This document shows positions 1 to 34,103 of a DNA stretch of 34,103 nucleotides, one piece after another. The translations under genes and the position numbers were made by a program. The stretch is from a virus. A model generated the notes under the pieces. The model did no database searches. It had not been told where the DNA came from and saw only the letters and a list, made by a program, of their open reading frames with translations. Within the stretch, counting starts at the first letter, position 1. The number at the start of each line of letters is the position of its first letter. Location of the stretch: positions 1 to 34,103 of the IMG/VR virus record IMGVR_UViG_3300046787_000307; one strand, 5' to 3'.

Positions 1-2
1 AA

Positions 3-41
3 CACCATCAAAAAAACGGCGATGTCCTTATCCGCATATAG
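3..41 (+). CDS. 3' tail of the gene that starts at 33764 (split by the contig ends)
   Basis: This is the C-terminal end of the 81-residue protein encoded at 33764-34009, repeated here because the contig ends overlap. Its stop is the TAG at 39-41. The two base differences at 6 and 9 change residues in this copy compared with the right-hand copy and are probably end-of-contig errors. Confidence 0.7.
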   Translation, partial: HHQKNGDVLIRI

Positions 42-135
42 GAAACAGTACATTAAGCAATTAAAAGATATTAGAAAACTCCTAGATGTACTCATACATT
101 TAGAAGAATCTAAATTATAAGAATAATTGCTCGCT
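10..135. repeat. Left copy of contig-end repeat (circular closure)
   Basis: Bases 10-135 are identical to 33978-34103. Extending outward, bases 1-9 match 33969-33977 except at positions 6 and 9. The repeat shows that the molecule is circular, circularly permuted or terminally redundant. The length is close to a common assembler k-mer, so I read it as an assembly overlap of a circularly permuted genome rather than a biological terminal repeat. Unique genome length is about 33,968 bp. Confidence 0.95.
22..120 (+). CDS. Small basic hypothetical protein (32 aa), left copy
   Basis: An ATG at 22 opens a 32-residue ORF, rich in Lys, Leu and Ile, ending at TAA 118-120. It overlaps the end of the preceding gene by 20 nt in another frame, which suggests translational coupling. 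It is predicted as one amphipathic helix. The upstream A-run contains no Shine-Dalgarno. Function unknown. A DnaA-box-like TTATCCGCA (28-36) lies inside it. It is duplicated at 33990-34088 only because of the contig-end overlap. Confidence 0.5.
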   Translation: MSLSAYRKQYIKQLKDIRKLLDVLIHLEESKL

Positions 136-168
136 TACATCTGATACATCAATCACATGGCACATCTC

Positions 169-465
169 ATAGGCGAGATACGGGCAGAGAACCGTAGGGA
201 TATAGAAGCCCGAGACATGGTAGCTAGTTGCTAGTAGGAGACCTATATTGTACCGAACCCAACAAGCGGTCTGAATGTCAAACCATTCTCTCGCCTATCA
301 GGTGTGTCATAAGTTGGTGGGTTAAGTTTGGGTAAAAGGTGGACTGCCTATGCCCGAGTCCGCAAGGATAATGTCCCAAGAGAAGTCATGACTCTTAAGG
401 GAACAAGCGTAAGCACTCGGTAGGCGTTAAGCCCGATATGAAAATATATTTGTTTTTATGTCACC
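169..465 (+). ncRNA. Large structured RNA with a possible pseudoknot, unidentified class
   Basis: No credible ORF lies between 121 and 546, but complementary segments form a coherent fold. Domain 1 closes with a perfect 10-bp helix (169-178 with 289-298) and contains CGGGC/GCCCG (181-185/208-212), GACAT/ATGTC (214-218/275-279) and AGACC/GGTCT (239-243/268-272). Domain 2 nests 301-304/462-465, 308-312/456-460, 328-332/432-436 and a 10-bp helix with a 3-nt bulge (346-350/421-425 plus 354-358/416-420). That helix encloses a GCAA-tetraloop hairpin (359-368) and a long hairpin (374-402). Loop 256-263 can pair with 313-323, joining the domains as a pseudoknot. I see no conserved core of tmRNA, RNase P RNA, 6S RNA or group I/II introns. 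It could be a free RNA or a long leader of the operon starting at 547. No certain promoter or terminator is visible. Confidence 0.68.
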
Positions 466-546
466 CATACTTAGCTCATCAACAAATCGTGCATCAAGTT
501 CTGTAGGGAGTATAGAGAAATATTATTAAAACTAAACAATTAAAAT

Positions 547-831
547 ATGGAAAACACAGCACAAGTAGAAATGCCAAAATATGTATGTCATAAAGAAGTT
601 TGGGCTTTGAAGATTAAAGAAATAAAAAGAGATGGTGAAGGTGAAAATCGTGAGACAGATGGTAGTGCAATCATCACACCAGAGGAGGTAGGTTACGCTC
701 CTTTCAAGGTTGACCATGCTTATGTATCGAAACATAAGCCAGAAATTGGTGGATATTATGTGGTTTACAAAGATGGCTACAAATCGTTTTCGCCAGCAGA
801 AGCATTTGAAAGTGGTTACACAAGAATTTAA
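547..831 (+). CDS. Conserved phage protein of unknown function (94 aa)
   Basis: The protein resembles, from memory, a small hypothetical family common in phages and metagenomic viruses, with a KEVWALKI motif near residue 17, a GSAIITPEEVGYAPF block in the middle and a GGYYVVYKDGYKSFSPAEAF block near the C-terminus. No catalytic residues are recognisable and no membrane segment is present. The ATG follows AATTAAAAT with no Shine-Dalgarno. It is the first coding gene after the structured RNA, so it may share that transcript. Function unknown. Confidence 0.85.
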   Translation: MENTAQVEMPKYVCHKEVWALKIKEIKRDGEGENRETDGSAIITPEEVGYAPFKVDHAYVSKHKPEIGGYYVVYKDGYKSFSPAEAFESGYTRI

Positions 832-903
832 ACACTAAAGTATCAAATCACTACCTCTCTACAGTACTTGGTGCATGAATTATCAGTAATTAAATTAAAA
901 AAT

Positions 904-1083
904 ATGGATTACGATGAAAGAAAAACAGCGGTAACATTAGTAGGGCTTTTCATAATAACTATGATAACTATAGCCACGCTATTCTTTTTTGGAGACAAGC
1001 TCCACAATAATCGCAATATAAAATGCCTTCAATTAGGAGGAACTTATCAGAAAGTAGCAGACACTTGGGTGTGTCAAAACTAA
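904..1083 (+). CDS. Small single-pass membrane protein (59 aa)
   Basis: I chose the ATG at 904 over an upstream TTG at 868 because the extra 12 residues look non-coding. After a charged N-terminus a hydrophobic helix spans about residues 9-29. The short C-terminal part contains two Cys (near CLQLGG and WVCQN) that could form a disulfide if exported. It heads a run of tightly spaced small genes. Function unknown. Confidence 0.65.
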   Translation: MDYDERKTAVTLVGLFIITMITIATLFFFGDKLHNNRNIKCLQLGGTYQKVADTWVCQN

Positions 1084-1084
1084 C

Positions 1085-1291
1085 ATGCCTACATTCATAA
1101 TAATTTGGATAGTGACATCGGTGTTGAGTTATGGGTTTGCGTTTGGATATTTCCAAAAAGAATATCCATTATCTGCACAGCAATATCAGAAAAGAAACAG
1201 ACTATTTGCATTAAAACTTTCAGTTTTTCCTTTTGCTGGAATGATTATAGTCATTATAGAAGGTCTTTACAAGCACGGATTAAAGTTTTAA
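1085..1291 (+). CDS. Two-helix membrane protein (68 aa)
   Basis: The start is one base after the previous stop. Hydrophobic segments lie at about residues 3-22 and 43-61, separated by a basic loop (QKRNR), predicting two membrane helices. There is no recognisable domain. A competing longer ORF in another frame (from 1105) is rejected as a shadow because its true start is at 1303. Function unknown. Confidence 0.6.
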   Translation: MPTFIIIWIVTSVLSYGFAFGYFQKEYPLSAQQYQKRNRLFALKLSVFPFAGMIIVIIEGLYKHGLKF

Positions 1292-1302
1292 GAGTTAGAG
1301 AT

Positions 1303-1470
1303 ATGGAAGAAGAATTTTATGTTTGCCCACATCATTGCGATACTGGAGGTTATGAAAGTTGTTGTAGTTGTGGTAAATGGTCAGAAAACGAACCACACAG
1401 ACTTTGTACCGAAAACCCAGATAATAAAACTGGATACGATTTAGAAGATGATTTAATAGAGAAAAAGTAA
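1303..1470 (+). CDS. Small Cys/His-rich acidic protein, possible zinc binder (55 aa)
   Basis: From the ATG at 1303 the protein shows CPHHC, then CCSC, then a final Cys (LCTEN), which could form one zinc site. The C-terminus is acidic, followed by KK. The 66 upstream codons of the open frame overlap the membrane-protein gene and are unlikely to be translated. The start follows TTAGAGAT, a weak purine stretch. Function unknown. Confidence 0.6.
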   Translation: MEEEFYVCPHHCDTGGYESCCSCGKWSENEPHRLCTENPDNKTGYDLEDDLIEKK

Positions 1471-1474
1471 TAAT

Positions 1475-1684
1475 ATGAAAATACCACTAACAAAAGAGGT
1501 GAGAAAACCAGAAGACATTGAGGACATTTGGTTTGCTTGGTATCCGATACTTACAAAAGATAATTATGGTAGGGGTACTATTACAAGATTGGTCTGGTTA
1601 CAGAAAGTAATACGACATATTTACTATGTTGGAGATAGTAATATAGGGATAGATAAATGTACTCATTATAATTATATTGATTAA
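1475..1684 (+). CDS. Hypothetical protein (69 aa)
   Basis: It begins 4 nt after the previous stop in the same small-gene operon. It has a basic, proline-containing N-terminus and an aromatic-rich middle (DIWFAWYP), consistent with a small alpha/beta fold. No motif, signal peptide or membrane segment is recognised. Function unknown. Confidence 0.6.
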   Translation: MKIPLTKEVRKPEDIEDIWFAWYPILTKDNYGRGTITRLVWLQKVIRHIYYVGDSNIGIDKCTHYNYID

Positions 1685-1689
1685 ATAAC

Positions 1690-2043
1690 ATGTCTAAGAT
1701 AGAGAATAAAAGAGAGATAATAAGACAAAAATGTATCGAAGCGAATCCAGTCAATTTGGGTACAAATAGAGTTTGTAACTTCTGTAACAGTCAATTCTGT
1801 ATTTGTAATAATAGGTCAAAAAACCATGAAGAAGACTTTGGAAAGCCAAGGCATTTAGGACTAGCAGATGTATTGATTGCTTTGGATATAAATTCTACAA
1901 GCACAAGAATCGAGTTAAAAGTATCTAGTAATCTCTTTAGTATCTGTATTGATAATGATAGTTGTATTTGGAATCTAAAATCAGATACCCTAGAAGAACA
2001 AAGTGAAGAAACTATAGACTTCCTTTATGAATTATTGAGTTAA
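1690..2043 (+). CDS. Cys-rich phage protein with LADVLIAL motif (117 aa)
   Basis: The N-terminal third reads as REIIRQKCIEANP followed by a Cys cluster (CNFCNSQFCIC), then a LADVLIALD segment and a C-terminal block with WNLKSDTLEEQS and ETIDFLYELL. I recall this order of blocks from a widespread uncharacterised family in environmental phages, usually encoded among early small genes. The Cys cluster may bind zinc but looks like an insertion relative to that memory. Function unknown. Confidence 0.75.
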   Translation: MSKIENKREIIRQKCIEANPVNLGTNRVCNFCNSQFCICNNRSKNHEEDFGKPRHLGLADVLIALDINSTSTRIELKVSSNLFSICIDNDSCIWNLKSDTLEEQSEETIDFLYELLS

Positions 2044-2047
2044 CTTT

Positions 2048-2482
2048 ATGAAACAAGAACAAAACAAAGAAGAAGTAAATTACGCAGACTCAAGAACACT
2101 AGAGCAGATAGGAAAAGACCTAGACACTAAAATAACATCTGCTAGTAAGATTGAACTATCAAGTGGTGCTACCCCTCACACTTTAGGACAAGAGAAGTGG
2201 GAAGAGAGATTTGAGCAATTATTTCCATTACAATACTGGGCAACTGAAAACTATCCTGGAGACAGTAAAGATGGAGAATTAAACTTTTCCCGATGGACAG
2301 CCAAAGCCACCGAGATGGCTAAATTCAGAGCAAATATGGTATTACAATTCATAAATTCTGAAATCTCCAAAGCTCTTCTCTTACAGAGGGAGGAATTGGT
2401 GAAGAAGATAGAAGAAATAGCTTATCACTCAACAAAAGAAGTAATAGAATTTAGAGAAAACATTATCAGACAATTAAAGTAA
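2048..2482 (+). CDS. Hypothetical soluble protein (144 aa)
   Basis: The start is 4 nt after the preceding stop. The N-terminal 40 residues are polar and probably disordered. The middle holds a Trp-rich patch (EKWEERFEQLFPLQYW), and the C-terminal half is strongly helical, probably a coiled coil (about residues 90-144). No known domain is recognised and no membrane segment is present. Function unknown. Confidence 0.65.
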   Translation: MKQEQNKEEVNYADSRTLEQIGKDLDTKITSASKIELSSGATPHTLGQEKWEERFEQLFPLQYWATENYPGDSKDGELNFSRWTAKATEMAKFRANMVLQFINSEISKALLLQREELVKKIEEIAYHSTKEVIEFRENIIRQLK

Positions 2483-2483
2483 T

Positions 2484-2690
2484 ATGCCATACGAAAAACA
2501 ATCAACAAAAGAAGAAATTGCTGAATCCAAAAGAAAATGCTGGCATTCAGAGTGTAGTAAAACAGCGATTATAGAAGATAATGGGGGTTGGCGATGGTGC
2601 TGGAAACATTTTTGGTGGCAAAGAGATGGGTATTTCAGCAAAATGAAAAAGGTTATTTGGAAGAATTTATTTTTAATCAAAGAAGAGTAG
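2484..2690 (+). CDS. Small Cys/Trp/His-rich protein, possible zinc finger (68 aa)
   Basis: It starts one base after the previous stop. The central part has CWHSEC and then CWKHFW after a GGWRW turn, a plausible two-knuckle zinc-binding arrangement with His. The C-terminal tail is basic and hydrophobic. Function unknown. A nucleic-acid-binding role is only a guess from the composition. Confidence 0.55.
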   Translation: MPYEKQSTKEEIAESKRKCWHSECSKTAIIEDNGGWRWCWKHFWWQRDGYFSKMKKVIWKNLFLIKEE

Positions 2691-2692
2691 AT

Positions 2693-2842
2693 ATGGATAA
2701 ACTAACATTAACTTCAATTTGGCTAATAAAAAATCTGTGTATTGATACGAACGCAGATGTAGCCAATTTAGAGCAAGATATTACTTTTGAAGGCAAGAAA
2801 ATAGGTCGATATAAAATTACTATTAAGAAAATTAAAGAGTAA
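2693..2842 (+). CDS. Hypothetical protein (49 aa)
   Basis: The ATG at 2693 lies 2 nt after the preceding stop. A longer reading from 2588 overlaps that gene and is rejected. The sequence ends in a very basic tail (GRYKITIKKIKE). No domain is recognised. Only its position in the tight operon supports it. Confidence 0.5.
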   Translation: MDKLTLTSIWLIKNLCIDTNADVANLEQDITFEGKKIGRYKITIKKIKE

Positions 2843-2845
2843 GAG

Positions 2846-3313
2846 ATGATACAAATTAAACCTTTCAAGCAATCAGACGATTCCCGATGTGCTCCAGCAT
2901 GTGTCAAAATGATACTAGACTACTACGGCATAGAGAAGTCAGAAGATGAGCTTTGTGAAGAACTTGACCATACTTACGAATACGGCTGTACAAATGAATC
3001 TATGGTTGATTATTTCAACAGAAACGGCTTTAAATCAGAGCTAAAGACTTTCTGCACGATAGATGATTTACGAAAGGAGATAGACGAAGGCAGACCTGTA
3101 ATAGTAGATTGGTTTAGTACCAACTGTGGACACGCTAGTATTGTTGTAGAGGTTACTAAAAACTATGTAATATTCTACGACCCAGAAGAAGATAAGTTTG
3201 TAGCAATGCCCTACCACGAATTTATGACAGTATGGTTTGACTGGAAAAACTCACCATATATCTCTACTTGGGAAGATATGGTTATTAGAGGGATGATAAC
3301 TATTAGGAGGTAA
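2846..3313 (+). CDS. C39-like papain-fold cysteine peptidase (155 aa)
   Basis: The N-terminus carries the C39/papain-like signature: Q9, then DDSRCAPAC with the likely nucleophile C15, then MILDYYG. The general base is probably H96 in CGHASIV, and the following YDP supplies D112. This order matches stand-alone C39_2-type peptidases. No signal peptide, transporter or ATPase domain is present, so the enzyme should act in the cytoplasm, perhaps in virion protein maturation, on a host protein or on a short peptide. It is the last gene of the left small-gene operon, and a DnaA-like box begins 2 nt after its stop. An inactive peptidase fold is also possible, because the usual DCG is RCA here. Confidence 0.75.
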   Translation: MIQIKPFKQSDDSRCAPACVKMILDYYGIEKSEDELCEELDHTYEYGCTNESMVDYFNRNGFKSELKTFCTIDDLRKEIDEGRPVIVDWFSTNCGHASIVVEVTKNYVIFYDPEEDKFVAMPYHEFMTVWFDWKNSPYISTWEDMVIRGMITIRR

Positions 3314-3314
3314 C

Positions 3315-3353
3315 TTATCCACATTGACCATTGATAATCGGATATAGTATAAT
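3315..3353 (+). promoter_or_regulatory. Sigma70 promoter with exact DnaA-type box, leaderless output
   Basis: TTATCCACA (3315-3323) abuts the -35 TTGACC (3324-3329). After an 18-nt spacer comes TATAAT (3348-3353). Six bases later is the ATG at 3360, so the predicted +1 is the start codon itself. Confidence 0.8.
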
Positions 3354-3359
3354 ATCTTT

Positions 3360-3611
3360 ATGGAAAAATATATTAGTCAAATCGTGACTTATGTACTTGA
3401 AAATAAAGTAGTAAAAGCCACAAAGTATGTAAGTCCAAAGCTCATAATCAGAGCAGTAAGGAAGAGATATAAAGGTAAGATACTAGGCAACCAGAATGTA
3501 CAAATCACTCTAACTATTGGAAAACCTAACTTCCTTGAAAGAAAATTTATTAAAGATTGCATAAAGGCAAAAGAACCATTCCCTGTTAAGAAATTACAAA
3601 TTAAAGAATAA
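3360..3611 (+). CDS. Conserved small basic phage protein (83 aa)
   Basis: The protein has the block VVKATKYVSPKLIIRAVRK and a C-terminal LTIGKPNFLERKFIKDCIKA stretch followed by PFPVKK. I recall similar blocks from small uncharacterised proteins encoded just before terminase genes in metagenomic phages. It is highly basic, which allows nucleic-acid binding, but nothing proves it. It is expressed from its own strong promoter and is predicted to be translated from a leaderless mRNA. The next gene follows after 3 nt. Confidence 0.8.
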   Translation: MEKYISQIVTYVLENKVVKATKYVSPKLIIRAVRKRYKGKILGNQNVQITLTIGKPNFLERKFIKDCIKAKEPFPVKKLQIKE

Positions 3612-3614
3612 ACT

Positions 3615-4073
3615 ATGAAAATTAAAAAACTTGCATCATTTTTAGAAGATATTAAAAAGTTAAACCTAACAGGTAAGGTAGCTTATGCAATAGCTAAAAA
3701 TAGAAAGATTTTGGAAACCGAGATTGAAACACTGCAGGAGTCTATAAAAGCAAGAGAAGATTTTACAAAATACAATACAGAAAGAATAGAGTTGGCTAAA
3801 AAACACGCAAGGAAAGATGAAAAAGGTAATCCTCTAACTAAAGACAATGGAGGAAAGTACGACATAGAAGACATAGATGCTTTTGAAAAAGAATTTGAAA
3901 CTCTAAAAGAAACCCATAAAGAAGCAATAGACTATCGGCAAAAGCAAATAGAGGACTTTAATGCTATGGAAGAAGAAGAATCAAAGATAGTTTTCCACAT
4001 GATAGAAGAGTCTGAAATACCCGAAAATGCAACAGCACAGGAGGTTTATACACTACTGGAATTCACGAAGTAG
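3615..4073 (+). CDS. Coiled-coil phage protein, DUF1617-like (152 aa)
   Basis: The order of blocks VAYAIAKNRKILE, a long heptad helix, ELAKKHARKDEKGNPL and a YDIEDIDAFEKEFETL segment resembles the small phage family annotated as DUF1617 in many siphoviruses and podoviruses. Predicted structure is almost wholly helical coiled coil (about residues 25-110), with an acidic C-terminus. It is co-transcribed with the 83-aa gene and lies directly before the terminase operon. The biochemical role is unknown, but a packaging or assembly accessory is plausible from position. Confidence 0.7.
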   Translation: MKIKKLASFLEDIKKLNLTGKVAYAIAKNRKILETEIETLQESIKAREDFTKYNTERIELAKKHARKDEKGNPLTKDNGGKYDIEDIDAFEKEFETLKETHKEAIDYRQKQIEDFNAMEEEESKIVFHMIEESEIPENATAQEVYTLLEFTK

Positions 4074-4084
4074 CCTGAAGTAAC

Positions 4085-4115
4085 TTGTGGACAAAAATTT
4101 GGAATGGGGTATAAT
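4085..4115 (+). promoter_or_regulatory. Late promoter before the terminase/structural operon
   Basis: A weak -35 TTGTGG (4085-4090) and TATAAT (4110-4115) are separated by 19 nt. An inverted DnaA-like box TGTGGACAA (4086-4094) overlaps the -35. Predicted +1 is near 4122, leaving about 10 nt of leader before the ATG at 4132. Confidence 0.6.
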
Positions 4116-4131
4116 TAGTGAAGATTAAATT

Positions 4132-4551
4132 ATGGAAAGTAAACTAACTAATAAAAACCCAGTAGGAAGACCTCCTAAATTCTCATCAGTAGAGCAACTA
4201 GATTCTTTAATAGAGAGCTACTTTGAAAACTGTAAACAAGAGAATAAACCTTATACTATAACAGGCTTAGCACTTTGGTTAGATACAACTAGAGAGACTT
4301 TAATAGACTATCAAGAGAATAAAGGATATGAATTTTCTGACGCTATAAAGAGAGCTAAGTTAAAATGTGAAAATTGGGTAGAAGAAGGAGCTTTAATGAA
4401 CAAAGTTAATCCAACAAGTGCTATATTTAATCTTAAGAATAACTATGGATGGAAAGACAAAGTAGAGCAAGAACTTAGTAACCCTGATGGTAACTTAAAA
4501 ACAATAACTATAATCAAAACTAATGGAAACAAGGATAACACTTCTACCTAA
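4132..4551 (+). CDS. terS: Terminase small subunit
   Basis: The N-terminus has the GRPPKF hook common to small terminases, followed by a helix-turn-helix-like region (PYTITGLALWLDTTRETLIDYQ) and the block ALMNKVNPTSAIFNLKNNYGWKDK, typical of P22 gp3-like DNA-packaging proteins. It should bind the pac site and recruit the large subunit. Length (139 aa) is in the usual range. Its last 29 bases overlap the start of the large subunit in another frame, so the pair is probably translationally coupled. Confidence 0.9.
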   Translation: MESKLTNKNPVGRPPKFSSVEQLDSLIESYFENCKQENKPYTITGLALWLDTTRETLIDYQENKGYEFSDAIKRAKLKCENWVEEGALMNKVNPTSAIFNLKNNYGWKDKVEQELSNPDGNLKTITIIKTNGNKDNTST

Positions 4552-5941
4552 ACAATCAGATGCTTGGGAATGTTGGGAAAGCAAAGGCATAACAGAATTA
4601 GGTTATGGAGGTGCTGCGGGTGGTGGAAAAACCAGACTTGGTTGCTATTTAATTATTACAGCTTGTGAACAATATCCAGGGAGTAGATGGGCTATTGGTA
4701 GAAAGGAGCTTAAAACATTAAGACTAACTACTCTTGCATCTCTGTTTGAAATCTTTAAAGAGATGGGTTATTCAGAAAAAGATTATAGATATGATGTCCA
4801 ACAAGGGCTTATAACATTCTCTAATGGCTCACAAATACTTATCTTAGATACTGCATATAGTCCACAAGACCCAGAATATACTCGCTTCGGTTCACTTGAA
4901 ATATCAGGTGCTTGGATTGACGAAAGCAATGAAACACCAGAGAAAGCTAAATCTATTTTAAAGACTCGTGTAGGAAGAAAGAACAACCTTAATGGAATAT
5001 TAGTAAAACCTTTCTGGCTAGAAACATTTAACCCAAACAAAGGGCATGTGCATAGAGATTACTACAAACCTTGGAAAGAAAAGACTATGCCTTCTTACAG
5101 AGCTTTTATTCGTGCCTTACCTGGAGATAACCCACACTTACCAGAAGCATACATAACGAACCTAGAAAGAGCTGATAAAGTAACAAGGGAAAGACTTTTA
5201 AAGGGGAACTTTGAGTTTGATGATGACCCACAAAAGATAATGTTTTATGAAGCTATAACAGACTTAACAACAAATACTTTAGTAAACAACAAGGAAACAA
5301 AAACTCTTATTGCAGACATAGCTCGTTTTGGTGGAGATAAAATCGTTCTAGGTTGTTTTAAAGGTTTAGAACTGTACTCTCTAGGAGTTTATACTTATCA
5401 AGGTATAGACGAAACTATCAAGAAAATGAAAGAAACTATCCTTGTAGAAACTATTGGATATGTAAATGTATTAGCTGACGAGGGTGGTGTTGGTGGTGGT
5501 GTAGTAGACGGAATGAGGGGTATCAAAGGCTATAACGGTGCATCTAGCCCTTTACCAATATGGGATTATGTAACTAATAGGCAAAGACCAGCTAACTATC
5601 AAAACTTTAGAAGCCAGTGCTATTTTAAGTTAGGCGAAATGGTAAACAATAGGCAGATAAGCATTAAGATTAAACAGTTTAAGACAAACATAGAGGGCTA
5701 CACTAAAGAAAAAGCTACATCAGACTTAATTGAGGAACTTGACGCTATAAAACAAACAGACAATTCAGAAGACGGGAAGAAAGCAATTATTCCTAAAAGT
5801 GAAATAAAAGAAATTTTAGGGAGAAGTCCAGACTTTGCAGATATTATGATGATGAGAATGTTTTTTGAGCTTAAAGACTTACCTATAACTTATAGGCATA
5901 GTTTGATAGACACAGAACAAGATAAAAATCCTGCAATTTAA
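4523..5941 (+). CDS. terL: Terminase large subunit (ATPase and nuclease)
   Basis: This is the packaging motor. Walker A is GYGGAAGGGKT (residues 27-37) and Walker B is GAWIDESNE (129-137), with the catalytic Glu following the Asp. The C-terminal RNase H-fold nuclease shows acidic positions D265 (IADIARFGGD), D319 (VLADEGG) and D437/D440 (SPDFADIMMMR). The full length of 472 aa is normal for headful-packaging P22/Sf6-type enzymes, in keeping with a circularly permuted genome. The start overlaps the small subunit and has no Shine-Dalgarno. A promoter for the next gene lies in the 46 nt after the stop. Confidence 0.95.
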   Translation: METRITLLPKQSDAWECWESKGITELGYGGAAGGGKTRLGCYLIITACEQYPGSRWAIGRKELKTLRLTTLASLFEIFKEMGYSEKDYRYDVQQGLITFSNGSQILILDTAYSPQDPEYTRFGSLEISGAWIDESNETPEKAKSILKTRVGRKNNLNGILVKPFWLETFNPNKGHVHRDYYKPWKEKTMPSYRAFIRALPGDNPHLPEAYITNLERADKVTRERLLKGNFEFDDDPQKIMFYEAITDLTTNTLVNNKETKTLIADIARFGGDKIVLGCFKGLELYSLGVYTYQGIDETIKKMKETILVETIGYVNVLADEGGVGGGVVDGMRGIKGYNGASSPLPIWDYVTNRQRPANYQNFRSQCYFKLGEMVNNRQISIKIKQFKTNIEGYTKEKATSDLIEELDAIKQTDNSEDGKKAIIPKSEIKEILGRSPDFADIMMMRMFFELKDLPITYRHSLIDTEQDKNPAI

Positions 5942-5951
5942 TTATTAAGAT

Positions 5952-5980
5952 TTGCATTGACTTTTTAAAAGATATATACT
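5952..5980 (+). promoter_or_regulatory. Internal promoter between terminase and portal genes
   Basis: TTGCAT (5952-5957), a 17-nt spacer and TATACT (5975-5980). The ATG at 5988 follows after 7 nt, giving a leaderless or 1-nt-leader transcript that would include the portal gene. Confidence 0.65.
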
Positions 5981-5987
5981 TATTGCA

Positions 5988-6236
5988 ATGACAACAAAAT
6001 ACAATCTAACTCTCCTATTTAATGGAGAAACATTCAAAAAAAGAACTAATGATATAAAAGAAACTATCTTGTCTTTTATGCCAGAAAGCCTAGTAACAGA
6101 AGTCTATGTAGTAGTAAAACCTGTTGGCTCAAAAAGTGACCCAATAGAGAGAAAGCTAAACCTTACTCAAGGGAAGAAACTTTTTAGAGATGAAAACTTT
6201 ATGGACGTATTTATAAATAACCTATTACTTCAATAA
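5988..6236 (+). CDS. Conserved small protein between terminase and portal (82 aa)
   Basis: The sequence begins with a beta-rich block (KYNLTLLFNGETF), has LVTEVYVVVKP in the middle and ends with RKLNLTQGKKLFRDENFMDVFINNLLL. I recall proteins of this pattern near terminase or portal genes in uncultured phages. It is predicted as a compact alpha/beta domain with no membrane segment. It has its own promoter with near-leaderless geometry, unusual within a structural operon, and the portal gene starts directly after it. Function unknown. Confidence 0.8.
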   Translation: MTTKYNLTLLFNGETFKKRTNDIKETILSFMPESLVTEVYVVVKPVGSKSDPIERKLNLTQGKKLFRDENFMDVFINNLLLQ

Positions 6237-6237
6237 A

Positions 6238-8016
6238 ATGGATACTTATTCAGATGTATTTAGCTACATAAAAACACAGGAAAATGAATGGAAAACAGCT
6301 AGAATACCTTTGACTACCTCAAAGGACTGGAGTATGCGAGAACATATTGAAAGATGTACAAATGTCGCAAATGGATGGTATCACTCTGGCAGAAATGACG
6401 GATTAAGGAGATATGACGATATAGTAACACCAATTATCAATGTGGCATTTCGTTCAGAAGGCTTTGATGTGAAAGACATTATTCCCTATGTAAACGACAT
6501 ATCGGAGAACTACAAATCTTTCATAGTAAAGAAACTCCACCCAAAATGGGCTAGAAAGCATGAATTGGATACTTTCATTGATGATGTAGTAGAAACATCT
6601 GTTATTTATGACCTCGTGCTAATTAAGAATGTAAACAATGTCCGACCAGAAGTAGTGGACTTAAAAACCATAGCTTTCTGTGACCAGACTGATGTTATGG
6701 CTGGACCAATTTGTATTAAGCATCAAATGACAATAGCTGACATTCTTGGTTACAAAGGCAAATGGGATGATGCCCAGATAGACCTTGCGATTGCAATGGC
6801 TCAATTTGAGAAGTCTAACAATGTGTCAGGGGAACAGGTAGCAAAAACTCCTAGTAAATATGTAGAAGTTTATGAATTAGTCGGCGAATTACCAGAAAAT
6901 TGGATAAAGGAAGATGGAGAAATGAATAAATATGTTCCACAGAAGCACATTGTTTGTTATTACAAATCTCAAGACGGCTCAAGTAATGGAATTACTCTAT
7001 TCAAAGGCAAGGATAAACCACTAAACAAGACTTTCAAGGCATTAAAGATAGATAGAGTAAGAAGTAAGGGTAGAGCTTGTGGTAAGTCTATTGTTGAAAC
7101 ACTCTTTGAGCCACAAGTATGGGCTAACTACGATGCACAGAAGATTAAAGAGCTTCTCGATAGTGCTTTCAATGTAATAATTTCTGATAGTGATGAATTA
7201 GGCAATCAAAAACTAAATGAGCTTAAAAAGAATACTATTCTAAAACAAAACAAAGGAGATGTTACTCAAGTTGTAACTTCAAACCTACAAAATTTAACTT
7301 ACTTTGCAAATGACAAAGCGAGTTTGACCCAAGATGCAAGAACTCTAGGAAGTGCATCTGACCCATCACTAGGACTTAATCCAGTATCGGGAACACCGCT
7401 TGGAACTACACAAACAGTAATCCAACAAGGAGAAGGAATACACGAATACAGACAAGGGAAAATCACTACTTTTTTTGCAGATGTTTTGTACCCAGAATGG
7501 ATATTAGAATGGCTTGTAGCCGACCTTAATTCAGGAGAAAAGTTTAGTGAAGAATTGACTTTAGATGAAATGTTGGAAGTTGGAGAAACTATTGCCACAA
7601 ATCAAGCTGAAAAAAGAGTTAAGGAGATGATTTTAGATGGAAAAATAGTAACAATGGAAGACAAACAAATGTTAATTGATACTATCAAACAAGACTTCAT
7701 CAAAGCGGGTAGTAGAAAATTCTTTGACGAATTAAAAGACGAGTTCAAAGATATTCCTGTTGATGTGTTTGTAAACATTAAAGGGAAACAGAGGTACATG
7801 GCACAAAATGCTGACAAAATAACCAATATTCTAAGAGAGATATTGGCAAATTCTCAAGCTTTCGCACAAAATCCTGGTATAGCAAAAGCATTTAATCAGG
7901 TGCTTGAAGAAAGTGGAATGAGTGCTATTGATTTCACTCAAATCACTAAAGCACCATTACAAGTAGAAAATAAGGTAGTTTCACAAGTTAGTGAAGCTCC
8001 ACAATTAACAGTTTAA
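6238..8016 (+). CDS. Portal protein (592 aa)
   Basis: Position directly after terminase, length of 592 aa and architecture fit a portal. The N-terminal wing has Trp/Arg-rich helices (WSMREHIERC, NGWYHSGR), followed by a beta-rich stem/clip region (about 150-320), the crown-side block SDPSLGLNPVSGTPLGTTQTVIQQ (about 372-395) and a helical C-terminal barrel with Gln-rich segments to the end. The portal forms the dodecameric ring at the packaging vertex and binds TerL and later the neck adaptor. I saw no protease or fused domain. It could be annotated as P22 gp1-like, but sequence alone cannot settle the subfamily. Confidence 0.85.
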   Translation: MDTYSDVFSYIKTQENEWKTARIPLTTSKDWSMREHIERCTNVANGWYHSGRNDGLRRYDDIVTPIINVAFRSEGFDVKDIIPYVNDISENYKSFIVKKLHPKWARKHELDTFIDDVVETSVIYDLVLIKNVNNVRPEVVDLKTIAFCDQTDVMAGPICIKHQMTIADILGYKGKWDDAQIDLAIAMAQFEKSNNVSGEQVAKTPSKYVEVYELVGELPENWIKEDGEMNKYVPQKHIVCYYKSQDGSSNGITLFKGKDKPLNKTFKALKIDRVRSKGRACGKSIVETLFEPQVWANYDAQKIKELLDSAFNVIISDSDELGNQKLNELKKNTILKQNKGDVTQVVTSNLQNLTYFANDKASLTQDARTLGSASDPSLGLNPVSGTPLGTTQTVIQQGEGIHEYRQGKITTFFADVLYPEWILEWLVADLNSGEKFSEELTLDEMLEVGETIATNQAEKRVKEMILDGKIVTMEDKQMLIDTIKQDFIKAGSRKFFDELKDEFKDIPVDVFVNIKGKQRYMAQNADKITNILREILANSQAFAQNPGIAKAFNQVLEESGMSAIDFTQITKAPLQVENKVVSQVSEAPQLTV

Positions 8017-8026
8017 TTAAATATAT

Positions 8027-8356
8027 ATGCAACAATATCTTACCGAATTAGAAGTTACAAAAGTAGAACAATTCTGCGCAGACAAGGTTATGTTTGAAGC
8101 AGTTAAAAAGATACTACTCTCTGGGATTTACTCTCATGGAGTAATAGAAAAAGGTTTTAAGCACGACCCTTTACAGAATGCAGCGTTCAATCTTGCGTCA
8201 CAGGCGATAACTAACCCTATCCCAGATGCAGAATTGGGTGCTAATCTAAGAGGTATGTGGGCAGGTGTAAACTATCTCCACAATGCTTACAAAGAATTAG
8301 AAAAAATTAAAGGGGATAAAAATGAAGTAGAAAGCCCTTTTAATGAGGCAATTTAA
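8027..8356 (+). CDS. Portal-adjacent conserved phage protein (109 aa)
   Basis: It begins 10 nt after the portal stop with AAATATAT before the ATG. The protein has a helical block (KVMFEAVKKILLSGIYSHG), a conserved-looking FNLASQA segment and ELGANLRGMWAGVNYLHNAYKEL. I have seen the same order in small proteins encoded directly downstream of portals in environmental phages. It is mostly helical with an acidic tail. Head assembly is likely from position, but the role is unknown. Confidence 0.75.
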   Translation: MQQYLTELEVTKVEQFCADKVMFEAVKKILLSGIYSHGVIEKGFKHDPLQNAAFNLASQAITNPIPDAELGANLRGMWAGVNYLHNAYKELEKIKGDKNEVESPFNEAI

Positions 8357-8373
8357 CAATTAATATTATCATT

Positions 8374-8637
8374 ATGAATGATTTAACAAACGAGTACACA
8401 AATTTAACAGCAAGTGCATTGATTAAGACAGGGCAAGGAAAGTTAGTAGGTATGTATGTCAATTCTACTACTGGCGGAACAATTAAGTTCTGGAACAACA
8501 CAACTGCAACAGGAGCAGTAATAAACAACACAATTACACCAGCAGTGGGTTATCATAATTTAGGTGATGCAAACTTTACAACAGGTCTTTTTGCGACAAT
8601 AGCAAACACTTTGGATGTAACTTTATATTGGCAATAA
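8374..8637 (+). CDS. Small beta-rich head protein, putative decoration protein (87 aa)
   Basis: The sequence is rich in Thr, Asn, Gly and short beta strands (ALIKTGQGKLVGMYVNSTTGG, IKFWNNTTATG) and ends in TLDVTLYWQ. This is typical of small beta-sandwich virion proteins encoded between portal and capsid genes. There are no Cys residues and few charges. Decoration or head-stabilising function is inferred from composition and context only. Confidence 0.6.
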   Translation: MNDLTNEYTNLTASALIKTGQGKLVGMYVNSTTGGTIKFWNNTTATGAVINNTITPAVGYHNLGDANFTTGLFATIANTLDVTLYWQ

Positions 8638-8650
8638 AGTTAATAGTAAT

Positions 8651-8679
8651 TTGCATTATTATCGTAAAGGTATTATTAT
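8651..8679 (+). promoter_or_regulatory. Promoter for scaffold and capsid genes
   Basis: TTGCAT (8651-8656), a 17-nt spacer and TATTAT (8674-8679) lie in the only sizeable gap of the head operon. Predicted +1 is near 8686. The leader of about 50 nt contains a 4-bp CCGC/GCGG stem (8696-8699/8714-8717). Confidence 0.5.
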
Positions 8680-8735
8680 TAAATTAACCAAGAACCCGCA
8701 ACTTTGAAAAATAGCGGACTAACTAGAACATCACT

Positions 8736-9284
8736 ATGACAAACGATGAAACAACTCCTGAATTGATACAGGACGAAAATGAAAATCAAGAAGTAGAAAA
8801 AACTTTAGGAGAATTGGAAAACGAGGAACTTAAAGAAGAAGCTACAACCGAACCCGAAAAGGATTGGAAAGCAGAAGCTCTCAAATACAAAGCTATTCTT
8901 GATAGAAACAAGAACAAGTCTAACAAAGAGCCAAGCAAAAAATCAGACGAATTAGATTATGGAGCAAAGGCTTTCTTAAAATCTAGTGGCATTGAAAATA
9001 CAGAGTTTGACTTCGTTAAAAGCGAATTACAAAAGTCAGGGTTGAAAGATTTAGAATCTTTACTTGATAATCCGTATTTCAAAGCAGAACTGGAGAATCG
9101 TAGAGCTTTGGACAAATCTAAAAATGCAACTATTAAAGGGAAATCAAATAATGGTGTAGCGACAGATTCAGTAGAATACTGGCTAACTAAACCAATAGAT
9201 GAAGTACCAAGAGAGATGCGATACAAGGTAGTCCAAGCTAAACTCAAGAAAGAAAGTAGCACAGGAATGTTCTACAACTCGTAA
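8736..9284 (+). CDS. Capsid scaffolding protein
   Basis: The protein is very acidic and low-complexity over residues 1-45 (Glu/Asn-rich), followed by charged helices (DWKAEALKYKAILDRNKNKSNKEP), and sits directly before the major capsid gene. A helical, charged, disordered protein of 182 aa here is the usual picture of a scaffolding protein that guides procapsid assembly and then leaves. The C-terminal part (YWLTKPIDEVPREMRYKVVQAKLKK) is basic and probably contacts the coat protein. No protease domain is visible. Confidence 0.8.
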   Translation: MTNDETTPELIQDENENQEVEKTLGELENEELKEEATTEPEKDWKAEALKYKAILDRNKNKSNKEPSKKSDELDYGAKAFLKSSGIENTEFDFVKSELQKSGLKDLESLLDNPYFKAELENRRALDKSKNATIKGKSNNGVATDSVEYWLTKPIDEVPREMRYKVVQAKLKKESSTGMFYNS

Positions 9285-9328
9285 TCTAAATAGTCTGATA
9301 ATTATTAAACTAAAATTATCAAACTAAA

Positions 9329-10177
9329 ATGGCAATAATACCGAAAATTGAATACGAGTCTGTTTTGCAAGAAAGACTATCTCAACCACTAACATGGAAA
9401 GAAGTTTGTCTCGTAAAATATACTAACAATGGAATCTGGAGAAATCCTTATTTGACTGACCCAACACTAGGGACAGGAACTCGTGGAACAGGTTATACAT
9501 CAACAGCTATCGCTACTACAGACGACACTGTTACAATCTCTGACTACATTTATGCAGCAGAACACATTGATGATGCAGACCTAGCTGTAAAGACTTTCTC
9601 AGACTTTATGGAAATTGCAGACAGAATGGGAGTTATACTTGGCGAAGGAATGGAAACAGAAATGCTTTCAGAACACGCACAGTGGACTAACTTTGACAAT
9701 GCAAGTATTGGTGGAGGTGCAGGAAACATTACAGTTTCAACTTCTAACATCAAGAAAATCATTACTGGTATTAAGCGTGAAATTCGTGAAGCTGGTGGAG
9801 AAGACCTAGCAAATCGCAACGGTATCTTCTTTGTATGGCGTGCAGCAGACTTTGAGCTATTGGAAACAATCGCTTCAGCAGAAGGCTTCAACACAGCAGA
9901 TGACGCTCTTAAAAATGGTATCAAGCAAGGCTTTAAGTACATGGGTGTAGAACACTACTCATCTAACAAGCACGCTGCAGGTCACGTTTTTGCAGGTGTT
10001 AAAAAGGCTTTTGCAGTAGGTATCATAAAAGCTACTTACGGTAAAGTTAAGGAATTGGTAAACCCAGTAGTATCAGGTGCTCAAATATCTGGTATTGGTT
10101 TGGAAACTCGTATTGACTCAAAGTTTATGGCATGGAATAAGATGGTTCCAGTCCTCTTTGATGTACTAGTAGCCTAA
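9329..10177 (+). CDS. Major capsid protein
   Basis: At 282 aa and directly after the scaffold, this is the best coat-protein candidate. Expected HK97-fold features are an N-terminal arm (residues 1-50), a loop with VTISDYIYAAEHIDDADLAVKTF, a long spine helix (about 85-115, ending GEGMETEML), a peripheral domain block (NGIFFVWRAADFELL) and a C-terminal beta strand (MVPVLFDVLVA). The leader before the ATG has a repeated AAACTAAAAT-type stretch and no Shine-Dalgarno. The gene is followed by an 8-bp stem-loop that could protect its mRNA. The fold class is inferred. Confidence 0.88.
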   Translation: MAIIPKIEYESVLQERLSQPLTWKEVCLVKYTNNGIWRNPYLTDPTLGTGTRGTGYTSTAIATTDDTVTISDYIYAAEHIDDADLAVKTFSDFMEIADRMGVILGEGMETEMLSEHAQWTNFDNASIGGGAGNITVSTSNIKKIITGIKREIREAGGEDLANRNGIFFVWRAADFELLETIASAEGFNTADDALKNGIKQGFKYMGVEHYSSNKHAAGHVFAGVKKAFAVGIIKATYGKVKELVNPVVSGAQISGIGLETRIDSKFMAWNKMVPVLFDVLVA

Positions 10178-10178
10178 C

Positions 10179-10215
10179 TTTATTCGCTCAATTATTTATT
10201 AGTTAAACGAATAAA
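10179..10215 (+). other. Stem-loop after the capsid gene
   Basis: TTTATTCG (10179-10186) pairs perfectly with CGAATAAA (10208-10215) around a 21-nt loop. No T-run follows, so it is not a classical terminator. mRNA 3'-end protection or processing between the capsid gene and the next gene is more likely. Confidence 0.5.
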
Positions 10216-10220
10216 ACATT

Positions 10221-10694
10221 ATGGCAAATCCAGACGGTAGAAGACCACAATTTGATGTGGTATACAATAAAAGAAACATAATCAATGTAGTAGCAGCTCA
10301 AACTTTGAAAGAAGATGATTCTGGCTCATTGGTAAGTTTCAATATTGCAGCAGGTGTAACTGTAACCCTTCCATCAGGTGCTCAAAATGGAACTTTCTAC
10401 GACTTTGTTGTAGAAACAACTGTAACGAGTGTCGCTGATAAGGTGATTACAGGTGTAGGAACAGAACTAATGGTTGGAGGCATATTGAATTGTGATACTG
10501 ATACAAGTAACGCAACTATATTGTTCCCATCATTGGTAGCTTCAAGTAACATTGCAGTAAACCTAAACGGTTCAACAAGAGGAGGTATTAAGGGTGACTC
10601 ATTCCGATGCACCAAAATAAACTCAACAACTTGGCTCGTTGAAGGTCGTGTAAATGGTACTGGAACTGTTGCAACACCTTTCGCAACTTCGTAG
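10221..10694 (+). CDS. Putative head decoration or head-fibre protein (157 aa)
   Basis: The pattern LKEDDSGSLVSFNIAAGVTVTLPSG is characteristic of phage beta-strand proteins that follow coat proteins and are often annotated as head decoration or head-fibre proteins. The remainder is beta-rich (TSVADKVITGVGTEL, GGIKGDSFRC, INSTTWLVEGRV). It contains two Cys and lacks transmembrane and helical segments. The exact role is inferred from context. Confidence 0.7.
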   Translation: MANPDGRRPQFDVVYNKRNIINVVAAQTLKEDDSGSLVSFNIAAGVTVTLPSGAQNGTFYDFVVETTVTSVADKVITGVGTELMVGGILNCDTDTSNATILFPSLVASSNIAVNLNGSTRGGIKGDSFRCTKINSTTWLVEGRVNGTGTVATPFATS

Positions 10695-10706
10695 GTTCTT
10701 AACTCT

Positions 10707-10722
10707 GCTCCCTTATAGGAGC
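10707..10722 (+). other. Stem-loop between structural genes
   Basis: GCTCC (10707-10711) pairs with GGAGC (10718-10722) around a CTTATA loop, 29 nt before the next ATG. With no T-run downstream, it is probably an mRNA structure rather than a terminator. Confidence 0.4.
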
Positions 10723-10750
10723 GGGGATTAGCAACTTAAAAGCTAAAAAA

Positions 10751-11506
10751 ATGCAATACAACGGACACGCAACAAAACAAGATATAGTAAACGATGTGTA
10801 CTTTGAAGCAAGTGCAAATTCAACATCTTATCCTATTGCTGATTTAACTCGTAATGCTAACACCGCTCTAGATATTGCTGTAGCACTAATACTTTTAGCA
10901 GATGCTAAGTGGGACTTTGATTCAACAAACGCAACTGATTTACCTATTGGTTCAACTGACTTACTTTCAGCACAGCAAGACTACGAATTTGACGATGATT
11001 TCCTAGTAGTTAAGTCAGTGGAAATTGCAGACAGTACAGGAAAATGGTCAAGACTTATCCCTATAGATAATTTGTCTTTAGAAGAAAGGCAATCAATGAC
11101 AGATTTCTTGGAAGATAATGGAGTACCTCAATACTACGACAAGGTGGGCAACTCATTGATGTTATACCCAGCTCCAAACTATAACCGAAGACTTGTGGAG
11201 GAAAGTGAAGCAGGACTTAAAGTCTACTTTCAAAAGAAAATGGACTATTTCACTACAACCGATACAACCAAAGAACCTGGTTTTGCAAATCATCTGCATA
11301 AATATGTGCCACTGTATTGTGCTTATGTTTATGCTTGTGCAAAGGAACTAGATGCTAAAGCTGTAAAATTAGAAAAAAGACTTAGGTTCTACTCTGGTAA
11401 TAAATTAGAAGGTGGGAATGATAATGGAGCGATTATGAACCACTACTCAAAGAGAGAGCGGGATAATCAGCAACAAATTACCAGCGAAACGCTTTGTAGT
11501 ATATAA
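10751..11506 (+). CDS. Head-tail connector / neck adaptor protein (251 aa)
   Basis: The N-terminus (TKQDIVNDVYFEA, then a short helix with YPIADLTRNANTALD) and the central block QQDYEFDDDFLVVKSVEIADSTGKW with MLYPAPNYNRR are typical of gp4/gp11-like adaptors that dock under the portal. The C-terminal part is helical (FANHLHKYVPLYCAYVYACAKEL) and ends in a charged tail. The order portal, coat, adaptor, nozzle matches podoviruses and some siphoviruses. The predicted role is to extend the portal channel and bind the nozzle protein. Confidence 0.78.
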   Translation: MQYNGHATKQDIVNDVYFEASANSTSYPIADLTRNANTALDIAVALILLADAKWDFDSTNATDLPIGSTDLLSAQQDYEFDDDFLVVKSVEIADSTGKWSRLIPIDNLSLEERQSMTDFLEDNGVPQYYDKVGNSLMLYPAPNYNRRLVEESEAGLKVYFQKKMDYFTTTDTTKEPGFANHLHKYVPLYCAYVYACAKELDAKAVKLEKRLRFYSGNKLEGGNDNGAIMNHYSKRERDNQQQITSETLCSI

Positions 11507-11508
11507 AT

Positions 11509-11652
11509 ATGGCAACAATTTGGAATTTATTAAAAAAATACGCATCACAGATAGGTATTACATACAACCAGTCAGGTAAAACCTATAACCAAGCCAATAT
11601 TACCTACGCAGGTAAAATCAAAACAACTTGGAATTATCAGAACAAATCATAA
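11509..11652 (+). CDS. Very small structural-region protein (47 aa)
   Basis: An intact ATG-TAA ORF fills the gap exactly: 2 nt after the adaptor stop and 3 nt before the next start. The protein has a short Trp-containing helix and a tandem TYNQ / TYNQANITY beta repeat. I recall the ITYNQ...TYNQ style from tiny proteins in phage tail operons. A neck or fibre accessory is likely. The evidence is position and intactness. Confidence 0.6.
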   Translation: MATIWNLLKKYASQIGITYNQSGKTYNQANITYAGKIKTTWNYQNKS

Positions 11653-11655
11653 TAT

Positions 11656-13260
11656 ATGTCAACATCGTTTCCAACATCAAAACAGTTAATACCAAATCCA
11701 ATATCAACGGATTTACTAGAGAACGCAGATAATACACTAGACCATGATTACCAACATGGGACTATCAACGACACTATTGAAGCCCTACAAGATAAAGTCG
11801 GTATTGATGGTTCAGCAACTACTACAACCCATGATTATAAGCTTTCAGCTGTTACAGGCAGTGCAAAAGCTCTAACATCTGGTACATCTACTCAATCTGT
11901 TACAGGTCTAAATCTAGTAACACCAACACTTTCTCTAACAAGTGACGCTACTGGCGATATGTACTACCGCAATTCAGGTGGTGCTTTAACTCGTTTACCA
12001 ATAGGTCCTTCAGGTCAAATTATTCAAGCTGGTGCAAGTGGCGTGCCAGAGTATGTTGCAAACCCTGCTGCAGCTGATGCTTCTACTACTGTAAAAGGTG
12101 TCGTTGAAGAAGCTACACAAGCCGAAGTAGATGCAGGAACTACTACTGGTGGTACAAGTGCTAGACTATTTCAAAATCCATCAACAATAAGGGCTAAGAA
12201 ATACAACGATAAAGTAACTGGAACTTCAGGAAGTGATGCTTATGCTATAGCCCCAAGTCCAGCCATCACAGCTTATGCAGATGGTCAGATATTCTCTTTT
12301 GAGGCAGATGTTGCTAATACAGGTGCAGCGACATTAAATGTAAACTCAATTGGTGCTAAAACAATAAAGAAGAATAAAAGTTCAGATTTAGAAACTGGGG
12401 ATATAGTTGCAGGACAATATGTATTGGTTCAATATGATTCAGGAGATGATACATTTCAATTATTGAGTCCTACATCTCAAACTTCTAGTAGAACATTCGC
12501 TCAACAAATAAATGTAGCAGGAGCTTCTACAACAACAGGTATAAATGTTCAATACTCATGTGTATATACTGGATTTTCTACCACAGAACCTATCATTGTT
12601 GCTTCTGGTTCTGGTTCTAGTGATGGAGGTGCAATCAGTAGATTTATCAAACAACCTAATGGTGCTTTAATTCAAACTCATACACAAAGTGCGTCAAATA
12701 GTACTACAAACAATAGTATTGGCGTATGTGTAATAGGAGATTATGTGTATGTTTCTTCAAACAATGGGGGTACAGGGGCGGTAACTAGATATGATAAAGC
12801 TGACTTGGCAAATCCTCAAATAATGACACTATCTGGAGCTACGATAACTCCTGGTACTCCTTTATTTACAGATGGTACTGACCTATATCAAGTAACTGGT
12901 GCAGGTACAGCTAGACGCTGGACTATTTCTGGTACAACACTTACTTCCGCAGCAACTCCTTCATACACATCAATTAGTGCATCTGATGCCACATGGTGTG
13001 ATGGCACAAGTGTCTATCAAATGACTGGTGGAACACTATCCAATATTACTTGTTATAAATGGGCATTAGCTGGCGGAGCTAGAACAACAGGTACAACTCA
13101 CGAAGGTTCACAATATTACCCAGCAGGAGGTTCAGTAATGGCTTCAGGTGGAGGTGGAATAATAAAAGAGTCAGGTGTAACTGGCATACTATACACAGCT
13201 CAAAACAACAACTTAGCAGACTTTAGAATTGGTAAAATAATACCATTAGCTGACTTTTAA
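11656..13260 (+). CDS. Tail fibre or tail-appendage protein (534 aa)
   Basis: The N-terminus (residues 1-60) has the pattern STSFPTSKQLIPNPISTDLLENA, DHDYQHGTINDTIEALQDKVGIDG, often seen at the base of tail fibres in environmental phages. The centre is a Thr/Gly/Ser-rich beta region (about 60-270, including TTVKGVVEEATQAEVDAGTTTGGTSARLF, a common fibre repeat). The C-terminal 250 residues contain repeated short beta blades (SVYQMTGG, NGGTGAVTRYDK), suggesting a beta-propeller or beta-helix tip. It probably helps recognise the host surface. Confidence 0.78.
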   Translation: MSTSFPTSKQLIPNPISTDLLENADNTLDHDYQHGTINDTIEALQDKVGIDGSATTTTHDYKLSAVTGSAKALTSGTSTQSVTGLNLVTPTLSLTSDATGDMYYRNSGGALTRLPIGPSGQIIQAGASGVPEYVANPAAADASTTVKGVVEEATQAEVDAGTTTGGTSARLFQNPSTIRAKKYNDKVTGTSGSDAYAIAPSPAITAYADGQIFSFEADVANTGAATLNVNSIGAKTIKKNKSSDLETGDIVAGQYVLVQYDSGDDTFQLLSPTSQTSSRTFAQQINVAGASTTTGINVQYSCVYTGFSTTEPIIVASGSGSSDGGAISRFIKQPNGALIQTHTQSASNSTTNNSIGVCVIGDYVYVSSNNGGTGAVTRYDKADLANPQIMTLSGATITPGTPLFTDGTDLYQVTGAGTARRWTISGTTLTSAATPSYTSISASDATWCDGTSVYQMTGGTLSNITCYKWALAGGARTTGTTHEGSQYYPAGGSVMASGGGGIIKESGVTGILYTAQNNNLADFRIGKIIPLADF

Positions 13261-13262
13261 AA

Positions 13263-14744
13263 ATGTATAAAGATGGAGTATTAACAATCGCAGACTGGTA
13301 CAAAGGAATGGTTAGACATCCAATCTATGGTTTTGGTCTACTGCAAAATGTAGAAGTCTTTGAAAACAAGGGATTGGTTCAGCTGAAAAACCGTTCAATG
13401 CTTGATACCACTGTAACACCCACAGCTTTACCTCTCGCAGAGGTCTATGATGTTTATGGAAATACATACACATTGACTGGAGAAACTGGTGTTGGGACAG
13501 TGTATAAAAATGGTACTGCCATACAATCGGGTCTACCTAACTGTTGGGATATGAAAATTTATAAAGATTATTTGTGGGTAAGACATTCTACTGTGATGTC
13601 TTGTTATGGTCCACTCAATAATTCTCCACAATGGTTTGGTAATGTTGATACTGGTTTTGTGAACTTCTACAACGGAAAACTTCTTGTTGGACAAGATGAT
13701 TACCTCTATTCGGGTAATGGAAATAATGTTGCTAAAATAGAGGTTACATCTAGTGGAACTCCCACAGTTACTCCAACTCTATCGAGTAACAAAACAGCTC
13801 TTGATTTACCAGACGGTCAATATGTTTCTTGTCTTGAGGAATATGGTACAAAAATAGCTATTGGTACACATGGGGGAAGCTCATATTTTGACAGAGTAAA
13901 TGTAAATAATGCTCGTGTTTATTTTTGGAATAGACAACTTGGTACACTCGGCAATCCAGGACTTGCTGATTTGCCTATTATCTTTAATGAAAACGGTGTA
14001 AGTGCTATTGTTCAACACGCTAATAAATTATATGTTAGCGCTGGAACACAAGGGAATATTTATGTAACTGATTCAACTAACTACATAAAATTAACTTCTA
14101 TACCGTATTCGCCAATAGGATATTCATACCCATCAAAAGTATTTTCTAACGCAATGGCAATATCACAAACTGGTAGACTTTTGGTCGGTCTATCTGGAGA
14201 TTTGAACCCACTATCTCGTATGGGGGTATATGAAATAGACATTGGAGCTGAAGGAGCTCCTATCTCATATTTTACGCCGTCTACTGCTGAGGTGGGAACT
14301 GTCGGTTCATCTACACAATATAAAATAGGATTTATTAAACCTAAAACATATCAAATAACTAAAATAGGTTGGGCAAATAATTCAACTTATGGCGTAGATA
14401 CATCTGATTACAAACTATATGATTCTTATGGTGGAATTATTAAATCTGCACTAGTCAGGGTTGGTGGATTTGATGTTAAGAAGACATTTCAAAGATTAGA
14501 ATTTTCACTCGCATCACCACTTGTTTCAGGTCAAAATATCCGTATTTCTTATAGGTTAAACGATACTGATGATTATACCGAAATAGGAACATGGGGGTAT
14601 TCAACAATAGGTGCTATCAGCTCATTTGCTGATAATGCAATCATTTCAGATGTTGAATTTATACAAATAAAAATAGAACTAGACCAATCAACTACTACTG
14701 CCTATGGTTCAAATATTAAACTTATAGGAGTATCATTAAAATAA
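13263..14744 (+). CDS. Tail nozzle-like beta-propeller protein (493 aa)
   Basis: Regular blade-like repeats of about 50 residues, each with a strand, a loop and a G-rich turn (VYDVYGNTYTLTGE, DMKIYKDYLWVRH, VNFYNGKLLVGQDDYLYSG, CLEEYGTKIAIGTHGG, IVQHANKLYVSAGTQG, AISQTGRLLVGLSG), point to a beta-propeller covering most of residues 40-320. A beta-sandwich-like C-terminus follows. Length and position after the adaptor match P22 gp10-type hub and T7 gp12-type nozzle proteins, which close the tail channel. There is no tape-measure or major tail tube gene, which supports a short-tailed virion. Confidence 0.75.
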   Translation: MYKDGVLTIADWYKGMVRHPIYGFGLLQNVEVFENKGLVQLKNRSMLDTTVTPTALPLAEVYDVYGNTYTLTGETGVGTVYKNGTAIQSGLPNCWDMKIYKDYLWVRHSTVMSCYGPLNNSPQWFGNVDTGFVNFYNGKLLVGQDDYLYSGNGNNVAKIEVTSSGTPTVTPTLSSNKTALDLPDGQYVSCLEEYGTKIAIGTHGGSSYFDRVNVNNARVYFWNRQLGTLGNPGLADLPIIFNENGVSAIVQHANKLYVSAGTQGNIYVTDSTNYIKLTSIPYSPIGYSYPSKVFSNAMAISQTGRLLVGLSGDLNPLSRMGVYEIDIGAEGAPISYFTPSTAEVGTVGSSTQYKIGFIKPKTYQITKIGWANNSTYGVDTSDYKLYDSYGGIIKSALVRVGGFDVKKTFQRLEFSLASPLVSGQNIRISYRLNDTDDYTEIGTWGYSTIGAISSFADNAIISDVEFIQIKIELDQSTTTAYGSNIKLIGVSLK

Positions 14745-14745
14745 A

Positions 14746-14958
14746 ATGGATAAACCACACTACCACAACGGAACAGACTCACCAAAACTTGTATTCCAAG
14801 ATGCTATTGAAAATGCACCACAACAGGCATTAACAACTGGCACTTCATCAACTGCTGGTGCAACATACACTGCAACTGAACAAGCAATGATAAACAATCT
14901 CAAAACTAGGGTCGCAGAATTGGAAACCAAGCTCCAATCTTTGGGAATATTAAAATAA
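14746..14958 (+). CDS. Small trimeric-coiled-coil tail accessory (70 aa)
   Basis: The N-terminus KPHYHNGTDSPKL resembles the HNG-DSP-L motif found in small minor structural proteins. The last 25 residues form a heptad helix (MINNLKTRVAELETKLQSLGIL). It starts one base after the nozzle stop. It is probably a plug or connector for the tail appendages. The function is inferred. Confidence 0.6.
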   Translation: MDKPHYHNGTDSPKLVFQDAIENAPQQALTTGTSSTAGATYTATEQAMINNLKTRVAELETKLQSLGILK

Positions 14959-14977
14959 TAATATATAATTAAAAAAA

Positions 14978-16657
14978 ATGGATTACACTATAAGAACTGG
15001 AGATAATTTAACAAACATTGCAAAAGCCAATAATACAGATGTGGCTACTTTAACCTCTCTAAATAATCTTTCAAATCCTAATTTAATTAAAGCAGGTGCT
15101 ACACTCAAACTTCCGACACAACCAAAAGTAGAAACACCTGTGTCAAATCCTAATTTAATCACTCCAAAGGCACTAGCTCCACAACCTAAAATAGAACTTC
15201 CATCAGCTCCAGTCACAGCTCCAGTACCAAGTCCATCACAAAACCTCATCACAGATATGATGGCTGGTTATGACTTAACCCAAAAAGAAAAAGAAGCTAA
15301 AGGCTTTCAAGATACAGGAATGGAACAATACTTAAAAGATATTGTAGGACTTCAAGGAGAAGCTAAAGCTCTGGCTGAGGAAAAAGAAAAAGCAGGTGTG
15401 ACTACATTTAGACAAGACTTGCAAAACCTAAATTCTAAAATCCTACAAAAACAAGCTGAAATAAATCAAGACGATGTTACTCTAGTGGCAAACATGAGAG
15501 CTGAAGAAAGACGAGACACTCTTTTGCCTTTCGCACAGATAGGTCAAGCTAAACTAGCAGGAGATGCTCAAATAGTCCGAGCATTAAAGAACGCTGAAAT
15601 AGGTGTTTTGAACGCTCAAGCACTGGCTAAACAGGGAGATATAGCATTAGCCCAACAGACAGCAGAAGAAGCTGTAGCAGTCAAATATGCCCCATACAAA
15701 GAGCGTATAACAGCTTATGAGAACATAGTTAAAGCCTTAGAACCTTATCTAACAAGTGCAGAGAAAAAAGAAGCAGGAAAACAGACATTGAAAGGTCAGT
15801 TGGCTATGAAAGAGATTGAGAAAGAGGAGGCAAAGGAAAAAGAAATCTCCTCTATGATAATAGAGGCTACACCAAATGCTCCAGCCAATATCATTATCAA
15901 TGCTACTAATATAGCAAACAGAGGAGGTAGTGTTTTAGAGGTAGCTCAAGCATTAGGACAATATGGAGGGGATTATTTGAAAACAGAACTACTCAAAGCA
16001 CAAATACAGACTGAGAAGGCACAAAAAAATAAAATATTAGCCGAGACTGGTGGTGATGGTCAACAATATACAGAAAAACAGTTAAAAGCAATTACAAAAC
16101 TAAATCAAGATGTTTCTAAAAATGCCACCTACGCAAAAACAACAGCTATGCGAGGATATTCTGATAATGTAACAGCTTCACTTTCACAAAACACTGGGGT
16201 GGGGGATATTGCAGCGATTAACCAATTTCAAAAAGTTATTGACGAGGGTGCAGTTACTCGTGACCAAGATGTTAAACTTATTCAAGGTGCACAATCTCTC
16301 TCTAACACACTTAAGACTAAAATAAAAAAACTTGAGAAAGGAGAGCAACTATCTCCAGAGTTAAGACAACAGATGAGAACTTCTGTGGAAGCTTTGTATG
16401 ATGCTCAAATCAAAGCATTAAGTAAAGACCCTTACATAAAAGCAAAAACAACAGAGGCAGGACTTTATGGACTTAAAGCAGAGAATACTATTCTTGGAGA
16501 ACTGGGCGGTTTCACTGTTCCAAGTGAGACACAAAATAATAAATTCAATCAATCATTAGGGAATCAGGCACCAGTAGATTACTCTACAACAGGGATGTCA
16601 GTACAACCAGACGGAACTCTAATTTTTGTATTACCAACTAACCCATTAGAAAAATAA
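14978..16657 (+). CDS. LysM-bearing virion protein, likely ejected or internal (559 aa)
   Basis: Residues 2-47 are a LysM domain (YTIRTGDNLTNIAKANNTD, then LNNLSNPNLIKAGATLKLP), which binds peptidoglycan. Pro-rich linkers follow (about 48-90), then a long Ala/Glu/Lys-rich helical region to about 510 and a beta-containing tail. No glycosidase or peptidase catalytic motif is evident, so it should anchor to the cell wall rather than cut it. The position, just before a glycine-zipper protein and after the nozzle, suits an internal or ejection protein that crosses the wall at infection. Confidence 0.72.
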   Translation: MDYTIRTGDNLTNIAKANNTDVATLTSLNNLSNPNLIKAGATLKLPTQPKVETPVSNPNLITPKALAPQPKIELPSAPVTAPVPSPSQNLITDMMAGYDLTQKEKEAKGFQDTGMEQYLKDIVGLQGEAKALAEEKEKAGVTTFRQDLQNLNSKILQKQAEINQDDVTLVANMRAEERRDTLLPFAQIGQAKLAGDAQIVRALKNAEIGVLNAQALAKQGDIALAQQTAEEAVAVKYAPYKERITAYENIVKALEPYLTSAEKKEAGKQTLKGQLAMKEIEKEEAKEKEISSMIIEATPNAPANIIINATNIANRGGSVLEVAQALGQYGGDYLKTELLKAQIQTEKAQKNKILAETGGDGQQYTEKQLKAITKLNQDVSKNATYAKTTAMRGYSDNVTASLSQNTGVGDIAAINQFQKVIDEGAVTRDQDVKLIQGAQSLSNTLKTKIKKLEKGEQLSPELRQQMRTSVEALYDAQIKALSKDPYIKAKTTEAGLYGLKAENTILGELGGFTVPSETQNNKFNQSLGNQAPVDYSTTGMSVQPDGTLIFVLPTNPLEK

Positions 16658-16658
16658 T

Positions 16659-18245
16659 ATGGCAAATTTAAGAGAAGCATTTGAATACGCATCAAAAAAT
16701 CCTGATAGTGATTTTGCAAAGAACCTAGAAAAAATGGCATCTAGTGGTGCTTTGAATATAGAGGCTAAAAAATATGGAATAGATTTGACACCATTTCAAC
16801 CAACACCTACACCAGAACTAGACAAGATTGCTGAACAAGGTGTCGTAGAGAGTGCTCCAACAAACAAAACAACAGAGAAGATAAAAGGTGCTTTGTTTGA
16901 TAATAAAAGTGCTGAGAATATAGCAAATTTCACTGGTGGAAAAGAATTAGCTCAAGGTCTAGGTCAGGCTCTAACAATGGGTAAGACAAATAAGGAATTG
17001 GAAAAAGCTCAAACACAAGGCATAGATATACAAACTAAAATAATGGATAGGATAAAAGAAAAGAAAGCTGTAGGTGAAGATGTATCTCATCTTGAAAGAA
17101 CTCTATCTGACTTGGGTATAGATATAGCAACTGAAGGTGCTGAAAGAGAGAAGGTCTTGAATCCTAATGATTTGACCAACAAAGAAGTTTTAGGTTCATC
17201 ACTACAACTTGCAACAACTGTCTTGGGTGCAGGACAACTTCCAGGAATGGCAAAAAGTGCTGTGGCAAAAACAGGAGTAATAGCAGGAGTGAAACAAGGA
17301 GCAATTCAGGGTGCTAAGGTGGGTGGTGTTTATGGGGCTTCTAGTGGGGTAGCTGAATCATTGAAGGATAATAAGACAGCGGGTGAAATCGCTATGGGTG
17401 GGGTTAAGGGTGCTATAGGGGGGGCAGTAACTGGTGGTGTGTTGGGTGGTATTGTTGGAGGTGTATCGGGCGGATTGAAAGCATCCAAACTTGCTAAGGA
17501 AACAGCACATATAAAGGCTGTGACACCGAATACAAAAGATATGTCAGCAGATGAGTATCAAGCGTTTGTGAGACGAGGTAAAATATCTCCAAGTACAGCA
17601 ACATCGCCAGATAAATATATAATGTCAAAAGAAGAAATAGAGGTTGCTAATAGATATAAAAAACTACTAGGAAATGACCCAGTAAAAAATACGCATAATT
17701 TAATTCAAGAAGTAGAAAAGAAAGATAAATTAGTGGGGAATTTCTTGAAAAAGAATAATGGTATTTTCAATACTGGTGAGCTTAAGAATAATCTAACAAA
17801 AAGACTAGAATCTTTCGATGATTTATTAGTAAGTGATGAAAAACTTACTAAATCAAAAGCATCTATTATAGACAACTTCGTAAAAAGTCTAAAGAAAAAT
17901 GATATGGAAAGTCTATGGAAGGCTCGTAAAGAATTTGATAGAAAAATAGAGTCTGCTTTTTCTGGTAGTCCAACTCTACAAAAGGAAATCAAGAAAGAAT
18001 TTAGAAATGCAGTGCAAGACTTCATAGCAGAAAAAACACCAAACAATACTTATAAAAAATACATGAAAGATATGACACAATTATTTAATCTTTCAGATAT
18101 AACAAACGATAAGGCGGTCAAACAAAAAGGTCTGAACGCTATTCAAAAGTGGATAAAAAACAACCCTACAAGAGCGAAATTGATAGGGTGGGGAGCTGGA
18201 ACGGGTCTAGTAGGAACTGTAGGTGCTAGTATATTAAAAGACTAG
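16659..18245 (+). CDS. DNA-ejection / internal virion protein with glycine zippers (528 aa)
   Basis: The protein is helical throughout. Residues 205-273 hold repeated small-residue segments (VYGASSG, GAIGGAVTGGVLGGIVGGVSGG) typical of glycine-zipper helices that insert into membranes, and the C-terminal end (about 505-528, LIGWGAGTGLVGTVGASIL) is a second membrane-like helix. Highly charged helices separate them. Podoviral ejection proteins (P22 gp7/gp16/gp20, T7 gp14-16) share this style of pore-forming internal proteins. Together with the LysM protein it probably forms the trans-envelope conduit. Confidence 0.7.
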   Translation: MANLREAFEYASKNPDSDFAKNLEKMASSGALNIEAKKYGIDLTPFQPTPTPELDKIAEQGVVESAPTNKTTEKIKGALFDNKSAENIANFTGGKELAQGLGQALTMGKTNKELEKAQTQGIDIQTKIMDRIKEKKAVGEDVSHLERTLSDLGIDIATEGAEREKVLNPNDLTNKEVLGSSLQLATTVLGAGQLPGMAKSAVAKTGVIAGVKQGAIQGAKVGGVYGASSGVAESLKDNKTAGEIAMGGVKGAIGGAVTGGVLGGIVGGVSGGLKASKLAKETAHIKAVTPNTKDMSADEYQAFVRRGKISPSTATSPDKYIMSKEEIEVANRYKKLLGNDPVKNTHNLIQEVEKKDKLVGNFLKKNNGIFNTGELKNNLTKRLESFDDLLVSDEKLTKSKASIIDNFVKSLKKNDMESLWKARKEFDRKIESAFSGSPTLQKEIKKEFRNAVQDFIAEKTPNNTYKKYMKDMTQLFNLSDITNDKAVKQKGLNAIQKWIKNNPTRAKLIGWGAGTGLVGTVGASILKD

Positions 18246-18322
18246 AGTGCTTCAACATAACTGTTCCAAAAAACACACCATCCCAACCAGAGTAAAATTA
18301 AAATAATAATCATAACCACAGT

Positions 18323-21300
18323 ATGCCACAAAACCAAGAAAAAATCAAGAAAATAGCAACCAAAGCACTAATGCTTCAAAAAACAGATAAAATTGGTCTT
18401 GCTAATGAATTTGTGGTACTTGATGAAAAAATAGCCTCTTTGGAAGAGAAAATAACCGAAGCGGTTAAACAAGTAAAAGAAAGTGAAGTATCTTTGGATA
18501 AGGTTCTTGAAAGTGTTAAGGGTAAAGATGGTGAAAAAGGGGACAAAGGTGATATTCCATCAAGTGATGACCTATTAGAAATCATCAAACCTTTGATACC
18601 AGAACCAATAAAAGGAAAAGATGGAAAAGATTATACCCTCACTGAAAAAGATAAGAAAGACATTGCATCAAAAATAAATGTTCCTATAGTAGAGAAAGTT
18701 ATTATTGAAAAACCAACAGTAACTAATGAAATTAAAGAGGTTGCTGTGTATGAAACAGGTGAAGAAATTGTAGATAAAATAAATGGACTTACAATAACGC
18801 CTGAAAATCAAATAGATGCTACACATATAAAAAACCTCCCTGAATTTATAGAAAAAAGCCCTATCCCTAATGGTGGTGGTTGGAGAAATCTGTATCAGAT
18901 GCACGATGTAGCAATCTCCTCTCCAACTAACGACCAAGTATTAAAATACAATGCAACTACGAATCAATGGGAGAATGGAACAGGTGTTGGAGGTGCTTCT
19001 GCCTTCATAGACCTAACAGATGTACCTAGTTCCTATGCTTCACAGGCTCTAAAAGTAGTAAGAGTAAATGCTGGAGAAACTGGACTAGAATTTACCACTC
19101 TTGCTGGTGGAGGTGATGCTTTAACATCAGACCCTTTATCGCAATTTGCTTCTACAACCTCACTTCAATTAGCTGGTGTAATATCAGATGAAACAGGTAG
19201 TGGAAATCTAGTATTTAATACAAACCCAACATTTGCAACTAGAATAAATGTTCCAGAAATAAAAGCTACTGGTGCAGGTGGTGTAGATATACACAATAAC
19301 GCAGGCACACAAGTTGCTCTTTTTGGTGCAGGCGGTAGTACAGGTTCAACACTTGTAGGAACAACAAATATAGGTTCTGCTTCTGCAGACTATCATCAAA
19401 TAGCTGGTGGCACAGGAACAATAACAGACACAGCTACTGGTTCAAGTGCAGATATAAATATAAATATTGTTCCAAAAGGAACAGGCAGACTCCAAGCTAA
19501 TGGGGTAAATGTTCCAACAGTTTCAAGTGCAGATTCTTTAACTAATAAAAAACTTGGTTCACTTACCACAAACGGATTTGTGAAAACTAGTGGAGGTGAT
19601 GGAACTTTATCAGTAGATACAAATTCATACCAAATACTAGATGCTACCCTCACAGCTTTGGCTGGATATAACACAAACGGTATTCTTACTCAAACCGCAG
19701 CCGACACATTCACAGGTCGTACTATTACAGGAACAGCAAACCAAATATCAGTAACCAATGGTGATGGTGTTTCAGGAAATCCAACACTTTCACTCCCAGC
19801 TGATGTCCTAATCCCAACAGTCCTAACAGTCCCAAACACAGGACTTCATATTTTAGATACAAACGCTACGCATGACTTAATTGTTGCTGTTGGCTCAAAT
19901 CTAACAGCTGATAGAACTCTTACAGTAACAACAGGAAATACTGATATGATACTTGACCTCACTGCTGTAACAGATGAGTACGTCCTAGCTTACGACACAG
20001 CAACTAATACTTGGCGTGGTGTAGCACCTACTGCTGGTGGGTCTGGTATCACTATCGGTACAACAACAATAACTTCAGGTACAAACACTAGAGTCTTATT
20101 TAATAACTCTGGTGTAGTTGGAGAATACACAATATCAGGTACTGGTAATGTGGCGATGACTACTTCTCCATCATTTACTACTCCATCTCTAGGTGTAGCA
20201 ACTGCAACAACTATCAATGGAGCGACAATAACTTCAGGTACTCTCAATGGTACTGTGACAGGTACTAACACAGGCGACCAAACTTCTATTGTTGGAATTA
20301 CTGGTACAAAGGCACAATTTGATACTGCAGTTACAGATGGCAATTTCCTTTATGTAGGAGATGTGACTCAATACACAGATGAGATGGCACAAGATGCTAC
20401 TGGTGCAATGGTTGCTAATAGTACATTTATAAACCTTGCTTACAATGATGCAACACCATCTCTAACAGCTTCCTTGTCAGCAACAGGTACACCATCATCA
20501 ACAACCTATCTTCGTGGAGATAATACTTGGGCAACAATAGCTGGAGGCGGAGATGTTTCTAAAGTAGGTACACCAGTAAACAATCAAATGGCTGTATGGA
20601 CAGGTGACGGAACACTTGAGGGAACATCTGATTTTACATATGACGGGACATCTCTTAATCTTATAACTGGTAAGAATTTCCAAATAGCTGGTGGTACTGT
20701 GCTTTCAGATTCTGCAGGAACACTGACTCTTTCGGGTATTGATGCTCTTGATGCAACAACAGAATCAACTATTGAGGGTGCTATAGATACATTAGCCAAT
20801 TTGACATCTATTCAGGGTAGAACAGTTACACTAACTGATGATGGAGAAGATAAAATATTTGGTTGGGATGACAGTGCTGGTGCTTATGAAAATCTTACAA
20901 CAACAGAAGTGAGAGCAATCGTTAATCCTCCACTAACTTTATGGGATTTTTGGACTGAACAATGGATAGGTACAACAAACACTTCTGTCGGGTCTGGTCC
21001 TTTCGTTGGTGCAGCGATTTCATCAGGAACTAACACAACTGCTCCAACTAACGGTACAGGTTATACTGGTATAGCTGGTGGTGGAGTATTTATAAGGTCT
21101 AGTGCAACAGCAAATAGTGGATTTAGATACCAAACTACTGTTTTATCTCAAACTTGGTTCGGTACTATTGCACAAAAGTTTAGATTTTATTATCAGCCAA
21201 GAGGAGCATTTGCCAATGTGACTGTGAGAGCTGGATTTTTAGATACTACTACAAGTGCTGACGCAACTGATGGTGTCTACTTTGAATTAGATGGCTCTGG

Positions 21301-21628
21301 TAATGCTAATGGTAAAACTGCCAACAACACAACACGCTCTACAACTGGAACAGCTTATGCTATGACAATAAATACTCAATATGTTTTTGATATTGAAGTA
21401 AACAGTGCAGGTACAGAAGCTAGATACAGAATATATGCTGGTAATACAGAAACCGCTGTATATGACCAAACACTTTCTACAAACATTCCAACAACATCAG
21501 CTAGAGGTACTGGTACTGGTTTTGTAGGAACACAGTCTGTCGCCGCTGCAACAGATATAGGGATACTATATGCACTTATGGTTGGTACTCCAGCAGGATT
21601 TGAAAGAGCTAGAGGAACTTATGTATAA
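18323..21628 (+). CDS. Long tail fibre with collagen-like and jelly-roll domains (1101 aa)
   Basis: The N-terminal coiled coil (about 1-65) is followed by collagen-like triplets GKDGEKGDKGD (67-77) and GKDGKD (98-103), then an extended beta-strand shaft with fibre repeats (VTGTNTGDQ, FDTAVTDGNFLYVGDVTQY). From about residue 873 to the end a Trp-, Gly- and Asn-rich beta-sandwich resembles lectin-like jelly-roll receptor-binding domains (FRFYYQPRGAF, VYFELDGSGNANG, YVFDIEVNSAGTEARYRIYAG). This is the likely primary receptor-binding protein. The 77-nt gap upstream shows nothing regulatory beyond AT-richness. Confidence 0.88.
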   Translation: MPQNQEKIKKIATKALMLQKTDKIGLANEFVVLDEKIASLEEKITEAVKQVKESEVSLDKVLESVKGKDGEKGDKGDIPSSDDLLEIIKPLIPEPIKGKDGKDYTLTEKDKKDIASKINVPIVEKVIIEKPTVTNEIKEVAVYETGEEIVDKINGLTITPENQIDATHIKNLPEFIEKSPIPNGGGWRNLYQMHDVAISSPTNDQVLKYNATTNQWENGTGVGGASAFIDLTDVPSSYASQALKVVRVNAGETGLEFTTLAGGGDALTSDPLSQFASTTSLQLAGVISDETGSGNLVFNTNPTFATRINVPEIKATGAGGVDIHNNAGTQVALFGAGGSTGSTLVGTTNIGSASADYHQIAGGTGTITDTATGSSADININIVPKGTGRLQANGVNVPTVSSADSLTNKKLGSLTTNGFVKTSGGDGTLSVDTNSYQILDATLTALAGYNTNGILTQTAADTFTGRTITGTANQISVTNGDGVSGNPTLSLPADVLIPTVLTVPNTGLHILDTNATHDLIVAVGSNLTADRTLTVTTGNTDMILDLTAVTDEYVLAYDTATNTWRGVAPTAGGSGITIGTTTITSGTNTRVLFNNSGVVGEYTISGTGNVAMTTSPSFTTPSLGVATATTINGATITSGTLNGTVTGTNTGDQTSIVGITGTKAQFDTAVTDGNFLYVGDVTQYTDEMAQDATGAMVANSTFINLAYNDATPSLTASLSATGTPSSTTYLRGDNTWATIAGGGDVSKVGTPVNNQMAVWTGDGTLEGTSDFTYDGTSLNLITGKNFQIAGGTVLSDSAGTLTLSGIDALDATTESTIEGAIDTLANLTSIQGRTVTLTDDGEDKIFGWDDSAGAYENLTTTEVRAIVNPPLTLWDFWTEQWIGTTNTSVGSGPFVGAAISSGTNTTAPTNGTGYTGIAGGGVFIRSSATANSGFRYQTTVLSQTWFGTIAQKFRFYYQPRGAFANVTVRAGFLDTTTSADATDGVYFELDGSGNANGKTANNTTRSTTGTAYAMTINTQYVFDIEVNSAGTEARYRIYAGNTETAVYDQTLSTNIPTTSARGTGTGFVGTQSVAAATDIGILYALMVGTPAGFERARGTYV

Positions 21629-21630
21629 AC

Positions 21631-21657
21631 AATAAAAGCCCGAAGTGGGCTTTTATT
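21631..21657. terminator. Bidirectional intrinsic terminator after the late operon
   Basis: AATAAAAGCCC (21631-21641) pairs perfectly with GGGCTTTTATT (21647-21657) around a 5-nt loop. With A-rich and T-rich flanks it can stop the late operon on the + strand and the convergent gene on the - strand. Confidence 0.92.
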
Positions 21658-21663
21658 TGTGAA

Positions 21664-21924
21664 TTAAGCTAATGTAGCAGACACTATATCAGAAGTTGAT
21701 ATAGTGATACTGTAGTTAGCTAGTACATATGCAATTACCTTGTCTTTCATAGCAGTAGTCATCTCTGCTCCAGTATAAGCTGTTAAATCTGTTCCAAATA
21801 CTAGAGTATCTGAGTAGGTTTGTATTACTTCATTTGTTGAAGTATTAACTATTACTACATCAAATTCGTGCCAAGTACCATACATTGTTGAATGTAGACC
21901 TGTTATAAGTGCTTTTATATTCAT
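21664..21924 (-). CDS. Small protein, only - strand gene (86 aa)
   Basis: This is a clean ORF with balanced composition: an N-terminal MNIKALITGLHSTMYG, beta-strand blocks (HEFDVVIVNTSTNEVIQTYSDTLVFG), a helix (TAMKDKVIAYVLANY) and a TISTSDIVSATLA ending. It ends at the bidirectional terminator that also stops the tail fibre. Its ATG (21924-21922) sits inside a perfect 15-nt palindrome (21923-21937). The protein has no membrane segment or known domain. Virion accessory or early modulator are both possible. Being alone on the opposite strand suggests independent control. Confidence 0.72.
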   Translation of the reverse strand: MNIKALITGLHSTMYGTWHEFDVVIVNTSTNEVIQTYSDTLVFGTDLTAYTGAEMTTAMKDKVIAYVLANYSITISTSDIVSATLA

Positions 21925-22004
21925 TCTTTTAAAGAATTAAGTTTATAAACCATCTCTTAGGACAGGTTTATTCCCTCATAGGAAGAATACTTTTAGTATA
22001 TACT
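21923..22004. promoter_or_regulatory. Divergent intergenic region with stacked palindromes
   Basis: Four inverted repeats occur in 82 nt: ATTCTTTTAAAGAAT (21923-21937), GTTTATAAAC (21941-21950), ATAAACC/GGTTTAT (21945-21951 with 21965-21971) and AGTATATACT (21995-22004). The last contains TATACT on both strands and could be a shared -10 box for the divergent genes. On the + strand its TATACT (21999-22004) is exactly 6 nt before ATG 22011. Neither strand has a good -35, so an activator or an operator function is likely. Confidence 0.6.
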
Positions 22005-22010
22005 TAATAC

Positions 22011-22250
22011 ATGAAAAATCTAGGGATTACAAAAGCGTGTATTGCTTGCAAAAAGACTCTATTTCGTGACCTTAATTTCATAGGTACTGGCTCTCTAAAA
22101 TTCAAATGTCCACATTGTGGAGCTCATGTCGTAATAGAACTCAAACAGAAGCCATTTGTGACTGTATCTTTGATAGTCGGAGCTATGGTTTTTATTGGTC
22201 TAACTATGGTGTTTTGGGGAGATAAAATTGTAGAACTAGCCATAAAATAA
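22011..22250 (+). CDS. Zinc-ribbon membrane protein (79 aa)
   Basis: Two Cys pairs (CIAC at 10-13 and CPHC at 33-36) form a Com-like zinc ribbon, followed by one membrane helix at about residues 48-68. The ribbon should face the cytoplasm. The start codon is 6 nt after a TATACT box, so leaderless translation is predicted. It heads the lysis-side operon, and a role in anchoring something at the membrane is possible. Function unknown. Confidence 0.75.
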   Translation: MKNLGITKACIACKKTLFRDLNFIGTGSLKFKCPHCGAHVVIELKQKPFVTVSLIVGAMVFIGLTMVFWGDKIVELAIK

Positions 22251-22281
22251 TAAAGTGTTATAATAAATTCATTACAAATTT

Positions 22282-22626
22282 ATGCCCGAAGATAACTCAT
22301 ACTCAATAAAAGAATTTCTAACTCACGCAATGGAGGATATGAAGGAATCTATAATTGAAACCCATTCCAATATAAAAGAAGTCAAAGATGATGTGAAAAA
22401 AGTATTGGTTCAGACGACCGAACATAACCATCGCATGACAAAACTTGAAGTGAAGACCTCTGATTATGTGGACTATAAGAAAAAGGTAGACTCTCATGAG
22501 AATAAGGTATATTATGTAACTGGAGCGATATTTATTATCACTTTAATCGGGGGATTTGCTCTGAACTACTTAATAGATAAAAGAGTAGATAATAAAATTA
22601 TTGAAGCACTAGCAAACTATGAATAA
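22282..22626 (+). CDS. Coiled coil plus single membrane helix, XhlA-like (114 aa)
   Basis: The protein has a long charged helix (about residues 15-75, with heptads around VKDDVKKVLVQTTEHNHRMTKLE) and then a membrane helix at 76-97, followed by a short charged tail. This layout resembles XhlA/hemolysin-like lysis accessories encoded before endolysins. A TATAAT (22259-22264) lies 17 nt upstream of the start but without a clear -35. A small basic gene overlaps its last 8 nt. Confidence 0.6.
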   Translation: MPEDNSYSIKEFLTHAMEDMKESIIETHSNIKEVKDDVKKVLVQTTEHNHRMTKLEVKTSDYVDYKKKVDSHENKVYYVTGAIFIITLIGGFALNYLIDKRVDNKIIEALANYE

Positions 22627-22735
22627 ATTTCAAATGAGACTTCCTGAAACATTGAAGTTCAAAAACAAAAAAGGAGAGATTATAACCTTGAAGAAAAAAC
22701 ACCAAGGTAGAGTAAACCCTAAAAGAGTTGCATGA
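22619..22735 (+). CDS. Tiny very basic protein (38 aa)
   Basis: The ORF begins inside the end of the preceding gene and ends with ATGA overlapping the endolysin start, a coupled stop-start arrangement. The protein is rich in Lys and Arg (KFKNKKGEIITLKKKHQGRVNPKR) with no membrane helix. The double overlap supports translation. It may be a leader or coupling peptide for the endolysin. Confidence 0.55.
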   Translation: MNKFQMRLPETLKFKNKKGEIITLKKKHQGRVNPKRVA

Positions 22736-23700
22736 TTAACTTTTTCAAAAAATCATATAAAGGTCTATTAGATGACCCTCGTCCTATTGAAGAGAGACTT
22801 TTAGACTATAAACACGAGGATTTAATACGAGGTACAACAACTATCAGTTGGGTAGAGGGAAAACAAACCCGTAGTTTTCCTATTCAGAACCAAGACGGCT
22901 CATCATCATGTGTGGCTCAAAGTTTAGCTAAACTATTATCTATTCACGAAGTCCTAGAAGGCAGACCTTATACCAGACTTTCCCCTAAATTTATATACAC
23001 TCGTAGAACCAATTATCCAGCAGGTGGTATGTGGATGCCAGAAGCTCTTAAAATCGCTTGTAACGAAGGTTCATGCGAAGAAGCACTAATGCCCTCAGAT
23101 AACAAGGGAGAATCGTTTATGAACGATAAATACGAACCTGAGGGGGTTATAGAGAATGCGAAGAAGTACAAAGGCAAGCTTTACTTTGAAATCACTAATA
23201 GAAACATAGATAACATCGCCGAAGTCCTAGAACAAGGCTATGGAGTTTCGCTAGGTTTTAGATTTGACTACAACGAATGGACAGACTTCCCTTTAATCTA
23301 TGAGAACTCTAAAAAAGAGTGTGGACACGCTGTGGCAGTTGTTGACTACACCCTAATCAACGGAAAGAAATATCTCGTAATAGAGGATAGCTGGGGCCCT
23401 GGACATGGTAAAGGTGGAGTACGCTATATCTCAGAGGAATTTTTAAACGCTCGTTGTTTCTATGCTGGGTACATAACATCTTTTACTGGTGTAGAATCAA
23501 AATTTGTGTTTACTAAAACCCTAAGAGTTGGTAGTCGTGGTCTTGATGTCAAAATGCTACAAACAAAATTAGGTATAAAAGCTGATGGTAAATTTGGTGA
23601 GCAAACTAAAAAAGCTGTAATTAAGTTTCAAAAAGCTAATAAGTTGAAAGCAGATGGTATAGTTGGTATTTTTACAAATTATGTTCTAAATAAGATTTGA
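22732..23700 (+). CDS. Papain-like cysteine peptidase endolysin with PG-binding domain (322 aa)
   Basis: The catalytic part shows the papain oxyanion Gln and nucleophile six residues apart (Q54 and C60 in QDGSSSC), the base H199 in CGHAVAV and an Asp (D219 in EDSWGPGHGKGG) where papain has Asn. Residues about 263-322 form a PG_binding_1-type domain (LRVGSRGLDVKMLQTKLG, DGKFGEQTKKAVIKFQ, DGIVG). The enzyme probably cuts peptidoglycan cross-links during lysis. No signal peptide is visible, so export relies on the holin. Its end overlaps a promoter for the next gene. Confidence 0.85.
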   Translation: MINFFKKSYKGLLDDPRPIEERLLDYKHEDLIRGTTTISWVEGKQTRSFPIQNQDGSSSCVAQSLAKLLSIHEVLEGRPYTRLSPKFIYTRRTNYPAGGMWMPEALKIACNEGSCEEALMPSDNKGESFMNDKYEPEGVIENAKKYKGKLYFEITNRNIDNIAEVLEQGYGVSLGFRFDYNEWTDFPLIYENSKKECGHAVAVVDYTLINGKKYLVIEDSWGPGHGKGGVRYISEEFLNARCFYAGYITSFTGVESKFVFTKTLRVGSRGLDVKMLQTKLGIKADGKFGEQTKKAVIKFQKANKLKADGIVGIFTNYVLNKI

Positions 23701-23726
23701 CATTGATGGTATATGGGGAATATACT
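23697..23726 (+). promoter_or_regulatory. Near-consensus promoter of the HNH gene, leaderless
   Basis: TTGACA (23697-23702) overlaps the endolysin stop codon. After 18 nt comes TATACT (23721-23726), and 6 nt later the ATG at 23733. Predicted +1 is the start codon. Confidence 0.82.
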
Positions 23727-23732
23727 ATATAA

Positions 23733-24293
23733 ATGGAAAAATGTAGTATAAATAATTGTAATAGAAAATTATTTAGTAGAGGATTGTGTAGTAAGCACTA
23801 TCAAAATTTAGTTAATAAAGGAAATCCTATACCCAGAAGAGATAGAACTCTTGATGAAATCATAAAAGAAATAGGATGGAAAATAAAAGATAATGGATGC
23901 TGGGAATGGAATGGAAGTAAGAATTGGAGTGGTTATGGGTTATTATCTGTAAGTAGACTAGGGATTGTAAAACAAAGAGCACATAGGGTTATATTTGAAC
24001 ATTTAACTGGTATTAAAATTGGAAATATGGTTTTATGTCACTCTTGTGATAATCCATCATGTGTAAATCCTAAGCATTTATTTATAGGTACAATGGCTGA
24101 TAATTCAAGAGACATGTGTAATAAAGGAAGGCATTGGTGTTATGGTAGAAGTAAATGTCCTAATGGACATGATTTAACAATAGATGGTGCAATAAAAATT
24201 GTAAAAAGAAAAAATAGAGCAGATGAAAAAGCATGTTTAAAATGTATTAAAATTAGACAAAAAAAGTGGTATAAAAAACTATTGAATAAATAA
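23733..24293 (+). CDS. HNH endonuclease, probable homing type (186 aa)
   Basis: Residues 1-25 hold a Cys/His cluster ([20 protein letters not shown]). The HNH_3-type core is centred on about residues 84-120: HRVIFEH, then [19 protein letters not shown], with zinc Cys and catalytic-type His103 and His115. A second Cys group ([16 protein letters not shown]) closes the protein. It lies between the endolysin and the holin, with its own promoter, so it looks like a mobile gene that inserted in the lysis cassette without breaking a neighbour. A role in packaging is possible for some HNH proteins but less likely here. Confidence 0.85.
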
Positions 24294-24337
24294 TATTATG
24301 TAGTATAATTTAAAAATACATTGATTAGTAGTATAAT
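24282..24337 (+). promoter_or_regulatory. Tandem promoters for the holin/lysozyme genes
   Basis: P1 is TTGAAT (24282-24287), 16 nt, TATAAT (24304-24309). P2 has TATAAT (24332-24337) with a weak TTTAAA (24309-24314) 17 nt upstream. A stem-loop at 24345-24357 begins 7 nt after P2's -10. Confidence 0.6.
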
Positions 24338-24344
24338 TAACTAA

Positions 24345-24357
24345 GACCCGAAAGGTC
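24345..24357 (+). other. 5'-terminal stem-loop of the holin mRNA
   Basis: GACC (24345-24348) pairs with GGTC (24354-24357) around CGAAA. It should lie at or one base from the 5' end of the P2 transcript and 10 nt before the holin ATG. It may protect the mRNA end or tune translation. Confidence 0.5.
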
Positions 24358-24367
24358 ATTTATAAAT

Positions 24368-24532
24368 ATGAAAAATTGGTATCAAAGTAAAACAGTATGG
24401 ATAGCAATACTAACTATCGCAGTTGGTATTCTAAGCTTCATACAAGCAAATCCTCAGATAGGTGTATTAGCAACTGTAATAGGTTCACTAAACATTATTC
24501 TAAGATTTGCCACAACTACTTCAATAAAGTAG
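24368..24532 (+). CDS. Holin (54 aa)
   Basis: The N-terminus KNWYQSKTVWIAILTIAVG is like the SKTVW-AI start of many small phage holins. Two hydrophobic helices lie at about residues 10-26 and 31-47, separated by QANPQ, followed by a short Arg/Thr/Lys tail. It should open the membrane for the endolysin and transglycosylase. It lies directly before the muralytic gene and follows tandem promoters and a stem-loop. Length is short but typical of two-helix holins. Confidence 0.82.
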   Translation: MKNWYQSKTVWIAILTIAVGILSFIQANPQIGVLATVIGSLNIILRFATTTSIK

Positions 24533-24538
24533 CGTTTA

Positions 24539-24553
24539 CCCTTTCGTAAAGGG
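24539..24553 (+). other. Stem-loop between holin and lysozyme genes
   Basis: CCCTTT (24539-24544) pairs with AAAGGG (24548-24553) around CGT, ending 5 nt before the ATG at 24559. No T-run follows. It is placed to restrict ribosome access to the lysozyme start. Confidence 0.5.
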
Positions 24554-24558
24554 ATATT

Positions 24559-25035
24559 ATGAATAAAAAAATATTCGCTTTATCTATCCTCGGAGCAATA
24601 GTGTTTCTTTGGATAGCAATAGCATTCAGTCAAGAAAAAGGAGAAAATCCTGTAATTGAAACTAAGGAACTCTCGGTATGGGAATTGGCTAGTATTTCAG
24701 CAATGAGATTTGGTCAAGACCCTGTACTGATAAATAAAATAATAATGTGCGAAAGTGGTGGTCGTGTATTACCCCATGACGGGAACAGAGGAGTAAATGC
24801 TACTGGAATACATGATAAATCGTTCAATTATTGGTTGCCTGAATATGTAAAAGAGACAGGTGAACAATTAGACATAACCACGATGTATGGACAAGTTACT
24901 ATGCTTGCTTGGAGATTCTCTAAAGGAGAAAAAGCTAGAGAAGCATGGACGAGTTATAGAGCAATCAAAAATGGTGGTACTTATGCCTTTTACTCAACTT
25001 TGCTTAAAAAGCATTTCGTGGTAAAATGCAGTTAG
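24559..25035 (+). CDS. Membrane-anchored lytic transglycosylase / lysozyme-like enzyme (158 aa)
   Basis: A signal-anchor helix covers about residues 4-23. The mature part has the SLT/goose-lysozyme-like motif IIMCESGG with the likely catalytic E65, then GVNATGIHDKSFNYW and a C-terminal AWRFSKG, WTSYRAIKNGG block typical of such folds. It probably cleaves glycan strands after export or from the membrane. With the peptidase endolysin this gives two different wall-cutting activities in one lysis region. Confidence 0.78.
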   Translation: MNKKIFALSILGAIVFLWIAIAFSQEKGENPVIETKELSVWELASISAMRFGQDPVLINKIIMCESGGRVLPHDGNRGVNATGIHDKSFNYWLPEYVKETGEQLDITTMYGQVTMLAWRFSKGEKAREAWTSYRAIKNGGTYAFYSTLLKKHFVVKCS

Positions 25036-25065
25036 TTCATTGTAAACTTGGGGCTGAATATAAAC

Positions 25066-25455
25066 ATGAAGAAGACAAATCTAAAATGGCGATTGAGTAA
25101 GTTGCCATCCTCTGAGGAGGTTCTAGCTCTCATCAAAGATGGAGTTATTACTAAAGAAGAAGGAAAAGAAATATTATTCAGCGAAGAGACAGAGGAAACA
25201 AAATCCATAACTGACTTGCAGTCAGAGATTAAGTTCCTCAAAGAACTCGTAGAAAGGTTGTCAAGCAATAGAAATCAAATCGTTGAAACAATCAAAATAA
25301 TTGAAAAACCATACTACCAAAAACCATGGTATCAACCATACTACTACTGGCAGAATCAAGACAACATCGTGTTGTGTTCCAATGGAAGCACTATCCTAGG
25401 AGCAGATTCAAATGTAACAAATTTATCAGCATCTAGTTTTTCACAAATTAGTTAA
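25066..25455 (+). CDS. Conserved phage protein, helical N-terminus, Tyr/Trp-rich linker (129 aa)
   Basis: I prefer the ATG at 25066 to an upstream TTG at 25048. The block WRLSKLPSSEEVLALIKDG, then ITKEEGKEILFSEE, and a helix (DLQSEIKFLKELVERLSSN) recur, as I recall, in uncharacterised phage proteins near lysis or tail genes. After that comes a Pro/Tyr/Trp-rich stretch (KPYYQKPWYQPYYYW) and a polar C-terminus, perhaps an exposed virion segment. Function unknown. Confidence 0.72.
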   Translation: MKKTNLKWRLSKLPSSEEVLALIKDGVITKEEGKEILFSEETEETKSITDLQSEIKFLKELVERLSSNRNQIVETIKIIEKPYYQKPWYQPYYYWQNQDNIVLCSNGSTILGADSNVTNLSASSFSQIS

Positions 25456-25483
25456 TTTAAAATAGCCCCAAGTTTTCAGTGAA

Positions 25484-25512
25484 TTACAAACTAAAGTTTG
25501 ATGTGCTATACT
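25484..25512 (+). promoter_or_regulatory. Promoter of small RNA 25519-25607
   Basis: TTACAA (25484-25489), a 17-nt spacer and TATACT (25507-25512). The hairpin GCC-GAAA-GGC starts 6 nt later, at the predicted +1. Confidence 0.65.
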
Positions 25513-25518
25513 ACTGAA

Positions 25519-25607
25519 GCCGAAAGGCAAACAAATTTCATATATGTTTTTATGGTAGTTTCATAAATACTCGTACATAGATTATCCCCTTTTGGGGATT
25601 TTCTATT
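25519..25607 (+). ncRNA. Small RNA between a promoter and an intrinsic terminator
   Basis: The predicted transcript starts with the stem-loop GCC-GAAA-GGC (25519-25528), continues through about 55 AT-rich nt with no ORF longer than five codons, and ends at terminator ATCCCC/GGGGAT (25584-25589/25594-25599) plus a T-rich tail. Two tiny overlapping ORFs starting with ATG lie at about 25544-25564. A trans-acting RNA or a decoy is possible. It is roughly 90 nt and I recognise no family. Confidence 0.5.
25584..25607 (+). terminator. Intrinsic terminator with a TTTT loop
   Basis: ATCCCC (25584-25589) pairs with GGGGAT (25594-25599), followed by TTTCTATTT. The 3' arm contains TTGGGG, which doubles as the -35 of the next promoter. 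Confidence 0.75.
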
Positions 25608-25620
25608 TACATGACATAAT
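25592..25620 (+). promoter_or_regulatory. Promoter embedded in a terminator, leaderless GTG gene
   Basis: TTGGGG (25592-25597), a 17-nt spacer and CATAAT (25615-25620), with a GTG start codon 6 nt later at 25627. The spacing matches the other leaderless promoters of the window. Confidence 0.5.
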
Positions 25621-25626
25621 TGTGTA

Positions 25627-25824
25627 GTGAAATACTCTTTCATATCAAAAAGTGAATTAGAACAACAAAAACTAGAAAGACTACAAGCAGAATGTCTACA
25701 CATTGAGATAATTAAAATACAGCATGGGAAGTTTTGGTACACAAAATGTAAATGTTGCTCCCTTATAACCGATTCAGACCACATACACTCCGACATTATC
25801 CACACCGAAACATTGATTGACTAA
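25627..25824 (+). CDS. Small Cys/His protein with GTG start (65 aa)
   Basis: The ORF has a plausible helical N-terminus (SKSELEQQKLERLQAECLHIEI), a CKCC pair and several His near the end, perhaps one metal site. It has no Shine-Dalgarno. The start was chosen because the GTG lies 6 nt after a -10 box. Its 3' end contains the exact DnaA-type box 25796-25804. No family is recognised. The gene could be spurious if the region is mainly regulatory RNA. Confidence 0.45.
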   Translation: MKYSFISKSELEQQKLERLQAECLHIEIIKIQHGKFWYTKCKCCSLITDSDHIHSDIIHTETLID

Positions 25825-25841
25825 TGTAAAGATACTATACT
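25796..25841 (+). promoter_or_regulatory. Promoter with exact DnaA-type box for the 25848 RNA
   Basis: TTATCCACA (25796-25804) lies 8 nt upstream of -35 TTGATT (25813-25818). A 17-nt spacer leads to TATACT (25836-25841). Predicted +1 is about 25848, and no ORF with support follows before the terminator. Confidence 0.7.
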
Positions 25842-25847
25842 TAATAT

Positions 25848-26004
25848 ATCAGCGTGGGTTCATAGCGAGACGAATTTGTGCTGTTGTTCTTTGCTTCTTC
25901 TCAACTCAATAAAATTATTTTTTTCTGAATACAAGATAGTCGATAAGACACTTACCTGTCATCTCCTCGCTAGCAAAAACACCACCTTATTGAAGTGGTG
26001 TTTT
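25848..26004 (+). ncRNA. Structured small RNA of about 157 nt
   Basis: It is bounded by a good promoter and a strong terminator. TAGCGAG (25863-25869) pairs with CTCGCTA (25966-25972), closing a large domain. Within it, AGAT/ATCT (25934-25937/25961-25964) and GACA/TGTC (25947-25950/25957-25960) form a second helix. A long closed irregular domain is loosely like 6S RNA, but I see no proof of that. A 63-codon ORF across it is Cys/Leu-rich and runs through the terminator, so I do not accept it as a gene. Confidence 0.6.
25976..26004 (+). terminator. Strong intrinsic terminator
   Basis: AAAACACCAC (25976-25985) pairs perfectly with GTGGTGTTTT (25995-26004) around 9 nt. It ends the structured RNA 25848-26004. 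Confidence 0.88.
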
Positions 26005-26089
26005 GTTATGAATATTCTAAATTGCTCTGAGGAGATTTTATATACGATAGGTCTCAAAAACGCTTGAGCAGGACTAGCCTACATTTACA

Positions 26090-26119
26090 TTGACGAATAT
26101 ATACCACACATATTACAAT
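26090..26119 (+). promoter_or_regulatory. Promoter of the zinc-ribbon/HNH pair, near-leaderless
   Basis: TTGACG (26090-26095), an 18-nt spacer and TACAAT (26114-26119). The ATG at 26127 follows after 7 nt. Confidence 0.72.
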
Positions 26120-26126
26120 ATACAAG

Positions 26127-26234
26127 ATGGTTAAAAATAAATGCTTTAAATGTAATAGAAAATTCACTAGACATAGAAAACAAAAGTATTGCAGTAAACT
26201 CTGTGCTAATCAAAATAACAAATTAACTAAATGA
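26127..26234 (+). CDS. 35-residue zinc-ribbon protein
   Basis: The tiny protein carries CFKC (6-9) and YCSKLC (about 22-26), the Cys pattern of a single zinc knuckle, on a very basic background. The start is supported by the promoter geometry and the end by an ATGA overlap with the HNH gene at 26231, which indicates translational coupling. It may bind nucleic acid as a partner of the HNH protein. Confidence 0.68.
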   Translation: MVKNKCFKCNRKFTRHRKQKYCSKLCANQNNKLTK

Positions 26235-26599
26235 AAAAGAAATCTCAAAAACAATGCGATGCACTCCTAACTCCTCTGGTAAAACTGAAACATCCAGTTT
26301 GTCTACTTCGAGGTCATACTCCAAACTGCACTTACAACACAGAAGTCGCACACCACCATGTCCACAAATCAAAGAGTCTCATACTCCGATATAATCTCGA
26401 CAATCTAATACCTCTTTGCAATCACTGTCACCTCATGCTCCACTGCAACGAAAGTTTTTGGGCTTCTAAAATTGTTCAAATAAAAGGGGTAGAATGGTTC
26501 AATAAACTTGAATTAGAAAAAAATCAAATAATGAAACCAAATTACGACGCCATATATGAGAGACTCCAAGAACAAACAAGAGTCGCTAATCTTTGGTAG
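26231..26599 (+). CDS. NinG/Rap-like HNH protein (122 aa)
   Basis: After a Lys-rich start the protein has C24 and C33 flanking a loop, the HNH centre VAHHHVHKS (39-47), an NLDNLIPLCNHCH block (N58, C63, C66, H67) and a helical C-terminus. This zinc-HNH layout is used by the NinG/Rap family, which cut branched recombination intermediates in lambdoid phages. Given the recombination genes elsewhere, a Holliday-junction or replication-fork nuclease is plausible. A generic HNH nuclease is the alternative. Confidence 0.72.
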   Translation: MKKKSQKQCDALLTPLVKLKHPVCLLRGHTPNCTYNTEVAHHHVHKSKSLILRYNLDNLIPLCNHCHLMLHCNESFWASKIVQIKGVEWFNKLELEKNQIMKPNYDAIYERLQEQTRVANLW

Positions 26600-26645
26600 T
26601 TTTCCCCAGATAACCCTACCCTATTGAGTATGGAAATAGTATAAT
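26600..26645 (+). promoter_or_regulatory. Promoter with DnaA-like box, near-leaderless
   Basis: TTTTCCCCA (26600-26608) follows the TAG stop directly and lies 40 nt upstream of TATAAT (26640-26645). The only -35-like hexamer, TTGAGT (26624-26629), is too close, so an activator may be needed. The ATG at 26654 is 8 nt after the -10. Confidence 0.55.
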
Positions 26646-26653
26646 AAAAGTAT

Positions 26654-26818
26654 ATGAAAATGATAAAAGCACTAACGATAACTTTGGTAGTATGTATTCT
26701 AATAAATATGCGTTTTAATTACACAACGGGTTTTTTTCACTATTTTGGATTGTTAGGTTTTTGGATGATGGGTTATATGATAGGAGAATATTGCTTTAAA
26801 GTTTTATATAAAAAATAA
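26654..26818 (+). CDS. Two-helix membrane protein (54 aa)
   Basis: Hydrophobic segments at about residues 4-18 and 29-46 predict two membrane helices joined by a short loop (NMRFNYTTG). The stop overlaps the next ATG (TAATG at 26816-26820), so it is coupled to the following gene. No family is recognised. Confidence 0.6.
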   Translation: MKMIKALTITLVVCILINMRFNYTTGFFHYFGLLGFWMMGYMIGEYCFKVLYKK

Positions 26819-27195
26819 TGCTCAAAGCTTTCTTCAAAATAGAAATACCGAAAGAAACAAAACCACTTTCAGAAAGAGAAAAGCGTTGGATTGTTCAACG
26901 AGAAATCTTCGCCGATATTGAAAAAGAAGACCTACGAATAACAAACAGACCACGATATATAACATTTCTAAAAAGATATAAACTCCGACATAATCCTGAA
27001 AGTATAAAACTATGGAAAAAGAACAAGGATAAAGACTGTAAGAAAATCAATCAAATGAATAAAAAGAGTTTTGGCTTCTTCACTTCCCACCTAAAACTAG
27101 ATGATTTGTTCTTTATTAAGAGTGTAATAAATGACAAATTGGTACGCGGTGAGTCGCCGACAATGTATGTATTAAGTTTGAGTAAGAATATATGA
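26818..27195 (+). CDS. Basic hypothetical protein preceding RNA ligase (125 aa)
   Basis: The protein is very basic and helical, with alternating charges (SEREKRWIVQREIFADIEKEDLR, KLWKKNKDKDCKK). It starts at the stop of the membrane-protein gene and its end overlaps the RNA ligase start (ATGA at 27192-27195). The three genes therefore form one coupled unit. No catalytic motif is seen. A nucleic-acid-binding partner of the ligase is only a guess. Confidence 0.65.
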   Translation: MLKAFFKIEIPKETKPLSEREKRWIVQREIFADIEKEDLRITNRPRYITFLKRYKLRHNPESIKLWKKNKDKDCKKINQMNKKSFGFFTSHLKLDDLFFIKSVINDKLVRGESPTMYVLSLSKNI

Positions 27196-28226
27196 AATTC
27201 AATATAGATAGAAAAAAATATATAGATAGTGGGCTAGTTGATGAGAAAGAACATCCATCACTTCCCCTTTTTCTTTATAATTACACACAGGAGTGCCAGT
27301 TTGGAAAACATTGGGACGAGACTACACTTATGTGCAGGGGTCTTGTGGTTGAAAAAGGTACCAATGAGGTAATAGCAAAACCATTCAATAAGTTTTTCAA
27401 CTATGAAGAACACTTAGTAAATGGAGACAGTTTGCCAGATGAAACACCTATTGTTTATCCAAAGTTTGACGGCTCACTTGGTATTATGTTTTTTTATGGT
27501 GGAAAATGGTACATATCAACAAGAGGTAGTTTCACTTCAGACCAAGCTATTTGGGCTATGACTTTTATAAATCAGCCAGATATTTACCAATGGACAGAAA
27601 AGTTAGATAAAAGCAAGACTCATTTATTTGAAATAATCTACCCAGAGAACCGTATCGTAGTTTCTTATGGTTACAGAAAAGAATTAGTTCACCTAGCTTC
27701 AGTTGATAATCAGACTGGAAAAACCGAAAAACCAGATAGTTACTTTCCTATGGCTTCGGAAATACCTTTTACATCTTATGAACAGTTGAAAGGATTGAAC
27801 CTACAAAATGAGGAGGGTTTCGTACTGTGGTTTCCAAACTCAGATTTTCGGGTAAAAATAAAATTTGAAGACTATGTGAAGCTCCACAAAATAATGACTG
27901 GTCTATCCCAAATCGGTATATGGGAAATGCTTAGAGATAGTAAAAACCCTTTTGCGCAAGATATACCAGATGAAATGCTTGCATGGCTTAGTGGTATTGT
28001 AGACGACCTAAAAGAGAAGTTTGAAACAATACGAAATACAGCAGAGGAAACATTTACTGAAGCTATTAAGTTTCCTATACGAAAAGACCAAGCACTGGTT
28101 ATCAGTAAATCAAAATACCCTGGTATAGCTTTTAGTATGCTCGACAATAAAAACTATAGTGACGCTATTTGGAAAATGATTCGACCAAAAGGAAGTTATA
28201 CATTCAAGAGAGATATTGACTCTTAG
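27192..28226 (+). CDS. RNA ligase, T4 Rnl1-like nucleotidyltransferase (344 aa)
   Basis: The covalent ligase motifs are present in order: CRGLVVE with R49 upstream, the AMP-accepting K91 in KFDG (motif I), HLFEIIYPENRIVVSY with E147 (motif III/IIIa), EEGFVLWF at 207-213 (motif IV) and VKIKFEDYVKL at 221-231 (motif V, K222/K224). The N-terminal and C-terminal helical parts agree with the Rnl1 type that seals 5'-phosphate and 3'-OH RNA ends, typically to repair tRNAs cut by host defence. No polynucleotide kinase/phosphatase partner is in the genome. Fifty-four nt after its stop lies the small pseudoknotted RNA. Confidence 0.88.
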   Translation: MKFNIDRKKYIDSGLVDEKEHPSLPLFLYNYTQECQFGKHWDETTLMCRGLVVEKGTNEVIAKPFNKFFNYEEHLVNGDSLPDETPIVYPKFDGSLGIMFFYGGKWYISTRGSFTSDQAIWAMTFINQPDIYQWTEKLDKSKTHLFEIIYPENRIVVSYGYRKELVHLASVDNQTGKTEKPDSYFPMASEIPFTSYEQLKGLNLQNEEGFVLWFPNSDFRVKIKFEDYVKLHKIMTGLSQIGIWEMLRDSKNPFAQDIPDEMLAWLSGIVDDLKEKFETIRNTAEETFTEAIKFPIRKDQALVISKSKYPGIAFSMLDNKNYSDAIWKMIRPKGSYTFKRDIDS

Positions 28227-28274
28227 TTTTCCCCACAATAAAGACTTGACACAATAATAGGGGTCTAATATACT
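28227..28274 (+). promoter_or_regulatory. Promoter with DnaA-like box for RNA 28281-28377
   Basis: TTTTCCCCA (28227-28235) follows the ligase TAG stop directly. The consensus -35 TTGACA (28246-28251), a 17-nt spacer and TATACT (28269-28274) form a strong promoter. The stem-loop at 28281 begins 6 nt later. Confidence 0.82.
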
Positions 28275-28280
28275 TACTTT

Positions 28281-28377
28281 GTAATAGAAATATTACGGCG
28301 GATGACTCTCGAAATGGAGAAATACCTTTAGGGAGAGTCCTCAGAGCAATCTGGGAACTCCGCCTAAGGGTTTTTTT
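28281..28377 (+). ncRNA. Compact pseudoknotted three-way-junction RNA
   Basis: It starts with the perfect hairpin GTAATA-GAAA-TATTAC (28281-28296). P1 is GGCGGA/TCCGCC (28297-28302/28359-28364). P2 is GACTCTC/GAGAGTC (28304-28310/28333-28339). P3 is CTCAGA-GCAA-TCTGGG (28340-28355). The P2 loop contains CCTTTA (28325-28330), which can pair with TAAGGG (28365-28370) to make a pseudoknot, immediately followed by seven Ts (28371-28377). If P1 opens, the pairing extends to CCTTTAGG/CCTAAGGG. The fold therefore couples tertiary structure to termination. It may be a stand-alone small RNA or a ligand-responsive attenuator. I do not recognise its class. Confidence 0.7.
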
Positions 28378-28724
28378 GTTAAAACTTTAGGCAATCATTC
28401 TGAAAATTCAATAAGAGAAGTCGGTTACCTTGGCTTACGACTTGAAAAATACTATAGACAATAAAAGGTTGGATAATTTGTTAGTTTATGAATACTAGAG
28501 GGTAGCGTTTCCCTTTCGTCCTCTAGCCTGATAAGCTCGCAATTTATTTTAATCAAATGACTTTTTAAGTTTAAACATCGTGCCTGATTGCCACACACAG
28601 GAACTAGATGAAAAGGAGTAAGACAGGTAGTCTCCACTTAGTTAAGTATCCCTCTTGTAGATAAATAAAGACAAGTAGCCGTTCAGGTAAAAAGGGGTGT
28701 GGTGGATTAAAAGACAATAAACAT
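28378..28724 (+). other. AT-rich non-coding stretch with hairpins
   Basis: No supported gene lies here. AAGTCG/CGACTT (28418-28423/28438-28443) and CTAGAGG/CCTCTAG (28495-28501/28520-28526) are two perfect stems. The loop of the latter contains GTAGCGTTTCCCTTTCGT, nearly the sequence at 24529-24547. A highly AT-rich patch (about 28541-28575) and a G-rich patch (28692-28705) follow. It could hold further RNA or a replication origin. Confidence 0.5.
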
Positions 28725-28943
28725 ATGAATCAAGAAACAATACAAGAATATGCAAACGAAAATAATCTTGATGTAAAACCAATTCAAGATAATCACTACA
28801 GACTCGTCAATCAACAAGGAGAGTTTATTTGGGATATTTATTTTAAGAAAAACAAGAAAGGTAAAATCGTCAAAAACTCTGTACTTAATTGGAGAAAGAA
28901 TAAATGGTTTGTGGCGATGTCATTATCAGATTTACAAGAATAG
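28725..28943 (+). CDS. Hypothetical alpha/beta protein (72 aa)
   Basis: The protein has an N-terminal helix (NQETIQEYANENNLD), beta strands (HYRLVNQQGEFIWDIYFKK) and a basic middle. The alternating hydrophobic pattern looks like a folded soluble domain. Its TAG stop directly precedes a DnaA-like box. Its own promoter is not obvious, so it may be read from upstream. Function unknown. Confidence 0.65.
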   Translation: MNQETIQEYANENNLDVKPIQDNHYRLVNQQGEFIWDIYFKKNKKGKIVKNSVLNWRKNKWFVAMSLSDLQE

Positions 28944-28982
28944 TTTTCCCCAGTTGCATTGCCTATCGTTAGGGTATATAAT
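28944..28982 (+). promoter_or_regulatory. Promoter with DnaA-like box, leaderless
   Basis: TTTTCCCCA (28944-28952) directly follows a TAG stop. TTGCAT (28954-28959), a 17-nt spacer and TATAAT (28977-28982) follow. The ATG at 28989 is 6 nt after the -10. Confidence 0.8.
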
Positions 28983-28988
28983 TAAGGA

Positions 28989-29441
28989 ATGAATAATATA
29001 CAAGGAGAATGGAAAGAAGAAATATTAAAAGAATATAAATTAGTAATTAAGAAGGTTTCTGTAAATGGCGATAGTCCTTTGGTGATGCAAGAAATCATAA
29101 CAATAGATAATAAGTATGTAGGCGTATTAGATGACGCACAAATTAAAAGTCTTTTTAGTCAGGGAATTTTACCAGAAACAGATTTTAGAAATAATAGTGT
29201 AGTTTCAATAGGAAAATCATACAAAGACAATAGGTGGTATGGGTGGTCACATCGTGCTATGTGCGGATTTTCTATTGGAGATACAGTTAAGGAAGGTGAT
29301 TGTACTGCTAGTAGTGGTTGGACACAAGAATATCTAGCAAAAAATCCTGAAAAAGATTTATCACTACCAGTAGGTTTTGTAGCAAAAACAGATGAAGATG
29401 CAAAACGAATGGCAATAGCTTTCGCAGATAGTGTTTCTTAA
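28989..29441 (+). CDS. Conserved-looking hypothetical protein (150 aa)
   Basis: The C-terminal half has a distinctive block (YKDNRWYGWSHRAMCGFSIGD, EGDCTA, SGWTQEYL) and ends with FVAKTDEDAKRMAIAFADSVS. I recall similar WYGWSHRA segments from uncharacterised phage proteins. The N-terminal half is a beta-rich domain. No signal peptide or membrane segment. Transcription is from its own leaderless promoter, and 12 nt separate it from the next gene. Function unknown. Confidence 0.75.
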   Translation: MNNIQGEWKEEILKEYKLVIKKVSVNGDSPLVMQEIITIDNKYVGVLDDAQIKSLFSQGILPETDFRNNSVVSIGKSYKDNRWYGWSHRAMCGFSIGDTVKEGDCTASSGWTQEYLAKNPEKDLSLPVGFVAKTDEDAKRMAIAFADSVS

Positions 29442-29453
29442 AGGTTAAATAAT

Positions 29454-29699
29454 ATGAATAAATCAGCACAAGAATTGGGTAAAATTACAAGTAACAGAAA
29501 GAAGAAAACATCAGCCGAGAATGGTCGAAAAGCAAGTGAAATAAGAGCAAGGTTAACTATTTATGGGCATGAAGATATGTCTGATAAAGAATTTAAGTTT
29601 TTTAAGAAATGGATTACAGAAATCATAGGTAATACTGCAACCCATAATCGTGGCGACTTATCAAAAATATTCCGCCAAACACTTTATAAGTCCAACTAA
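29454..29699 (+). CDS. Small basic helical protein (81 aa)
   Basis: The N-terminus is rich in Lys, Ser and Ala (KTSAENGRKASEIRARL), the middle is acidic, and a helix (FKFFKKWITEIIG) precedes a basic tail. It follows the 150-aa gene closely and shares its transcript. DNA or RNA binding is possible from charge, but there is no motif. Confidence 0.55.
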   Translation: MNKSAQELGKITSNRKKKTSAENGRKASEIRARLTIYGHEDMSDKEFKFFKKWITEIIGNTATHNRGDLSKIFRQTLYKSN

Positions 29700-29746
29700 C
29701 CATAAGACTATATTAGATTAAACAGACTTAACACTAGAGTAGAGAT

Positions 29747-29911
29747 ATGAAGAAAGAAGAGAACAAAAAACCGCACGAAGTAGAAGACATTTGTCCTAAT
29801 TGTCATGGAGAAGGATATACATCTCAATATCATTCATACCCATGTAGAGAATGTGGCGGTACTGGTAAAATTATTTTTACTGAGGTTGGAAAAATATATG
29901 AAGTCTCTTAA
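29747..29911 (+). CDS. DnaJ-type zinc-finger microprotein (54 aa)
   Basis: The ORF contains CPNCHGEGY (16-24) and CRECGGTGK (33-41), the CxxCxGxG repeats of the DnaJ central zinc domain. No J-domain or peptide-binding domain is attached. A chaperone-mimic or nucleic-acid-binding role is open. It overlaps the next gene by 14 nt. Confidence 0.75.
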   Translation: MKKEENKKPHEVEDICPNCHGEGYTSQYHSYPCRECGGTGKIIFTEVGKIYEVS

Positions 29912-30230
29912 ACAATTTATCTACTCAGAACTAGAAAAAGGAAATCATCTAAACGATAGTGATGTATTCAAATTCCGTCAAAGAGAAGAAGATATAATAA
30001 CTGCTACTGATTACAAAGACCAATGGCAAAGACTAAATAGGGATAGGGAATGGTTTGCCGACAAAGATATAGCAAAGCTCCATAACTACAGAAGAGAATA
30101 TCACGCACAAATACGGGGTATGGACTACTGGATGAAAATATCAAAGGCATACTACAACGAGATACTCCCACAATTCACTAGAGATAATTCAAGACCAGAC
30201 CTAAAAGATGTCTATGATTGGTATAAATAG
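29898..30230 (+). CDS. Hypothetical helical protein (110 aa)
   Basis: I place the start at ATG 29898, which overlaps the zinc-finger gene. The upstream part of the frame (from 29805) duplicates that gene's sequence in another frame. The protein is long, helical and charged (KFRQREEDIITATDYKDQWQRLN, REWFADKDIAKLHNYRREY) with many aromatic residues. No known domain. Its TAG stop directly precedes a DnaA-like box. Confidence 0.65.
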   Translation: MKSLKQFIYSELEKGNHLNDSDVFKFRQREEDIITATDYKDQWQRLNRDREWFADKDIAKLHNYRREYHAQIRGMDYWMKISKAYYNEILPQFTRDNSRPDLKDVYDWYK

Positions 30231-30231
30231 T

Positions 30232-30277
30232 TTATCCCCAGTTTTGATTTGACTTCGTACATACACTTTGCTAATAT
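30232..30277 (+). promoter_or_regulatory. Promoter with DnaA-like box for the recombination operon
   Basis: TTATCCCCA (30232-30240) sits at the end of the previous gene. TTGACT (30249-30254), a 17-nt spacer and TAATAT (30272-30277) follow. This cassette is closely similar to 33153-33199, including the spacer TCGTACATACA and the AAGAGGTA after the -10. Confidence 0.78.
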
Positions 30278-30283
30278 AAAGAG

Positions 30284-30308
30284 GTAGCAAGGTAAGTTAA
30301 AAAGCTAC
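30284..30308 (+). other. 5'-terminal stem-loop of the recombination mRNA
   Basis: GTAGC (30284-30288) pairs with GCTAC (30304-30308) around a 15-nt loop and begins at the predicted +1, 8 nt before the ATG. Confidence 0.5.
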
Positions 30309-30315
30309 GAGATAT

Positions 30316-30582
30316 ATGAAAATACTTTATTCAAACAATAACGCTTTAGAAATACCAAGAGCAGTTGTCGGTACGGCAATCCAAATAAGACAATGGCTAC
30401 GAGGTGAACAATATGTACCTTTTCTAAAATCTGTTTTTAATAAAAGTGCAGAGCCAACAGAATGGCAGATAGAACAAGGTAAAATTCTTCATGCACAAAA
30501 GCAAGAAGAACTTACCCAAGAAGATATTAACCAACTAAGATACGAGGATAATTTAGCAGATTCAGAGAGTAGAGAGGAATAA
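30316..30582 (+). CDS. First gene of the recombination operon (88 aa)
   Basis: The N-terminus is hydrophobic-alternating (ALEIPRAVVGTAIQIRQWLRG), followed by an acidic, Gln/Glu-rich C-terminal half. It precedes the annealing protein by 1 nt, so it is probably co-translated. Length and charge suggest a small accessory or antirepressor-like protein, but no motif supports a function. Confidence 0.6.
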   Translation: MKILYSNNNALEIPRAVVGTAIQIRQWLRGEQYVPFLKSVFNKSAEPTEWQIEQGKILHAQKQEELTQEDINQLRYEDNLADSESREE

Positions 30583-30583
30583 T

Positions 30584-31087
30584 ATGACTAGAACAACAAA
30601 AACAGTAAAGATAGGGGGTGGTGCGGACTATGCAAAGGTTGCAGACCGTATCAAGATGTTCCGTCAAGACTGTCCTAATGGCTCTATAAAGCCCATAGCG
30701 ACACTTTTACCAGATGGACAGGTAATGTTCGTCACAGAGGTCATAAAAGACCTCTCAAACGAACACAGCGGTCGTGGGACTGGTTCTGCTATCGGTATGA
30801 ATAAAGGCGTAAAGGCGTTTGAGAAAATCGAGAGTATCTCGGTTGGTCGTGCTTTGGCTATGCTTGGATATATGGCAGATGGTGAAATAGCTACAAGTGA
30901 GGAGATGGAAGAATTTGAAAAGTATCAAAAAGAGAAAAAGGAAGAAACTATTTTGTCTGCAACAGAACAACTAGAAACAGCAAAATCTTTAGCCGAACTA
31001 CAAGAAATTTGGAAATCTCTAGGTACTGCTATCAAAGAGGTTGAAGTGATAGCAAAAAAAGACGAGCTAAAAACTAAATTGAAATAA
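30584..31087 (+). CDS. Putative single-strand annealing protein, Erf/Rad52-like (167 aa)
   Basis: The central block YAKVADRIKMFRQDCPNGSI, a strand (KPIATLLPDGQVMFVTEVI), then ISVGRALAMLGYMADGEIATSEEMEEF is the typical signature of Erf/DUF1071-type annealing proteins, in which small residues, GRALA and an acidic helix follow the beta sheet. It should bind single strands and pair them with the following YqaJ exonuclease. The C-terminal helices (about 110-167) would mediate ring formation or partner contacts. Confidence 0.75.
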   Translation: MTRTTKTVKIGGGADYAKVADRIKMFRQDCPNGSIKPIATLLPDGQVMFVTEVIKDLSNEHSGRGTGSAIGMNKGVKAFEKIESISVGRALAMLGYMADGEIATSEEMEEFEKYQKEKKEETILSATEQLETAKSLAELQEIWKSLGTAIKEVEVIAKKDELKTKLK

Positions 31088-31088
31088 C

Positions 31089-31691
31089 ATGAAAATCCAT
31101 AAATTTACAAACTCCGAAGATTGGTTAGAAGCGAGAAAGGGGAAAATAACAGGTTCACGACTGAAAGATTTGGTAGTAAAACGAGGCACAGAAGAAAAAA
31201 TAGGTTTCTATGAAATCATAGCTGAAAGAATAGCAGAAACAGCAGATGACGAGAACGCAATGGAGCGAGGTACTAGACTTGAAGATGAGGCAATCAAAGA
31301 ATTTCAAGAAGTGGTCGGAGAGATTGATACATCGCTTGTTATTTGGGAAAGAAATGACAATAAAAGTATCGCAATTTCTCCAGACGGATTCATTGGAAAA
31401 ACTCAAGCCGTAGAAGTAAAGTGTCTATCTTCTGCAAAACATATTGAAGCCATAATCACAAAGACAATTCCAAGCGAATATGAATATCAAGTTTTGCAAT
31501 ACTTCATTGTGAACGAGGATTTAGAGACACTTTGGTTCGTAATGTATGACCCAAGAATGCCCGAAAACTTGAAACTTCATTATTTTGAAGTGAAAAGAGA
31601 AGATAAAAAAGATGATATTACGGAATATTTGCAATATCAAAAAGATAAATTGCAAAAAATAGAGACAATTATTAACGAACTAACATTTTAA
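31089..31691 (+). CDS. YqaJ-type recombination exonuclease (200 aa)
   Basis: The order EDWLEARKGKITGS (R16), an AMERGTRLEDEAI helix, ISPDGFI with D99, then AVEVKCLSS with E109 and K111 (D-ExK core), and YQVLQYF is the lambda Exo/YqaJ fold. It should resect double-stranded ends 5' to 3' and feed the annealing protein next to it. Only 1 nt separates the two genes. Full length (200 aa) is typical. Confidence 0.9.
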   Translation: MKIHKFTNSEDWLEARKGKITGSRLKDLVVKRGTEEKIGFYEIIAERIAETADDENAMERGTRLEDEAIKEFQEVVGEIDTSLVIWERNDNKSIAISPDGFIGKTQAVEVKCLSSAKHIEAIITKTIPSEYEYQVLQYFIVNEDLETLWFVMYDPRMPENLKLHYFEVKREDKKDDITEYLQYQKDKLQKIETIINELTF

Positions 31692-31694
31692 TTT

Positions 31695-31976
31695 ATGATA
31701 TACAAAGACATTCTCACAAAAAGAACATACACAAAAGACGGAGTAGAGAAAGCTATTTGGCTAAATGTAGGTACTCTACGAACTACAGATGATGGAAAAA
31801 GCTTCATTGAACTCAATATGTACCCAAATACACCTTTCTATGTGTTTGAAAAGAAAGCTAAGGAAGAACCAAAAAACATAGACTCTGATACTGGCGAAGC
31901 CATACCGCCATTTAAGAAAGAAACGGTCGGATTGGCTGAACAAGCAGGACATAAATTAGAAGATATACCATTTTGA
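31695..31976 (+). CDS. Compact SSB-like protein with acidic IPF tail (93 aa)
   Basis: The N-terminal 55 residues are beta-rich (KDILTKRTYTKDG, KAIWLNVGTLRTTDDGKSFIELNM), compatible with a small OB-fold. A flexible Pro/Lys/Glu-rich linker ends in LEDIPF, the tail motif by which bacterial SSB recruits partner proteins. It lies between the exonuclease and the NinB-like gene, as ssDNA-binding proteins do in phage recombination operons. The tail is seen; ssDNA binding is inferred. Confidence 0.75.
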   Translation: MIYKDILTKRTYTKDGVEKAIWLNVGTLRTTDDGKSFIELNMYPNTPFYVFEKKAKEEPKNIDSDTGEAIPPFKKETVGLAEQAGHKLEDIPF

Positions 31977-31978
31977 CC

Positions 31979-32404
31979 ATGGAAAAATGCAAAAATTGTG
32001 AAGAAATTTCAAATGGAAGCATAATCAAAGTAGATAAGGATAATAAATGTTTATTTTGTGGTAGAAAATTAGGAGAACAAAGAACATTAAAACAAAACAG
32101 AAGTATGCACAAACTATTCAAAATGTTATCTGATGATTTGAATAGTAAGGGATTAGATGCAAGAACTATTCTGAAACCAAGTTACTCAATCTGGTGGACA
32201 GAAGAAATGATAAAGAGAGATTTGTGGTGTCCATTACAGAAAGTCATGTTTGGCACAGAACACACATCAGAACTAACTACAGCACAGGTATCAAAAGTCT
32301 ATCAACAACTTTCTCAAATAATAGGAGAAAAGTTTGGAGTAGAGATTGATTTTCCGTCAGAGTTAGAAACTACTAAATATTACAAGAGTTTAGAAGAGAT
32401 ATAA
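31979..32404 (+). CDS. NinB-like recombination protein with zinc knuckles (141 aa)
   Basis: The start is ATG 31979, 2 nt after the SSB-like stop, rather than the TTG at 31973. The first 35 residues carry CKNCEE and CLFCGRK, an added zinc ribbon. The rest matches the NinB/Orf-like style: TLKQNRSMHKLFKML, LDARTILKP, WCPLQKVMFG, ELTTAQVSKVYQQLSQIIGEKFGV. NinB (lambda Orf) proteins help annealing proteins load on SSB-coated DNA. The zinc extension is unusual. Confidence 0.78.
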   Translation: MEKCKNCEEISNGSIIKVDKDNKCLFCGRKLGEQRTLKQNRSMHKLFKMLSDDLNSKGLDARTILKPSYSIWWTEEMIKRDLWCPLQKVMFGTEHTSELTTAQVSKVYQQLSQIIGEKFGVEIDFPSELETTKYYKSLEEI

Positions 32405-32406
32405 AT

Positions 32407-32730
32407 ATGGGACAGACAATCGCACAGAAAAAACTATCTCACGACCTAGACATGATTCTAACGAATGAAGAAGCTAGATTAGTGAAGAATAGATACAGAA
32501 CTATCCGCAAAACTCTTCAATACTCATGGACTGCACTAATAGACTCTGTAGGAAAAGAAACAATGTTAAATTTCCTCAAAGATGTGGTCTATCTGGACAG
32601 GAAACTTCGCCTACAAACAGAAGGGGAAGAAGATGAGCTCAAGGAGCAACTGGCACAGGAAAAACAAATAGAATTAGGATACGGAATAGATATTCACAAG
32701 AAAGAATTTGAAAAGCAATTATTGGATTAA
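32407..32730 (+). CDS. Hypothetical helical protein (107 aa)
   Basis: The gene follows the NinB-like gene by 2 nt. It is almost entirely helical and charged (LDMILTNEEARLVKNRYRTIRKTL), with an acidic coiled region (LQTEGEEDELKEQLAQEKQIEL). Membership of the recombination operon suggests a DNA-processing accessory, but no domain is recognised. Confidence 0.6.
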   Translation: MGQTIAQKKLSHDLDMILTNEEARLVKNRYRTIRKTLQYSWTALIDSVGKETMLNFLKDVVYLDRKLRLQTEGEEDELKEQLAQEKQIELGYGIDIHKKEFEKQLLD

Positions 32731-32748
32731 CAGATAAATTATTTAGAG

Positions 32749-32934
32749 ATGAAACAATATAAAAGCAAGAAAGGAAACCTCATAGACTACATGATAACTA
32801 TTTGGGTGGAGGTAAAAAGAAAATCCAAAGCGGGCGTAGAATACAAAAAATACAAATCAAAGATTGATGGCGAATTTCCAAAAGGAATGAACAGAAAGAA
32901 TTTAAGAACTGCTGTGTTTAAGAAGAAAAAATAA
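32749..32934 (+). CDS. Small lysine-rich protein (61 aa)
   Basis: Basic residues dominate (KSKKGNLIDYM, VKRKSKAGVEYKKYKSK) and the tail ends KKKK-like. It probably binds nucleic acid through charge. It is separated by 18 nt from the preceding gene and by 1 nt from the next. No family is recognised. Confidence 0.55.
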   Translation: MKQYKSKKGNLIDYMITIWVEVKRKSKAGVEYKKYKSKIDGEFPKGMNRKNLRTAVFKKKK

Positions 32935-32935
32935 C

Positions 32936-33151
32936 ATGAAACGAATTAAAAAGACAAACATAACATACCGAGAAGACCACGACATAGCTATAAAGCTAAA
33001 GTCTCTACCAAACTACAGTGAAGTGATAAGACGAGGTACAAAGAGGGAGTTGAAGAAGATAAACAAAAAACTCGCCATGAAGAATGGGTACACTGGGAAA
33101 TTTGACGGATTTGTAACTTATAAACAAGGGAAATCGCTATTTGACAAATAG
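32936..33151 (+). CDS. Small basic protein (71 aa)
   Basis: Another Lys/Arg-rich protein (IRRGTKRELKKINKKLAMKNGY) with a C-terminal FDGFVTYKQGKSLFDK, the last gene of the recombination operon. Its TAG stop directly precedes an exact DnaA-type box. Function unknown. Confidence 0.55.
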   Translation: MKRIKKTNITYREDHDIAIKLKSLPNYSEVIRRGTKRELKKINKKLAMKNGYTGKFDGFVTYKQGKSLFDK

Positions 33152-33152
33152 T

Positions 33153-33199
33153 TTATCCACAGGGGAATAGCTTGCAATCGTACATACAGTGGGTATAAT
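33153..33199 (+). promoter_or_regulatory. Promoter with exact DnaA-type box, paralogue of 30232-30277
   Basis: TTATCCACA (33153-33161) directly follows a TAG stop. TTGCAA (33172-33177), a 16-nt spacer and TATAAT (33194-33199) follow. Its spacer and downstream AAGAGGTA repeat those of the recombination-operon promoter. Predicted +1 is near 33206, about 30 nt before the ATG. Confidence 0.75.
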
Positions 33200-33235
33200 T
33201 AAGAGGTACTAAAGATTATCAATAAATAAAAATAT

Positions 33236-33427
33236 ATGGACAACATTCAAATAACAAAAGATTGCATACAGGCAATAAATAATATCGGCTCAACAACTTA
33301 TCAAAATATCTGTAATGGAAATATGAATACAGTACCTTGGGGAACAGGAGATTGGTTCATGGGACTATTTATTTCAGCACTGGTTATTGTTCCACTAATA
33401 ATTTTTTATAAAATTTTTAGAGACTAA
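33236..33427 (+). CDS. Small membrane protein (63 aa)
   Basis: A polar N-terminus (two Cys) precedes a GTGDWF turn and one membrane helix at about residues 42-59 (MGLFISALVIVPLIIFYKIF). The N-terminal part may be exposed. The next tiny gene starts 1 nt later. Function unknown. Confidence 0.6.
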   Translation: MDNIQITKDCIQAINNIGSTTYQNICNGNMNTVPWGTGDWFMGLFISALVIVPLIIFYKIFRD

Positions 33428-33428
33428 C

Positions 33429-33542
33429 ATGAATATAAATCAAAAATATCAAGACAATATCTTAAACAAAAATAAAGTAGACCCAAGAGATATAGCAATG
33501 GTCGTGTTCGCAATATTATTTATAGTAGCGGTAACAATATAA
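33429..33542 (+). CDS. Tiny single-helix membrane protein (37 aa)
   Basis: The N-terminal 22 residues are polar and basic, followed by one hydrophobic helix (AMVVFAILFIVAVTI). The ORF fits snugly between neighbours with 1-nt and 3-nt gaps, which supports translation. Function unknown. Confidence 0.55.
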   Translation: MNINQKYQDNILNKNKVDPRDIAMVVFAILFIVAVTI

Positions 33543-33545
33543 AAT

Positions 33546-33716
33546 ATGAAATGTCCAAAATGTAAGTTTGATAGTGGAATGCAATTTGAAATTATGTGTC
33601 CTAGGTGTCCATATGAGAGAAATTCCTTTCAATGGATGTGGCACTCTAATCCAGCAGTGGTGGTTGTAATTACTTTGATGGTATTTCTGGTAGTAATATT
33701 TTCTCTTGTAAATTAA
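33546..33716 (+). CDS. Zinc-ribbon membrane protein (56 aa)
   Basis: CPKC (3-6) and CPRC (18-21) form a zinc ribbon, followed by a Trp-rich linker and a membrane helix at about 37-55 (AVVVVITLMVFLVVIFSLV). It repeats the domain plan of the 79-aa protein at 22011. The gene ends a run of three membrane proteins. Confidence 0.65.
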   Translation: MKCPKCKFDSGMQFEIMCPRCPYERNSFQWMWHSNPAVVVVITLMVFLVVIFSLVN

Positions 33717-33763
33717 CAATAGAATAGATTGGTGTATCAAATGTAGGCGAGCAGAGTTAGTCT

Positions 33764-34009
33764 ATGGAGAACAAGAAAACCACAGAATTACTAGACCTAC
33801 TAAACAAAATCACTAAAGACGGTACATGGAACGATGAAGCAACGAAGGTTTCTGATGAGCTAAAGAGCAGGGAACCATTCTATACACTTCTAAATCCACG
33901 AAACGGTATCACTATTAGTGATGAGCTTGATATTCTTGAGGAAGATATTAAGAAACTCAAACGACATAAACACGATGAAAAAAACGGCGATGTCCTTATC
34001 CGCATATAG
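33764..34009 (+). CDS. Helical hypothetical protein crossing the contig junction (81 aa)
   Basis: The protein has a helix (TTELLDLLNKITKD), a middle loop (PFYTLLNPRNGITI) and a charged helical C-terminus. Its final codons coincide with the terminal repeat, so it is continuous in the circular genome. Its end overlaps the 32-aa gene at 33990. Function unknown. Confidence 0.62.
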   Translation: MENKKTTELLDLLNKITKDGTWNDEATKVSDELKSREPFYTLLNPRNGITISDELDILEEDIKKLKRHKHDEKNGDVLIRI

Positions 34010-34103
34010 GAAACAGTACATTAAGCAATTAAAAGATATTAGAAAACTCCTAGATGTACTCATACATTTAGAAGAATCTAAATTATAAGAATAATTGCTC
34101 GCT
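33978..34103. repeat. Right copy of contig-end repeat
   Basis: Identical to bases 10-135. Joining the copies makes the early operon continuous into the structured-RNA region. Confidence 0.95.
33990..34088 (+). CDS. Small basic hypothetical protein (32 aa), right copy
   Basis: The same ORF as at 22-120, present again only because the contig ends overlap. It is probably translationally coupled with the gene that ends at 34009. Function unknown. Confidence 0.5.
   Translation: MSLSAYRKQYIKQLKDIRKLLDVLIHLEESKL

Follow-up and report, generated by a model that had tools for sequence, protein, structure and literature searches.

The strongest signal in the window, by which we mean the whole 34,103-nt stretch of DNA analyzed here (IMG/VR record IMGVR_UViG_3300046787_000307), is a series of four long plus-strand stems, A, B, C and D, that runs from 33727 across the joint of the circular genome to 878. 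The mismatches in these stems, and in a fifth (E) that lies apart from the chain, support selection for pairing in RNA of the plus strand, on which the genes here are encoded. We tentatively favor a reading in which A to D are RNase III-type processing stems that would divide one transcript into units.

Four stems in series across the joint

Comparison of the two ends of the record revealed an exact 126-nt repeat, with 10-135 identical to 33978-34103; within bases 1-9, two positions differ from the corresponding other end. Assembly of a circular genome typically leaves an end overlap of this kind. The record, although classed as linear, is therefore a complete circle of 33,968 bp. Reading the gap near position 1 across the joint shows the pairing of the two arms of stem A (Table 1). 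That gap, 121-546, contains no tRNA or tmRNA that we could find, and no tRNA was found in the whole genome. Its G+C content reaches 49% at 157-433, against 35% for the genome, a value equaled by 3 of 1,692 windows. Neither a clear promoter nor a clear terminator belonging to the four-stem region was found.

The folded region is far more stable than shuffled sequence would predict: the 1,126 nt from 33724 through the joint to 881 gave a z score of -9.5 on the plus strand and -4.9 on the minus strand, and none of 40 shuffles was as stable. In a 1,199-nt fold over the joint, all four stems formed with pairing probabilities of 0.98-1.0. A genome-wide scan for long-range plus-strand helices returned A, B, C, D and E as the best. 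When the scan was made blind to G-U pairs, so that G-U and A-C both counted as mismatches, A, E, D and B were the top four inverted repeats of the genome, E in second place, with C slightly lower; A thus ranks first whether G-U is counted or ignored. The helices 157-178/289-310 (21 pairs) and 313-333/463-483 (20 pairs) exceed the longest helix in 60 shuffles, which had 18, and a helix equal to D arose once, in one of two shuffled genomes.

Table 1. Stems, enclosed units and associated features of the circular genome (p, pairing probability; z, fold z score)
Feature	Position	Strand	Description
Arm A left	33727-33754	+	27 bp with 127-154; p 0.98-1.0 when folded over the joint
81-aa gene in A	33764-34009	+	ORF; start codon about 9-10 nt past the left arm
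Terminal repeat	33978-34103	none	Exact copy of 10-135
32-aa ORF in A	22-120	+	Overlaps the 81-aa gene at its end; stop 7 nt before the right arm
Arm A right	127-154	+	Genome helix scans and fold across the joint
Arm B left	157-178	+	Pairs with 289-310, 21 bp; p 0.98
B interior (domain 1 of the first-pass annotation)	179-288	+	Non-coding, 110 nt; z -0.5
Arm B right	289-310	+	Fold and inverted-repeat scan
Arm C left	313-333	+	Pairs with 463-483, 20 bp; 313-327/469-483 at p 0.99
C interior (domain 2 of the first-pass annotation)	334-462	+	Non-coding, 129 nt; 12-bp hairpin 435-446/451-462
Arm C right	463-483	+	Fold and inverted-repeat scan
Arm D left	487-510	+	Pairs with 855-878, 23 bp; p 0.98
94-aa gene in D	547-831	+	phrog_11049, PHROGs E 6e-30; function unknown
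Arm D right	855-878	+	Genome helix scans and fold across the joint
Arm E left	25033-25056	+	Pairs with 25463-25486, 23 bp; apart from the A-D chain
Gene in E	25066-25455	+	129 aa; start about 9-10 nt past the left arm, stop 8 nt short of the right arm
Arm E right	25463-25486	+	Genome helix scans
T4-type RNA ligase	27192-28226		The phage's own gene

The stems abut one another almost directly, with spacers of 2, 2 and 3 nt between A and B, B and C, and C and D, respectively, which read AC (155-156), AA (311-312) and AAA (484-486). A long inverted-repeat helix of 20-27 bp directly flanks each of four putative units, two containing genes and two non-coding. Stem B as a whole (157-310) scored z -4.8 and stem C (313-483) z -7.5. 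The interior of C is itself stable at z -4.0, largely because of its 12-bp hairpin, without which the value is z -2.3. No firm family match was obtained for the 81-aa gene in A, and no family match at all for the 129-aa gene in E. We saw no clear Shine-Dalgarno sequence for the genes in A, D and E; the left arms of A and E end close to the start codon, and 36 unpaired nucleotides separate that of D from the phrog_11049 start codon.

The first-pass annotation had placed at 169-465 a large structured RNA of a possibly new class, folded into two domains within an ORF-free gap. The gap and the helices it named were recovered: there is no ORF of at least 50 aa in 121-546, 169-178 pairs with 289-298 at p 0.98, and in the whole-gap fold the helix described as 346-358/416-425 takes the form of two, 346-350/421-425 (p 0.96) and 354-359/415-420 (p 0.89). 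Its GNRA-type hairpins do have GCAA and GUAA loops, but these sit on stems of 2 bp. The inter-domain pseudoknot it suggested, 256-263 with 313-323, is unsupported; the latter strand belongs to stem C, whose 20 bp (p 0.97-0.99) compete with it. The extent it gave is too short: 169-465 alone scored z -2.4, with 3 of 200 shuffles as good, 165-430 scored z -0.6, and the interior corresponding to its first domain folds at chance level. The results do not point specifically to a single compact RNA with two domains and about 300 nt. What stands out as significant is a series of four stems, two of them gene-enclosing; the outer helices are absent from that annotation, and the element runs over the joined ends.

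Constraint on the plus-strand transcript

We classified the mismatches in stems A to E and counted 12 G-U, 1 A-C and 5 others. If G-U and A-C arose at equal rates, at least 12 G-U among 13 would be expected with p 0.0017, and the background ratio is indeed about 1:1, at 9:8 in weaker repeats of the genome and 37:29 in three shuffled genomes pooled. This excess of G-U supports selection on the plus-strand RNA. Together with the strand difference in fold stability across the joint, it places the constraint on the transcript and not on the DNA. The bias is the closest substitute for covariation that a single genome offers, and is distinct from covariation between homologs.

Each stem also appears specific to its own partner. 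Pairing energies of the left arms range from -28 to -40 kcal/mol with their own right arms, but only from -4 to -18 kcal/mol with foreign ones; this weak cross pairing indicates that stems A to D are orthogonal. Some arms have short patches in common: A shares them with B (TAGGCGAG) and with D, and D with an arm in the terminase relative L014 (see below). Similarity is restricted to these patches (p 0.01-0.05, uncorrected), and common descent of the arms, which we considered, was set aside as weakly supported by so patchy a resemblance.

Searches for relatives and other structured stretches

Rfam scans of the full sequence, the gap and the relatives gave no relevant match at the gathering threshold, or for the gap at E values up to 5, which agrees with the first-pass proposal as far as a phage RNA structure without an Rfam match is concerned. 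The selection on pairing supports the structure; a new RNA class is a candidate reading. The covariance models of GOLLD, ROOL and OLE, RNAs that form RNA-only oligomers, likewise did not match this region. DNA similarity searches of phages and plasmids returned chance matches of about 30 nt only, as did searches of IMG/VR with four exact patterns chance matches only. The loci of TerL and phrog_11049 relatives held no sequence relative of the RNA region, and none close was found through the neighboring gene at 2048-2482. For arms B and C, covariance models run on 36 complete records plus about 0.8 Mb from additional loci found no match outside the window; as each was built from a single sequence and the collections were limited, this indicates a lack of close relatives there, not uniqueness. 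We rejected the idea of a phrog_11049-specific leader, the stretch upstream of 64 homologs being not unusually folded.

Applying a fixed rule to 1.6 Mb of phage DNA, we asked which long helices enclose exactly one ORF. D and E do so, against about 1.4% of the other long helices; A, with two overlapping ORFs inside, falls outside the rule. Two terminase relatives contain comparable brackets: 4339-4364/4599-4624 flanks a 69-aa ORF in L139, and 3620-3642/3946-3968 flanks a 90-aa ORF in L013. The latter is the weaker case, since its minimum-energy fold prefers other pairing.

Strongly folded gaps occur in other TerL relatives as well, some with terminators, direct repeats or DnaA-like boxes; to equate them with A to D would be conjecture. 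L014, whose small terminase is 76% identical to that of this phage, has at 616-1129 a non-coding stretch with four long gene-free arms in series, 0-7 nt apart (z -4.7). Upstream of the terminase in L007, the gap at 5641-5909 holds a 29-bp stem around a 21-bp stem plus direct repeats (z -10.6). The non-coding gap before the terminase genes of L136 (602-1111) carries two perfect TTGACA-17-TATAAT promoters, one directly before and the other directly after a strongly folded stretch.

Several further observations concern other structures. In this genome, 28246-28385 carries a promoter-like TTGACA-17-TATACT and, after it, a compactly folded stretch with UUUUUUU at its end (z -4.6 on the plus strand, -5.2 on the minus strand). 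Of two nested helices there, either one excludes the other or both could join in an H-type pseudoknot (CCUUUAGG with CCUAAGGG), and the stretch, for which Rfam gave no real match, resembles a second gene for a small RNA. Three relatives, L115, L116 and L117, have at about 4760-4975 a structured stretch conserved at both ends with its interior replaced; its stem AGUGAGAG/CUUUCUCACU differs in L117 from L115 and L116, with the pairing kept. L005 contains at 16-134 a tRNA-like fold (acceptor, D, anticodon and T arms) with an additional arm about 50 nt long, which ARAGORN did not call. Finally, in L002 (79-1705) the large terminase is 98% identical to that of this phage and the small terminase only 67%, a drop that points to a sharp recombination border directly upstream of TerL.

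Proposed processing stems and rival readings

If A to D are processing stems, the interval from 33727 through the joint to 878 would be transcribed from the plus strand, and the transcript is computed to fold into tandem, distinct stems. A double-strand-specific RNase, for example host RNase III, would cleave them, releasing two small mRNAs (A and D) and two small structured RNAs (B and C). Stem E would do the same for one further gene at 25 kb. The freed B and C RNAs might, at a guess, accumulate as stable small RNAs; that the interior of B is no more stable than chance is a point against the processing reading.

The RNase III sites of phage T7 are local intergenic hairpins and are not known to wrap genes as A, D and E do. 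In T7 mRNA, as proposed here, RNase III divides transcripts at stems, and a stem of 12 bp is enough for one-strand cutting (PMC8708148). The layout is closer to bacterial pre-rRNA, in which inverted-repeat stems commonly contain RNase III sites; the stems of pre-16S and pre-23S rRNA, cut by RNase III in bacteria and at bulge-helix-bulge motifs in archaea, likewise immediately flank serial products (PMC7038931). A to D are, like these, long enough for RNase III, and it is this combination of a pre-rRNA-like layout with sufficient stem length that leads us to prefer processing stems. Unlike the case of pre-rRNA, the putative cleavage here would release small mRNAs and small RNAs of a phage.

For A, D and E, the chief competing account is control of the kind known from the Staphylococcus aureus icaR mRNA, an established example in bacteria of 5'-3' pairing in which the ends pair around the coding sequence, block the ribosome and form an RNase III substrate (PMC3868564). 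Pairing of the cistron ends would then block translation initiation or set mRNA half-life, and B and C would be additional regulatory arms. Such control would suit A and E, which stop 9-10 nt short of the start codon inside, yet the icaR motif is short and lies on the Shine-Dalgarno site, whereas the stems here are 20-27 bp long, several in tandem, and D leaves its 36 unpaired nucleotides before the start codon. B and C, moreover, have no gene inside. We consider this account unlikely on its own; processing and icaR-like control could act together, as in icaR. We give about the same low standing to a stand-alone structured RNA of about 385 nt (128-512) resembling GOLLD or ROOL, in which B and C would be closed by 128-149/489-512. 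It is possible because the right strand of A can pair with the left strand of D, and it draws on the stability of 126-514 (z -7.3 as plus-strand RNA, -3.0 as minus-strand RNA and -3.5 as DNA), a closing helix at p 0.72-0.92 and the raised G+C content inside. Once the joint is included, however, the closing strands pair better within A and D, and the closed RNA at 128-512 was superseded when the genome was closed into a circle. GOLLD and ROOL are also large structured non-coding phage RNA regions of unknown function, but they are conserved families often near tRNA islands, ROOL with 659 nt and GOLLD often above 800 nt (PMC12286853); the region here has no Rfam match, nearby tRNA, terminator or homolog that we could find, and two of its stems hold genes. 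Were the alternative pairing of A right with D left to form, it would make a switch.

Units of 154-428 bp with inverted repeats of 20-28 bp, some holding one gene, also resemble small mobile elements, and DnaA-like boxes lie in strongly folded gaps of some relatives, so we considered functions at the DNA level: terminal inverted repeats of mobile elements, invertible segments, or single-strand hairpins for replication or packaging. The mismatch ratio of 12 G-U to 1 A-C makes these improbable, as do the far better folding of plus-strand RNA than of the minus strand or DNA, terminal repeats that differ between units, and spacers that form no common target duplication. Chance inverted repeats in an AT-rich genome are least probable of all, with a very small chance in our view: one D-grade helix did arise by shuffling and homologs were not found, but four stems abut, no shuffle of the region was as stable, the two longest gap helices surpass every one in 60 shuffles, and the mismatches favor G-U.

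Returning to processing stems, their working principle resembles that of known ones, while tandem orthogonal wrapping in a phage appears new; we know of no phage with tandem orthogonal long stems around single genes and small RNAs, and no such arrangement was found in a literature search covering mainly papers outside subscription. It is doubtful, though conceivable, that the arrangement is a lineage-wide device in which unrelated, orthogonal stems each wrap a gene or small RNA and yield protected single units, which the phage's T4-type RNA ligase might circularize. If A to D are processing stems, the layout of rRNA operons would here be applied to small mRNAs and small RNAs, so that dosage and stability could be set for each unit of a single transcript. 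They would also suggest a search route that needs no homologs: one looks for ORFs flanked by long inverted repeats in which the mismatches are of the G-U and not the A-C type.
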